Below are positions 1-64,000 of a stretch of DNA of 64,000 nucleotides, piece by piece; position 1 is the first letter of the stretch; every line of letters begins with the position of its first letter. The notes beneath the pieces were generated by a model. It made no database searches, had not been told where the DNA came from, and was given only the letters and a program-made list of their open reading frames with translations. This stretch comes from Methanobacteriota archaeon (GTDB lineage Archaea; Thermoplasmatota; Poseidoniia; Poseidoniales; Thalassarchaeaceae): NCBI GenBank assembly GCA_011523055.1, contig WTHQ01000020.1, positions 144,114 to 208,113 of the forward strand, given 5' to 3'. Both the position numbers and the translations under genes were made by a program.

Positions 1-150
1 TATCTGATGAGTCGGGGCCACTCAGAGGAAGAGGCCCTCGCGATGATTGTAAACGGCTTTTTCGAGCCTTTCACCCGTGAGCTACCAATGGAGTACGCCG
101 TTGAGTTGAACAAGCTCATGGCCCTTGAGATGGAAGGGAGCATCGGTTGA
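1..150 (+). CDS. sufB: Fe-S cluster assembly protein SufB, C-terminal fragment (truncated by window edge)
   Basis: Frame 1 translates [49 protein letters not shown], typical SufB C-terminus; followed by sufD-like ORF. Not in ORF track because it is incomplete at 5'. Confidence 0.85.
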
Positions 151-162
151 TACCGCTCCAAG

Positions 163-1269
163 GTGAGTTCTATGGGTGCCCTCGAGGAAGCATATCTCTC
201 TCTGGAAGAGCCGCCTAGGTCTGACCACCTATGGAGGTACACTCCTTGGAGGAGAGTCCATCCCACAGGGGATCCCAATGAGATTCCAAGTGGAATATCA
301 ACACCAGAAATTAGCCTAACGATGCTAGATGGTAGAGAAATATCCGGAATTACTATTGAGACTGAAAATGAGATTTCAGCCCCGTTCGATGGCTCGCCGA
401 CGAGCATTTCGTTCCTCAGGGCGATAACCAATGGCAAGGCCATCCACGTTAGGATACCCGACAACTGGAGGAGCAAGGTCCCGATGGTCCTCGACATAAA
501 GCCTACTGGGGGGCTTGAAGCCGCCCACATACACATCGAAGCCGGAAAATTCAGCGAGGCCACCCTTCTCACCAGAGTCCAGGGTGGATTCGAGTGGTTG
601 GGCCTACTGAGGACTGGGGTCACAGGAGATGGGTCCCATCTTTCTGATGTGCTCGTCAACAAGTCACAAGGTGGGCCTCTCGTCAGGGTCGACGCGCTCC
701 GATTGGGGCGAGACTCATCCTTGACGGCGGGCACCGTCAGCGCCGGCAGCGCCTCTACGAAAGCGGACATCAGGTACTTGTTGGACTCCCCAGGAGCCAA
801 TCTCAGCGTCTTGGGATCCCTCTTATCGACAGGTGAAATGCAACTCGATCACCACATAGAGATTAACCACATAGCCTCGAATACATTCAGTCGCCTTGGA
901 TGGCACACCGCATGTGGCGGGCACAGCACCTCTGTGGGAACTGGGATGCTGAGAATAGAAAAGGGGGCTAAGCAAGCCGACGCTGGACAAGTGTTCCACA
1001 ACCTATTACTCTCCGAGAAAGCAAGGGCGAATAGCATACCCGAACTAGAAGTCGAGGAGAATGACGTCGTTGGCTGCGGGCATGGGACTGCCAACGGACC
1101 TGTCGACGAAAGCCAAAGGTTCTACCTCATGGCAAGGGGCCTCTCCGATAAGGAGGCCGAGGATGCATTGGTCGCGGCTTTCCTGAACTCCACACTGTCT
1201 GAAATGGGCAGCGACGACGTCCACCAATGGCTGATAGAGGCAGTCGAAGATGCGTTGTCCGATTTATGA
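163..1269 (+). CDS. sufD: Fe-S cluster assembly protein SufD
   Basis: SufBD core signature GTGMLRIEKGAKQADAGQVFHNLLLSEKARANSIPELEVEENDVVGCGHGTANGPVDESQRFYLMARGLSDKEAE; directly downstream of sufB. Confidence 0.9.
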   Translation: MSSMGALEEAYLSLEEPPRSDHLWRYTPWRRVHPTGDPNEIPSGISTPEISLTMLDGREISGITIETENEISAPFDGSPTSISFLRAITNGKAIHVRIPDNWRSKVPMVLDIKPTGGLEAAHIHIEAGKFSEATLLTRVQGGFEWLGLLRTGVTGDGSHLSDVLVNKSQGGPLVRVDALRLGRDSSLTAGTVSAGSASTKADIRYLLDSPGANLSVLGSLLSTGEMQLDHHIEINHIASNTFSRLGWHTACGGHSTSVGTGMLRIEKGAKQADAGQVFHNLLLSEKARANSIPELEVEENDVVGCGHGTANGPVDESQRFYLMARGLSDKEAEDALVAAFLNSTLSEMGSDDVHQWLIEAVEDALSDL

Positions 1270-1310
1270 ACCCCGGACAAGACTAATACCCTCGGCCAAC
1301 AGGAATCGTT

Positions 1311-1448
1311 GTGGACTCGGATCACTGCAGGAGCATTTTCTGCGAATGTGGCTTCAAGGGGGACGCTGTCCCAATGAAACAGCACATGGAGTGCCCCAGG
1401 TGCAGGAGAGTCGTTGAGGCCTGTTGCGAAGGTGTTCCTAGCTACTAG
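1311..1448 (+). CDS. Small Cys-rich putative zinc-binding protein (45 aa, GTG start)
   Basis: Translation VDSDHCRSIFCECGFKGDAVPMKQHMECPRCRRVVEACCEGVPSY*; CxC and CPRC knuckles; fits the gap after sufD; below the ORF-track length cutoff. Confidence 0.5.
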   Translation: MDSDHCRSIFCECGFKGDAVPMKQHMECPRCRRVVEACCEGVPSY

Positions 1449-1587
1449 TCAGCCTGTCGAACAAATGGATCAGCTAATTCTGGCCAAACATGGGCATTGA
1501 ACAGGGGCAAGGGGGTAGTCGAGACACAAATTCCCGCCGATGATCGAATAAGAAATGTTGATACAATCCCGCTCTTGATCCCCGAAT

Positions 1588-2340
1588 GTGCAGAAGAACG
1601 GTGCTAATTCTCGAGATAGGGAAAAGAGGATCGGGATTAGGATGGCCCTGGTCGCAGGAACATACATGATGTTAGTTTTCATAACCCCGCTGACCCTAGA
1701 GCCTGGGACTGTCCCAGAACTCTCCGGCCGTGCGAACCTCATTGACTACGCAACAGTCGATGGATGGGGGTCCTGGGGGAACAATGACCATGGGGAAAAT
1801 AGTGAGTTGGGTCACGACCAACTCAGCGGAGGCGGTGCTTTCGCATGGATGGATCATGGTCCACTAGTCGCATTGGTGTACTCAATCGGCGATCTGAACT
1901 GCCATCAAAAGTCCGAGAGGGCGTTCATGGTGAACGGAAATCAAACAGCAGTGTGCGCAAGAGATATTGGCATCCTCTTCGGATTCGTCGTTGGTGCCTT
2001 GGCTTGGAGCAGGTGGGGTTTGAACAGATACAGCATTCGAGACACCTTCCTGTCTATGCTCCCTGACTCAAGAACAGCGCCCCTCTACCGCGCCGATCGC
2101 AGGCTGATCGCGATGTTTTCCATTTTGCTAATTGGGGTTCTACCAACCGGCATAGATGGCTTCACGCAGTTGCTAACATCCTACGAATCAAACAATGCGC
2201 TGAGGCTGATTACAGGGTCAACGGCTGGCGGAGCACTTGCTTGGCTAGTCGGTGCCACGATCAGTGCGCGTGCATCTGATTTCGATAGCCTTGGGGAGGT
2301 TAAGCTCCCCGCGGGAGCAAGTCTCAGAATTCGTGAATGA
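1588..2340 (+). CDS. DUF2085-like predicted membrane protein
   Basis: Motifs LNCHQKSERAFMVNGNQTAVCARDIGILFGFVVGA ... LPTGIDGFTQLL...ESNNALRLITGSTAG resemble DUF2085; several hydrophobic helices. Confidence 0.65.
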   Translation: MQKNGANSRDREKRIGIRMALVAGTYMMLVFITPLTLEPGTVPELSGRANLIDYATVDGWGSWGNNDHGENSELGHDQLSGGGAFAWMDHGPLVALVYSIGDLNCHQKSERAFMVNGNQTAVCARDIGILFGFVVGALAWSRWGLNRYSIRDTFLSMLPDSRTAPLYRADRRLIAMFSILLIGVLPTGIDGFTQLLTSYESNNALRLITGSTAGGALAWLVGATISARASDFDSLGEVKLPAGASLRIRE

Positions 2341-3655
2341 GATCACTCAGCCACCAATTTTCTATTTGCTCCTCCAATGGCTGCCCGCTTTCCCTAGCCA
2401 CGGAGGGGTACAACAGATCGATCCTTTCGGACAGGGAATTCAATTGAGGCTCATCCACCCCCATCTTCAGAATGCCTTGGAGCATGTGCTTGTAGCTTGA
2501 TCTTGGGAATCTTGATCGCCAAAGTCTGATCTTTGGCCTGATGGGGCTCAAAACCAACATCACTTTCCCTAGGCTGGCTCCCCTTTTCGTTATCCTGTAA
2601 TGCATTGAATCACCCCTTGAGGCTGATGATTCCCGGATCCAATCGCCTACTTTCGATAGGTGTCTTATCACCTTAGATGCATGACCTCTCGAGACCATCC
2701 TTGATGGCCCCATAGCACTGGATAGTTCGTTCGCATCTCCAGCAGAGATCAGGCTCGTCGAGGTCATAATCGCGTAGATCGACCGCGAGTGGATTCCCCT
2801 TGGGACTTTGTCGGACCCAAATTTTTGGATGCCATTCCGATGAGTCTTTTCTGAATCCCTCATTAGTTTCCATGGCGGCGTCTTGGTGTCAGGGAGGCTC
2901 CTGGAATTGAATCCTGGCAAAACGGTCTGGCCAGAGTTCCATTGAGTTATTTTCCTGATCAACTGGAGATCGACGTCATGGACATCCGTGTTTCGGGGCA
3001 ATGGGCTTGATCTGAGGAATTTTTTTACTGCACGGGCTATATTTTCAGTGAATTTTTTCTTGGAAGAGTCGTTCCTGATTGGACCGACAACTCGTGTCGA
3101 GTCGAACGGCGTCCCCGTTGGGGATCTTCCAGAAAGCACCTCCTCATAACCGGACCTTATTTTCTTCTGAATTTCCAGAGTTTCAAAGTATTCGCCTTTG
3201 TCTTCCGACGCATCCCTCAGGCTACCGCTACTGATCCTTTTGATGGCAATTTCAGGATCACAATCGACCCACACACATAGGTCTGGAACCAGCGCTCCGG
3301 AGTTAAGTAGGCCCACTTTCGATACTCCTAGGCCCCCTACGACTCCTTGATACACCAAAGAAGAGTGAATGTTTCTGTCACAAACTACAACCGAGCCTCT
3401 TCTCAACCTCGGTAGGACCCAATTCAAACCATGGTCGAGCCTGTCCAGAGCGAATAGTTTCGCTTCGTGTTCAGGAGTGTGTTTTTTTTCTTTCACCGCA
3501 TCGATGGCGGCTCTCCCCAGAGGGTGCTTTCTTCTCGGTTCGGCGGTCAAATCTACCGAAGTGAAGCTCCCGTCCCTCTCCAATAACTCACAAATTATCC
3601 TTGAGGCGAGTCCTTTTCCGCTGCCGTCTCCGCCCTCTATTGTGATCAAGTACAT
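2324..3655 (-). CDS. tmk: Thymidylate kinase with long C-terminal extension containing a winged-helix-like region
   Basis: N-term MYLITIEGGDGSGKG P-loop, DRLDHGLNWVLPRLRRGSVVVCDRNIHSSLVYQG; about 200+ aa C-terminal extension with HTH-like IRHLSKVGDWIRESSASRGDSMHYRITKRGASLGKV. Start placed at internal ATG 3655. Confidence 0.75.
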   Translation of the reverse strand: MYLITIEGGDGSGKGLASRIICELLERDGSFTSVDLTAEPRRKHPLGRAAIDAVKEKKHTPEHEAKLFALDRLDHGLNWVLPRLRRGSVVVCDRNIHSSLVYQGVVGGLGVSKVGLLNSGALVPDLCVWVDCDPEIAIKRISSGSLRDASEDKGEYFETLEIQKKIRSGYEEVLSGRSPTGTPFDSTRVVGPIRNDSSKKKFTENIARAVKKFLRSSPLPRNTDVHDVDLQLIRKITQWNSGQTVLPGFNSRSLPDTKTPPWKLMRDSEKTHRNGIQKFGSDKVPRGIHSRSIYAIMTSTSLISAGDANELSSAMGPSRMVSRGHASKVIRHLSKVGDWIRESSASRGDSMHYRITKRGASLGKVMLVLSPIRPKIRLWRSRFPRSSYKHMLQGILKMGVDEPQLNSLSERIDLLYPSVARESGQPLEEQIENWWLSDLIHEF

Positions 3656-3656
3656 C

Positions 3657-4427
3657 CTAATCAGCACCCTCAGGATCGTGAATTATCGCTACTCTGGCTG
3701 GTTTCCCAAGAAATTGTGATTTGGTGGATGTGACTATCGCCATCCCGATAAGAATTAGCATTGGGCCGACGAATACGCCCCCCCTGCTCCAAAGACCCAG
3801 GAAGGCAAAGAGCTGTGTCCTTCGGTATGCCTTGCCTTGGTAGGCAGAGATGGAGGCGGAAATGCCTGCGAGTCCTGTTAGGATGGTTCCCAAAGCTATT
3901 GCGGTCCCAAGAAGTGCTGAGTCATCCAAGTGACTATCGCCCCTCAAGTCAATCACTTCAGCCTCGCCTTGACCTCTTTCCATTGAAATGACCAACTGTG
4001 AGGAGTCTCCGGGAACCATCAAACGGTGCTCAGATACTCTCCCTTGAGCGTCAACCTCCAACCTGACCTCCATCCGATCGACGTCCTCGAAGGAAAACCT
4101 ACCAGCAGAGTTTGATAGGATAGGGCCGGCGAGAACGTCTCCGTCAAACGTATAAAGTGTCAATGTTGCATTTTGAATAGGTTCGCCGCCTTCGGTATCA
4201 CTCTCAAGGGCCTCTACAATCATGCCATCTACGTTAGCTGTTTTCGACGAGTTCCCTTGGCCATCCAACAGATCTGCAGGATTGACAGCTATCAACAAGA
4301 AGCCAAGTATTACGCCCAGTGTGGAACCTAACCCAATCAGGAATGCGCCGGCCTTGCGGGCGCTTGGATCGTTTCGCAACTGATCGCGCCACTCAATGGC
4401 CCCATCTCTCATCGAGTCCCTGACCAT
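3657..4427 (-). CDS. Membrane protein with carboxypeptidase-regulatory-like domain
   Basis: N-terminal TM, then VEALESDTEGGEPIQNATLTLYTFDGDVLAGPILSNSAGRFSFEDV... (CarboxypepD_reg-like beta sandwich), C-terminal TM helices. Confidence 0.5.
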   Translation of the reverse strand: MVRDSMRDGAIEWRDQLRNDPSARKAGAFLIGLGSTLGVILGFLLIAVNPADLLDGQGNSSKTANVDGMIVEALESDTEGGEPIQNATLTLYTFDGDVLAGPILSNSAGRFSFEDVDRMEVRLEVDAQGRVSEHRLMVPGDSSQLVISMERGQGEAEVIDLRGDSHLDDSALLGTAIALGTILTGLAGISASISAYQGKAYRRTQLFAFLGLWSRGGVFVGPMLILIGMAIVTSTKSQFLGKPARVAIIHDPEGAD

Positions 4428-5338
4428 GTTTGTTCCTCCTCGTTACTGATGATTAAGGCTGGTGGAGATACTCTAGAAAGGATCGCCATAATAATTCCAA
4501 GGGATGGAATGCCAAGAATTAACAGGGCTCCGATGTAGGTCATTTGCCCATTTTGATCTTCATTGAAACCCTCGCCCTCGTTGTCATCCGGGGACAGAGT
4601 AACGAGGTGCATGTGGGTCCAGTTCTTGCCGGTGACCCAATATCCACCATTTTCATCGTCCCATGCGATACCGTTCAACACTTCGTTGCGATCCCCGGAC
4701 GTGCCTGAGGGGAGTGAGGATAGATCAACCGTAGATAGGATTTCACCGCTTGTAGCAGAAATGACGTGTACGAACGGAGTCATCCATTGATTTGCCAATA
4801 TGTGGTCTCCATGGCACTCTAGCTCATTTAGGTTCCAAACCTGACCATCGGATCCAACCGTCAGAGTTCCAATAGAATCCAAGGTTATTGGATCGCGGAT
4901 GGACAACATATTGGTTCCATTGGATATGTACAAGCGATCACTGAACGAGCAAATTCCCCATCCCTCTCCTTCCAAGGGGTAATCCCCCAGGCTGGAAAAA
5001 TTATTTCGCGAGTACTCCAAAATCAGGCCTGATTTCCACGTCAGAACCAGTATTCTTTCATCAATTACGGTGAGGCCCTCGCCGAAAACCGTGGAGGGTA
5101 GGTCCACTGACATGATCAAAGAACCGTCTGCTGGTGAAATCTGCCTCAACTGCGACTGGCCGTACAATCCAGTGGATTCGTACATTTTTCCCTCATACAT
5201 CTCGAGCCCCTGGGTGAATGCATTGGCATCATGATCAATGCTTTTTTTGACGTCATATGACGTCGAGCCTGACACCGCAGAAGAAGAGAGTATGAGCGTC
5301 AAAATGCAAGCGAACAGTGTCTGAACCGTCAATCGCAT
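4409..5338 (-). CDS. Glutaminyl-peptide cyclotransferase (glutamine cyclotransferase family), membrane-anchored
   Basis: AFTQGLEMYEGKMYESTGLYGQSQLRQISPADG ... LTWKSGLILEYSRN ... GEGWGICSFSDRLYISNGTNMLSIRDP ... LNELECHGDHILANQW ... LNGIAWDDENGGYWVTGKNW; signal peptide at MRLTVQTLFACILTLILSSSAVSG supports start at 5338; C-terminal TM. Confidence 0.8.
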   Translation of the reverse strand: MRLTVQTLFACILTLILSSSAVSGSTSYDVKKSIDHDANAFTQGLEMYEGKMYESTGLYGQSQLRQISPADGSLIMSVDLPSTVFGEGLTVIDERILVLTWKSGLILEYSRNNFSSLGDYPLEGEGWGICSFSDRLYISNGTNMLSIRDPITLDSIGTLTVGSDGQVWNLNELECHGDHILANQWMTPFVHVISATSGEILSTVDLSSLPSGTSGDRNEVLNGIAWDDENGGYWVTGKNWTHMHLVTLSPDDNEGEGFNEDQNGQMTYIGALLILGIPSLGIIMAILSRVSPPALIISNEEEQTWSGTR

Positions 5339-5420
5339 TGTCACCACAACGTACGAACGACGCTCCATCGATGTTAAAAGTCGCCTGTAGAAGTTCAAAT
5401 CACCTTCAAGGGGGCATGCG

Positions 5421-8400
5421 ATGACTATGAACAAATGGATGGGGCGTTTCTCGTCTTCATTGTTGGTTCTCCTGATGCTTTCCTCCACGATATTGTCTCC
5501 CTTGGCAAGCGCGAACGAGGATGTCGACTCTATAGCCACACAACCAGAGGTTGAGCACATCGAACAAGCGAGGGCATATCCCGGGACTGGAAATCAAGTA
5601 TCTTCCAGGTATGTCGAATTGAAGTTAGATTGGATGAACAGCGGGTACCCTGGAAGAGTTGACACCCTCCAAATCACACAATCAAGGTCTGCGTCGAAAT
5701 CCTGCTCTAATTCATACCAGGAGGGTGATCCAGTATCGGTTAATCAAGGGAGCGAGACGACACAGGCCACTGTCGCCAAACTAGGATCCGGGATAGCCAT
5801 CCTTGTAGAAGACGGTGTCACCATACCTTTGACAACCCTAAATGATATCGCAACCACTTGGGATAATACGATTGAGCCGACAGTGACAAATTATTTTGGT
5901 TCAATACCAGACATCGATGATACCTGCACGGTCGAGTTATTGATACTGGCAATAGATGGTGGGGGCGGTATTGGGGGCTACTTCAATCCGGGATTGTCCT
6001 CAGCAAGGGAAATCATCTTCATGGACTCAGACGATTTATCCTGGAGGAACACCATAATCTCCCATGAATTTGCACACCTCCTTCACTCCGCGAGAGATCC
6101 TGGCGAATACATTTGGATAGACGAAGGCGCTGCTGACATGGCATCTTACCTTACTTTCGGGCTGACAAACACGCTCACGGGCCATATCAACAGTTGGACT
6201 GAATCATCCAACCTATCTGTCCGTTGGTGGAACCAGAGGATCGGCGACTACGGAGCGGGCTTCCTCATGATGCTGTACGTTGTTGATACAATGGGCGGCC
6301 CTAGTGCATTTCAACGGCTTATTGCTGATACGGCAACAGGGGCACAGGGAATTGTCAATCTGGCCTTGAACCCAGAGCCAGGCTCCACCCCGATTGGTAC
6401 GACTTTTTCAGACATTTTTGCGAATTTCTCAGCTGCTGCGACTCTTGACAGCAACCAACTTGGATTGGGTTTCAGCAACATAGATCTGGCATTTGGCTGC
6501 TCAACAACAGTCTGTAGAGTTCAGTATAGCGGTTTCAATGACACCTGGAGTCAAATGGCCGACAGTGGAATCCAAGAAATAGAGGGGTGGGGCATCCGTG
6601 CGTACCGATACACCGGCGGAACCGGTGCTCAATTGAGCATCAGGGTTCAGACCTCGGAGTCAGGCTTCAGGGGCTCTCTACTTGAAAGAGACTCGTCAAC
6701 AGGGACTTGGTCGATATCCGACATGGTGGTAGACCAGACTTCATCTGACCTATTGGGTCTAGTTGATTCGTTTGGCGGTGAGACTGATGACGTTTGGGTT
6801 ATTGTACGGTTTGAGAGTGCCATTGGGGATTGCGATTACACCTACTCAAGTTGTGGGCCTCTCCCGCCAGAGGGGTACCCTGTTGCGTCTGCACAGGTTT
6901 TTGCACAGCTTGTCACGGATCCTGCTGAGGTATCGATTTCTTCTTACTCCACATTCGACAACGACCAAGACGGCCATGACGATTCAGTTGAGATGAGTTA
7001 CGACGTTCTCTCACAAGCATTCTACGAGAGGGTCGACGTGCTTATCGAGGCAATCAACAGCAATGGGGAGGTCGTATCCACCGCTACGAACAAAATGATA
7101 GTCGGCAACAGCGTACCTGTCGAGTCCAGATTTTGGTTTACACCACCTGTAGATGGCGACTGGACATTCAGGCTAAGCCTATTGAATGATGAGGGCCAAG
7201 AGGTAGATCAGAAGATTGGGTTCGTACCAGGCATCGGCAACCTGAGGCCACTAGCTCTAGGCTCGTCATCAACAAACGACACCCAACCCTACCTCCAGAT
7301 TGCTTTCTTTGGCTCAGGACTCGATAATTGGGGCATCGGCCTCCAAAATGGGAGCTACTCAAACAGCGAGCCCCCATCTGCATACTCATGGGATTTTGGC
7401 GATGGTTCTACATCATCGCTGAAGAATCCGTACCACTCGTACACGCAGAACGGGAATTACACCGTCACTCTGATCGTTATCGACCAGGGAGGGTCAAACT
7501 CTGGCGTAGTGAGTTGGGACGTCTTCGTGAATGATTCCACCGATCCCGTACCCACCATCTCCATCGAGGGGATTCCAATAGAGGGAGGGATTACCCTATT
7601 GACCGGACAGAGGGTTGCATTTTCGTCAAGACTAACGCAAGACAACATCCCATTGGATCTGCTCTGGTTTCAATGGGATTGGGGCGATGGCAGTGTTGAG
7701 TCCGGGTACGGTCTGACAGAGGTCAGCCACGCCTGGAACGATGGGGATGCTGATGGAACGGTCTACACCTTAGCCCTGACAGTCAACGATGGCATACACA
7801 GGGTCACCGTAGATTACCTTGTCACTGTGATGAATAGGGCGCCGTCAGTCATCCTTTCACAGCCCCTTCAGACGTTCACATTGACTCCGATGATCCTACC
7901 TGACGTTTTCGAGGATGTTGACGGTGCGATTGTCTCATGGGCATGGGATTTCGAAACAGGAGAGGCTGGCGATGGAGTCAATCTGGGGGGGACATCGTTG
8001 TCCTTAGGTTCCGATTTCACCCAAACAAGCTCGGATCTGAAGAACCCCCGTGTCGCATGGAAGACTCCCGGCATTCGGAATGTGACTTTGGTAGTCGAGG
8101 ATAATGACGGGAATAGGTCATCTCACAGTTTCTACGTGATGGTCCTGAACCAAAGGCCGCTGGCTGTGATGCCGAGACCTGTCGATGGAGAAGTTGGGCA
8201 GCCTTACGTTTTTGACGCCAGTGGTAGCTATGATCCAGATGGGCTAGCGACTGACCTCACGTACAGATGGGAGATTGACAATGAAGTAATTGAGAATATT
8301 TCCACGGTATACTACTCATTTGAAGACCCCGGGACATACTCAGTTTCACTCAGGGTTTTTGATGCCGAAGGCCAGCCCTCGGGGCTAAAGACCTACACAA

Positions 8401-9512
8401 TAGAGATCCAGAACCCACAACCCATACCGGTGATTGAGGCTAGGATCGCAACAGATGGGAACGACCCGATAGGCGGCATGGCGGATCCAAACGACCCGAG
8501 TACAATCTGGATGGTCCCCCACACAACCGATGGCGGGATATTCCTATCGCCGGGTCAGCCACTCTACCTTGATGGGTCAAAGAGCAGGGACGGGGACAGC
8601 AAATACTCAAATGGCAGCTCAACGGACCCTGAATCCGAGGATTGGACTGGCATAGTTGAGTGGTACTGGGACTTTGGAGACGGTAGCCCGACTACGGAGA
8701 GTGAGGCCATTTGGCACTCATGGTCCCAGCCCGGCGCATATCTTGTGACCTTAACTGTGCGAGACGGATATCTCTCAGGGGACGTTCAAAGTACTATGAT
8801 TGAGGTCCTCGTCTCTGAGCCCCCGGTCATACCCCCGCAAAGCATCGTAAACACTGACCAAATAACACAGGGAGATGCAATCGAGATATCTGCGGACTTC
8901 TACGATCCAGACATAGATTCCGGGATCGAGGCTTGGCTAGACAGGGACGCCTTCGTCGACAGTGACCTGGATGGGTTGAATTGGAACGACAGGCAATGGT
9001 TGCTCACGGGGGAGTTAGAGGCCTTCTGGGACACCGATATCCAAATTGACTCGGATAATGATGGCGACCCGGCCAACGACTTTGATTGGAGTGAAGGTCT
9101 GTGGGCCGAGGTGGGGGAAAGGCAGGTCCTGCTGAGGGTCTGCGATGGCGTCGGAATCTGCACAGATAGGGTATTCATCGTCACTGTCTACAGTGGAGAG
9201 GTGTCAACAGACCCCAAATCACTCAGTGAATTGACTCTCGAGGACCTACGCCCTTCGGAAGAAAACCTCGGAATTCTAGCCCTGGTAGCACTTCTCGCAA
9301 CCCTCTGGTGGATGATCCTACGGCAAAAGGATGAGGACGAAGCTGAGGCAGAGGAATTCGACCAGACCTTTGATGTCCCGGAGGTCAAGCGTGAGGGTGG
9401 CCTACAGGGAATGGATCAACACGTGGCGCCCCCTCAACCGAAATACCTCACACTGGAGGACAGGCGCGACGAGGATTCGGGATACGTCCGTCCTGTCAGG
9501 TCAAGAAGGTGA
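5421..9512 (+). CDS. Large secreted/surface protein: putative zinc metallopeptidase domain plus multiple PKD domains, C-terminal TM anchor
   Basis: Signal peptide; ISHEFAHLLHSARDPGEYIWIDEGAADMASYL (HExxH at 6063-6077); PKD motifs YSWDFGDGSTSSLKNPYHSYTQNGNYTVTLIV, FQWDWGDGS, WYWDFGDGSPTTESEAIWHSWSQPGAYLVTLTV; Asp-rich DNDQDGHDD-like repeats; TM then acidic tail. Confidence 0.8.
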   Translation: MTMNKWMGRFSSSLLVLLMLSSTILSPLASANEDVDSIATQPEVEHIEQARAYPGTGNQVSSRYVELKLDWMNSGYPGRVDTLQITQSRSASKSCSNSYQEGDPVSVNQGSETTQATVAKLGSGIAILVEDGVTIPLTTLNDIATTWDNTIEPTVTNYFGSIPDIDDTCTVELLILAIDGGGGIGGYFNPGLSSAREIIFMDSDDLSWRNTIISHEFAHLLHSARDPGEYIWIDEGAADMASYLTFGLTNTLTGHINSWTESSNLSVRWWNQRIGDYGAGFLMMLYVVDTMGGPSAFQRLIADTATGAQGIVNLALNPEPGSTPIGTTFSDIFANFSAAATLDSNQLGLGFSNIDLAFGCSTTVCRVQYSGFNDTWSQMADSGIQEIEGWGIRAYRYTGGTGAQLSIRVQTSESGFRGSLLERDSSTGTWSISDMVVDQTSSDLLGLVDSFGGETDDVWVIVRFESAIGDCDYTYSSCGPLPPEGYPVASAQVFAQLVTDPAEVSISSYSTFDNDQDGHDDSVEMSYDVLSQAFYERVDVLIEAINSNGEVVSTATNKMIVGNSVPVESRFWFTPPVDGDWTFRLSLLNDEGQEVDQKIGFVPGIGNLRPLALGSSSTNDTQPYLQIAFFGSGLDNWGIGLQNGSYSNSEPPSAYSWDFGDGSTSSLKNPYHSYTQNGNYTVTLIVIDQGGSNSGVVSWDVFVNDSTDPVPTISIEGIPIEGGITLLTGQRVAFSSRLTQDNIPLDLLWFQWDWGDGSVESGYGLTEVSHAWNDGDADGTVYTLALTVNDGIHRVTVDYLVTVMNRAPSVILSQPLQTFTLTPMILPDVFEDVDGAIVSWAWDFETGEAGDGVNLGGTSLSLGSDFTQTSSDLKNPRVAWKTPGIRNVTLVVEDNDGNRSSHSFYVMVLNQRPLAVMPRPVDGEVGQPYVFDASGSYDPDGLATDLTYRWEIDNEVIENISTVYYSFEDPGTYSVSLRVFDAEGQPSGLKTYTIEIQNPQPIPVIEARIATDGNDPIGGMADPNDPSTIWMVPHTTDGGIFLSPGQPLYLDGSKSRDGDSKYSNGSSTDPESEDWTGIVEWYWDFGDGSPTTESEAIWHSWSQPGAYLVTLTVRDGYLSGDVQSTMIEVLVSEPPVIPPQSIVNTDQITQGDAIEISADFYDPDIDSGIEAWLDRDAFVDSDLDGLNWNDRQWLLTGELEAFWDTDIQIDSDNDGDPANDFDWSEGLWAEVGERQVLLRVCDGVGICTDRVFIVTVYSGEVSTDPKSLSELTLEDLRPSEENLGILALVALLATLWWMILRQKDEDEAEAEEFDQTFDVPEVKREGGLQGMDQHVAPPQPKYLTLEDRRDEDSGYVRPVRSRR

Positions 9513-9516
9513 TTGG

Positions 9517-10425
9517 TTGAGGTCCAAAGGAGTCGCGATTCTCGTCGTGTTATTGGCTGTCTTCAACATTCCACTTCCTCAAGCCTCTGCACAACAATCA
9601 GAGTGCTCAGCGAATGCAAATGTTGGGCTCAACTCCTCTCAAGTGGACTTGGTCCCAGCCGGGGGATTTGGTTTCTTCGATGATGCTCTGTTTGGGCAAA
9701 GCAGCGAGGCCTACAACTACAACGGTGATCTGGAGCCATTAACCCAAGACCAATATGCGGAGGTTCTGATTCCTGCAGACGATGCCACTGCACTCAAATT
9801 CGAATTGGTCAAGGGGTACAGGTACCGTTTTTGTGTGACCTATCACAACGATCCGGCCGAGGAAGCGGCTAATGTTCCTCCGATGGGAGACGTCTACCTA
9901 CTTGCCGATGGTGATTTCGACATATACAGGACGGACTACGACACAAGAACGGAGTCATGGTGGTCGGACGGGATAGAACAGATACCGCTCGAATGGAGGG
10001 ACATGGCGACATGGCTCCCCTTCAGAGACGTTCATGCCTATGAGAGAGTCCAAAATACAGAATTCACTACCTCGATAGACTCCGAACAAGAGGCTTTCAT
10101 CAATTGGTTTGGAGCCGAGCCTGACCGTCACATGTACCTCGTGCTTGACAACTGGAACTCTTCCAAGCCGGGCAGCCAAGCTCAATCGGGCATTGGCTTG
10201 ATCGCAGAGGTCACCATAGAAGTGGAGCCAAGGACGATGCTTCCTGCTGTCACAGCATACGCAATCGTGTGCCTTCCTCCGATGCTCCTGCTTGCTGCCC
10301 CGGCCTTCATACACTCCAGATTCCACTCTTGGAAGGACGCGGACACCGACAGGGAGGAGTTCGGCCGGACGGTTCCCCTCGTCGAAGGTGACCTAGGGGC
10401 GAGTGGGAAAGATGGCCCTGATTGA
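9517..10425 (+). CDS. Secreted/membrane-anchored protein of unknown function
   Basis: TTG start just after the preceding stop gives a signal peptide (LRSKGVAILVVLLAVFNIPLPQASAQQ); C-terminal TM. The track start at 9331 would overlap the upstream gene by about 180 nt. Confidence 0.6.
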   Translation: MRSKGVAILVVLLAVFNIPLPQASAQQSECSANANVGLNSSQVDLVPAGGFGFFDDALFGQSSEAYNYNGDLEPLTQDQYAEVLIPADDATALKFELVKGYRYRFCVTYHNDPAEEAANVPPMGDVYLLADGDFDIYRTDYDTRTESWWSDGIEQIPLEWRDMATWLPFRDVHAYERVQNTEFTTSIDSEQEAFINWFGAEPDRHMYLVLDNWNSSKPGSQAQSGIGLIAEVTIEVEPRTMLPAVTAYAIVCLPPMLLLAAPAFIHSRFHSWKDADTDREEFGRTVPLVEGDLGASGKDGPD

Positions 10426-10431
10426 ATTCGA

Positions 10432-11229
10432 CTAGGAGTAATCCAGCATCTCCCATGCTGTGATCAATTCGGTCGTATTGATCTTCCCGGATGAGGCCTC
10501 CCTAGGGTCCGATTCGCTTGTTGTGTAAACCATGCCGATCCCTAGTATGGGGGCGTGAATCCTCGTCCAGTCGCCTGCGTTGCCCAATCCCATCACCGTG
10601 TAGCTCAGTCCCTCGCCTTTCAATTCCCAAGCTGCCTCAAACAGGCTAAGGCCAGACCTCTTTCCACCCGTCTTGTAGCAGAGCTTCACGAGGTCACCAA
10701 ACTCGCTCATTTCTCTTATCCTAGAAACGACCTCGTCATTACCGTCAGGTTGTCGGTCAAAATGCTCCGAGCAGATCACTTGGGTTTTTCCGCTTGCGAG
10801 AGAGGCTAATTCACCTCTTTTCCCCTCATCAATATCCATCTCCAAGTCGACCCATGAAACACCAGAATCGATAGCCTTTCTCAATATCTCGCACCTTTCC
10901 TGCTCATTCCCTGGGAAGTACCCCCCCTGTCTCTTGGGCCTGCAGGTGAGAATTACCGGCAACTCAATCCCGGCCTCCAACAAAGAAAGAACCTCATCGA
11001 TCTCGAAGTCAATCGCTTCCCTCTCGACAAGTTTTGTTTGTGTTCTCTTGACCTTGGATTTGACGTCATCCCTGCCTTGCTCTGCTTCGACGGCCACCCT
11101 CTGCATGTACAGCATGTCAAGCCTGGCCTCAACAACATCGGCCCCAGCAGCAGTGGCCCTTGCGGCGTCTGCGAGCATGTCCTCCACGGTTGTGCCGCTC
11201 AATGTTGCGCAAACAAGTGGTAGGCTCAC
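10432..11229 (-). CDS. aroD: 3-dehydroquinate dehydratase, type I
   Basis: MSLPLVCATLSGTTVEDMLADAARATAAGADVVEARLDML ... PVILTCRPKRQGGYFPGNEQERCEILRKAIDSGVSWVDLEMD ... VKLCYKTGG. Confidence 0.85.
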   Translation of the reverse strand: MSLPLVCATLSGTTVEDMLADAARATAAGADVVEARLDMLYMQRVAVEAEQGRDDVKSKVKRTQTKLVEREAIDFEIDEVLSLLEAGIELPVILTCRPKRQGGYFPGNEQERCEILRKAIDSGVSWVDLEMDIDEGKRGELASLASGKTQVICSEHFDRQPDGNDEVVSRIREMSEFGDLVKLCYKTGGKRSGLSLFEAAWELKGEGLSYTVMGLGNAGDWTRIHAPILGIGMVYTTSESDPREASSGKINTTELITAWEMLDYS

Positions 11230-11362
11230 GTCTCCGCGCTAGGTCATTTGTGTATAACGGTGACTCTTTCCACATGTGTTTGAAGTTGGCCATTGATGGT
11301 AAAAAATTGGCCGCAGTCAGTCTATATTCAGGATTATTGATATACCGCCTGCACCGAGTTGA

Positions 11363-16079
<4,717 letters not shown>

Positions 16080-16125
16080 TCATAACCGCTCGGCTTAAGC
16101 CGGGACCTTTGGTGGGACGGATCCT

Positions 16126-16212
16126 GCGGCAGTCGCATAGCCTGGCCATTGCGCTGGATTGCTAATCCAGTGGTGTCTCACCTCGGGAGTTCGAATCTCC
16201 CCTGCCGCGCCA
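16126..16212 (+). tRNA. tRNA-Ser (GCT), CCA encoded
   Basis: Acceptor gcggcag/ctgccgc, anticodon stem-loop ctggattGCTaatccag, long variable arm tggtgtctcacc, T-arm gggagttcgaatctccc, g + CCA. Confidence 0.93.
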
Positions 16213-16295
16213 CCCTGAAGAAACCATCATGACCACGACATTCACCTTCCCAAACAGGACGGAAAATATCTTTCGTATGACTGTTTCAGACCTGC

Positions 16296-17171
16296 TTGAT
16301 GGTCACCAAGGAAGCCATGTTACTCAACGTCGGGATTTCTATCGGCGTGGCGATATCGATCTTCCTATCTTGGGCTTTGGTTAGGCACCTGAGGCTGAGG
16401 CCGTCCAACGAGAGATTCTGGGTCAACGACAATGCTAGGATGGCAACGGCAGAATTCGATGGCGAAAAGGTGACCATACGAAACGTGAGGGACTTCGAAT
16501 GGAGGTCAACGAAGGACTTCGATGAACGCTGGATAGATGTCACGATGAGCCTCGACAAAATGGCCAAGATATGGTTCGTGCTAGAGTACTTCGAGCCCAG
16601 CAAGAAGCAGATGGCTCATACAATCATGGTCTTTGAGGACGATGATGGCCAACGCATCGCTTGCTCCATTGAGGTTAGGAGGGAGCAAGGGGAGCGGTAC
16701 CACCCTATCAAGGGGCTATTCCGCCAGTACGAGCTGATCTACGTCTGGGCAACGGAAAGGGACGTGATAGGAGTTAGGACCCGGTGCAGGAAAAAATCTG
16801 TGACCCACCTTTTCGAGGCAGTGGTCCTAGGCCCCGGGAACGAGAGGCGGATGCTTGAGTCCTACCTCCGTAGGTCCAACAAACTGAGCATTGAGCCAGA
16901 ATGGTACAACACCATAACCAACACTTGCACCACCAACATCGTTGCCCATGTCAATGAAGTCTATCCGGGGAGGGTCCCTTGGGGGGTATCCATACTGCTA
17001 CCCGGCCTGAGCCCGAGGCTACTCAGCAGGAACAATCTAGTCAAGATGACTGGAACCCTGGAAGAGACCCTTCGCGACAGTGTCATCGATGAAAGGGCCA
17101 TGCAGTGGGATGGCGCGGTGGACTTCGGGGATTGGATCAGAGGCGAGGGTTCAATCGATCCCCCCTCGTGA
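16296..17171 (+). CDS. DUF4105-like protein with N-terminal membrane anchor
   Basis: NERFWVNDNARMATAEFDGEKVTIRNVRDFEWRSTKDFDERWIDVTMSLDKM ... AHTIMVFEDDDGQRIACSIEVRREQGERYHPIKGLFRQYELIYVWATERDVIGVRTRCR ... EWYNTITNTCTTNI match the DUF4105 pattern. Confidence 0.75.
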   Translation: MMVTKEAMLLNVGISIGVAISIFLSWALVRHLRLRPSNERFWVNDNARMATAEFDGEKVTIRNVRDFEWRSTKDFDERWIDVTMSLDKMAKIWFVLEYFEPSKKQMAHTIMVFEDDDGQRIACSIEVRREQGERYHPIKGLFRQYELIYVWATERDVIGVRTRCRKKSVTHLFEAVVLGPGNERRMLESYLRRSNKLSIEPEWYNTITNTCTTNIVAHVNEVYPGRVPWGVSILLPGLSPRLLSRNNLVKMTGTLEETLRDSVIDERAMQWDGAVDFGDWIRGEGSIDPPS

Positions 17172-17178
17172 GAACATC

Positions 17179-18378
17179 GTGATCGAGGTACCGCCCTGTA
17201 GATTGGCGTCCGGTACGCAATGGGTCCTGCCCGCCTCGAAGAGCCATCTCATTAGGTGGATCGCCCTAGGGTGCCAAGGAAACGGGGCCCTGCGAATCGA
17301 GCACGTCGGTGAGCTCGGGGAGGACATCACACACATGATTCGAGGGCTTGAGTCCCTTGGCGCAAGAATCCAAATCTCTGATGGCGCGGTGACAGTCTCA
17401 CCCAGGGATGGAAAATTCCCCTCCGCGCCCCGTGAATGCATTAACATGGGCAACACGGGAACGGGATGCAGATTCATGCTGGCATTGGCATCGTCCATTG
17501 GCTCCGTCTCAGAGATCACAGGGGACTTGTCCCTCAGAAATCGACCGTTCGAGGTTATAATCGACGCATTGACCGACCTTGGGTGCTTCGTATCGAGAGA
17601 TGAGCGAGGCGGCTTTGCGATATCCGGCCCAGCACTGCCCGGCAAGGTGGCCCTAGACCTCTCCAAGGGCAGCCAACCCCTTTCTGCCCTCCTGATCGCA
17701 GCACCGTCCATGGGCGTGGAGGTAGAAGTCGAAATTCATGGGGGCATTGTCAGCCAAAGGTACCTAGACCTGACGTTTGCCATCTGCAAGTCAACTGGAT
17801 CCGCCAATGACTTACACGGAAGTAATATCAGAATCACCCCCTGGGATGTAACACTTCCAGAGAAAGTGACGGTGCCCTCGGAGAGCAGCCTATCACCGAT
17901 TATCATGCTGTTGGAGCGGCTGCACGGGGTGGATCTTGGCAGTGGGAACCTCGTGGACTCCGAGCTTGTCGCCCCAGAGATCAGTTGGTTGCAGTCAAAT
18001 GATTCTGGTCGCTTAGACCTCACCGCAGCCAGCGACCTGGTCACGCCTGCTGCAGCATTGTTGGCGATAGGGGGTGGTGGGGAGATCGTCGGAGTCGGCC
18101 ACACCGACAGGAAGGAGTCCAATAGGATGGTTACAACCGAAGGGCTCCTGTTTGATTTTGGTTTGCAAGCGCATGTCAGGCCTGAGGGAGTCATCGAGGT
18201 CCCAGGAGGCCAGACCCCCAAGAGCCCAGGGGGATCCGTGAAGACCAATGGTGACCACAGAGTGGCGATGACTGCGATGGCGCTTGCCAGCCTAGTCGGC
18301 GCCAGGATAGAGGGAGAAGGCTGCATAAGAGCAACGCACCCAAGTTTCCATCAAATGCTCATGGCGATCGCATCTTGA
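17179..18378 (+). CDS. aroA: 3-phosphoshikimate 1-carboxyvinyltransferase (EPSP synthase)
   Basis: VLPASKSHLIRWIALGCQGNGALRIEHVGELGEDI ... INMGNTGTGCRFMLALAS ... SLRNRPFEVIIDALTDLGC ... KGSQPLSALLIAAPS ... NGDHRVAMTAMALASL. GTG start at 17179 avoids overlap with the preceding gene. Confidence 0.92.
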   Translation: MIEVPPCRLASGTQWVLPASKSHLIRWIALGCQGNGALRIEHVGELGEDITHMIRGLESLGARIQISDGAVTVSPRDGKFPSAPRECINMGNTGTGCRFMLALASSIGSVSEITGDLSLRNRPFEVIIDALTDLGCFVSRDERGGFAISGPALPGKVALDLSKGSQPLSALLIAAPSMGVEVEVEIHGGIVSQRYLDLTFAICKSTGSANDLHGSNIRITPWDVTLPEKVTVPSESSLSPIIMLLERLHGVDLGSGNLVDSELVAPEISWLQSNDSGRLDLTAASDLVTPAAALLAIGGGGEIVGVGHTDRKESNRMVTTEGLLFDFGLQAHVRPEGVIEVPGGQTPKSPGGSVKTNGDHRVAMTAMALASLVGARIEGEGCIRATHPSFHQMLMAIAS

Positions 18379-18441
18379 CTGAGAAAGGGAAACAAACAAG
18401 ATCGGATCGCATCTCCGTGGAACCGTATCGAGGGGATTGTT

Positions 18442-19386
18442 TTGAGGGCGGAAAAAACTCTCAACGTCCACATCCTCATGCTCATGGTTTCAATGATTTG
18501 GGGCGGTTCATGGGCAGTAGGCCGCTTGCTCGCGCTTTCTCTCCCTCCGGCCACAGGGGCATGGATGAGGTACGTCGCCTGTATGGTCGCGTTCTACATT
18601 TGGTTTGCCTACAAGAGTTCGCGCGGAGACAATGTCCGTTGGCTGCCCGAGTCGAGGGACTCTTGGTGGCGCGTCTCCATCATAGCACTCTTCGCTGTAA
18701 TGGGGTACCAGCTCCTCTTCATGTATGGCATGAAATTCACAGCTGCTGGGGATGCCTCCTTGATCATAACGATGAACCCGATCTTCACAGTACTGCTTGC
18801 GGCGCCTTTTCTTGGTCAGAAGATCACAGGGAGGATGGTCTATGGACTCGTCATTTCGTTCGTCGGCGTGGTGATAGTCACGGGCTGGAGTCCCAACACA
18901 GACCTGCCTCTAAATGAGCGTCTGAAGGGCGATTTGATGATAATGCTTGCCGCATTGTGTTGGGCAACGGCGACCAACCTCACTCGAATTATGCTTGAGA
19001 CCGAGGGGGAGAAAGGCGCCACCTCAACTGAAATCGTAGTCTGGTACTCCCTTGTCGGCACTATACTGCTGACCCCATGGTGGCTCTTGGATGTCTACGG
19101 CAGTGGATTACAAGCCCCCAACCTCGAAGACATGCTTGCAATCTTTTACCTCAGCATCCTATCGACAGTTCTGGCCTACATATGGTTCGTAGTGGGGGTT
19201 GAGAAGATCGGTGCTACCTCCGCCTCATCCTATGTTTTCCTGGTGCCGCCCTTTGGCGTGCTCGGTGGCTGGCTGCTCTTGGATGAGCGCCTAGGGTTCT
19301 CCTTGATCCTCGGTTTTCTGCTAATCGTCGGAGGGGTCAGGGTCGTACAAAGTGAGAGCGTCCGGGTTGGAAGATCTGGCAGATAG
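18442..19386 (+). CDS. EamA/DMT family transporter
   Basis: About 10 TM helices; MIWGGSWAVGRLLALSLPPATGAWMRY ... LFMYGMKFTAAGDASLIITMNPIFTVLLAAPFLGQKITGRMVYGLVISFVGVVIV; TTG start. Confidence 0.85.
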   Translation: MRAEKTLNVHILMLMVSMIWGGSWAVGRLLALSLPPATGAWMRYVACMVAFYIWFAYKSSRGDNVRWLPESRDSWWRVSIIALFAVMGYQLLFMYGMKFTAAGDASLIITMNPIFTVLLAAPFLGQKITGRMVYGLVISFVGVVIVTGWSPNTDLPLNERLKGDLMIMLAALCWATATNLTRIMLETEGEKGATSTEIVVWYSLVGTILLTPWWLLDVYGSGLQAPNLEDMLAIFYLSILSTVLAYIWFVVGVEKIGATSASSYVFLVPPFGVLGGWLLLDERLGFSLILGFLLIVGGVRVVQSESVRVGRSGR

Positions 19387-19439
19387 CCCCTTCAGGATTA
19401 AATACAGACGGCGAGTCGCCGCAGACCGAGGGATTGCCA

Positions 19440-19979
19440 ATGGCACGAAAACCGGCGAAAATGTATCGTCAAATCAAGGGTCCAGCCTACACTCGTAGGC
19501 AATACACGGGCGGTGTCCCAAACAACAGAATCCTACGTTACCACATGGGCAACAGGACCGTGGCCGAAGCTAACGGCTTCGAGGTCGTCCTGAACCTGAC
19601 TGTTGACAACTCGGTGCAGATCAGACACACCGCACTTGAGGCCGCGAGGATGATCTCGAACGCTACGATTAGAAAGGCTGCCACGGACATCGGTTACGCC
19701 CTCAGGGTGCACAAGTACCCCCATCACGTAATCAGGGAGAACAAACAGGCAACTGGTGCAGGTGCAGATCGAGTCTCACAGGGAATGAGGCTGTCATTCG
19801 GGAAGAACGTGGGCACTGCGGCGAGGGTGAAGCGAGGTGAGGTCATAATGTCAATACACACTAGGCCCGAATTCTACCTGCAAGCTCGTGACGCTCTACG
19901 AAAGGCTGGGATGAAGCTTCCAACGCCCTGCACAATCAAGCTTGCCAAGGGTGCCGAGACATTGAAGGGTCTTGTCTGA
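19440..19979 (+). CDS. rpl10e: 50S ribosomal protein L10e (L16 family)
   Basis: MARKPAKMYRQIKGPAYTRRQYTGGVPNNRILRYHMGN ... QIRHTALEAARMISNATIRKAATDIGYALRVHKYPHHVIRENKQATGAGADRVSQGMR. Confidence 0.95.
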   Translation: MARKPAKMYRQIKGPAYTRRQYTGGVPNNRILRYHMGNRTVAEANGFEVVLNLTVDNSVQIRHTALEAARMISNATIRKAATDIGYALRVHKYPHHVIRENKQATGAGADRVSQGMRLSFGKNVGTAARVKRGEVIMSIHTRPEFYLQARDALRKAGMKLPTPCTIKLAKGAETLKGLV

Positions 19980-19991
19980 CACCGAGCCTAC

Positions 19992-20573
19992 ATGACAACG
20001 ACGGATGACGCCCTTCGGGTTCTTGAGCAGTCCTTGAGAGGGGCACCGATAATCTGGAAGGGGGACTACCCGTATTTCATCCACCCAATATCTGACGGAA
20101 TACCTCGAATGGACCCGCATGTCCTCAAGGCGGCCACTGATCTGATTGTCGAAACTACCGACTGGGAGGGAGTCGATCTCATAGTGAGCGTCGAGGCCAT
20201 GGGGCTTCCCTTGTTGGCATCAGTCGGAAATGCAACGGGAATTCCAACCGTCGTCATCAGGAAGAGGGCCTATGGCATGGATGGCGAGATCCCAGTGGAG
20301 GTATCTACAGGCTATTCGAGTTCGACTATCTTCATCAACGACATCTCCCCTGGAGAAAGAATCGTGATCGTTGACGACGTTATCTCTACAGGGGGCACCT
20401 TGGAGCCGCTGCTCGACAAGCTGGAGAGCATGGGCGTCATTCTCCATGATATCGTCATCGCCATCGAGAAGGGCGATGGGCGGGAGAGACTCAATCGCGA
20501 GCGCCCGGAATGGCCGATAAGATCCCTTGCTCGGATCGAGATCGTGGATGGTAAAGTGGAAATCTCTGAATGA
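19992..20573 (+). CDS. Purine phosphoribosyltransferase (archaeal Hpt/APRT-like)
   Basis: PRPP-binding motif ERIVIVDDVISTGGTLEPLLDKL; MGLPLLASVGNATGIPTVVIRKRAYGM. Confidence 0.85.
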   Translation: MTTTDDALRVLEQSLRGAPIIWKGDYPYFIHPISDGIPRMDPHVLKAATDLIVETTDWEGVDLIVSVEAMGLPLLASVGNATGIPTVVIRKRAYGMDGEIPVEVSTGYSSSTIFINDISPGERIVIVDDVISTGGTLEPLLDKLESMGVILHDIVIAIEKGDGRERLNRERPEWPIRSLARIEIVDGKVEISE

Positions 20574-20616
20574 CTGGAATAGGTTCGCTTCAATTCTTAT
20601 CGACCAAGCAATCGAA

Positions 20617-21504
20617 TCAGTTCGCGAAGTTTCCTGATCGATAGTCAATGAACGCCTGGTGTATCTCCTCCTTGGTGTTCATAACGAAGGGCCCATAACG
20701 CTCGATTGGCTCATTCAGCTCTGGACCGGCGAGGATCAAAAATTCTGCACCTTTCTTGGACAGAATTGTTGCTTGATCGCCCTCGGATAGGAGTCCCAGC
20801 TCCCCGTCTCTGACCTGTTGTCTAGCACGTATCCCGAATGCCTCAGGATGACTCTTCACTCGGGGCTCCCCTTCCAACGAGATCTCCCCTCCGAAAACGT
20901 AGACCATTCCATTCAGCTTTGTTTCAAATTTCTGAACAAGACAAGTATCGGCATCCATCTTGACATGGACCATTGTGATTGGGATTACCGTATCAATTGA
21001 TGACGTGGTGCCCATGCACTCTCCTGCGATCACCCTTGCCCAGACTCCATCTTGCTCGACGGTAGGAGATTCTGAAGATGGTACCTCTTGGTATCTGGGG
21101 TCCATCATCTTGTCAGAGGATGGTAGATTTACCCATATCTGAAAGCCATGGCTTCTTCCTCCGCTATGGAGGAATTCTCGATGTGGTTCCTCGCAGTGGA
21201 TTATTCCGCGTCCGGCGGTCATCCATTGGACGTCACCGGGATTCAACTCACCGCTATTTCCTGCACTATCCTCGTGCTCCATCCTCCCATCAAGTAGGTA
21301 CGTTACCGTCTCGAAGCCTCGATGAGGGTGCCAGGGTGCCCCTACGGCCTCGCCCGGGCCGTAGACCGTTGGGCCCATCTCATCAATCAGAAGAAATGGA
21401 CTCAGAACCTTTCCCATCCGATATGGTCGACGTACCTTGAACCCGCCACCTTCCCTTACTACATGGGTCGGCACGACATCAACAATGCTCCTCTGAGTTT
21501 CCAT
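20617..21504 (-). CDS. Pirin family protein
   Basis: APWHPHRGFETVTYLLDGRMEHEDSAGNSGELNPGDVQWMTAGRGIIHCEEPHREF ... HGFQIWVNLPSSDKMMDPRYQEV. Confidence 0.92.
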   Translation of the reverse strand: METQRSIVDVVPTHVVREGGGFKVRRPYRMGKVLSPFLLIDEMGPTVYGPGEAVGAPWHPHRGFETVTYLLDGRMEHEDSAGNSGELNPGDVQWMTAGRGIIHCEEPHREFLHSGGRSHGFQIWVNLPSSDKMMDPRYQEVPSSESPTVEQDGVWARVIAGECMGTTSSIDTVIPITMVHVKMDADTCLVQKFETKLNGMVYVFGGEISLEGEPRVKSHPEAFGIRARQQVRDGELGLLSEGDQATILSKKGAEFLILAGPELNEPIERYGPFVMNTKEEIHQAFIDYRSGNFAN

Positions 21505-21629
21505 ACCTTGGTGATGTGAATTTCACACTTAATTTCTCGTATTTTTTGTAGTTTTGAATTCATCTCAATCCGGTTTGGGAATGCAACCGCTGAAATACAC
21601 GCTGGAGACCCCCATGGTCAGGGCACACC

Positions 21630-22736
21630 ATGGATCTAGATCGTCACGATTTCGAATTGGATGACTTGGTGACCAAAATAAAGGAGAATGACCACAGACT
21701 CGTGGCCCTTCAAGTGCCCGAGGGGCTGAAGATGCAAGCCCTGGAAATGATGGACGCAATAGAGACGGACTCTGCTGCGAAAGTGGTGCTCGCCGCGGAC
21801 CCTTGCTATGGTGCTTGCGACCTCGTTCACGACAAGATGAAGCTGATGGGGGTAGAACTCGTTGCACACATGGGGCACAGCCAAATGAACATAGACTCAG
21901 GCATGCCAACTCATTTCATCCCGGTCACCTATGACGGAGATCCTGAATTAAGCCCCGTCTTGCCCCTCCTGGCCCAACACAGGGCCATAGCTGAATCTCG
22001 TCTAGCTTCATCCTCCGACCTGCCCGAATCCGAAGAGCAGGCGAAGGAGAAGTTCCTGGATGCTGTCGGTAGAGTAGCGCCTCTAGAGGGCACTAAACTG
22101 GGTCTTGTAGGGTCCATCCAACACCTTCATCTTCTTCCAGACTATCTGAAGAGGCTGGAAAAGGCAGGTTTTGACGTTGAGATACCCATTGGCGGCGAGA
22201 GGTTGACTTTTCCCGGGCAGGTGCTAGGATGCAACTACTCTGGGGATGATCCATCCATAGGCCACTACTTATTCCTGGGATCAGGTGACTTTCACCCAAT
22301 TGGCCTCGTCCTTCACACAGGTAAGCCATTGGCCATGCTAGATCCATACACCGGAGAAGCCACTGAGATGTCCTTCGAGAGAATAGAAAGAATACTCAGG
22401 CAGCGTTTCGGATACATCATGCAAATAGGGGATTGCGAGAGCTTTGGCATCTTGATTGGAGAAAAGCCCGGGCAGATGAGGAGGAACCTGGCGTTGAAGA
22501 TGAAAAGGATGCTCGAGAGTCATGGCAAGAAGGGTTATCTTCTGGCAATGGACCATGTCGGCCCCGATCTCATCGACTTCTACCCTGTTGACGCTTTCGT
22601 GAATACCGCTTGTCCGCGTATAGCAATCGATGATGCAGTGAAGTATGCAAAGCCGATGGTCACGCCGTATGAGCTTGAAGTCTCATTAGGAGAGAAGAAG
22701 TGGGAGCACGGGTATCAATTTGACGAGATACCCTGA
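21630..22736 (+). CDS. dph2: Diphthamide biosynthesis enzyme Dph2
   Basis: VPEGLKMQALEMMDAI ... VVLAADPCYGACDL ... QIGDCESFGILIGEKPGQMRRNLALKMKRMLESHGKKGYLLAMDHVGPDLIDFYPVDAFVNTACPRIAIDD. Confidence 0.92.
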   Translation: MDLDRHDFELDDLVTKIKENDHRLVALQVPEGLKMQALEMMDAIETDSAAKVVLAADPCYGACDLVHDKMKLMGVELVAHMGHSQMNIDSGMPTHFIPVTYDGDPELSPVLPLLAQHRAIAESRLASSSDLPESEEQAKEKFLDAVGRVAPLEGTKLGLVGSIQHLHLLPDYLKRLEKAGFDVEIPIGGERLTFPGQVLGCNYSGDDPSIGHYLFLGSGDFHPIGLVLHTGKPLAMLDPYTGEATEMSFERIERILRQRFGYIMQIGDCESFGILIGEKPGQMRRNLALKMKRMLESHGKKGYLLAMDHVGPDLIDFYPVDAFVNTACPRIAIDDAVKYAKPMVTPYELEVSLGEKKWEHGYQFDEIP

Positions 22737-22740
22737 CTAG

Positions 22741-23964
22741 ATGGGGCTCTGGATATCTCTAAGAGCGGTGTCTTTGAACAATGATCAAATGGCAGGGTAC
22801 TTGGATCGTATCGGAGCAGGGAAGATCCTCCTTGACCGCACTCCCTTGTCTTACGATTGGATACCCAGTACCCTCGTTGGAAGAGACGATGCCTTGTCTC
22901 AGTTAGCATCCATCTTTTCACAGATCTCGAACCCCTCAATCAGCTGTAAGTCGGTCGTCACAGGCCCAGTTGGGTCAGGAAAGACCGTATTGACTCAAGT
23001 CTTCTCCAACGATTTGAAGAGGCACTTGGACGGGAAGAGGAAGATCATCCACACGCACGTCAACTGCCGGAATCATCCATCAGGCTCACAAGTGCTCCAG
23101 CAAATTGCACTCAGTCTCGATGAGAGGCATCCCGAGCGGGGCCTCAGCCCCGGGGAGGTCATTCAATCCATTAGACGCTTCCTAAATGCGAGAGATGCCC
23201 ACATGCTATTGGTATTGGACGAAGTCGACGTCATGATAAGAAGAGACAGCTCGGACATAATCTACAGGCTTCTGAGGATTGATGAGGGGAAGGATGAGTC
23301 CGGAACTATCTCGATCATACTGGTTAGCCAGGATCCCTCTCTTCTGAGGCTGTTCGAACCTGCGATAATCTCAAGACTGGGTGCGAGCAATAGGGTGGAT
23401 CTGGGTCCATACAACGAGGCTGAGCTCAGGGACATAGCGCTCCAGCGTTCTGAGGCATCCTGCCTCAAAGGCTCTGTGGGGGATGACGTCATCTCGAAGG
23501 TCGCTAGATACGCTTCCAACACAGGAGACGCTAGAATGGTGATAGAGCTACTTGAGGCGGCTGTCATCAGGGCCGAGGGGGAAGGACGGAGCAATGTTCT
23601 GGTCCATGATGTGCGACCAAGTGAGATGAGAAGCTCCTCACTAGAGCCCAACTTAGTCGATGACCTCCCGGATCATCAGAAGCTTATCCTGTTGGGGATT
23701 TGCAGGCGTCTGAAAAAGGTAGATACGATATCAAGCGGTGATGCACTGAAGCTCTATCATGTGGTTTGTGAAGAGTTCGGGCACAAACCACGGGGCTACA
23801 CCACCTTCTGGAAGCACATGAAATCGCTGGAAACTATGGGTATGATAGAAAGTCGAACCGACTCGGCCACGAAAGGGAGAGGGAGGACGCAACATATCAC
23901 CATGTCCAATATGGCCCCAGGGGTTCTAGAATCAAGACTTTCGAGCGTTCTGTTGATTGAGTGA
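22741..23964 (+). CDS. cdc6: ORC1-type DNA replication protein (Cdc6/Orc1)
   Basis: LVGRDDALSQLASIF ... VVTGPVGSGKTVLTQVFSNDL ... MLLVLDEVDVMIRRDSSDIIYRLLRI ... C-terminal wHTH (DHQKLILLGICRRLKK ... YTTFWKHMKSLETMGMI). Start codon uncertain. Confidence 0.88.
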   Translation: MGLWISLRAVSLNNDQMAGYLDRIGAGKILLDRTPLSYDWIPSTLVGRDDALSQLASIFSQISNPSISCKSVVTGPVGSGKTVLTQVFSNDLKRHLDGKRKIIHTHVNCRNHPSGSQVLQQIALSLDERHPERGLSPGEVIQSIRRFLNARDAHMLLVLDEVDVMIRRDSSDIIYRLLRIDEGKDESGTISIILVSQDPSLLRLFEPAIISRLGASNRVDLGPYNEAELRDIALQRSEASCLKGSVGDDVISKVARYASNTGDARMVIELLEAAVIRAEGEGRSNVLVHDVRPSEMRSSSLEPNLVDDLPDHQKLILLGICRRLKKVDTISSGDALKLYHVVCEEFGHKPRGYTTFWKHMKSLETMGMIESRTDSATKGRGRTQHITMSNMAPGVLESRLSSVLLIE

Positions 23965-24031
23965 ACAGGGTCGTGCTCCGAACCGCTCTTATAGGGGTCG
24001 AGTGTCGCATCGCCTGTTCTCGGTGTGTGCA

Positions 24032-24520
24032 ATGGCAGGGGATCAGACTTTCAAGGCAGTTTTGAACGATACAAATCCAAAGGCCAAGGGACGCTCATTC
24101 TCGATCGAAATCTCAGGAACGGGATACAACCACTTCCTTGGAAAAAGCATTGGCGACACTGTAGACGGTATGTTCGTTGGAGAGGGCGACAAGACCCTTA
24201 CGGGCTACAAGTTGGAGATCACTGGTGGATCCGACACCACGGGACGTGCTATGAGGCCAGATCTAGATGGCGGGGGCGTGAAGCCCGTGCTAGTGAGTCC
24301 GGGAGTGGGCTACAAGGGCAAGAGATATGTCGACAAGAATGGACGCATATACCGTTACAAATACGATGGGATCAGGAGGAGGCGGAACCTCAGGGGGAAT
24401 GTCATCAGCCAGAACACCAGACAGATCAACCTCAAGGTGGTCGATTACGGCAAGAGGCCTCTCGGCGTAATCTTCGGACTCGAGGAAGAGGGCTCCGCCG
24501 AATCCTCCGAAGAGGAGTGA
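24032..24520 (+). CDS. rps6e: 30S ribosomal protein S6e
   Basis: FKAVLNDTNPKAKGRSFSIEISGTGYNHFLGKSIGDTVDG ... GYKLEITGGSDTTGRAMRPDLDGGGVKPVLVSPGVGYKGKR ... GIRRRRNLRGNVIS; ATG at 24032. Confidence 0.95.
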   Translation: MAGDQTFKAVLNDTNPKAKGRSFSIEISGTGYNHFLGKSIGDTVDGMFVGEGDKTLTGYKLEITGGSDTTGRAMRPDLDGGGVKPVLVSPGVGYKGKRYVDKNGRIYRYKYDGIRRRRNLRGNVISQNTRQINLKVVDYGKRPLGVIFGLEEEGSAESSEEE

Positions 24521-24535
24521 AGCGGCGGGTGTGGA

Positions 24536-25777
24536 ATGGCTAGCTCACTACCATCTCAACCTGAGGTAAACATAGGGATGGTTGGCCATGTCGACCATGG
24601 AAAGACCACTCTCACAAAAGCGCTCTCAGGAGTATGGACGGACACCCACTCAGAGGAGCGGAAGAGGGGAATAAGCATCAAGCTTGGATATGCTGACACG
24701 GCTTTCTACAAGACAGGTGAGGGGCAATTCTATCCCACCGGCAAAAGACCGGATGGGGAGTCGGATGATCCTTCGGAGCTGGCGAGGGTGGTCTCGTTCG
24801 TAGACGCGCCTGGGCACGAGACTCTGATGGCTGTCATGATCTCGGGAGCTTCAATAATGGATGGGGCCCTGTTGCTGGTCTCAGCGACTGAATCCTGCCC
24901 TCAGCCCCAAACTAGGGAGCACCTCGCTGCGCTGGAAATTGCTGGCATAGAAAACATCGTAGTGGTACAGAACAAAATCGACCTTGTGACTCGCGATAGG
25001 GCGATTGAGTCATACAACGAGATCAGATCCTTCTTGAAGGGGTCGATTGCATCAGAAGCCCCCATCATCCCCATCTCTGCCCAACAAGCAGTGAATCTGG
25101 ATGCCCTCATAGAGGCGATAGAGGTGACCATCCCAACTCCCGATAGGTCGGAAAGAGAACATGGGCTCATGTACGTAGCGAGATCCTTTGACATAAACAG
25201 ACCGGGATCGAGACCCCCCCAACTCAAGGGAGGTGTCATTGGAGGTAGCGTGGTAAAGGGCTCTTTCTCAGTGGGGGATAGTATCCTGATCGCGCCAGGG
25301 AGGAGGGTTACAAAGGGATCGAAGAGTCAATGGATTCCCATAAAAACTGAAATTCAGGGTATAAAGGGCGGCGGTTTGGCCCTTGATTCGGTTCACGCTG
25401 GTGGGCTTTGTGGGATATCCACTCCTCTCGATCCCATGGTAACCAAGGCGGACGACCTATCAGGGCAAGTCATGGCGAGGGAGGGTGAGTTGCCGCCTGT
25501 TTGGGAAGACCTTCGAATAGAGCTCGTGCTTTTGGACGCAATGGTCTCCTCCTCCGGAGAGGAGCCTGAGAAAGTCAGACCCCTCCAATCAGGCGAGATG
25601 CTGATGCTGAACTCAGCAACCGCAACAAGTGTTGGAACCGTCTCCCAGATCAAGGGGAGGAATGCATCCCTAAAGCTGAGGCTTCCAATATGTGCGGAGG
25701 TGGGGAGTAGAATCACACTCTCCAGGAGAATCGGTTCTAGATGGAGGCTCATAGGCCACGCCTCGATTAAGGAGTGA
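24536..25777 (+). CDS. eif2g: Translation initiation factor aIF2 subunit gamma
   Basis: PEVNIGMVGHVDHGKTTLTKALSGVWTDTHSEERKRGISIKLGYAD ... VSFVDAPGHETLMAVMISGASIMDGALLLVSATE. Confidence 0.95.
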   Translation: MASSLPSQPEVNIGMVGHVDHGKTTLTKALSGVWTDTHSEERKRGISIKLGYADTAFYKTGEGQFYPTGKRPDGESDDPSELARVVSFVDAPGHETLMAVMISGASIMDGALLLVSATESCPQPQTREHLAALEIAGIENIVVVQNKIDLVTRDRAIESYNEIRSFLKGSIASEAPIIPISAQQAVNLDALIEAIEVTIPTPDRSEREHGLMYVARSFDINRPGSRPPQLKGGVIGGSVVKGSFSVGDSILIAPGRRVTKGSKSQWIPIKTEIQGIKGGGLALDSVHAGGLCGISTPLDPMVTKADDLSGQVMAREGELPPVWEDLRIELVLLDAMVSSSGEEPEKVRPLQSGEMLMLNSATATSVGTVSQIKGRNASLKLRLPICAEVGSRITLSRRIGSRWRLIGHASIKE

Positions 25778-26142
25778 TGAGCCTGTCCGGCCTGATTGTC
25801 GATACTTGTGGGTGGATCGCGCTAGTGGATGCAAAAATCAACTTGGACATCGCCCTGAAGCCGATTGTCGGACAACCTGAACTCCTCGTGACAGACTCAG
25901 TGCTGAACGAGTTGAAGAAAATTGATGAGGAGCGTAAGGGCCTACTGTTGGGTTTGTTGATTTCCAGGTCAAGGGTGGTGAGCTCGAACTACTCCCATAC
26001 GGACGATGGGCTCCTCAGGCTTTCAGGTGAGACTGGGTTCCCCGTTCTGACGGTAGATCGAGACCTGAAGAGACGTCTAGTCTCGAGCGGTTGTTCCTAT
26101 GTTGAGGTCACAGCAGGCAGGACCTTGAGGCTCGTAGCTTAG
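25774..26142 (+). CDS. PIN-domain protein (Fcf1/VapC9-like rRNA-processing nuclease)
   Basis: GLIVDTCGWIALVDAKINLDIALKPIVGQPELLVTDSVLNELKK ... FPVLTVDRDLKRRL; overlaps the aIF2-gamma stop. Confidence 0.75.
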   Translation: MMSLSGLIVDTCGWIALVDAKINLDIALKPIVGQPELLVTDSVLNELKKIDEERKGLLLGLLISRSRVVSSNYSHTDDGLLRLSGETGFPVLTVDRDLKRRLVSSGCSYVEVTAGRTLRLVA

Positions 26143-26441
26143 GGTAGCGTGAACAATCTGTCGTCCCCATGTCCATCCATTAGACCTGTCCTGACTGCGC
26201 AATCAATCCAAGCATGGGCGTAGTTAATTGCCCCGAAGGCGCGAACTAGATCTCCTTGCTCCAGGAAATGTTCGGAGTCACTAAGGTAGTCATCGAACAT
26301 CCTAATCATCTTACCCAGATTCTCCATTTGGAGTTCATCTTTTGCAGTAGGAGTTGCTTTCTCTCTTGCCTCCTTTGAAAGTTGGATGTAATGAGTGACC
26401 GTTTCTACTGTGATTACGTTCTTTTGTTCACCTGAGTACAT
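26139..26441 (-). CDS. DUF357-like protein
   Basis: TVETVTHYIQLSKEAREKA ... NLGKMIRMFDDYLSDSEHFLEQGDLVRAFGAINYAHAWIDCAVRTGLM matches DUF357. Confidence 0.75.
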   Translation of the reverse strand: MYSGEQKNVITVETVTHYIQLSKEAREKATPTAKDELQMENLGKMIRMFDDYLSDSEHFLEQGDLVRAFGAINYAHAWIDCAVRTGLMDGHGDDRLFTLP

Positions 26442-28206
26442 CGAAAGCCTCCTCTGTTAGTTTGAAAAATCTAGTGCGTCCTTCCTTCCTTACTTTCAAA
26501 AACCCATTTCTTTTCAGTTTATTGAATAGTTGGGACATTCTTGGGCGTCCAACTTCGAGTCTCGCTTGCAGCTCCGGGTCTGACGGAGATATTTCCCTGA
26601 TCGAGGCGACAGACAAAATGAGTTTCTCCGCCTGGTTGAGCTTCCTGATATATCCGCGTTCAAGGGGTTCTGGAAGGTCCCAAATTGGCTCTGAATTATC
26701 GACAAAGGAAATTCTTGGAGTTCGGACTTCTGACGGGTGTTCTTTCACCATCTCTTGGTGGTCGTATTCAAACTGGTTTTCTTCGATGGCCTCCACAGGC
26801 GGGGGGAGGGTGGTCTCAAAATCTTCTGCGACCGTCCAAACCGCCTGTTCTGTGGACAGAACCGGGGAGCTCTCGATTGCTTCCCTTCGAGAATCTGCGA
26901 TTAATGAGGGCTCAATCAGAACTCTGGGCGTACCTTCGATTGCTCGGTTGTGGACTTCACTAGCATCAATGATCTTCGTTCCATCCCCACCTTTTGGCAT
27001 CTCAAAAGAGTTGGTCACGGTTCTATTTGCTAATCCCGTGAAAGTACCGCTGGATCTATTTTCTGTTTTGGCATTCTGGACTGGGGGGGGCTCGGTGCCC
27101 GGTTCCATCCAGAGAAATCCGACATTATTTTGGGAGACAGGTGGTTTAATCTGTTGATTTTGCCCGTTGTCTTCGATCACCGGCTCATCAACAGGAGATT
27201 CTTCTTCAACTTCCAAGTGATTCATCTCCATCTTAGGCTCATCAATTTCTTGATTCGGCATCTGATCAACGGCAACGGGCTCAATCTCGATGGTTGCATC
27301 TGGAACGGAGGTAAACTGTGGAAGGCCGTATTCGTAAATCGACGGTATTGCACCAGCAACCTCGGGATCCTGCTCCTCCTCTTGTTCATCAATCGATTTC
27401 ATTTTGGGGGATTCCTCGACATATGTTTTTTCTGACCATCGAAACAGCCTTTCTAGGGTTCCTGACCTGTTCCTTATGCCCCTCTTCTCATCGACAAGGT
27501 CCCGGAGCGTTCTGACTACTGCCCTTGGAACCCCTTCAGTCAGGTCATGTATATTCTCAATTAATTGAGGATGCATTATCCATCTATGACGTGCAACTCT
27601 GATGATTCTCTTATCGACTAGAATCTGTATCTCATCTTGGGTTAAATTTCGGAGGGTGTGAGGTGGGTCAAAAACTTCCAAAGTATCTTCTTCCAGCGAC
27701 GACAATTGATTGGGGAGCATAGTAAACAGTACCAATGCTCGTATTTTTTGCATGACCTGTACCAATCTCGGAATTACCATGCTTACCTCTACATTGTATG
27801 GGAGATCGAATGCTACGAGCGGTATTGGGCCATCCCTGGTATCGAGCTCTTGTGAGAGCCTAGAGATAGTCTCAGAGATGACTGATGGAAGATTGTGGCC
27901 CAAGAAATGAGCAGCAACTTGAGTTACCATGCTCTTGACGGGATCATCATCCAAAGGCCAATAATCGCTGATGAATGGATCGGAAGATTGTGAAGCGATC
28001 GCATTCAGCAGTGAAGTTCTCCCAGACCCTCTCACTCCGGAAACAATCACCATCCTAGGCGAGCCCGAGATGAGATGTTCTCTACACTCGATTACAATCT
28101 CGTCTCTCCCAATCAGATCCTGAGCCTGTCCAATAGATAGTGGCCTAATCTCAAATGGATTGCCGCTGAGACTCGGCAGTTCCATCAGTGTTGGATCCAC
28201 CCCCAT
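26428..28206 (-). CDS. ORC/Cdc6-like AAA+ ATPase with acidic linker and C-terminal winged helix
   Basis: LIGRDEIVIECREHLISGSPRMVIVSGVRGSGRTSLLNAIA (P-loop); long E/P-rich linker; C-term LNQAEKLILSVASIREISPSDPELQARLEVGRPRMSQLFNKLKRNGFLKVRKEGRTRFFKLTEEAFDVL (wHTH). Confidence 0.7.
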   Translation of the reverse strand: MGVDPTLMELPSLSGNPFEIRPLSIGQAQDLIGRDEIVIECREHLISGSPRMVIVSGVRGSGRTSLLNAIASQSSDPFISDYWPLDDDPVKSMVTQVAAHFLGHNLPSVISETISRLSQELDTRDGPIPLVAFDLPYNVEVSMVIPRLVQVMQKIRALVLFTMLPNQLSSLEEDTLEVFDPPHTLRNLTQDEIQILVDKRIIRVARHRWIMHPQLIENIHDLTEGVPRAVVRTLRDLVDEKRGIRNRSGTLERLFRWSEKTYVEESPKMKSIDEQEEEQDPEVAGAIPSIYEYGLPQFTSVPDATIEIEPVAVDQMPNQEIDEPKMEMNHLEVEEESPVDEPVIEDNGQNQQIKPPVSQNNVGFLWMEPGTEPPPVQNAKTENRSSGTFTGLANRTVTNSFEMPKGGDGTKIIDASEVHNRAIEGTPRVLIEPSLIADSRREAIESSPVLSTEQAVWTVAEDFETTLPPPVEAIEENQFEYDHQEMVKEHPSEVRTPRISFVDNSEPIWDLPEPLERGYIRKLNQAEKLILSVASIREISPSDPELQARLEVGRPRMSQLFNKLKRNGFLKVRKEGRTRFFKLTEEAFDVLR

Positions 28207-28235
28207 AGACAAGCGTGAGTTGCCACGCCTATAGT

Positions 28236-28391
28236 ATTAACGTTTGATTACGCTTTTTTTCAAAGATTAACGTTTATATTTCCAACTTTTTGAATAAAAC
28301 ATGCTTTTTTACATCAAATTCAATATAACGTTAACGTATAATTAACGTTTTATTAACGTATAATTAACGTATTTTTTTAATATTAACGCAT
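28236..28391. repeat. TTAACGT-type iteron cluster in AT-rich divergent intergenic region (candidate origin/operator)
   Basis: TTAACG cores start at 28237, 28267, 28331, 28342, 28353, 28364 and 28383; the four from 28331 to 28364 are spaced exactly 11 bp. Confidence 0.85.
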
Positions 28392-28510
28392 TTATTTTCC
28401 ATTTCTATCGTTTTTTTATCGTCTGATCATTGTATGTTTGTCGTAAAAAATGTCACGAAAATAACAAAACTATCCGCATTACTTACATCCCTGTCCTCAC
28501 CCCCCTCATC

Positions 28511-29812
28511 ATGGCAATAGAGGACAGTAGGATGCCGGGTTTCCATCGCCTGACGCCCAAGGAGAGAAGAGAGAAGCTCTCAGAGGTCGCTGGTTTGACA
28601 GAGGAACACGTGAAAGCCTGGGAGTCAGGAACGTTAGACATGGGGATCGCGGATCGAATGATCGAGAACGTAATAGGGACATATTCACTTCCAATAGGAG
28701 TAGCTACCAATTTCATTATCGATGGGAAGCACTATGCCATACCGTTTGTGGTGGAAGAGGCGAGTGTGGTCGCAGCCGCCTCGAACATGGCGAAAAGGTG
28801 TCTCAAGAGCGGTGGCTTCAGATCAAGCAATGATGATCCAATAATGATCGGTCAAATTCAAGTCGTGGGTTTGAAGGACGTGGGTGCTGCTCAGTCTTCA
28901 GTTCTGTCTTCAAAAGATGAAATAATTGAATTGTGCAATGAAGTGGATCCCATCCTTGTCAAATTCGGTGGAGGGTGCAAGGACATCGAAGCAAGGTCAA
29001 TTGACACTGATTCCGGATCCATGCTTATTGTCCACCTGTTGGTAGATTGCAGAGATGCGATGGGCGCCAATGCTGTGAACACAATGGCTGAGACAGTAGC
29101 CCCGAAAATTGAAGAGTTGACTGGTGGAACGGTTATTCTGAGAATAATCAGTAATCTAGCAGTTCACAGGCTCGCCAGAATCTCTGCGACATTTACCCCA
29201 GAGGAGATGTCAGATAGTGGAAATGACCACGTACAAGGATCCGAGGTCATCAATGGAGTGATCCAGGCATTCCACTTTGCTGCCGCGGATCCATTCAGGG
29301 CAACGACGCACAACAAGGGAATCATGAATGCGGTGTCATCAGTAGCAATCGCATGTGGACAGGACTGGCGTGCGATAGAGGCGGGTGCACACGCTTATGC
29401 TGCCTTCGGGAAGAAGAACTCAACGTATGGCTCCATGACTGAATGGTCCAAGGACCAAAATGGGAATCTAGTGGGGTCAATAGAAATGCCCATGGCAGTG
29501 GGTCTGGTTGGAGGCGCAATTCGTATCCATCCCGGGGCGAAGGCTAATGTTGCTCTGTTGGGGGTCGAGACGGCCGACGAATTGGGGAAGGTAATGGCTT
29601 CAGCAGGACTCGCTCAGAACCTGGGGGCTCTTAGGGCCCTTGCGACAGTTGGCATTCAAGCAGGCCATATGAAATTACATCTACAGAACATGGCAGCAAC
29701 TGCAGGGGCCGTGGATGATGAGATCGAGCTAGTCTCCAATATAGTGAAGTCCAGCGGGGAAAGAATAACCATGGCAGCGGTAATTGCCGCGTTGGAAAGT
29801 CTGAGGTCCTGA
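28511..29812 (+). CDS. Hydroxymethylglutaryl-CoA reductase, class II type
   Basis: MAIEDSRMPGFHRLTPKERREKL ... MIENVIGTYSLPIGVATNFIIDGKHYAIPFVVEEASVVAAASNMAKR ... DAMGANAVNTMAETVAP ... ATHNKGIMNAVSSVAIACGQDWRAIEAGAHAYA ... LEVEMPMAVGLVGG-type region; closely resembles the Pseudomonas mevalonii type. Confidence 0.93.
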   Translation: MAIEDSRMPGFHRLTPKERREKLSEVAGLTEEHVKAWESGTLDMGIADRMIENVIGTYSLPIGVATNFIIDGKHYAIPFVVEEASVVAAASNMAKRCLKSGGFRSSNDDPIMIGQIQVVGLKDVGAAQSSVLSSKDEIIELCNEVDPILVKFGGGCKDIEARSIDTDSGSMLIVHLLVDCRDAMGANAVNTMAETVAPKIEELTGGTVILRIISNLAVHRLARISATFTPEEMSDSGNDHVQGSEVINGVIQAFHFAAADPFRATTHNKGIMNAVSSVAIACGQDWRAIEAGAHAYAAFGKKNSTYGSMTEWSKDQNGNLVGSIEMPMAVGLVGGAIRIHPGAKANVALLGVETADELGKVMASAGLAQNLGALRALATVGIQAGHMKLHLQNMAATAGAVDDEIELVSNIVKSSGERITMAAVIAALESLRS

Positions 29813-29813
29813 T

Positions 29814-30383
29814 TTACTCCTCCTCGTCAATTGTATAATCCATAATTTTGGTCTGTCCTTGGCCCAATGATTCGGCCAGCTCGGTCCCAGTCATGCCAGC
29901 CTCTTCAGCTTGCTGTCTAAACCAACTCCTTACTTTGTCTGACCTTACTTCCGGTGCCCCAAAGTACTCCGCGAATCTTCTGGTAGTCATCAGTCGTCGC
30001 GTGGATCCATCTCTTCTACGACTGATGAGACCCATCGTAGAGAGCTCTCTGACGTGGTCATATGCCCTTTGGCCCAACATCTCAACCAGCGTGGACTGTG
30101 CCATTGGCTGGTGGTATGCTATCAATGCGGCCGTGGGCATGAGTCTCTGGGGTATGTCGGGCCTTACGTTGCCTGGCAACTTACTCGCCAAGGATGGCTT
30201 AACCTCCATTATCCACCTACCGGATATCTCGGATATCTGGAGAGCTCCGGACTTTCGCCTTGCTAGGGTGGATCTCAACCCCCTCAATGCTAACTCAGCG
30301 CTGTCCTCCTCCGATTGGGAGGCCTCAGCGATCTCGGAGACGGTCATAGACCGACCTGAGCCAAACAGAATCGCCTCGATCAC
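29814..30383 (-). CDS. scpB: Segregation and condensation protein B
   Basis: IEAILFGSGRSMTVSEIAEAS ... GALQISEISGRWIMEVKPSLASKLP ... LIAYHQPMAQSTLVEMLGQRAYDHVRELSTMGLISRRRDGSTRRLMTTRRFAEYFG. Confidence 0.9.
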   Translation of the reverse strand: MIEAILFGSGRSMTVSEIAEASQSEEDSAELALRGLRSTLARRKSGALQISEISGRWIMEVKPSLASKLPGNVRPDIPQRLMPTAALIAYHQPMAQSTLVEMLGQRAYDHVRELSTMGLISRRRDGSTRRLMTTRRFAEYFGAPEVRSDKVRSWFRQQAEEAGMTGTELAESLGQGQTKIMDYTIDEEE

Positions 30384-30403
30384 AGTCGGGAGGTCATCGT
30401 GGT

Positions 30404-31399
30404 TCAGACTTCTGCCCCCTGTAGTTTTTCCTGGGGGTGAAGCCTCTCTGAGAGCGAGTCGAAATCGGTTTCATCAGGGTGAAGGTCGTTCAGGATTACC
30501 TGTCCATCCATTCCATCCTCTTGCCGTATGCCAGCATACCCTCTGTTCACGAGAAACAATGATGCTACCATGGCTGCGACTTGGGCCTCTGCATCCGCCT
30601 CCTCGCGAGGAGTGCCCCTCTCCATTGTTCTATCTGCGAGCTCCTCTGCGATTGAGGAGAGTGTGCAAGAGGCGGTTTCAGGATTTGCTCTCATTCTCAT
30701 GGCTTCCCATGTCCGGCGAATGTCCCCCTCCAAATCCTCAACATGCAGGCTACCGCTGAATCTGGCCCTAGCAGTCTCCAAAGCCTTTCTCCTCTCTTCT
30801 GCGATCTTCATCCGCAAGCTCTCCTCTTGGGATATCCTACTTGCTGCCTTCAAGCCCAGTAGAAGTTCACCTAAGGTTACTGGCCGGCCTTCCTCTCGCT
30901 GGATTCTGCCTTCAAACATGCTGGGGAGGTCCTCTTTATGTGATCCAGTAATGATTCCCACAGAGAAGTTGTACTCATTATCGTCGTAATCAGATTCCCA
31001 TCCGCCGTCATATATCCATAAGTCGTCGTCCTGCTCTTCCTGACTTTGCCTCTCAATGAGGGACTCAGCTTGCCCCCTTAGAACCTGCCAGGCCATTCGA
31101 ATCAAGCGTCCACAGGTTGGGAGATCTATGTGCTCGGAATCTTCGATTCTAGATGAGAACATCTCCAAGAATGCTGACAAATCGACTGCCCAAGGATCCA
31201 AGTCCTTGCTTTGGAATAGTTGCAACACTAATGCCACGGATCGATCAAATGGATCACTGAGAAATTGGTGTTCGGCCTCTTCCATTTCTGCGAGTTCGAG
31301 TATTCTATCTAGATACTCACTTGTTTCGAGGTCCATGTTCTCCGTGATTAGGGAGGCTACGATATCTTCCCTCAGTGACTTTGCATCCAAGACACTCAT
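30404..31399 (-). CDS. scpA: Segregation and condensation protein A
   Basis: SVALVLQLFQSKDLDPWAVDLSAFLEMFSSRI ... Between scpB and smc; ScpA/kleisin-like N-terminus. Confidence 0.85.
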   Translation of the reverse strand: MSVLDAKSLREDIVASLITENMDLETSEYLDRILELAEMEEAEHQFLSDPFDRSVALVLQLFQSKDLDPWAVDLSAFLEMFSSRIEDSEHIDLPTCGRLIRMAWQVLRGQAESLIERQSQEEQDDDLWIYDGGWESDYDDNEYNFSVGIITGSHKEDLPSMFEGRIQREEGRPVTLGELLLGLKAASRISQEESLRMKIAEERRKALETARARFSGSLHVEDLEGDIRRTWEAMRMRANPETASCTLSSIAEELADRTMERGTPREEADAEAQVAAMVASLFLVNRGYAGIRQEDGMDGQVILNDLHPDETDFDSLSERLHPQEKLQGAEV

Positions 31400-31403
31400 T
31401 ATT

Positions 31404-34400
31404 TCACCCGGTCTTTTGGTCGATCTCTGCTTGCTCTTCCGTAACTTCTCCGTCCGCTATCGTTCCGTCAAGTGATGTCCGGACGTCTCTCTGACTGCCA
31501 TCTTCAGCAGACTCGGCACGGTCCCTCAGATTCCCTAATGGGTCATTCCCGTCCTCAGAGCGATCCAGATCCACACCAGCACGACTGGCGATGCCCTCCA
31601 GAGATGGGACGGTTTGCATTGGCTCTGGAAGCACTGGCCTCTCTGACGGATGTGGCAAGTCTGACGGGAGCATCTCTGAAGTGGATGGTGGGCCTTGAGA
31701 CTCCATTTCTTTCTCGAAAGCCTCTCCAAGTGCAAGCGCTGCCTCCCTGTTGAAATCCGTGATCCTCCGACTAACCCCATCTCCAGCATGGGTAATGCCG
31801 ATATGGTGATTGGCCATGGATAGGCTGACCTTTCGCAAGGTCACCATGATGAACTGTGCTGACTCGCTCCTGCGACGGCATAACATCGCGATCCTCTGAC
31901 AATTGAATGGATCGAGGTTCTGGTCAACCTCGTCGAAGTAATAGAATGTGCTTGGCTCAAAGTCCTGTATCGAGAATACTAGGGCGAGGGCTGCCATTGA
32001 CTTCTCTCCGCCAGACAATTGGGACCTTCTGGTCTTCTGGCTCTTGCCAGGGGGCACACAGTCCATCTCCAAGCCCCCATCGAATGGGCTATCGGGATTC
32101 TCCAGTCTCAGCTTTCCATTTCCACCAGGTTGTAGTATCGCGTAAACTCTAGAGAAGTTTCGATTGACGTGTTCGAAGACTGTCAGGAGTCTTCTCTTCC
32201 GCTCGGATTCAAGCCTCTCAACTATGTCAACAAGCATATTCCTCCTCTTCCTCAGCGTTGAGCCATCCTCGACTAACTGCTCGATTCGCCTTGCAGTCTC
32301 GTCGTATTGCTCTATTGCCAGCATATTCACGCCACCTAGGTTGTCCAATCTTCTTTCCAACCTAGATATGTTGCGCTCTACCTCGGCCAGGGAGGGTGCG
32401 TCAGAATTCATCGATGGCATCTCAATTCCCTGTTTCACAAGTTCTTCTTCCATCTCCTTGGCAGCGTGTCTAGCCACACCTATGCCACTGTCTATGGCAT
32501 CGATGGTGATCTGGATTCTTTCTCTCTCGGATCTACTTGCCTGGGATTCTGCTCTGGCTTGGGTTCTTTCTTCGATTATCTGGTCCCTCTTGCGCGATAG
32601 CATGCCCATCTCTTCGCTAGCGTGTTGCGCCTTTGACCTGAGCTCCGTGAGTTCTCGTTCCGATTCCTTGGACCCGGTCTCTAATCCGTCTATTTCCGAT
32701 TTTGCTAAAGCGTTCTGGGAGCTCAACCGTTTGTTTTTATTTCTCAATTCATTCATCCTATCGGTAAGGACCCCGAGGCTGACATTCGCAGAATCCACGT
32801 TGTTTACTCCTTGTTGACGCATTATTTGCGCCCTCCCCTTAGCCATCTCTGCCTCTGAAAGCGTCTTGGATAGATGGTCTGGAGACTGTTGAAGAAGTGC
32901 CTCACTTGCCTTGCTTCTTTCGCTTAGAGCATGCTCAAGATTCTGCTTGGCATTGTTGAGGTCGGCCTCTGCAGCCCTCTTAGCGGCCTCGGAGCGCTCA
33001 AGGTCTTTCCTAGCCTCACTGAGTCTTGACCCTAGTGACTTGACATTGCCCTCGGCTCTGTCCAAATCAGCTTTCCATTCTCTGAATTTAGTCTCTTTTC
33101 CTGATCCTGAGATTTCCGCTATCCTGTCAGTTAGCTCTTGCATCGATGCTCTCGCATCTCTCAAAGCAACCTCAACCGTTGCTCTGGCTAAGCTGGCCTC
33201 GTTGACATCGTTCTCAAGGGGACGGAGGGAGATTGTGGGGTCTGAAGAGCCGAATTTTGGAGCGGTCTTGGAGGATGACCCCCCTGTCATGGCGCCACTC
33301 CCATCGACTACCGATCCGTCGATAGTGACCATCCTGACGCCACCCATATTCTTTCTAGCAACATCCAAGTTCTCCACTAGAAGTGTGCTTCTACTTACCA
33401 GCAGGATGGCATTTTCCACCTCCTTGGGGTAATCCAACAGCTCATGGACGAACCCAATCACCCCCGGATTTCTGACAACCATCAGCGATCTTCCCTGTGG
33501 CCTTTGTTTTCCTAGTCGGTTGAGTGGGAGGAAGGTGGCCCTTCCACCACCATTCCTCTTCAACCACGAGATGCAATCCGCCGCGACTTGGTCGTCCTCG
33601 ACGACTATGCTCCTCATCGCGCCCCCCAATGCGAGAGCTATGCCGTCTGAATGAGTCTCATCAAGGGGCCTGGCCAATTCAGCTATCGAGCCAAGAATGC
33701 CTTTGATGAGTCCCTGTTGCCTTAATTTCGTCAGTGCGGCGGCGACGCTTGCAGATCCATTTGTCTGAGCCTCGATTCGTGCTCTGGCTTTTTCTAACCT
33801 CATCTCAGATTCGCGGTGCCTGGAATCTGCCCTGTCTCTTTCTTCTCTGAGGCGGGCCTCGATCTTCCTGAGGCGTATCAGCTCCTCCCCCATTTTCGCA
33901 GGATCTTCACGGTCTGCTTCGATTTTCATGTCCTCGCCATGAATTTCTAGGTCGTCCCTCAGTAGGGTTGCCTGTTCGTACTCCTCCTCCAATTGGACCA
34001 CGGATTCTATTGATAGTGTCACAGACTGCTCTGCTCTGTCGAATGCGAGTGTGGATTCAGAATGCTCATCTTGGGACTTAGTCACTGCATCGTTTGCCTT
34101 TCCTAGTGCTCGGCTAAGGTCCAATTGTAATTTGCTTCCCGTCTCCAAAATCTCCTTGGCTTCCCTTATTGCATTGTCTGATTTTTCAATTTCTTCGTCG
34201 GCGCTCGCAATATCCGAGAGGGCCTTTGACTTGGATTCTTGGTGCTGCTCCAACGATTTTTCAACCCTTTCGATCTCCCCTTCATTGAATTCGAGGTCCG
34301 ATTGGCCGTCTTCCAATGCAGTATGTAGATCACTTATCCTGTCCTTTGCCCTCTCAATCTCCACCTCGAGCTTGCGCATTCTGTCGATTATCGCCTTGTT

Positions 34401-35297
34401 TTCGCCAGTGGACAATGAGTCTATCTGACGTCCTATCTCGGAGAGCTCCTCCTCTAACCTCAGAAGGTCGGCTTCCTTTCTCCTCGCATCTTCGAGAAGT
34501 GTAGATGAGCGTGTTCTGTATTCCTGTTGCTCGGTGAGTAAAGCGTTGATTTCATGCACCTTAGCAAGGTACCTGCATTTGGAGACCATCGCCCTGTTGT
34601 GATCTAGTTCTTGCTTTAACTCCCTGAATTTTAGGGCTTGTTCTCTTTCTTTGCCCAAGCTTTCTAACTGCTTCTTCTGATCAGTTTCGAAGAGCTCAAT
34701 CGTCTCCATGGAGCTCTCTACCTGTTTTCTTTGGTTGGAGGCCTTTCGTATGTCGTCATCGTATGCTGTTACACCTGCGACGTCTTCCAATATCGCGCGC
34801 CTCCTGTGCGCAGTCATAGTTGCGAGAGTGGTCACATCGTTTTGTAGCACCACGTTGTATCCGTCACCACGCAGGCCAGCTTCCTTCAGAATGCGTCTGA
34901 ATTCTCCCGAGGTGGTTTTTTCTCCGTTTATCCTGAACTCTGATTTTGGATCGCCCTTGTCAGTGAGCCTGACTGACCTGGTGAATGCAACCTCATCAGT
35001 ATCCACTCGAAGCTGCCTTGTCCCATCCTCCCTCAATGGGTTGGTGAAGGTGAGGGTTGCGTACATTTTCTTGGCTGCCCTGCTGTTATTCCCGCCATTG
35101 AAAATTAGTTCCTTGAGATTCTCAGCCCTCAAGGCCTTCGTGGACCTGGTACCAAGCACGAATTGTATGGCATCCCCCGAATTGGATTTACCGGAGCCAT
35201 TTGGACCAGTTATGGCGGTGAAGCCAGACTCAAAAGGTATCGTCACCTCTCCCCCAAACGACTTGAAGTTGAGGACGTCTATCCTAGTGAGTCTCAT
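31404..35297 (-). CDS. smc: Chromosome segregation protein SMC
   Basis: MRLTRIDVLNFKSFGGEVTIPFESGFTAITGPNGSGKSNSGDAIQFVLG; coiled coils and hinge; QLSGGEKSMAALALVFSIQDFEPSTFYYFDEVDQNLD. Confidence 0.96.
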   Translation of the reverse strand: MRLTRIDVLNFKSFGGEVTIPFESGFTAITGPNGSGKSNSGDAIQFVLGTRSTKALRAENLKELIFNGGNNSRAAKKMYATLTFTNPLREDGTRQLRVDTDEVAFTRSVRLTDKGDPKSEFRINGEKTTSGEFRRILKEAGLRGDGYNVVLQNDVTTLATMTAHRRRAILEDVAGVTAYDDDIRKASNQRKQVESSMETIELFETDQKKQLESLGKEREQALKFRELKQELDHNRAMVSKCRYLAKVHEINALLTEQQEYRTRSSTLLEDARRKEADLLRLEEELSEIGRQIDSLSTGENKAIIDRMRKLEVEIERAKDRISDLHTALEDGQSDLEFNEGEIERVEKSLEQHQESKSKALSDIASADEEIEKSDNAIREAKEILETGSKLQLDLSRALGKANDAVTKSQDEHSESTLAFDRAEQSVTLSIESVVQLEEEYEQATLLRDDLEIHGEDMKIEADREDPAKMGEELIRLRKIEARLREERDRADSRHRESEMRLEKARARIEAQTNGSASVAAALTKLRQQGLIKGILGSIAELARPLDETHSDGIALALGGAMRSIVVEDDQVAADCISWLKRNGGGRATFLPLNRLGKQRPQGRSLMVVRNPGVIGFVHELLDYPKEVENAILLVSRSTLLVENLDVARKNMGGVRMVTIDGSVVDGSGAMTGGSSSKTAPKFGSSDPTISLRPLENDVNEASLARATVEVALRDARASMQELTDRIAEISGSGKETKFREWKADLDRAEGNVKSLGSRLSEARKDLERSEAAKRAAEADLNNAKQNLEHALSERSKASEALLQQSPDHLSKTLSEAEMAKGRAQIMRQQGVNNVDSANVSLGVLTDRMNELRNKNKRLSSQNALAKSEIDGLETGSKESERELTELRSKAQHASEEMGMLSRKRDQIIEERTQARAESQASRSERERIQITIDAIDSGIGVARHAAKEMEEELVKQGIEMPSMNSDAPSLAEVERNISRLERRLDNLGGVNMLAIEQYDETARRIEQLVEDGSTLRKRRNMLVDIVERLESERKRRLLTVFEHVNRNFSRVYAILQPGGNGKLRLENPDSPFDGGLEMDCVPPGKSQKTRRSQLSGGEKSMAALALVFSIQDFEPSTFYYFDEVDQNLDPFNCQRIAMLCRRRSESAQFIMVTLRKVSLSMANHHIGITHAGDGVSRRITDFNREAALALGEAFEKEMESQGPPSTSEMLPSDLPHPSERPVLPEPMQTVPSLEGIASRAGVDLDRSEDGNDPLGNLRDRAESAEDGSQRDVRTSLDGTIADGEVTEEQAEIDQKTG

Positions 35298-35482
35298 AAC
35301 ATGCACCATGAGGGAGTTCTTTTCTCAGCCTCAGGTGGGAGTGCGCAGCGATTGAGATTATCAACATTGAGTATCTGTAGGGGCGCAGCGTACCGATTGT
35401 TTTGGTATATGTAAAAACCCGGCCATGTCTGCCAAAGTTAAATTCATCTGGGTATTTGCCTAATCCCGTAGCAGGCCTAATC

Positions 35483-37069
35483 ATGCAGTTTGACGTGGTA
35501 ATTGTTGGTTCCGGAATTGCGGGTTTATTCACGGCATTGAGGTGTTCACAAAGAGGGTTTTCTGTATTGGTTGTCACAAAAAGTAGGATAAAGTCCTCTT
35601 CCACAAATTGGGCACAAGGTGGGATAGCAGCAGTACTCGACCCATCTGATGACGAAGCTATCGAGGCACACGTCCAAGACACCTTATCCTCAGGAAAGGG
35701 GCTCTGTGACGAGGCGATTGTAAGATCAGTGGTGGTGGAAGCGGCCCATAGGATCTCTGATCTGGTATCATTCGGTGTCGGTTTTGACGGAGATTCTCAG
35801 GGATACCACAATGCGATCGAGGGAGGTCATTCAACTCCCAGGATACTTCACTCAAAGGACAGGACCGGTGCTGAGATAGAACAGGCGCTGGAGATGGCAG
35901 CGACTAGTGTTGGCTCGGCTACCTTGAAGATTAACGAGGATTGGATGGCGGTAGACCTAATTCAGACAGACCATGGTACTCCGAGTTCCGGGGTCAGTGG
36001 GATTTGGTGCCTCAAACCAGACGGAAGTGTCGTCAAAATACAAGCAAAGTCAGTTATCCTCGCCACCGGGGGGTGTGGAATGCTATACAATTCTACGACT
36101 AACCCAGCGGTGTCAACCGGAGATGGTGTGGCAATGGCCCATCGTTGTGGAGCTGATATCACAGACATGGAGTTCATTCAATTTCACCCTACTTCACTAC
36201 ACGGGGTCCAAAGGCCGTTCCTAATCACGGAAGCAATGCGGGGTCATGGAGCTGTGCTAATGACCAGAAAAGAGCATTTGGCTTGGCGATCTCATGGAGG
36301 GGATCCAGCCGATTGGTCATACATGAAGGGGCAATCTCCACTGGGTAGCCTAGGTACAAGGGACGTGGTCGCGAGGGCCACTGACATGCAACTCAAAATC
36401 AGTGGTGACTCTCACGTTTTGCTGGTTACTGAGCATTTGGAAAGCGAGGAGTTGAGACTTCAGTTCCCAACCATTTGCGAGAGGCTCGAGAATCTCGGAA
36501 TTACATTCGGACGGGACCCAATACCCGTACGACCTGCCGCTCACTACCTAGTGGGAGGAGTCTCAGTTGACGAGTTCGGACGATGCTTGAGTCAGGGTCT
36601 GGCCATACCCGGGCTCTATGCCATTGGCGAAACCGCTCGAACGGGGCTACATGGGGCAAACAGGCTAGCCTCGAATAGCCTCCTTGAGGCAGTAGTGTAT
36701 GCAGAAAGGTGCGCTAACCATTTGAGAGACTATGTCTCTAAATCAGCCAGTTTCTCGGATATTCCCGATTGGAGGGCTGATGGCTTATCTTCGCTCGAGG
36801 AACACGCCCCTCTGGGTACGGACTTGATGGCACTGAGGAATACGATGACCAGGGATGTCGGACTTGTGAAGAGTGACTCTCGACTTTCAAGGGCCAGTCG
36901 TAGGATTCGTCATTTGAGCATGGAATTCGAGAAGATCTGGACATCTAGCCTCCCCACAAGGGAGCTTGTAGAGTTGCGGAACCTCATTATTTGTGCGGAG
37001 TTGATCACTGGGGCTTCAATGGAAAGGCGGGAGAATGTCGGATTGCATTATAACATCGATCTCGATTGA
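35483..37069 (+). CDS. nadB: L-aspartate oxidase
   Basis: FDVVIVGSGIAGLFTALRCSQRGFSVLVVTKSRIKSSSTNWAQGGIAAVL ... GGHSTPRILHSKDRTGAEIEQAL ... MEFIQFHPTSLHG ... RPAAHYLVGGVSVDEFGR ... IGETARTGLHGANRLASNSLLEAVVYAERCA. Confidence 0.95.
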   Translation: MQFDVVIVGSGIAGLFTALRCSQRGFSVLVVTKSRIKSSSTNWAQGGIAAVLDPSDDEAIEAHVQDTLSSGKGLCDEAIVRSVVVEAAHRISDLVSFGVGFDGDSQGYHNAIEGGHSTPRILHSKDRTGAEIEQALEMAATSVGSATLKINEDWMAVDLIQTDHGTPSSGVSGIWCLKPDGSVVKIQAKSVILATGGCGMLYNSTTNPAVSTGDGVAMAHRCGADITDMEFIQFHPTSLHGVQRPFLITEAMRGHGAVLMTRKEHLAWRSHGGDPADWSYMKGQSPLGSLGTRDVVARATDMQLKISGDSHVLLVTEHLESEELRLQFPTICERLENLGITFGRDPIPVRPAAHYLVGGVSVDEFGRCLSQGLAIPGLYAIGETARTGLHGANRLASNSLLEAVVYAERCANHLRDYVSKSASFSDIPDWRADGLSSLEEHAPLGTDLMALRNTMTRDVGLVKSDSRLSRASRRIRHLSMEFEKIWTSSLPTRELVELRNLIICAELITGASMERRENVGLHYNIDLD

Positions 37070-37082
37070 GAGTTCATCGTCA

Positions 37083-38018
37083 TTACAGTTGAATTGCCCT
37101 TACTAACGCGAGCAGCGTGCTATTCACTGGAGCTGGGATTCCGTGAGTCTCCGCGATCTCTACCACCTTACCACAGAGTTGGTCTATCTCCGTCGGGCGG
37201 CCGGCCATTAGGTCCTGGAGCATCGAACATTTGTTCTCTGATGTGGACCTGATAACCTCCAGGACAGTTGTTTCAATGTCGATCCCGGACATGTCGACGC
37301 CATGTGCATGTCCAATGGAAGCCACCTCGTTTGCCGCCTCGAAGGCAAGGGATAGCAAGTTGGGGTGTGACTCAATCACGCCATTTTTCGCCCCAATTAT
37401 CGCGCAGATTGGGTTTATCGCCACGTTGACCATCGCCTTGGACCAGATGGTGGTTTGGAGGCTGCCCGTCCATCGTGGATTTAGGCCAGATGAGTTCAAT
37501 GCATCGATGACATGCATTTCTTCCTCCCGAGGGTCTTTCCCCCCGGAACCGATTGTGACCTCTCCGAATCCCTCCCAGTGGACTGCGCCGTCATGGTCCC
37601 TCCAAGCCCCATGAGTGATCGACCCGCCCATGGCCCTTCTAGCACCCAGTATCTGCTTGATAATCTCGTAGTTTCCAAGTCCGTTTTGAACGGTTAGTGC
37701 GATCCCATCCCCCGATAGGAGATCAGTGGCTAGTCTCGCAAGTTCAAGAGTATCTCCTGACTTACCACAAATAATGGCTAGGTCACATACCCCTTCCATG
37801 CCGACCATGGTGTCAACGACCTCAGTGTCGATGACGTCAAACCTGCTTGGGGGGATCATCTCGATCGGTCCGTCATGTCGATGTATGACTAGCCCCTCGG
37901 TGGCCAGTCTCATGGCGGTTTCGCCCCTCGAGACTGCTACTATGTGATGTTCAGTAGAGCATAGAGCGCCGAGGATCAAACCTCCGATCGACCCAGTCCC
38001 AAGAACGCAGATCCTCAT
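37083..38018 (-). CDS. panE: 2-dehydropantoate 2-reductase (ketopantoate reductase)
   Basis: MRICVLGTGSIGGLILGALCSTEHHIVAVSRGE ... LTVQNGLGNYEIIKQILGARRAMGGSITHGA ... WSKAMVNVAINPICAIIGAKNG. Confidence 0.88.
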   Translation of the reverse strand: MRICVLGTGSIGGLILGALCSTEHHIVAVSRGETAMRLATEGLVIHRHDGPIEMIPPSRFDVIDTEVVDTMVGMEGVCDLAIICGKSGDTLELARLATDLLSGDGIALTVQNGLGNYEIIKQILGARRAMGGSITHGAWRDHDGAVHWEGFGEVTIGSGGKDPREEEMHVIDALNSSGLNPRWTGSLQTTIWSKAMVNVAINPICAIIGAKNGVIESHPNLLSLAFEAANEVASIGHAHGVDMSGIDIETTVLEVIRSTSENKCSMLQDLMAGRPTEIDQLCGKVVEIAETHGIPAPVNSTLLALVRAIQL

Positions 38019-40426
38019 TGGCCACAGCCCCCTGACGGGCACCTCGCTGCGAAATTTAGCACCACGGCCTCATCGGTTGTGGAGATCCAGAAGACGCCCA
38101 GTGAGTTCTCACCATTTTCAGGCGTGACTGTTATTGTGGTCGTCTCGTTTTCAACCAGCGAATCTGGGGCGCTGATGGACCAGACGTCCAGCGAAGGTGC
38201 ATCCCCCGACCAGTCCCTCAGGAGAGGAATTGAGGCGTTGTCGGCATTGATTATCCCAATGGTCGCCTCGGTTATTTCAAGTCCAAGAGGGGTCCCTGAC
38301 AGCATGACCCCGGGCCCGTCCCTAATCCGCAAGGACTCGATGAATTCATGTCCATCACAAATGGCAATCCAACCATCTGATGGCAATCTTAGGTTTATCT
38401 CGACCTGTTCACTTGGTAGCAGGAGGGGGGATGTTTCAATTGACCAGTTCAACCGCTCCACGGTGAAGGTGTGTGGTTCCAGTGACTCGGTTAGGATGCA
38501 ACTTGGGGTTGTTTGATCCGCCCCATAAACAATGGTGGCATTGGGTACTACCATCCACTCTGGCAGTGTTATCTCTCGGTTGGAGCCAGAGATCCATGGC
38601 TCGGACCCCAATATCGGGAGCCTCCAGTGCTTCGTGCCATTTTGGGGATCGTCATCTGGGACGAATGTGACCTGAGGGCCCAAGGCCCTCCTCCTATCGT
38701 CCCTCTCTGCCCCTTCTATCGCCCCTGGAAGGGGGGTTATGCAGAAATTTCTCCTAGTGCCTTCTTCCGGGGTCACTTCCTCCGAGGCCCAGAATGGGTC
38801 GTTGACTGACCATGTTCCCGTGTTGCCTTTGGTGGTTTCAATGTCCAAACAAGCGACAGTGGAATTCGTTGCCATCATCCAGGATGAGGAGTACGGTGCG
38901 CTTTGGGAGGGGGCGGTGACGAGAATCTGATTCTGGGAGACGGATTTACCATCGTCAACTGTCATGATTATCCTAGCGGGATGTGGCTGGAGCGTGCTTG
39001 ATGAATTTCTCTTGATCGAGAGGTGGATGGTTTCCTGCTCGCTCTGCATCACGCCATCGAACCGGTAGTGCTCGATTGGGCTCCCGTTCATGCCATAGAT
39101 CCCCCAACCAGAGTTTGACGGATCATCGATTTCGAAGTATATTTCGCCCGATAGTATCTCTGCACCCAGAGGTGAGAGCTGGATCTCAATTTCTTGCTCC
39201 TCATCCACCAATACACTTGATGGCCATTCTGACCGATCGAGTCCCTTGTCCCAGTTCTCAAATTCTGATGACGGCAACATTCCTGGTAGTCCCAAAAGGA
39301 GGATGACAATCGCTGCGGCTGTGTATCGCTCCAATGACTCCCGAGGGAAACCCTCGGACATGTTGACTACCATGGGTGGTGTGAGTTGGTCACTTCCGAA
39401 TCTCCGCATGCACGCGATAGTGGCGATGACTAGCCATGGGATAAACTCGGTTGATACGAACACGCTGATCAGTACCCCAAGGGACAGAACAAACAACGTG
39501 TTTTGAGTGGTCATGTCGGTGTGTTTGTCCCTTCCCAATAGAGCGGAGAGGAGCCTGTCCCCAGGCAGGCCCGGGATGGGTAGCATCAACAACCAGGCCA
39601 GTATACTCAGCGAAAGGCCTGCAAGCCCGAGGGGGTGAATCCATTGAAGCCTGATTGCAAGGTCAGGGCCGATGAAGATGGAGGATGCTAGATTTGGAGC
39701 GATGCTTCCGTAGTAAGTCAATGGAGCTGCGGCTAGGTCCGGAGGGGGGTTGGAGGGGGTCATCAATAGCCCGGCTAGGACCAAGGGTTGCCCCGAGATG
39801 AATAGGATTGCAGGAACAGAGATCTCAATTCTAGCTAGGTGCTTCCTTGAAGGGATAGGGGTATGTTCTGGATTTCTCTGACTGAGGAGGCCAAATAGGC
39901 CGAAAGGCCACCAAAATGCGGAGATTTGGGGCATCGCCAATGGGATAAGATGCCCAGATTTTATCCCGGCCTTTTCATTCAATCTTCGTTTAACCTCGCT
40001 CGCGATGAACAAGGCAGAGGTCATGGGAAGAACGTAGAAGAATGCGGATTGGGCATATGGGTTGCCAGCAGCGCCGACTTTGTTGGCCCATGTGCTGCCT
40101 GCGAACAGCATCATCATGATAGAGAAGGCCCAGACCGAGGCAATCTGCCAATTCGGCAGGATGCCCGAACCGTATGACCGTTCGACTATTGATAGTGTAG
40201 GGGGGTCAGCGTTGTTGAGAGTCCCGATCAAGCCAAGTTCGGCCAATTCTTCGTTCAAGTCAGTAATCGCATCGTTGTTGGAAAAACCCGACCTGGCCTC
40301 CACCACCCAAGAGAAGCGACCGGTTGACTCCTCTCCTATGATGAAAAATCTGGAGGCTATTCGCTCGATAGACTCTGTGCGGGACCACTCTCTCTTGTGG
40401 ATGGCGATGGTATTCTGACTATCCAA
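38015..40426 (-). CDS. Site-2-protease-like (M50-fold) membrane protein lacking HExxH, with large C-terminal extracellular region
   Basis: TM pattern and SALFIASEVKRRLNEKAGIKSGHLIPLAMPQISAFWWPFGLFGLLSQRNPEHTPIPSRKHLARIEISVPAILFISGQPLVLAG resembles archaeal S2P HELGHY...FIPxP...GTFGAF...PxPNRxALFDIGxAGPxAG; later LLMLPIPGLPGDRLLSALLG. Confidence 0.55.
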   Translation of the reverse strand: MDSQNTIAIHKREWSRTESIERIASRFFIIGEESTGRFSWVVEARSGFSNNDAITDLNEELAELGLIGTLNNADPPTLSIVERSYGSGILPNWQIASVWAFSIMMMLFAGSTWANKVGAAGNPYAQSAFFYVLPMTSALFIASEVKRRLNEKAGIKSGHLIPLAMPQISAFWWPFGLFGLLSQRNPEHTPIPSRKHLARIEISVPAILFISGQPLVLAGLLMTPSNPPPDLAAAPLTYYGSIAPNLASSIFIGPDLAIRLQWIHPLGLAGLSLSILAWLLMLPIPGLPGDRLLSALLGRDKHTDMTTQNTLFVLSLGVLISVFVSTEFIPWLVIATIACMRRFGSDQLTPPMVVNMSEGFPRESLERYTAAAIVILLLGLPGMLPSSEFENWDKGLDRSEWPSSVLVDEEQEIEIQLSPLGAEILSGEIYFEIDDPSNSGWGIYGMNGSPIEHYRFDGVMQSEQETIHLSIKRNSSSTLQPHPARIIMTVDDGKSVSQNQILVTAPSQSAPYSSSWMMATNSTVACLDIETTKGNTGTWSVNDPFWASEEVTPEEGTRRNFCITPLPGAIEGAERDDRRRALGPQVTFVPDDDPQNGTKHWRLPILGSEPWISGSNREITLPEWMVVPNATIVYGADQTTPSCILTESLEPHTFTVERLNWSIETSPLLLPSEQVEINLRLPSDGWIAICDGHEFIESLRIRDGPGVMLSGTPLGLEITEATIGIINADNASIPLLRDWSGDAPSLDVWSISAPDSLVENETTTITVTPENGENSLGVFWISTTDEAVVLNFAARCPSGGCGQ

Positions 40427-40496
40427 GGACTCCCCTCGATTGTCTCAATCGGTGGGCTCATTTCAATAGAGTGTTTCATTGATTGAAAAAATGAGG

Positions 40497-41114
40497 TCAT
40501 TTGTTCTTGAATCGCTTGAGCCTGAATGTCTCTTCCCTCTCCATTTCCTCTAGCCGGAGTTGGATGAAGGTCTGGGCCTCCTTCATCTCTGGAATCACCT
40601 TGAATTCAAGAGCGTTGACCCTTCTTTTTGTTGATTCAATCTCAGCAAGGAGTTTCTTCAGGGTCGCCTCCATCTCTGCAGCCTTGACGATATTCTGAAT
40701 CAGGTCAGAGTAGGCGTCTGCTGCCTCATCGATGTATGCCGATCCCCCGATGAGACCTATTCCACGCTCTTGTATCGTAGAGCTGAGGTGCTCACCGGTT
40801 ACGCTGGGAACCACGACCCCCATTATGTTCCGCTTGGAAACTTCGACCTCTGGCCTGGTTGCTATGGCTATGGCTGTGCTCTTTACTGGGAGTGCACCTT
40901 CTATGCTACTCGCTAGGCTGATTGATCTGATTGCCTCCCTGTATGTGGATAGCAGGTCTTCTCGGGCTTTTATCATGTCCGCGAGAAGCATTCTGAATTC
41001 ATGGAACAAACCATCCCTCTTCATTTTCAGAAGCTTGTACCCATTCTGAGTCTGCTTTATCCTTCTCTTGAGGTTGATTAACTCGCTACGGGTTGGTTTG
41101 ATATCGAGTGCCAT
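40497..41114 (-). CDS. atpD: A/V-type ATP synthase subunit D
   Basis: IKPTRSELINLKRRIKQTQNGYKLLKMKRDGLFHEF ... ESTKRRVNALEFKVIPEMKEAQTFIQLRLEEMEREETFRLKRFK. Confidence 0.95.
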   Translation of the reverse strand: MALDIKPTRSELINLKRRIKQTQNGYKLLKMKRDGLFHEFRMLLADMIKAREDLLSTYREAIRSISLASSIEGALPVKSTAIAIATRPEVEVSKRNIMGVVVPSVTGEHLSSTIQERGIGLIGGSAYIDEAADAYSDLIQNIVKAAEMEATLKKLLAEIESTKRRVNALEFKVIPEMKEAQTFIQLRLEEMEREETFRLKRFKNK

Positions 41115-41146
41115 CTAATCACCTCCTTGACGATCTCGTGTTGTTC

Positions 41147-42529
41147 TCAAGCCTTCTTCTCTTCAGGGTGGTACTTTTCGATAAGTTCTTGATCCAGCCG
41201 AACTAGATACTTCGTGTCTATGTTGGTCATGAGTTCCCAACACAAGTTCAGAGTCTCATCGATGGTTCTGTCCTCATCCCGGTCCTGCCTGAGGAACCTG
41301 TCCTCGAAGATGTCCGCGAATTTCAGTAACTGTAGGTCCCTCTCATTCAGGGCGTCTTCTCCGACGATGGCGACCAATCCCCTGAGTTCCCTGCCTTGGG
41401 CATACGCAGCGTACATTTGATCGCTGACCTTCTTGTGGTCGTCCCTCGTTGTCTTCTCTCCGATACAGGAGCCCATCAGCCTCGACAGGGATGGAAGCAC
41501 GTTGATGGGAGGGTAAATTCCTGCTTGGTGCAGTTCCCTGGAAATCACTATTTGGCCCTCGGTTATGTAGCCTGACAAGTCTGGGATGGGATGGGTTATG
41601 TCGTCTCCCGGCATTGTCAGAATTGGGAACTGGGTGATGCTACCCTTCTTTCCTTTCACGATTCCAGCCCGCTCGTAGAGCATAGCCAGATCAGTGTACA
41701 TGTATCCTGGGTACCCACGTCGCCCGGGGACTTCCTCTCTAGCGGCCCCGATTTGCCTTAGAGAGTCGCAGTAGTTCGTCATGTCAGTGTAGATGACCAG
41801 AACGTGGTAGTCATGCTCGAAGGCCAGATACTCCGCGGCGGTCAAGGCCAGCCTAGGGGTGATCAGTCTCTCAACCGCTGGGTCATCAGCCAGATTAACG
41901 AACAATGCTGCATTTTCCAACGCACCGGTCCTCTCTAGGTCTGACCTGAAGAAGTTGTACTCCTCAGCTGTTATCCCCATGGCGCAGAAAACCACGATGA
42001 ACTCCTCATCGCTGTCCCTGAGCTTCGCCTGCCTGGCGATCTGGAGCGCGATGTCGTTGTGGGGAAGTCCTGAAGCGCTGAAGATAGGTAGCTTCTGTCC
42101 ACGGACCAGCGTCGTGCAGCAGTCAATTGCGCTTACTCCGGTCTGGATGAAGTCATGAGGGGATTGCCTCGAGTAGGGATTGATAGCAGCCCCAATGATG
42201 TCGGCATTCTCGTCCGCGATTATCTCCGGGCCCCCGTCCCTGGGGCGTCCGGCGCCGTCGAGGATACGTCCGATGAGTCCCTTGCTGACTGGGAGCTTGA
42301 AAACGTCCCCCAGGAACTTAACCCCGGCTTTCCTGTCTATTGCCTCAGTGCCCTCGAAAACCTGTACGACCACCATGTCGTCCGATGTGTCGAGAACCTG
42401 GCCGTTTTTCTCGGAGCCGTCGCTGAGTCTTATGCTTACTATCTCGCCGTATGCGACCGGCTCGGTTTTCTCTAAGAAGACCAATGGCCCCTTGATGTCA
42501 GTGATTGTCTTGTATTCCTTGCTTGTCAT
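41147..42529 (-). CDS. atpB: A/V-type ATP synthase subunit B
   Basis: [43 protein letters not shown] ... [18 protein letters not shown] ... [26 protein letters not shown]-type motif ... [12 protein letters not shown]. Confidence 0.96.
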
Positions 42530-42543
42530 TCATCATCCCTCCT

Positions 42544-44286
42544 TCAGTTGGCCTCCGCCGTTGCAGCGATCTCTGTAACCATGGCCTCGACGAGGCCTCC
42601 GATCTTCTCCAAGTAGCCCTCAGCAAATCTGGCTCTCATCAACTCAGTGCGAGACTGCACATTCACGACGTCCTGCAATCTCGCCCCAGCTGCCATTGCC
42701 TTCTTGGCCTCCTCTTGGAATGTGAGTATAGCTTGTGCCATGGCGTATTGCTGTTGGACTCCGCTGTATGCGTCTATTGGATCGAATCCGTTTTGCTGAA
42801 GGAAGTACTCTCTGATCATCCTTGCGACTTCAAGCGTGAGTTGCTGATCGATTGGGAGTGCGTCTGATCCGACCAGTTGTACGATCTCCTGAAGCTCAGC
42901 TTCGACCTTCAGCAGTGCGCTGATTTGTGTCCTGACCTCTGGGAAGTCGCTTGCAATGTTGTCCCTGAACCACTGGTTGAGACTCTGGGGGTAGAGCGAG
43001 TATGAGCTCAACCAGTTGATTGCTGGGAAGTGTCGTTGCCTGGCAAGACCAGCGTCCAATCCCCAGAAAACCTTCACAATCCTGAGTGTGCCTTGGCTCA
43101 CTGGCTCCGAGATGTCTCCACCGGGTGGGGAAACGGCGCCGATGACGGTGACAGAGCCATCCTCGCCGTTGAGCGTCTCTACCCTGCCCGCCCTTTCGTA
43201 GAATTCAGCTAGTCGGCTCGACAGGTATGCTGGATATCCCTCTTCGCCAGGCATTTCCTCGAGCCGGCTGGAGATCTCCCTCATCGCCTCGGCCCATCTG
43301 CTGGTCGAATCTGCCATCAGAGCAACGTCGTAGCCTTGGTCTCGGAAGTATTCAGCGATCGTGATCCCCGTATACACGGAGGCCTCCCTGGCTGCCACTG
43401 GCATGTTGGATGTGTTGGCTATCATGACAGTCCTGTTCATCAGGGGCTTGCCAGTGTTAGGGTCGATTAGGTGCGGGAACTCGTCAAGAACCTCGGTCAT
43501 CTCGTTGCCACGCTCTCCACAGCCGATGTATACAACCAGTTGGGCGTCGGAATACTTCGCCAGAGATTGTTGGGTGACTGTTTTTCCTGATCCGAACGGG
43601 CCGGGTATGCCGGCTGCTCCCCCTTTAGCGAGTGGGAAGAGGAAGTCAAGTATCCTCATTCCAGTGACAAGGGGGGTGTCAGGTGCGTACTTCTGAGAGA
43701 AGGGGCGAGGGTGTCGAACTGGCCACTCTTGCATCATCATGATGTTGGTGCCGTCCTCAAGCGTGCAGACAGTCTCGGTCACATTGAATTTTCCAGATTT
43801 GATCGACTTGATTTTGCCAGAGGCCTTTGGTGGCACCATTATCTTGTGTGTGATTGTGTCCGTCTCCTGGACCGTCCCAATTACCTGGCCGCCAGTAACG
43901 TCGTCCCCCTTCGATGCCGTTGCCACGAACTCCCACTTTTTCTCCAAGTCAAGGCCATCTGCATCCACACCCCTTGTGATGAAAACGCCCATGACCTCCT
44001 CGAGGGTTTGTAGTGGGCGCTGAATACCATCGTAAATCTGTGTCAAGAGGCCAGGGCCGAGTTGAACGGAAAGGGTCTGCCCTGTGCTCAACACGGGTTC
44101 TCCTGGCCTTATTCCTGAGGTGTCCTCGTAGACCTGGATGACTGATTGATCCCCGTGAATCTCGATCACTTCCCCCATCAATTTCTCGTGGCCTACCCTC
44201 ACAACCTCGTACATTCTGGCTTCTATGCCCGTCGCGGTAACTACAGGCCCTGATATTCGATAGATGACTCCTTCATTCTTGCTCAT
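42544..44286 (-). CDS. atpA: A/V-type ATP synthase subunit A
   Basis: [38 protein letters not shown] ... [43 protein letters not shown] ... [44 protein letters not shown]. Start at internal ATG 44286. Confidence 0.97.
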
Positions 44287-44305
44287 TTTTCCACTTCCGT
44301 TTTTT

Positions 44306-44605
44306 TTACTTCCACAAGTCAACACCTAGTGCTGATTTTATCGATTCTCTCAAGGTGTTATCCTCTTGAGTCCCGATGCCCAGAACAGTCGGCGTTATGC
44401 TTTCTGCGATCCTCTCCCGTAGTCGTTCCGAGAGTTGGGCGAGATCTGAGTTGTCGACTACGATTATGCCGACGGTTGAATCCTTCAGTAGGTCATTGAT
44501 GGTGGACTCCATTTCCTTGTCAGAGGTGGGATGGTGCAGACGGGTCACGCCCGCAAGCTGGAAGCCCAAAGTGAATTCATGGGAGCCTACGACTACGATT
44601 TCCAT
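44306..44605 (-). CDS. atpF: A/V-type ATP synthase subunit F
   Basis: [20 protein letters not shown] ... [37 protein letters not shown]; position between C and A. Confidence 0.9.
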
Positions 44606-44609
44606 TGAA

Positions 44610-45659
44610 TCACCTCATGTGCTCCTTGATGACCTCGTTTGAAAGGCCAGCAGCTTTCCCTCGTACGAGCAGGCGCAGGTTCTGCACCTCATGGGTCTTG
44701 CTCTCAATGTAGTGCACTACCGGCAAGACAGAAACCGGGCTCCTGTGTGACATGCTGTACAAAAGAGCGTCGCGTTTCTTCACCAGTAGTTGGATGACGG
44801 GGTCCAGGGTGCTTCCCTCTGAGGCCTCCACAGATTCCAGGAGGCCTTTTGCGTCAAATCCGTTTGACTTTTTCATAAGCACCTCGATAGCGCCGATCAT
44901 TGTTCCCTCTTTAGTCATCGAGGCAAGCGTGTCCTTGGACACCGAACGGCCACCTGGGATGATGATCTTGGCCATCGTTTCCTGGTCGATTCCCTGCCTA
45001 ATGGATCTAAGTATGTTCACGATGTTTCTGTGATCGATCTCGGTCATCAGGTATTTCTTCAGTGTGAAGTCGGACCCGGGGGCAGAGACTGAATCAAGGG
45101 CGTGTGAGTAATACGCCTTGTCAAGGGCGTCTTCCATCTCTTGGAGGGTGGATCCCTCAGGTAGCTTGGAGAGCGCCTTGCCCCAAGGGGTTGATCCCAT
45201 GTTGTGGATCGCCTCTGCAAGAGTCTTCGACCTGTTGGTGAGGTCCAACCACTTCCTGTTGTTGAGGTTCTCCTCCGGCAGGATCTCCGTCTTGAGCACG
45301 TCCTGATCAGCGCCACTGTGTATGGCTCTCAGAACCGTCTTTGCGTTTGCGAACTCGAACCGCTGGGCGTAAATCGCCACTTGGTCTCGAACAGCTCCCG
45401 TGCAGAAGTGGAGGACTTCTGCGAGATCCCTGTCGAGGTTGTGCGAAAGTGCGGCCTCTATCAGCTCAGCGCCGTCCAAGCGCGATGCGTATACGTCCAA
45501 ATCCGGCCTGTATCCGGAATCTGCTATGCTTGCAGAGAGGGCGTTGACGTCTTGCTGTAGCAATTGCTTCATCCTGACCTTGTCTATGAGTGAGGACTTC
45601 CTTGATTTGGCTCGCGCCGAGGATGCTGCGAAATTCGCTTTACCAACGGTCTGAGCCAT
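44610..45659 (-). CDS. atpC: A/V-type ATP synthase subunit C
   Basis: V-ATPase AC39-like protein with repeated LKKYLMTEIDHRNIVNILRSIRQGID; correct operon position; C-term VHYIESKTHEVQNLRLLVRGKAAGLSNEVIKEHM. Confidence 0.9.
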   Translation of the reverse strand: MAQTVGKANFAASSARAKSRKSSLIDKVRMKQLLQQDVNALSASIADSGYRPDLDVYASRLDGAELIEAALSHNLDRDLAEVLHFCTGAVRDQVAIYAQRFEFANAKTVLRAIHSGADQDVLKTEILPEENLNNRKWLDLTNRSKTLAEAIHNMGSTPWGKALSKLPEGSTLQEMEDALDKAYYSHALDSVSAPGSDFTLKKYLMTEIDHRNIVNILRSIRQGIDQETMAKIIIPGGRSVSKDTLASMTKEGTMIGAIEVLMKKSNGFDAKGLLESVEASEGSTLDPVIQLLVKKRDALLYSMSHRSPVSVLPVVHYIESKTHEVQNLRLLVRGKAAGLSNEVIKEHMR

Positions 45660-45670
45660 GCTTTTCTACC

Positions 45671-46234
45671 TCAATCGAACAATATCTTGTTTACTTCGCC
45701 AAGTGAGTCCTTCCAGGCAGAGTCCAGTCGCGAGTCAAACCTGTAGTCTAGTAAGACTGATCCATCGGATGAGACGAGAGTGAAGCCTCCCAGGCCTGGT
45801 ACTGAGTCCCCCATCGTGAATCCGGGTTTCAGTCCCTCTATTTCCTTTCGGTCAGTCTCAACCGGGTGGAGGGTCATGTCTTTCTCGCCTTGTTTCTTGG
45901 CTTCTTGGACGAGTGACTTGATGAGTTTGCTCCTTCCCTTCATCTTGGGCTTGGAAACCTCCTCGGTTGCTGCGCTGTATGTCGCGTCCAGGACAGTTCG
46001 CCTTGCCATGAGAGCCGCATTCTGATTTTGTTGCCTGACGCTTGCAACGACTTCGACTGAAATCTGCTGCGCATCTTTTTCTGCCCTGGCCAAGGCGGCG
46101 TCCAAATGGCTCTTTGCCGCCTTTTCAGCCTCTTTGCGTATCTCCTTGGCTTGCTCTTGAGCAGCCTTGATGATCGTCTCAGCCTCTGCATTTGCTTCGG
46201 CCTTGATTTGGTTTGAGAGCGATTCTAGAGACAT
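45671..46234 (-). CDS. atpE: A/V-type ATP synthase subunit E
   Basis: AEANAEAETIIKAAQEQAKEIRKEAEKAAKSHLDAALARAEKDAQQI; C-term FTLVSSDGSVLLDYRFDSRLDSAWKDSLGEVNKILF. Confidence 0.9.
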   Translation of the reverse strand: MSLESLSNQIKAEANAEAETIIKAAQEQAKEIRKEAEKAAKSHLDAALARAEKDAQQISVEVVASVRQQNQNAALMARRTVLDATYSAATEEVSKPKMKGRSKLIKSLVQEAKKQGEKDMTLHPVETDRKEIEGLKPGFTMGDSVPGLGGFTLVSSDGSVLLDYRFDSRLDSAWKDSLGEVNKILFD

Positions 46235-46279
46235 AGTACATCCTCGTTGGGTCTTTCATTTTCTTCCGAGTGGTTTCAC

Positions 46280-46579
46280 TCAGAGGAAGAACGCTAGTAG
46301 TCCGAAGAGTACGATCGTCTCGGGTAGAACGGTGAACAGAAGTGCTCGACCGAAGTTTCCGCCTTCGGCTACCATGCCAACAGCGGCAGCGCCGATTTGG
46401 CTCTGGCTGTATCCCGTTCCGATGCCACAAAGTCCCAACGCAATTCCTGCACCGATGTACTTGTATGCATCAACCGTGCTAGCGTTGTCCACTTCTTGCG
46501 CTGTGACGACCGATGCGATCATCGTGATCGCAGTCAGGGCCAACAGTCCGTTTGTTCCTCTCATCATGTTTTTCTTCAT
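46280..46579 (-). CDS. atpK: A/V-type ATP synthase subunit K (c-ring proteolipid)
   Basis: YIGAGIALGLCGIGTGYSQSQIGAAAVGMVAEGGNFGRALLFTVLPETIVLFGLLAFFL; N-terminal signal-like segment. Confidence 0.93.
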   Translation of the reverse strand: MKKNMMRGTNGLLALTAITMIASVVTAQEVDNASTVDAYKYIGAGIALGLCGIGTGYSQSQIGAAAVGMVAEGGNFGRALLFTVLPETIVLFGLLAFFL

Positions 46580-46615
46580 TTTTTTTCCTCCTTTTTTCCG
46601 TGCAATGCAGGAATG

Positions 46616-48745
46616 CTATGTTGTTTTGTCCACCTCGATGAATCTCTCTTCAAAGCCGAATGCGTCAAAGGGTTCGCCCTCTGCGACGTAGAATTGCTTC
46701 ATCCATTCAACGAAGTGAAGTCTCACGGCATGAATATTCGGGCTAACCAGGCCAAGAACCCATGCGAACATCTGCACCCCGAACCAACCAATCAAGGCGA
46801 TCGCGCCGATCAGGATGCCAGTGCCACCGTCCTGAAAACCTTCCATGGCAGCCGAGTACAGCATATCATTGCCAGCGTAGGCGATCTTGACGCCAACTAT
46901 TCCGACTGCGAACAGTCTGATGTATGACAATGTTGAGGATAGGAGTCCTATCGCCTCAATTGGGGCTAGGATAATGGAGATTGCGAGTGGTAGTCCCTCG
47001 TGCATGAGGTGGACGACCAACAAAACGAGCCCAATTGAAACCAAAACGAGCCCGGGCAAGTGGATCGAGTCCTCCTTGTAGAAATCGTAGCAGAACATGA
47101 ATCCCCCGACCATTATTATCATCCAGGAGAACTTACCGTACAAGGCCCCCTGCCATCCATGTCCGACTCTGAACTCGTCGATCGCCCCGAGGACGAACCC
47201 GACCATAAGGTGGAAGACGCCGATGTAGATTGCAATGACGATCAGATTCATCAGATCCGAGGATACCCTGTGGAAAGGATAGGCCAGTGTGAGGTCGTAC
47301 GGCAGTTCAAGCACGTAGTGTATCTTGCCCCCATCGGGATAAAGCGCGGTCATCCAGGAGGCCCATGCGGGAACTCCCTCAGCCAGCTTGTAGCATGCCC
47401 CGTTGGCCCACTCATAGTTGCAGGCAGCCTCCGTGGCGTATTTGGGGTAAGCGTGAGGGAGGAATTCGAATCCGGCAAACTCACCGTAGAGATATCCGAA
47501 GAAGACCGTGGCTGTGCCGATGTAGATCAACAACATACCGAAGTACCTGATGAGTTGGTCGGCGTTGTCATCTGGGAATGACCGGCGGACGAAGATGCCG
47601 AGGGAAATTGTGAGTAGTCCGTAGGCCATGTCACCCAACATCAGGCCGAAGAAGAGAGGGTAGGAGAACAGCATGAAAACTGTCGGGTCCATCTTTCCGT
47701 AGTCCGACCTACCGATGGCATCGGTAAGTAGCTCCATGGGCGCAGAGGCCCCGTGGTCTCCGAATGCGACGGGGGGCTTTGGCTCAGATGTGTGGCCTTC
47801 ATGATGGTGGTGATTGGATATGGTCGGTTTTACGGGCTCATATTCGATATGCTGGCAATACGGCCCCAGCGCGTCTATCACCTCCTCTGATCTGTCGTCA
47901 GTGACCCAACCATCAATCACGAATGTGTGATCTGTGACGGCGATCTTCACTGGGGCCTCGGATTCTGAGAAGTCCATCTCTAGGAGCTCGAGGCCAACGC
48001 ACAGCTCTGCGCCATGTTCTCCGGTCCATTGCTCGATCTTAGATTCGATAGAGGCCAGTTCACCACTCAGTTCCCTTTTGCTCTCACTGACGTGCTCGAT
48101 CAACTCTGAGATTGCCCCTTCTCCTTCTGGTATTTCCAGTGGTTGGAACCCAGCTGATTCAAGGACGGAGGAAATCATTGCTTGGTGTTGGGGGGTGCAG
48201 AAGACCGCCACGAGATCTTGGTTGTTAGCCACAAGGACCCCCTCAGGCAGCTTAATCTCAGTGATGAGGGAGGGCTTCAGGCACACTCCAACAAAACTAG
48301 CGATAGATGAGTATCCTCCTAGAAGGTCGAGGTCTATCCCGAGTGGTTCAAGGAGTGCAAGGATCTCCATCTCGCTGGAGGAGTTATTGATTTCGTCCCT
48401 GATCTCATCCATGCGTGAGAACATCTGTACGAGACTCTCAACTGTGTTCGTGAAATCATCGTTGATGATGTTTCTCGCTTCGTCCAGTGTAACAGTTTCC
48501 TTGGGGCCCTTTGCCTCCGTCTGGGCCATTATCGACCTGTACGTGGAAAGCTGGTTCCCGAGGACGTCGTTGTTTTCTGAGGGCGTCCCGAGGTTGAACC
48601 CATCTTGGTCGTCCTGGTAGTCGTTCATGTGGATAGCCTTGAGTCTCGAAATGACCTTGACAGCGTCATCTATCAGGGATCTGGAGCCCGCGGCGATGAT
48701 TCTGCCAACTCTCTTGTTGGTGTACTCCCCGACCATGCTTCCCAC
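46616..48745 (-). CDS. atpI: A/V-type ATP synthase subunit I
   Basis: Soluble N-half then FSYPLFFGLMLGDMAYGLLTISLG ... LSYIRLFAVGIVGVKIAYAGNDML ... FAWVLGLVSPNIHAVRLHFVEWMKQFY. Confidence 0.95.
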   Translation of the reverse strand: MGSMVGEYTNKRVGRIIAAGSRSLIDDAVKVISRLKAIHMNDYQDDQDGFNLGTPSENNDVLGNQLSTYRSIMAQTEAKGPKETVTLDEARNIINDDFTNTVESLVQMFSRMDEIRDEINNSSSEMEILALLEPLGIDLDLLGGYSSIASFVGVCLKPSLITEIKLPEGVLVANNQDLVAVFCTPQHQAMISSVLESAGFQPLEIPEGEGAISELIEHVSESKRELSGELASIESKIEQWTGEHGAELCVGLELLEMDFSESEAPVKIAVTDHTFVIDGWVTDDRSEEVIDALGPYCQHIEYEPVKPTISNHHHHEGHTSEPKPPVAFGDHGASAPMELLTDAIGRSDYGKMDPTVFMLFSYPLFFGLMLGDMAYGLLTISLGIFVRRSFPDDNADQLIRYFGMLLIYIGTATVFFGYLYGEFAGFEFLPHAYPKYATEAACNYEWANGACYKLAEGVPAWASWMTALYPDGGKIHYVLELPYDLTLAYPFHRVSSDLMNLIVIAIYIGVFHLMVGFVLGAIDEFRVGHGWQGALYGKFSWMIIMVGGFMFCYDFYKEDSIHLPGLVLVSIGLVLLVVHLMHEGLPLAISIILAPIEAIGLLSSTLSYIRLFAVGIVGVKIAYAGNDMLYSAAMEGFQDGGTGILIGAIALIGWFGVQMFAWVLGLVSPNIHAVRLHFVEWMKQFYVAEGEPFDAFGFEERFIEVDKTT

Positions 48746-48759
48746 CTGTCTGAAATGAC

Positions 48760-49074
48760 CTACTCGGTGAACGACCCTATCACAGCGTCGACGGCCTTCT
48801 TCTGATTCTTCTCGCCACCGGCCTTCAGTTTGTCTATGTCCTTGTCCCCGGCCTTTCGGGTTTTTTCTGCAGCCTTTTCGGCTTCTTTTCTGGCGTTGGA
48901 AATTAGTTTCTGGGCCTCTGCTTCAGCATTGGCCCTCCCCTTGGCGACTATCTCGGATGCGTCACTTCGAGCAGCGGAAACGATGGCGGAGGCCTCTTTG
49001 TTTGCCGATTCGAGTATGCCACTGGCTTCGGATTCTGCCTGTCTAATTGCTTTGAGGACATCGTTCTTGCTCAT
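48760..49074 (-). CDS. atpH: A/V-type ATP synthase subunit H
   Basis: Internal start MSKNDVLKAIRQAESEASGILESANKEASAIVSAARSDASEIVAKGRANAEAEAQKLISNARKEAEKAAEKTR... (104 aa); the track's 307-aa ORF is an over-extension. Confidence 0.85.
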   Translation of the reverse strand: MSKNDVLKAIRQAESEASGILESANKEASAIVSAARSDASEIVAKGRANAEAEAQKLISNARKEAEKAAEKTRKAGDKDIDKLKAGGEKNQKKAVDAVIGSFTE

Positions 49075-49204
49075 GACGACCGCCTGTTCGTTTGGGGGCA
49101 CCGACAGGGGGTATATCATGTTGACCAATATTGAGTGAAATTTGGCAATCTCCCCCAAGCCCTCACAATGTGCCAAATACCCCCCACGGACAGGGTCGGC
49201 CAAC

Positions 49205-49927
49205 ATGGACACTGATGGGATGGGGGACGTCGATTGGAACGAGCTCCAGAGGAACTTGGAGGCAACCATCCCCGTATATGACAAGATCAATCGATTCGCC
49301 ACCTTTGGCCAGGTTGACAGATGGAGGAGGATGGTTGCAGAACGCCTTCCTGAGGATGGTGAAATCCTCGAGATTGGTTGTGGCCCTGGCTCATTCGCAG
49401 AGATTCTCGTGGGGCGTTCCCTGACATGCCTGGATCCGATACCAGCGATGCTAGAGGCTGCCGAGCCTAGGGTCAACAGGAAGAGGATGGAACGGGGCGA
49501 CGAGAACGCGAATTTCGTGGGGGGTACTGCCGAGGATATGCCCTTCAGCGATGACTCATTCGATGCTGCTTGCACGCTATTTTCCTTCCGTGACTGGTAC
49601 GACAAGAAGGCTGGCCTCACCGAGGCGTTGAGGGTGTTGAAGCCGGGCGGGAAACTGGTTATTGTGGATCCAGCAAAGATCAACTCTGTTCATGGCTTCC
49701 TCGGGCACGGCTACATGAAGTACTGGGTTGGAAGCTATGCCAGGTGGATTTGTGGTGTTGAAGACCACCCCTGGAAATGGCTCACCAAGACCTACGTACA
49801 CTTCGGGACTACCAAGGATTATGTTAGGATGCTCGAGGACGTTGGATTTAGAGAAGTCTCAGCGAAGGTGATTTTCCCCGGGATGGCCACGATATGGGAG
49901 GGCGTTGCGCCCTCAAATCCTCAGTGA
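49205..49927 (+). CDS. Class I SAM-dependent methyltransferase (UbiE-like)
   Basis: YDKINRFATFGQVDRWRRMVAERLPEDGEILEIGCGPGSFAEIL ... GTAEDMPFSDDSFDAACTLFSFRDWYDKKAGLTEALRVLKPGGKLVIVDPAK. Confidence 0.85.
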   Translation: MDTDGMGDVDWNELQRNLEATIPVYDKINRFATFGQVDRWRRMVAERLPEDGEILEIGCGPGSFAEILVGRSLTCLDPIPAMLEAAEPRVNRKRMERGDENANFVGGTAEDMPFSDDSFDAACTLFSFRDWYDKKAGLTEALRVLKPGGKLVIVDPAKINSVHGFLGHGYMKYWVGSYARWICGVEDHPWKWLTKTYVHFGTTKDYVRMLEDVGFREVSAKVIFPGMATIWEGVAPSNPQ

Positions 49928-51016
49928 GAGGAGGGATCTGCACGTCACTGCACGCCAGATGAATGGTTTCGTGATAGGATTGAACAGCAGGTCGACGACC
50001 CAATCGGGCAGTCTGAAGAGTATAGACCCGAGTCTGAAGGCCCTCTTTGATCTGGACATCACAGTGCCCATCTGGCGCTTCCACTCTCTCTCGTACTCCC
50101 TGAGAGGTTTGCCGTCCAGGATGTGGTCGGCGATGGCGTTAGCAGCGATTCTCCCTCCGATCATAGCAATCGTGATTCCCGCTCCGTTAGATGGCAGGAC
50201 CATGCCTGCGGCGTCACCCACAACCACATGGTTGCCCTTTGAGAAGGTGGATATAGTGCCAGACATCGGGAGGGCCCCGGCACCACGGTAAATCGTGTCT
50301 CCACTGTATGAATCGATGAACTTCTCTGCGTACGAGTTCAGACTGACTCCCCGAGAGAATCTGGTTTGAATGCCAAGTCCAATGTTGGAGCATCCATCCT
50401 TCGGAAAGACCCATGCATACCCCCCCGGTGCGACCGAGCCAAAGTGGAGCTCGAGTGCATTAGTGTGGTTCCCCTCCTTGATTGCGAATTTAACAGGGAT
50501 GTTCATCGACTTCTCTGTCCAATGAGATCGCCTAATTACATCGAGATGCCCTCCGGCCCCCACAATTATGCCAGCAGTCAAGACCCTGCCGTCAGACAGA
50601 GTTACGCTGTCTTCGGATACGCTCTTGACCCTCGTGCCCACGAGGTACTCGGCCCCCGCACTAGCGGCCCTCTCGACAAGTGCCTCATCATGGGCCACCC
50701 TGTCAAGTACGAGCCCATCAAAGTCGTACCTAAGCCTCTTCCCCGAGGGGGTGACGAGATGCATCTCGGGCACGTTCCTGCAAATCGCACTTTCTGGGGT
50801 CTGGAATAGGTCATCTACATCTGGGACACCGGGGCATAGTCTTCGCATCTCTTGGTTGCTCGGAACGAGCTCGCCACATTGGAGAGGGGTGCCAATTGGA
50901 TCGCGGCCGTCGATCACGAGGACCTCGATGCCCCTCTTTGCGAGATAGAGCGCGGTTGTGGAGCCCGCTGGGCCGCCACCGACAACGATTACCTGGTATT
51001 TGTTCTCCGGGGACAT
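49913..51016 (-). CDS. Geranylgeranyl reductase family FAD-dependent oxidoreductase
   Basis: YQVIVVGGGPAGSTTALYLAKRGIEVLVIDGRDPIGTPLQCGELVP ... GYAWVFPKDGCSNIGLGIQ ... GNHVVVGDAAGMVLPSNGAGITIAMIGGRIAANAI. Confidence 0.9.
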   Translation of the reverse strand: MSPENKYQVIVVGGGPAGSTTALYLAKRGIEVLVIDGRDPIGTPLQCGELVPSNQEMRRLCPGVPDVDDLFQTPESAICRNVPEMHLVTPSGKRLRYDFDGLVLDRVAHDEALVERAASAGAEYLVGTRVKSVSEDSVTLSDGRVLTAGIIVGAGGHLDVIRRSHWTEKSMNIPVKFAIKEGNHTNALELHFGSVAPGGYAWVFPKDGCSNIGLGIQTRFSRGVSLNSYAEKFIDSYSGDTIYRGAGALPMSGTISTFSKGNHVVVGDAAGMVLPSNGAGITIAMIGGRIAANAIADHILDGKPLREYEREWKRQMGTVMSRSKRAFRLGSILFRLPDWVVDLLFNPITKPFIWRAVTCRSLLSLRI

Positions 51017-51027
51017 ACAGGGCCACC

Positions 51028-52005
51028 TCAAATGGATCTGATGGCTGACTTCCTGGCGAATTCGATCATCAGCTCGATCTGGCTGGAATTCGGGAGGATA
51101 GTGAGTGACTCCACCGCCCTTTGTATGTGTGAGTCGATTAAGCTGCGAACGTAGTTTATCGAGCCCGAGGTTTCTAGCAAGTCGATGAGCTCATCCCATC
51201 TAACCTCGCTGAAGTCCATAAGGACGTCCTCGAGGTTTTCACGATCGTTGCCGTGGAGGGTGGTCAGTGCGTGAATGATCGGGAGGGTCATCTTGCCCTC
51301 GTAGATGTCCGTGCCCCTGGGCTTGCCCATCCGAGGATTGCCAGTGAGATCAAGGAGGTCGTCGACCATTTGGAAGGCCCTGCCGACCTCCCATCCGAAG
51401 GTTTCCAAGGCGTCGATGATATCCTCTCCTGCGTTTGCCACCATCCCAGCGACCTTGCACCCAGCAGCGATGGGGCCCGCGGTCTTCCCATCGATTATCC
51501 TGTAGTAGTCCTCCGGTGATGTGCCCAGATCACCTATGTGGTCAAACTGCAGCAATTCCCCGTTTGCAAGGCCAACGCAGGCCTCTGCGATGACTCGGAT
51601 AACATCCTGGCCCTGTTCGGCACCCAACCAATACCCGAGGGTGAAGAGGTAGTCTCCGGAGATTATTCCGTGGGCCAATCCATGTTGGCTGTGCAATGTC
51701 GGCCTCCCGCGCCTCAGTTTAGCTTGGTCGTAGATATCATCGTGTACCAATGTCGCTGTGTGGATTATCTCCATGGACAGGGCGGCCCTTAGCATCTTGT
51801 CATCCAAGGTCGCACCGGCAGCCTCGTAGGCGAGGCATCCGAGAACTGGCCTGAATCGCTTACCACCAGCGAGTAGGATGTCCTTGGCATACTTCATGGC
51901 TGGGTCTTCGGAGCGCTCCTCAACGTATTCGATCAGGGCCTCTTCCACGATACCCTGGACTTCACGGAGGTTCCTCTGGGCGAGGACCCCCTTGACTCCC
52001 TTCAT
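51028..52005 (-). CDS. Polyprenyl diphosphate synthase (GGPP/FPP synthase family)
   Basis: LLAGGKRFRPVLGCLAYEAAG ... IIHTATLVHDDIYDQAKLRRGRPTLHSQHGLAHGIISGDYLFTLGYWL ... FQMVDDLLDLTGNPRMGKPRGTDIYEGKMTLPIIHAL. Confidence 0.93.
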   Translation of the reverse strand: MKGVKGVLAQRNLREVQGIVEEALIEYVEERSEDPAMKYAKDILLAGGKRFRPVLGCLAYEAAGATLDDKMLRAALSMEIIHTATLVHDDIYDQAKLRRGRPTLHSQHGLAHGIISGDYLFTLGYWLGAEQGQDVIRVIAEACVGLANGELLQFDHIGDLGTSPEDYYRIIDGKTAGPIAAGCKVAGMVANAGEDIIDALETFGWEVGRAFQMVDDLLDLTGNPRMGKPRGTDIYEGKMTLPIIHALTTLHGNDRENLEDVLMDFSEVRWDELIDLLETSGSINYVRSLIDSHIQRAVESLTILPNSSQIELMIEFARKSAIRSI

Positions 52006-52087
52006 GTTCCGGAGGGCGGGGGAGGGATATATCAACGGCTGTGCGCACGAACCCCTGAGGCATGACGAGTGTCTTCGAGGTTGCGCG

Positions 52088-53116
52088 ATGTCCACTGAGT
52101 CGATTGGTTTTCTGAATCACGAGTCCTGCTGGACTACTTCCCGGTTGGGGGATTCAATCAGAACTGATTCCTCAGAGCTCCATGATTTAGACGAGGCCTT
52201 CGGGAAGCTCGCTGCAGATGAGCTCGACATCGCAATTATACCAGCGAAGATTGTACATGGGAGGCAAATGGATCTACTTTCCAAGGGATTGGTGGTCTCC
52301 GGGGCGATGAACCAGAACAGGCCTTTCCACGTCATGGTATCAGACGATAGGGTGAGGCACCTACCGAGATCGTCCATTGTGCTGAGTTCATCCAAAATAG
52401 TCAGGAGGCAGCTCCGAAGGCTCAGGCGGGACTTGCGTGTGCTTTCGCCAAAGGCATGGGCTGGAATCAACGAGGTCGAGCTCCCACAAGAAGGCCTGGA
52501 AGTCTGGATGGAGGGGCTCAGGAGGTCTGGTGAGATCGATGCATTCACCTTGTCAAGGGACTCCTTCGATAAGTTCGGTCTCAAGGCCAGAAGGTTCGCA
52601 CTCTGGCCCGAGCCCAAGGAGGCCGGTGGGTCATTCTTCCTACCGCCGATCTACAGCGACCTCCCACTCCTGATCACAAGGGAGGGGTTCCCCAAGACCA
52701 GATGTATTGAGTTGAGCGGTGAGGAGGGGTTGGCTGCATGGCATGTCATGAACGAGCTCTTCGGTTCCGAGAGTGATGAGATGATCGAAGGCATTGGGAT
52801 ATTGGTCAAACACCGGTCTATTTCCAGCTTGTTACAACAAGCGGAATCCACCAGGGACTTGGCTCTAGAGCAGTCCTGCAGGGACTCTGAGGGGGACATG
52901 CTTCCGGAAGAGACGCGTCTGATGGTTCGTATTGAGTACGTTTCTGACGACGGAACAAGGACATTCAGACTAGACAAAATTATCAGGCTCGACAACCTAC
53001 ACGGGGGGTGCGTGACAATGGACAGGGAGTGGAGATCGGTCTTCCACAAGTTGAGGGAATCCCAGCCCGAGCACCCCCGGTGGGGACCGGCATCACCAGC
53101 GTTCTTCAATGATTGA
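52088..53116 (+). CDS. Hydroxymethylbilane synthase (porphobilinogen deaminase)-like protein, probably divergent/non-catalytic
   Basis: AADELDIAIIPAKIV (cf. DIAVHSMKD), LPRSSIVLSSSKIVRRQLRRLRRDLRVL (cf. [27 protein letters not shown]), GEIDAFTLSRDSFDKFGLKARR (cf. [21 protein letters not shown]), FLPPIYSDLPLLITREG (cf. LPAVGQGAVGIE). Confidence 0.55.
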   Translation: MSTESIGFLNHESCWTTSRLGDSIRTDSSELHDLDEAFGKLAADELDIAIIPAKIVHGRQMDLLSKGLVVSGAMNQNRPFHVMVSDDRVRHLPRSSIVLSSSKIVRRQLRRLRRDLRVLSPKAWAGINEVELPQEGLEVWMEGLRRSGEIDAFTLSRDSFDKFGLKARRFALWPEPKEAGGSFFLPPIYSDLPLLITREGFPKTRCIELSGEEGLAAWHVMNELFGSESDEMIEGIGILVKHRSISSLLQQAESTRDLALEQSCRDSEGDMLPEETRLMVRIEYVSDDGTRTFRLDKIIRLDNLHGGCVTMDREWRSVFHKLRESQPEHPRWGPASPAFFND

Positions 53117-53182
53117 GCCAACTCACTGTGTTAGCCCCTTTTTCGACAGTGTTTCATAACCGATGCCTCCCGGGACAATCGT

Positions 53183-54121
53183 ATGCCGATTCCCAGGATT
53201 GGCTATGAGCCCCTCAACAGCCTCTATCGAGCGGACCTAAGGGCCCTGAGGTCGATCGCAGCTGAGAACGGAATCAACAAGAGGGGGTCAGTGGAGGTGC
53301 TGAGGGCCAGTTTGATTCATCGGATGGTACTCCCTGGAGTTGATCTGTCGTGGGAGGGCATACAATCGAAAAGCAATGCTGAGCTCGGGGATTTGCTCAG
53401 AATCTTCGGTGTGAAGGCATCAGGTTCTCACAGGGAGAGGCGCCAAAGGATGTGGCTGCATGTCTCGCAAGACGCCAACAAGATGACGGTGGACTCCCTG
53501 GCACTGGCGGGTCGGGAGGAGGTCGTTCACCTATGCGAGATGCTGGAGCTGCCAACTGAGGGTACGAGGACCGTGCTCGTCGGCCGTGTTGCAGGCGTGC
53601 TGACGAGTCAAAACAAGGCATGGGGCAGGATAAAGAGGAGTCTGCGGAGGAACGGTCTGACCTCAATGCCGAGATTTTCCACGATCGATTTCAAACAAGT
53701 TGGGAGCACGGCCTCCATTGAGGTCAGAGAGGCGACCAACGCGGTGTTGGAAAATGTAAGCGAGATCCTGGTCGGACTTGGAATTAATAATCCGGATGAG
53801 TCCGATGCAAGGGGGATCTTGTCCCCCGTTGACTTCGCAAGGATGGTTCAGACGGTTGGACTGTTGAGAGGGGCTCTCTGGACCAGAGACTCAACGGATT
53901 TCCTTGTCAAATTGATGGAGGCCCGGGGTCGTTCCATTTCTGGGAACTCTTCTCCTGAGGCCATACACAGGGCGGCCTCGGCGATCACGGATGAATGGGC
54001 TCATGGCGATGGCGCCACGATCAGAACCTACACTATCGCCGACCTAGAGGAGCGCTATGACTCGGAGGGGCTTGAGAAGCTCAAGCGCCTCGTCAGGTCC
54101 ATCAGACCTCGGTCAGCTTGA
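53183..54121 (+). CDS. Protein with three SAP-like helix-extended-helix repeats, unknown function
   Basis: LYRADLRALRSIAAENGINKRGSVEVLRASLIHRM; SNAELGDLLRIFGVKASGSHRERRQRMWLHVS; AGREEVVHLCEMLELPTEGTRTVLVGRVAGVL. Confidence 0.5.
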   Translation: MPIPRIGYEPLNSLYRADLRALRSIAAENGINKRGSVEVLRASLIHRMVLPGVDLSWEGIQSKSNAELGDLLRIFGVKASGSHRERRQRMWLHVSQDANKMTVDSLALAGREEVVHLCEMLELPTEGTRTVLVGRVAGVLTSQNKAWGRIKRSLRRNGLTSMPRFSTIDFKQVGSTASIEVREATNAVLENVSEILVGLGINNPDESDARGILSPVDFARMVQTVGLLRGALWTRDSTDFLVKLMEARGRSISGNSSPEAIHRAASAITDEWAHGDGATIRTYTIADLEERYDSEGLEKLKRLVRSIRPRSA

Positions 54122-55055
54122 ACCATCCAAACTTGTGCTCGGATATTCTTCCTCCGACCGCCCTCAATGAGTCTATGGCGTCCTCGGCGTCTTGCCGGGA
54201 ATGGCCATGGACACTGCATTCCCTGATTATGGCGTCATAGTCGACGCCCTCGCCCCGATCTCCAGCTGCGATGGTGGAGATGATGACGTCCTCCAGTGAC
54301 ATGTCCCCCTCTGCCCTTTTTTCCGTTACTTCGGCAGTGGTTTCGTTTGTAGCAGGGGAGTTGGGTTCTGGATCTGGGCTCCGGTTCACGATCTCCACGG
54401 ACCTCCCCAACGCGGCGTTCAGTGCCTGGAGCACGTCCAGCATATACACCTCGGATTCAAAATCTGGGTAATGGGCCCTCGACAGAAGCATCCCATCGAC
54501 AAGGTCCTCGGGGATGCCTGCTGCTCTGAAACCTGCAATGCTCTGTTCGGAGCTCAGGGCCTTCTCATAGGCGTCGATCCTGCGAAGAGTCGCGTCTGCG
54601 GTCTCGGCTAACCACTCAACATAGGCTTGGCTGTCTATCTCGCGCATCTCCTGCGCGTTGTAGGAGGTGAACACCCCCCCATCCTCTGTGGTGAACGATC
54701 TCTGCTTCCCCACGACCATCATGATGAAGCGGTCCCCTCGCTCGAACCTCGCGTGTATCTCCTCGGCCTCAGGATGCAACTCCGGGTTGAATGGAGATAC
54801 CTCGACCCGATGGGTCCCCGTGACGTCGATCAGGTTGAATCGGAAGCTCTGGCCACTCTCGCTCTCCCTACGCTCTGAGCTGTCGATGGTTCCAGCGATC
54901 AGTGCCCGATTTATCTTGGCTCCGAGCCTAGTCACCATGTACCCCGGATCATATTCGCCCGAGCCCTGCTCAGGTAGTGTCGCGTCTCGGTATTCGTGTG
55001 CGAAGACACGAACAGCAGACTGCCTTCCGACCCTGATGGGACTTGAGAATGTCAT
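54102..55055 (-). CDS. RPA-associated OB-fold protein (COG3390-like)
   Basis: REPAVRVFAHEYRDATL-type start; GAKINRALIAGTIDSSERRESESGQSFRFNLIDVTGTHRVEVSPFNPE; follows and overlaps the rpa gene. Start inside the track ORF at MTFSSPIRVGRQ. Confidence 0.75.
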   Translation of the reverse strand: MTFSSPIRVGRQSAVRVFAHEYRDATLPEQGSGEYDPGYMVTRLGAKINRALIAGTIDSSERRESESGQSFRFNLIDVTGTHRVEVSPFNPELHPEAEEIHARFERGDRFIMMVVGKQRSFTTEDGGVFTSYNAQEMREIDSQAYVEWLAETADATLRRIDAYEKALSSEQSIAGFRAAGIPEDLVDGMLLSRAHYPDFESEVYMLDVLQALNAALGRSVEIVNRSPDPEPNSPATNETTAEVTEKRAEGDMSLEDVIISTIAAGDRGEGVDYDAIIRECSVHGHSRQDAEDAIDSLRAVGGRISEHKFGWFKLTEV

Positions 55056-56752
55056 AGAACCACCCCCCATCTCTCAATCGCGGACTCGGCGATTTCAACG
55101 GGGTTCGCCTCCAATACGCTCACGCTCTCCGCCTGGATCATGCATCCTCGGTCGTCGTTTATCGCCCGCCCGTTCACTGTGACCCGGCGCCCTAGGAACC
55201 TCTCCTTCAGCGTCGCAGCGAAGGCGTCCCTGCCACCAGACCTAATCTGCTCTGCGATGTCCTGGAAGGACTTCCCGATCACTGATTCTGCTGGCTCCCT
55301 CGAGACGAGGAGGCTTGCGTTGGAGACTCCGGAGTCAATGACCATCATCAACCTCAGATCCTCTGACCCCTCGACTTCTCCGTGCTCGCCGCACATACCA
55401 TCTCTCAGAACCCTTCGGCACCCCTCCTTTGTGCACCTAAGGATTATGCCGGAGTCGGATCGAACTGAAACAATCCTGCCAGTGGTGGACACCCCCCTCC
55501 TGGAGCCCCCTGATGTGAGGGCATCCAGGTCCTCTTCGACCCAATGATTCGATGAGTCGATTGGCCCAAATGGAGCCTTCTCCAGTATCTCGATCTGGTC
55601 TGGATCGTCCATCACCAGATCTGGGGACCCTTGCCAGGCTTGCACTCTTGCCCCAGTGACCCGTATGAATGATCCTGGTTGAAGGTCGACCTTCCCCCAC
55701 GAGGTAAGCCTGCACCTCCCGCTGGGATCCTGGACCTCCCCGCTCCGGACCTCTCGGGTTTCCCCGTCCTTGGTGGTGAATGACCGTACGCTCCAATCGA
55801 CCACCTGTAGCTCGATTTCAACGTCCCTCATGCCATCCCGGAGGCTCATTATTGTGGATTTTGACCCCTCTTGGATGTCATCCGTGGATGGGAATGAGCC
55901 GTCATGGTATGGCTCTATTTTGGTGTAGTCTCCAATGTTGATCTCGGGGGTGTCTCTGAACCTCTTGACCTGTGCATTCTCGATTTTGACCAAGTCGCCC
56001 TCCTTCACATCCAGTGCCCTCCACGACAGGAATCCAATGCTGCCAGTTTGGTCCCCCACTCTCCCCCTCACAACGTCAATGACGCCTGAGCCGTCCCTCC
56101 TTACGATCTGGTCGGGTGCCACCGATAGGACACGGGCCACTATGGAGACGGTGTTCTCGCCTTGGGATGCCTGCTGTATGGTAATGGGCTCTGAGGTCGG
56201 CACGACAGGAGTGCCTGATCCCTCCTTCAACACCGAGACCCTGGATGTCTGGTTAATGTTAATCGATCTCTTTCCATTCCACTCATTGACTGAAACACCC
56301 TCAAGCCTGACGACGGAGTTAGGCAGGAGGTCCTGGGACTTGTTTCCCCAGTCCTTGAACTCCCATCTCGTTCGGTCACCCTCCCATGGAGAGTCCTCAA
56401 TGAAGCCGAAGCCAATTTGCCGCTCCTCGCCCCTCACTTGTTGCATCCGGGAGTTGTACGTTGAGACCATTACCTCGATTGAGACGTTCCGGTCGTTGGA
56501 CCCAAGCTCGGAGAACCTTGCAACCTTCTTGGCCTCCAAAGCTGGTTGACTGTTCGTTGTATCAGCGTTTGATCCAGGATCCATGAATTTACGGACAACG
56601 GACCTGAGTGCATCTCTCGGGGGTATCAGGAACTCATTCTCGTATCTCTCGAATTCCTTTGCCACCTCTTCAGGGTCTGCGTTGCTCGCCTCTTGCAGGA
56701 CTAACTTTACCTCAGTCTCGTACTTTCCATCACTCAAAATTACCACTTCCAT
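55052..56752 (-). CDS. rpa: Replication factor A (RPA, single-stranded DNA-binding, multiple OB folds, zinc finger)
   Basis: Repeated OB-fold segments (NTVSIVARVLSVAPDQIVRRDGSGVIDVVRGRVGDQTGSIGFLSW; VEIELQVVDWSVRSFTTKDGETREVRSGEVQDPSGRCRLTSWG) and C-terminal CTKEGCRRVLRDGMCGEH. Confidence 0.9.
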   Translation of the reverse strand: MEVVILSDGKYETEVKLVLQEASNADPEEVAKEFERYENEFLIPPRDALRSVVRKFMDPGSNADTTNSQPALEAKKVARFSELGSNDRNVSIEVMVSTYNSRMQQVRGEERQIGFGFIEDSPWEGDRTRWEFKDWGNKSQDLLPNSVVRLEGVSVNEWNGKRSININQTSRVSVLKEGSGTPVVPTSEPITIQQASQGENTVSIVARVLSVAPDQIVRRDGSGVIDVVRGRVGDQTGSIGFLSWRALDVKEGDLVKIENAQVKRFRDTPEINIGDYTKIEPYHDGSFPSTDDIQEGSKSTIMSLRDGMRDVEIELQVVDWSVRSFTTKDGETREVRSGEVQDPSGRCRLTSWGKVDLQPGSFIRVTGARVQAWQGSPDLVMDDPDQIEILEKAPFGPIDSSNHWVEEDLDALTSGGSRRGVSTTGRIVSVRSDSGIILRCTKEGCRRVLRDGMCGEHGEVEGSEDLRLMMVIDSGVSNASLLVSREPAESVIGKSFQDIAEQIRSGGRDAFAATLKERFLGRRVTVNGRAINDDRGCMIQAESVSVLEANPVEIAESAIERWGVVL

Positions 56753-57021
56753 CAGGTCAGAGCATCGAATCTGCCGTGATCTGTTCCGCGGGTTGCATCC
56801 TTAGCGATAGGACATACAATGAGGGGGGAACTTGTGCATGTTGGGGCAGACTCGACACATCCTCACCTTGGAGTAGTAATGCCGCATGTGGCGGTTATTG
56901 AACATGGCCTTCAATTATGATTCGCTCCATGGCTCACGAATCCACTAAAATTGTCAATTTATGGGTCCTTTCAGCACGATTACTACTAAAACTTCAAGTT
57001 GAGAGAAATATCCTTGTTCCC

Positions 57022-57858
57022 ATGGAAAACCTACCAGCATGGCAGCGACCACCCAATGAAATGAATGCATTCAGCTTGATGCTGTACGCTCAATTCGGCA
57101 TTATTGCCGCGATCGCAACATGGTTCCTCCCAGACGAAATCTCAGAAATCGGAGTAGCTTCGTCGGTGCTTGTGGTGGGATTGTTGGGCATCGGTTTTCT
57201 GCAACTTCTCCAGGTCAAGAACGGGCGTATCATGACTTACCCGATCATAGCCCTACTCGCTCTTTCATGGGTGGCCTTGGGTGAGTTCGGGCTAGAGGAT
57301 GCGGTCTTCGTCGTCATTTTCATGTCCGTCTTATTCTCGTTCGTACTCTACATCCCCGCACTCGGCTTTGATGAGTTTGGCCTCAAAATGAGTCGGCCAC
57401 GCAGGAAGTTGCTCTTGGTGTTGATGCTCACTGTATTCGCGACATTGTGGTTTGGCCTAGATGCGATCGAGTTTGCCGTTGCTGGCGAGGCGGAGGTATG
57501 GGACGAGGAGCTTGACGAGGATATCATGGTAGAGCTCTCCACTGCTGAGTTTGGTGCCATGGCCGCAGCAGCTGCGCTCTATGTGGTCGGGATCATCGTA
57601 CTGATCCTGTCAGGGGGTTTCGGAGTTCGGTTGGGGCCCATAATGCCAGAGCAAGCCGGCTTAGCACTTGCTCTGGGCAACGGCCTCATGGGGGTCTTCT
57701 GGTTCTTGACCGAGGGGTTCTACCTCGAGGTTCCCCTCAATATCATCGCCGTCGGTGGCATGATGTTCCTACCCGTCCTAGGATTCTTCAGACAAGGCGA
57801 GGAGGGCAGCCAAGGGGGCGTTGCCGTGGCCCCAGCTCCCGAGGATGCCTCGGCCTAG
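57022..57858 (+). CDS. Multi-pass membrane protein, unknown function
   Basis: MENLPAWQRPPNEMNAFSLMLYAQFGIIAAIATWFLPDEISEIG...; about 7-8 hydrophobic helices. Confidence 0.6.
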   Translation: MENLPAWQRPPNEMNAFSLMLYAQFGIIAAIATWFLPDEISEIGVASSVLVVGLLGIGFLQLLQVKNGRIMTYPIIALLALSWVALGEFGLEDAVFVVIFMSVLFSFVLYIPALGFDEFGLKMSRPRRKLLLVLMLTVFATLWFGLDAIEFAVAGEAEVWDEELDEDIMVELSTAEFGAMAAAAALYVVGIIVLILSGGFGVRLGPIMPEQAGLALALGNGLMGVFWFLTEGFYLEVPLNIIAVGGMMFLPVLGFFRQGEEGSQGGVAVAPAPEDASA

Positions 57859-58049
57859 TTGAGCACCGACTGGTTCCGGGACCAAGACGGGACAACGACT
57901 GGTGGTCAGCCAAAGATCGATCCCAGAAGGATTAATTGCCAAATCAGCACCTTTGACGTCAGCCGATCCCAGTGGAATTCCAAAGGCACGTTAAGGCACC
58001 TAGTTCTCTGCTGGATGATTTTATTCGTAGCAACTGATTGGACGCAACG

Positions 58050-58601
58050 ATGGTTGACACGACTCATATTCGGATTGGAATCCTCACCGCATCTGATCGT
58101 GCAACATCGGGAGAATACGAGGACCTCAGTGGGCCTGAGATTCAATGTCTCCTCGATGAGATACTAACAAACCCCATTGATTTCCACAAAAGGCTGGTCC
58201 CGGACAACATCGAGGAGATCTCAGACGCCCTCATCGAGCTCTGCGACGACCTCGGGTGTGCTCTCATCCTCACCACGGGCGGAACAGGGCCCGCACCAAG
58301 AGACGTCACCCCTGAGGCCACCGAGGGCGTCTGCGACCGGGTCCTGCCTGGGTTCGGCGAGAGGATGAGGTCGATCTCCTTGAAGTACGTGCCCACGGCG
58401 ATCCTGTCCAGACAGGTCGCGGGAACGAGGGGGGCCTGCCTGATAGTCAACCTGCCAGGCTCACCGAGGTCGATACGGGAGACGCTCGAGGAGTTGTTCC
58501 CCTCGATACCGTATTGCATAGACCTGATCGGTGGGCCCTACATCACCACGAGGAGCGGAAGGATGGACGCCTACAGGCCGCCTCATGCCAGAAGGGAATA
58601 G
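58050..58601 (+). CDS. moaB: MoaB/Mog family molybdenum cofactor biosynthesis protein
   Basis: IRIGILTASDRATSGEYEDLSGPEIQCLL ... LILTTGGTGPAPRDVTPEATEGVCDRVLPGFGERMRSISLKYVPTAILSRQVAGTRGACLIVNLPGSPRSIRETLEEL. Confidence 0.92.
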   Translation: MVDTTHIRIGILTASDRATSGEYEDLSGPEIQCLLDEILTNPIDFHKRLVPDNIEEISDALIELCDDLGCALILTTGGTGPAPRDVTPEATEGVCDRVLPGFGERMRSISLKYVPTAILSRQVAGTRGACLIVNLPGSPRSIRETLEELFPSIPYCIDLIGGPYITTRSGRMDAYRPPHARRE

Positions 58602-58630
58602 TTGATGACGAGTCGGCCGTGGCGTGGCCC

Positions 58631-59458
58631 ATGGCCAAGATGAAGAGTGGCGGACAACGAGACGGACGTGGGAGTGAGGAGATGCGGGGCATCAGTGTGG
58701 AGTTCGACTTCACTCCCAATGCCCTGGCCTCAATTCTCTACAAGCAAGGGAACACCATGGTCCTCGCGACCGTCACGGCGGATGAGGGGTTGCCGAGGTG
58801 GTTCCCCCGCAACGCCACTCGCGGCTGGATTCACGCCGAGTACTCATTGCTGCCAGGATCGACCAACACCCGATTCAGGAGGGAGCGCAACGGTGCGAAG
58901 GGAAGGACCCACGAGATAGAGAGGCTCGTGGCGAGGTCCCTCAGAGGCGCCGTTGATCTCGAGCAGTTGGGGCCGTTGTCCATGACCGTCGACTGCGAGA
59001 TCCTGAACGCCGATGGAGGCACCCGATGCGCCTCGATCACCGCTGGGAGCATCGCGCTGAGGCTCGCCATTCGGAGGCTGATCGCATCTGGCAGGTGCCT
59101 GCCCGCCGCACTGAGGCCGACTGATCAACAGAGGAAGGAAGGGTGGAGCGCTCCCGAGCTGTCGGATGATGACGCGAAAGGCCACGAGATGGCCGTGATG
59201 CCACATGACGTCGCTGCCCTGAGCGTCGGAATGGTGGATGGTGAGGTGAGGGTCGACCTAGACTACGTGCTCGACTCGAATGCTGATGTCGACATGAACG
59301 TGGTCATGACAAGCGCAGGCTCCTTCGTAGAGGTGCAGGGTACGGGCGAGGAGGCCACGTACACCAGGGAGGAGCTGGACTCACTCATCGACAGCGCCGT
59401 CAGGGGCATCAAGAGGCTCCACGAGTACCAGGTGCAGGTGCTCGATGGCGTGAATTGA
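58631..59458 (+). CDS. rph: Ribonuclease PH (bacterial-type)
   Basis: MAKMKSGGQRDGRG ... GNTMVLATVTADEGLPRWFPRNATRGWIHAEYSLLPGSTNTRFRRERNGAKGRTHEIERLVARSLRGAVDLEQLGPLSMTVDCEILNADGGTRCASITAGSIAL. Confidence 0.88.
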   Translation: MAKMKSGGQRDGRGSEEMRGISVEFDFTPNALASILYKQGNTMVLATVTADEGLPRWFPRNATRGWIHAEYSLLPGSTNTRFRRERNGAKGRTHEIERLVARSLRGAVDLEQLGPLSMTVDCEILNADGGTRCASITAGSIALRLAIRRLIASGRCLPAALRPTDQQRKEGWSAPELSDDDAKGHEMAVMPHDVAALSVGMVDGEVRVDLDYVLDSNADVDMNVVMTSAGSFVEVQGTGEEATYTREELDSLIDSAVRGIKRLHEYQVQVLDGVN

Positions 59459-59534
59459 TGGTGGGACTGGCCGGACTTGAACCAGCGGCCTCCGCATCTT
59501 CAGTGCGGCGCTCTCCCAACTGAGCTACAGTCCC
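59459..59534 (-). tRNA. tRNA-Phe (GAA), CCA encoded
   Basis: Reverse complement gggactgtagctcagttgggagagcgccgcactGAAgatgcggaggccgctggttcaagtccggccagtcccacca; standard cloverleaf. Confidence 0.96.
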
Positions 59535-59627
59535 GTGGGCATCCCTCGGCACCCCGATCTAAGTATCAAGCCTTCCGAGCGACTCATTCAATACGGGGTG
59601 GCATGGGTGGATACGCAGGGTGAGGGC

Positions 59628-60443
59628 ATGTCTATCGCAAGCAGGGCCAAGCGCATCACGACCAACACTCTTCAGGAGATGAAGGCCAACAGCGAGAAAA
59701 TCGCCATGCTGACTGCCTACGACTACTCGCTGGCCAGGCTCGTGGATGGATCGGGCATCGACGTCATCCTGGTGGGCGACTCCGCCTCCAACGTCATGGC
59801 GGGCCACGAAACGACGGTCCCCATCACGCTGGACCAGATGATCTACCACGCCCAGAGCGTGGTCAGGGCGGTCCAGAGGGCGCTCGTGGTCGTCGACATG
59901 CCGTTCGGGACCTACCAGAGCGACTCGAACAACGCGCTCAAGTCGGCTGTCCGCATAATGAAGGAGACAGGCGGCCACGCCGTGAAGCTCGAGGGGGGGA
60001 GCGAGGTGCTACCAGCCGTCAGGAAGATCATCGACGCAGGGATCCCCGTGATGGGGCATCTGGGGCTCACCCCCCAGTCCATCTACAAATTCGGGACCTA
60101 CAGCGTCAGGGCGAAACAGGAGGAGGAGGCGGAGCGGCTGATGCAGGATGCTATCGACCTACAGGAGGCTGGTTGCTTCTCCATCGTCTTCGAGAAGATA
60201 CCCGCCGAGCTAGCCGCCAGGGTGAGCTCCTCGTTGACGATACCCACCATAGGCATCGGAGCCGGGGTCGATTGCGATGGCCAGGTGCTGGTCCTCCATG
60301 ACATGCTCGGCATAACCCAGGAGTTCAGCCCGAGGTTCCTGAGGCGGTACGCCGACCTCGAGAACACCATTGAGGCCGCCATCACCGGTTACATATCCGA
60401 TGTCAGGGCGAAATCCTTCCCATCGGACGACGAGTCGTACTGA
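59628..60443 (+). CDS. panB: 3-methyl-2-oxobutanoate hydroxymethyltransferase
   Basis: [74 protein letters not shown] ... [44 protein letters not shown]. Confidence 0.95.
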
Positions 60444-60491
60444 TCGGGCCGTGGCATAGGTTGAAGGGCAATCTCGTCCCAAGGCGGTAAC

Positions 60492-61463
60492 ATGGCGTCG
60501 ACCGAGATGTGGGTTGAGCGCCATAGGCCGCGATCGGTCTCGGAGATGAAGGGGCAGGCGACCATCGTCGATCGACTGAGGGCATATGCCAGCCAGAGGG
60601 ACTTCCCGCACCTCCTGTTCGCGGGCCCGCCAGGCACTGGGAAGACCACCGCAGCGCTCGCCTTGGCGAGGGACGTGTTCCAGGACCCCGGCGTCTACTC
60701 GAGGAACCTGTTGGAGATGAACGCGAGTGACGAGCGGGGGCTCCAGTCGGTCAGGACCAAGGTCAAGGAGTTCGCCAGGATGGCGCCCGACAAGAGCGTC
60801 CCCTTCAAGCTGATATTCCTGGACGAGGCAGACGCGCTGACCCCCGATGCCCAGGGGGCGCTCAGGAGGATAATGGAGCAGTATGCCGGGACATGCAGGT
60901 TCATCCTATCCTGCAACTACTCCTCCAAGATCATCGAGCCCATACAATCGAGGTGCGCCGTCTTCAGGTTCAGGCCACTGGCCGAGGACCAGATCCTCGA
61001 GATGGTCCAAGAGGTCGCAGAGGCGGAGGGGCTCTCCCTCGAGGACGATGGGGCCGCTGCCGTGGTGCATGTCGCGATAGGCGACCTCCGCAGGGCCATA
61101 ACAGCCCTGCAGGTCGCTGCCTCGCTATCGAGCAAGATCACCCGGGACCTCGTCTACGAGACCACGGCCACGGCCCCCCCGGAGGAGCTGCATGCATACC
61201 TCAGGAGCTGCCAGGAGGACGGCTTCCAACCAGCGAGGAGGAAGATGTACGCCATCATCGACCGCTTCGGGCTCGCTGGCACGGACATCGTGAACCAGCT
61301 CCATCGGAGCCTTGGCGAGGTCCAGTTCATGACCGAGAGGGAGAAGCTCTCAGTCACCGAGGCCATGGCCGAGGCCGACTTCAGGTTGGTCGAGGGCGGC
61401 GGGGAGTCCCTCCAGCTTGACGCCCTCACGGCCAGGATATGCTCTACCCTGAACATCGGCTGA
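60492..61463 (+). CDS. rfcS: Replication factor C small subunit
   Basis: WVERHRPRSVSEMKGQATIVDRLRAYASQRDFPHLLFAGPPGTGKTTAALALARDVF ... ASDERGLQSVRTKVKEFAR ... KLIFLDEADALTPDAQGALRRIMEQYAGTCRFILSCNYSSKIIEPIQSRCAVFRF. Confidence 0.97.
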   Translation: MASTEMWVERHRPRSVSEMKGQATIVDRLRAYASQRDFPHLLFAGPPGTGKTTAALALARDVFQDPGVYSRNLLEMNASDERGLQSVRTKVKEFARMAPDKSVPFKLIFLDEADALTPDAQGALRRIMEQYAGTCRFILSCNYSSKIIEPIQSRCAVFRFRPLAEDQILEMVQEVAEAEGLSLEDDGAAAVVHVAIGDLRRAITALQVAASLSSKITRDLVYETTATAPPEELHAYLRSCQEDGFQPARRKMYAIIDRFGLAGTDIVNQLHRSLGEVQFMTEREKLSVTEAMAEADFRLVEGGGESLQLDALTARICSTLNIG

Positions 61464-61464
61464 G

Positions 61465-62343
61465 TCACTGGACCTGTACGTTCAGGGTGTACTCGCGGTA
61501 CCACTCGTTCTGCCACAGGCCGCCATCCTCGACCAGCCTGATGGATATGGTGTGTATACCGGGCTCTAGCGACTCCAAGTCGAACGCGAAGCCCATGTCG
61601 TCCGGCTTGGAGGCTGGCTCTCCGGACTCCGTCCAATTGGCCACCTCCAAGTACCTCTGATTCGACAGGGCGGCTGGATCGCTGTCAAGGGCCCAACCTG
61701 CGAGGACCACCTCTGCGTCGCCGTACCTCTGTATGGTCGCGTTCATGTGAATGTCATCCAGCTTCCAGTTGTCCCTGACGCTGAAGCCTATCGTGATGTC
61801 TGGCGATCCGTCCACGACCGAGAGGATGAGGTCGCCGTCCTTGTTGTAATCAACGGACGCGACGTCCCCTGTGTCCGCGATTCCGATCCCCTCTGGAACC
61901 TCCGGAGCGGCTATGTCCCCCAATGGCGGGTTGATCATGGCCACGGATGCCGCCAGCCAGGTGAACAGGAACAGCATCCCCGCCCTGAACCAATTCCCCC
62001 CTGTGTAGAGCTCGCTGAACCTCTTGGGGACAACGAGGCGATGGATGGTGGGCAGGAAGAATACGAGTGACAGCGGTAGAAGCCAGATCGATCGAGCGGG
62101 GCCGTCCATCACAGGGAGGATGACGAACCTCTGGAAGAGGGCGAAGGAGGCCCCAAGAGCGATCACCAGCCACATAGACCACGCGTCGGCCTTCTCCTTC
62201 TCGTAGGCCGCCACTGGATCGAATGGCTCGAGGACCTTCGGCACGCGATCCTTGGGGCCGTCACCCTTGGGCCGCTTCCTCCCAGAATATGCGCTCGACC
62301 TCAAGGCCGTGTCAACGTCAACCACGTTGGTGGCTGGAACCAC
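61465..62343 (-). CDS. Membrane protein with extracellular beta-rich C-terminal domain, unknown function
   Basis: Three hydrophobic helices (WLVIALGASFALFQRFVILPV; SIWLLPLSLVFFLPTI; AGMLFLFTWLAASVAMI), then a beta-rich domain. Confidence 0.55.
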   Translation of the reverse strand: MVPATNVVDVDTALRSSAYSGRKRPKGDGPKDRVPKVLEPFDPVAAYEKEKADAWSMWLVIALGASFALFQRFVILPVMDGPARSIWLLPLSLVFFLPTIHRLVVPKRFSELYTGGNWFRAGMLFLFTWLAASVAMINPPLGDIAAPEVPEGIGIADTGDVASVDYNKDGDLILSVVDGSPDITIGFSVRDNWKLDDIHMNATIQRYGDAEVVLAGWALDSDPAALSNQRYLEVANWTESGEPASKPDDMGFAFDLESLEPGIHTISIRLVEDGGLWQNEWYREYTLNVQVQ

Positions 62344-62484
62344 CGTTCATGAATCATGCGGACGAAATCAAGATTTTTGGTTTACAGCGCACCGACAACG
62401 GTGCCTGGGCCCTCTTGATTTCTCGATTTGGGGCCAAGCACAAACTGCAATACTCAAATGGTGGTAGTGTTGCGGTGGGTATAG

Positions 62485-62615
62485 GCCGGGGTGGCGTAGT
62501 TGGTAGCGCGTCGGACTCATAGGGCAGTCTTCGGACATGTGCGCGCTTGAGTAATGCCTCTTGGGATGCCTGAGTCATCCGAAGGTCGCGGGTTCAAGTC
62601 CCGCTCCCGGCACCA
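62485..62615 (+). tRNA. tRNA-Met (CAT), elongator-like, with 55-nt intron (62522-62576) at position 37/38; CCA encoded
   Basis: Acceptor gccgggg/tcccggc, D-arm gcgtagttggtagcgc, anticodon stem tcgga/tccga, CAT at 62518-62520, T-arm gcgggttcaagtcccgc, a + CCA. Perfect hBHBh' splice motif. Confidence 0.93.
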
Positions 62616-62689
62616 AACTACACCGCCATCCTGCCTCCAGTCGTCGTTAACAACAGTTCAATAGATTAAACTCGGAGCAGAAAACAACC

Positions 62690-64000
62690 ATGTCACTGGA
62701 TTCGATCGAGTGGTTGGGTCGTTTCCTCGCCGAGACGCCGGGCGACCGTCAGAAGGGAGGGCTCCCCAGGCAGGTCAAGGGCGCCTGTTGGTCGAGGGTG
62801 GATCCGACGCCCGTGCCAAGCCCCGCACTCAGGCTCTGGTCAGAGGAGGTCGCGAACGACCTGGGGATCCAAAGAGGGGGCGGCGATGTCCTCTCAGGCA
62901 ATCGGATTCTCAAGGGAATGGACCCATACGCCCAGAGGTACGGTGGCCATCAGTTCGGCAACTGGGCCGGCCAGTTGGGCGATGGAAGGGCCATCACACT
63001 CGGGGAAGCCGATGCCGGCGGCCAGGTTTTGGAGGTTCAGCTGAAGGGGTCGGGACTCACCCCGTACTCGAGGTTCGCAGACGGAAAGGCCGTCTTGCGC
63101 TCCTCGATCCGCGAGTTCCTCTGCAGCGAGGCCATGTTCCACCTAGGCGTCCCCACGACTCGTGCCCTGTCCTTGGTGACGACCGGCGAGGAGGTCATTC
63201 GGGACGTCATGTACGACGGTCGGCCGGCTCCGGAGCATGGAGCCGTGGTGTGCCGGGTCGCACAGAGCTTCCTCAGATTCGGTAGCTTCCAGATACACGC
63301 GGCCAATGGGGACTACCAAACGCTCCGGGACCTCGTGGGTTTCACGGTTCGTCACCACTTTCCAGGCCATAGCGTAGATGATGATGATGGGCGTTTAGAC
63401 TGGCTCAAGGAGGTCGCGGAGACCACGGCAACCATGGTCTCCCACTGGATGAGGGTTGGTTTCGTCCATGGCGTGATGAACACCGACAACATGTCCATCC
63501 ATGGCCTCACTATCGACTACGGCCCCTACGGATGGGTCGAGGACTACGACCTCAATTGGACGCCGAACACCACGGACTCCAACACCAAGAGGTACACCTT
63601 CGGCAACCAGGGGGGGATAGCTGAGTGGAACCTAGCACGCCTCTTGGAGGCCATTGGCCCCCTGATGGATGACCCAAACAGGCTCTACGAGGTCCTCGAC
63701 CACTTCAGATCCAAGCTGAAGGTCGCCATGGGGGCCATGTGGAGGCAGAAGCTCGGCCTGGGAGCCCCAGAGTCCGATGACCAGAACCTAATCTCAGACT
63801 TGAGATCTATCCTCAGGATGGCCGAGACTGACATGACGATATTCTTCAGGCTCCTTTCCTCGATCCCGGATCCCTCTCAATCCCATCTGGAGTACGCCTA
63901 CTACGAGCCGGTCGAGATGCCGAGGGGGGCCTTGGATTCTTGGCTGGCCAGATGGTGGTCCAGGGTCGACGGCAGCCCCGACAGGGGTGGCATGAGGCTA
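62690..64000 (+). CDS. selO: SelO/YdiU family protein (protein adenylyltransferase SelO), truncated by window edge
   Basis: In-frame from ATG 62690: MSLDSIEWLGRFL...YAQRYGGHQFGNWAGQLGDGRAITLGE...LEVQLKGSGLTPYSRFADGKAVLRSSIREFLCSEAMFHLGVPTTRALSLVTTGEEVIRD...GFVHGVMNTDNMSIHGLTIDYGPYGWVEDYD. Missed by track because there is no stop in the window. Confidence 0.93.
   Translation, partial: MSLDSIEWLGRFLAETPGDRQKGGLPRQVKGACWSRVDPTPVPSPALRLWSEEVANDLGIQRGGGDVLSGNRILKGMDPYAQRYGGHQFGNWAGQLGDGRAITLGEADAGGQVLEVQLKGSGLTPYSRFADGKAVLRSSIREFLCSEAMFHLGVPTTRALSLVTTGEEVIRDVMYDGRPAPEHGAVVCRVAQSFLRFGSFQIHAANGDYQTLRDLVGFTVRHHFPGHSVDDDDGRLDWLKEVAETTATMVSHWMRVGFVHGVMNTDNMSIHGLTIDYGPYGWVEDYDLNWTPNTTDSNTKRYTFGNQGGIAEWNLARLLEAIGPLMDDPNRLYEVLDHFRSKLKVAMGAMWRQKLGLGAPESDDQNLISDLRSILRMAETDMTIFFRLLSSIPDPSQSHLEYAYYEPVEMPRGALDSWLARWWSRVDGSPDRGGMRL

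Follow-up and report, generated by a model that had tools for sequence, protein, structure and literature searches.

Introduction

Archaeal replication origins recognized by Orc1/Cdc6 proteins carry multiple intergenic origin recognition boxes (ORBs) or mini-ORBs with a cdc6 gene near by, and in ParB-parS systems the CTPase ParB acts at palindromic sites that can form a single chromosomal cluster close to smc-scpAB. MalT-type ATPase regulators, which combine an NTPase with a C-terminal DNA-binding domain, act at the malE/malK divergent promoters. In plasmids with iteron origins (for a review, see PMC4980987), direct repeats with a helical period lie beside the gene for a winged-helix protein, and related sites occur at the promoter of that gene. 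Orc1-2 of Sulfolobus, an ORC-type AAA+ protein with a winged helix, is a global transcription factor of the DNA-damage response (PMC9738581).

Here we analyze a stretch of 64,000 nucleotides (the window) from a genome of the archaeal order Poseidoniales, in which a short-repeat array lies next to a gene for an AAA+ winged-helix protein. The Poseidoniales, also called Marine Group II, occur abundantly in surface oceans. To our knowledge the order has no cultured member, and we know of no account of how its replication, segregation and lipid synthesis are controlled. No earlier description of the array or of the AAA+ protein was found in open-access papers. One cis-element and one likely cognate protein, present order-wide and undetected in the sister order, provide a concrete handle.

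An 11-bp phased array between divergent genes

A preliminary description of the window reported seven TTAACG cores in an AT-rich intergenic region (28213-28510), the four central copies lying exactly 11 bp apart. All seven cores (starts 28237, 28267, 28331, 28342, 28353, 28364, and 28383) were reproduced, as was the spacing of the central four (28331/28342/28353/28364); the outermost core (28383) reads TTAACGC, not TTAACGT. The 295-bp region has seven TTAACG occurrences, whereas 5000 shuffles averaged 0.37 and never exceeded 4, and seven of the eight TTAACGT matches in the 64-kb window (1.9 expected) fall inside the array region. Tandem Repeats Finder returned a sole array in the 64 kb, at 28331-28372, with a period of 11, 3.8 copies, and the unit TTAACGTATAA. 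At 29% GC (median 53%), the region ranks lowest among 300-bp stretches of the window, in line with the preliminary description, but only second lowest within the 208-kb contig; its best 40-bp AT fraction is 0.88.

The gene order in the window is cdc6-2, rps6e, eif2g, PIN, DUF357, AAA, array, HMG-CoA reductase, scpB, scpA, smc (Table 1). The right-hand neighbor of the array, unnamed in the preliminary description, is the HMG-CoA reductase gene, whose product carries out a key step in the synthesis of isoprenoid lipids.

Table 1 Features of the array and its flanking genes, in window coordinates.
Feature	Position	Strand	Basis
Orc1/Cdc6 paralogue 2 (Cdc6-2), ~4.3 kb from the array	22741-23964	+	Domain match; order-wide synteny
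AAA+ ATPase gene, order-specific, proposed array binder	26428-28206	-	Domain models, orthologue profile
Putative TATA/BRE of the AAA gene, minus-strand reading CGTTAATACTATAGG	28228-28242	-	By eye
AAA-proximal pair TTAACGT-N4-TTACGC, units 11 bp apart	28237-28253	+	Sequence
Lone TTAACGT unit	28267-28273	+	Sequence; kept within the genus
AT-rich spacer, unwinding-element-like in the window's genus	28274-28327	no strand	Sequence, composition
TTAACGT in inverted orientation, overlapping core unit 1	28328-28334	-	Motif scan
Core array, four TTAACGT units, exact 11-bp period	28331-28372	+	Sequence, Tandem Repeats Finder, conservation; essentially unique per genome
Outer TTAACGC unit	28383-28389	+	Sequence, genus comparison
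Block CCGCATTACTTACATCC, putative HMG-CoA reductase promoter element	28474-28490	+	Kept in the genus; alignment by eye
HMG-CoA reductase (NAD/degradative type, NCBIfam model), divergent partner	28508-29812	+	NCBIfam; pair conserved
scpB	29814-30383	-	Order-wide synteny
scpA	30404-31399	-	Named by position; matched by no NCBIfam model
smc	31404-35309	-	Order-wide synteny

Several other stretches stood out during the same survey. The lowest-GC 300 bp of contig G000:C30 (21% GC, at ~81750-82050) is AT-rich non-coding DNA with seven copies of ATTTTA. At the end of the window (58001-64000), GC climbs from ~0.54 to 0.59-0.63 over a segment that encodes a tRNA-Phe and an AAA+ protein resembling a clamp-loader subunit. 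An Rfam tRNA match at 62485-62612 (+) spans 128 bp and was missed by ARAGORN, and is thus probably an intron-containing tRNA gene.

The array is conserved and holds a fixed position in the Poseidoniales

Orthologous intergenic regions carry the array in the same genus, in other genera of the family, and in a second Poseidoniales family, in each case before the orthologous AAA+ gene (52 regions across both families). These regions are related by descent, so that counts of sites and spacings do not represent independent events; each holds 2-10 TAACGY/RCGTTA sites, with a mean of 5.5 compared to 0.53 after dinucleotide shuffling. Same-strand neighboring sites are 11 bp apart 80 times, and no other spacing occurs more than six times. 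Plus-then-minus neighbors are mostly separated by 15 bp (17 cases) or 4 bp (14 cases) and minus-then-plus neighbors by 16 bp (18 cases), values that place most inverted units likewise in the 11-bp register. The unit consensus across regions approximates ATTAACGYWT, and one genus (g8) retains few sites (2-4). A comparison of the TTAACGC-to-TTAACGT switch in the window's genus with changes in the winged helix of the AAA+ protein revealed no clear change in the recognition helix, the switches being few. Several relatives (L016, L017, L021, L028, L030, L031, L051, L055, and others) carry a further conserved element, approximately TTTACGGGT...GAAATCCGAGG, in the spacer that separates the core array from the AAA-proximal pair; it has some ORB resemblance, and none was seen in the window's genus.

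The AAA-array-HMG-CoA reductase arrangement is kept at 21 Poseidoniales loci recovered by a search for HMG-CoA reductase and in a closed genome (2.06 Mb) from the other family. The wider gene block is kept as far as the 21 fetched loci extend. In one clade (L040, L042, L044, L045, L047, and L048), cdc6-2-rps6e-eif2g is inverted beside DUF357, with AAA-array-HMG-CoA reductase-scpB-scpA-smc unchanged. Across the genomes examined, cdc6-2 lies within ~4-7 kb of the array.

The exact paired pattern TAACGYNNNNNTAACGY has a single occurrence in the window's own genome, at the array; with zero copies elsewhere in that genome, no regulon was seen. The preliminary description had named equal abundance of the motif in other parts of the genome as a refutation, which was not observed. 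Of 291 genomes from the order, 200 contain TTAACGYWWWRTTAACGY with at most one mismatch; a few of the listed matches fall outside the locus. A sample drawn from the phylum gave matches in 42 of 64 Poseidoniales genomes versus 8 of 182 other genomes, those eight all with one mismatch. Each of the 71 matches in the 42 Poseidoniales genomes sits upstream of the AAA gene, at a distance of 54-194 bp. This fixed position, held by 71 of 71 matches, is the strongest single result. Common descent from one array means that the shared position is partly inherited; as an explanation for the lack of off-locus matches in the 42-genome sample, descent alone is insufficient.

A scan of the non-coding DNA of the closed genome yielded no other convincing repeat or ORB-like cluster. 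Two further non-coding repeat clusters from that scan resemble, by eye, 23S rRNA and a duplicated tRNA, and a second TAACG cluster (1809753) is intragenic and was judged to be chance. No rival array was seen in the upstream regions of Cdc6-1 genes that were read. In genomes of the other family (L123, L124, L125, and L126), these regions share a GGGGGACTCGGACT-like box shortly before the Cdc6-1 start, which reads GGCGGACTCGGACT in L126.

An order-specific AAA+ protein with a predicted C-terminal winged helix

Models divide the 592-residue product of the adjoining gene into a predicted AAA+ domain, a linker of ~245 residues modeled with low confidence, and a predicted C-terminal winged helix (residues ~505-592). 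A profile of 38 orthologues detected the protein in 63 of 64 sampled Poseidoniales genomes and in none of five genomes of the sister order within the same class; elsewhere in the phylum it gave just short, weak matches, mostly to the P-loop. Six genomes (G007, G027, G066, G068, G087, and G103) gave no match to the AAA protein and none to a full HMG-CoA reductase, which indicates that the whole locus is missing there, perhaps owing to assembly gaps. Walker A is invariant among orthologues. In Walker B, D134 is the sole invariant residue and the usual second acid is absent, a reduction that leaves ATP-driven assembly uncertain.

The preliminary description called this protein ORC/Cdc6-like. The label suits the predicted AAA+ fold, which in structure comparisons is nearest to MuB filaments, ORC/Cdc6, and TnsC (target-normalised TM of 0.62-0.67 for MuB and ~0.33-0.45 for ORC-type chains), but it does not extend to family membership. 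The AAA+ domain gives a weak AAA_16 match below the cut-off, sequence models of the Cdc6 lid and Cdc6_C have no match in the protein, and the winged helix is ArsR/SmtB-like, again with a match below the cut-off. Judged by sequence, the protein is not a member of the Orc1/Cdc6 family.

Between the window and the closed genome of the other family, identity reaches 42% in the winged helix and 26% in the AAA+ part, and the recognition helix is near-invariant (GR.R.SQ, or KR.R.SQ in the other family). Cdc6-2, in contrast, has similar identity in its winged-helix and ATPase parts. This contrast points indirectly to the AAA+ protein, which is probably the factor that binds the array.

Array units overlap the putative promoter of the AAA gene

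The AAA-proximal pair overlaps the putative TATA/BRE of the AAA gene. Read towards the AAA start, relatives display GCGTAATTATGCGTGAATATTAAG, in which two units 11 bp apart enter a TATA-like box near the start codon, and in most regions of the window's family the pair sits on the putative AAA BRE/TATA, with promoters assigned by eye. A site for autoregulation would occupy this position. The earlier suggestion that the array is an operator of the AAA+ gene draws support from position, uniqueness, and conservation. On the opposite side, a conserved block ~20-40 bp before HMG-CoA reductase (CCGCATNNCTTACA in the window's genus, GTTAGAAG in others) is taken as the putative promoter of that gene, and its distance from the core array varies.

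Our best explanation, a tentative one, is that the array serves as a cooperative binding platform for the neighboring AAA+ protein, which would regulate both its own gene and that of HMG-CoA reductase. One winged helix would occupy each TTAACGY unit, and the 11-bp lattice would align the protomers along almost the same face of the double helix, allowing the AAA+ domains to oligomerise along the DNA; we infer that the lattice mirrors such cooperative assembly. The AAA-proximal pair, lying over the putative AAA promoter, would confer autoregulation, and transcription of the divergent gene, that of HMG-CoA reductase, would be governed by the core array. Whether transcription is the output is evenly balanced. 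The divergent AAA/HMG-CoA reductase pair is retained even where the adjacent cdc6 block is inverted, but this adjacency is common to scpB-scpA-smc and may therefore lack specificity. A single-target regulator with up to ten sites would also be unusual, which counts against a regulatory reading, as does the varying distance of the core array from the putative HMG-CoA reductase promoter.

Replication or segregation as the main alternative

A role in replication or segregation is the main alternative, and the neighborhood makes it attractive; the preliminary description had listed an origin and a centromere-like or partition site among its candidate roles. Stated broadly, a AAA+ winged-helix protein that is specific to the order and not a member of the Orc1/Cdc6 family would assemble on the unique 11-bp array, which lies between cdc6-2 and smc-scpAB, and either start replication or load SMC and segregate the chromosome, a proposal that we consider somewhat unlikely. 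If it is true, this order of marine archaea, abundant and uncultured, would possess a non-canonical initiator or centromere system.

The narrower proposal that the array is the chromosomal replication origin, an iteron-like site for the AAA+ winged-helix protein and/or Cdc6-2 with an autoregulated initiator gene, is unlikely. Its appeal lies in a locus found once per chromosome throughout the order, in the proximity of cdc6-2 and the adjoining smc-scpAB, in the predicted AAA+ fold, and in the lack of another convincing cluster in the non-coding DNA of the closed genome, where the raw GC-skew minimum (654 kb) lies 41 kb from the array (695 kb). After correction for gene strand, however, the locus is not an extremum in that genome (quantiles of 0.70 and 0.86); the sharpest change in corrected skew occurs at ~1.22 Mb, origin-like steps fall at ~0.08-0.1 and 1.98 Mb, and the GC3 gradient peaks at ~216 kb. 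Skew near the locus varies among genomes: raw cumulative curves of the window's own contig, a 240-kb contig of a relative, and the closed relative make no consistent turn, and neither the own contig nor another relative has a skew V at the array. Genes within 100 kb are not oriented away from it (0.41). The inflection anticipated in the preliminary description was thus not found consistently. Skews in archaea are hard to read and are weak evidence either way (PMC12999951), so these results do no more than weaken the origin proposal.

Two side observations concern the closed genome (G148:C1). The ~1.22-Mb skew change lies roughly opposite the GC3 peak, making it a candidate terminus, and the origin-like signals at ~0.08-0.2 and 1.98 Mb coincide with neither Cdc6 gene. 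Open-access papers yielded nothing on Poseidoniales origins.

Other properties of the array bear on the same question. The AT-richness, which the preliminary description likened to a DNA-unwinding element for its T-runs and AT-rich flank, is seen in the window's genus and is not kept in GC-rich relatives, where the best 40-bp AT fraction is 0.58-0.63 (three Poseidoniaceae-type regions of the other family). The array does not resemble a canonical ORB, as the preliminary description held: no ORB-like dyad was seen by eye in the window array, whose units read TTAACGY, and the closed genome has scattered ORB-like patterns, none of them at the array locus. Two Orc1/Cdc6 genes are present in the window's own genome and likewise in five of six relatives tested, and the gene located elsewhere matches the family more strongly than cdc6-2. 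The inconsistent skew switch, the unconserved AT-richness, the missing ORB, and the second Orc1/Cdc6 gene together weaken the case for an origin, which retains its compatibility with the gene neighborhood and the AAA+ fold.

By analogy with ParB-parS, the array could instead be a segregation or SMC-loading site at which the AAA+ protein nucleates, spreads or oligomerises, and recruits SMC-ScpAB. A single site beside scpB-scpA-smc order-wide, including the clade with the inverted cdc6 block, would fit such a role, as would the closeness of the predicted fold to the DNA-filament formers MuB and TnsC. We nevertheless regard it as improbable, given that the link between the array and SMC is one of genomic adjacency, that 11-bp direct repeats differ from parS palindromes, and that autoregulation accounts more simply for the overlap with the AAA promoter. 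It is very improbable that Cdc6-2, or a different factor, binds the array in the role of a transcription factor, comparable to that of Orc1-2 in the response of Sulfolobus to DNA damage. The cdc6-2 gene is always nearby, the stronger Cdc6_C match belongs to Cdc6-1 rather than to Cdc6-2, and a non-initiator Orc1 paralogue serving as a regulator has precedent (PMC9738581), but the Cdc6-2 winged helix is no better conserved than its ATPase part, unlike that of the AAA+ protein, and the array is always tied to the AAA gene, relative to which cdc6-2 has moved.

Comparison with known systems

Archaeal ORB or mini-ORB origins resemble the locus in their multiple intergenic sites, the nearby cdc6, and the adjoining gene for an AAA+ winged-helix protein; they differ in that the array has no ORB-like sequence and no skew support, and its neighbor has neither Cdc6_C nor a Cdc6 lid. 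Like parS, the array is one cluster on the chromosome, close to smc-scpAB and adjoined by the gene for a candidate cognate protein. An AAA+ protein here takes the place of the CTPase ParB, however, the repeats are mainly direct with some inverted rather than palindromic, and a loading role is putative. MalT likewise joins an NTPase to a C-terminal DNA-binding domain and uses a number of short sites, oriented both ways, in the DNA between divergent genes. MalT belongs to another fold family with a different DNA-binding domain, whereas the AAA+ protein has no recognized sensor domain and its own gene is one of the divergent pair. Sulfolobus Orc1-2 offers a parallel as an ORC-type AAA+ winged-helix protein that is a transcription factor (PMC9738581), but it truly belongs to the Orc1 family and regulates globally, whereas the AAA+ protein falls by sequence outside that family and is associated with one locus. 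Compared with iteron plasmids (PMC4980987), the array is chromosomal and order-wide, with an 11-bp unit and inverted units in register, an AAA+ protein in place of Rep, an AT-rich region that is not conserved, and a putative replication role. The two share tandem direct repeats of helical period beside the gene for a winged-helix protein, here a predicted DNA-binding protein, and related sites at the promoter of that gene, here a putative one.
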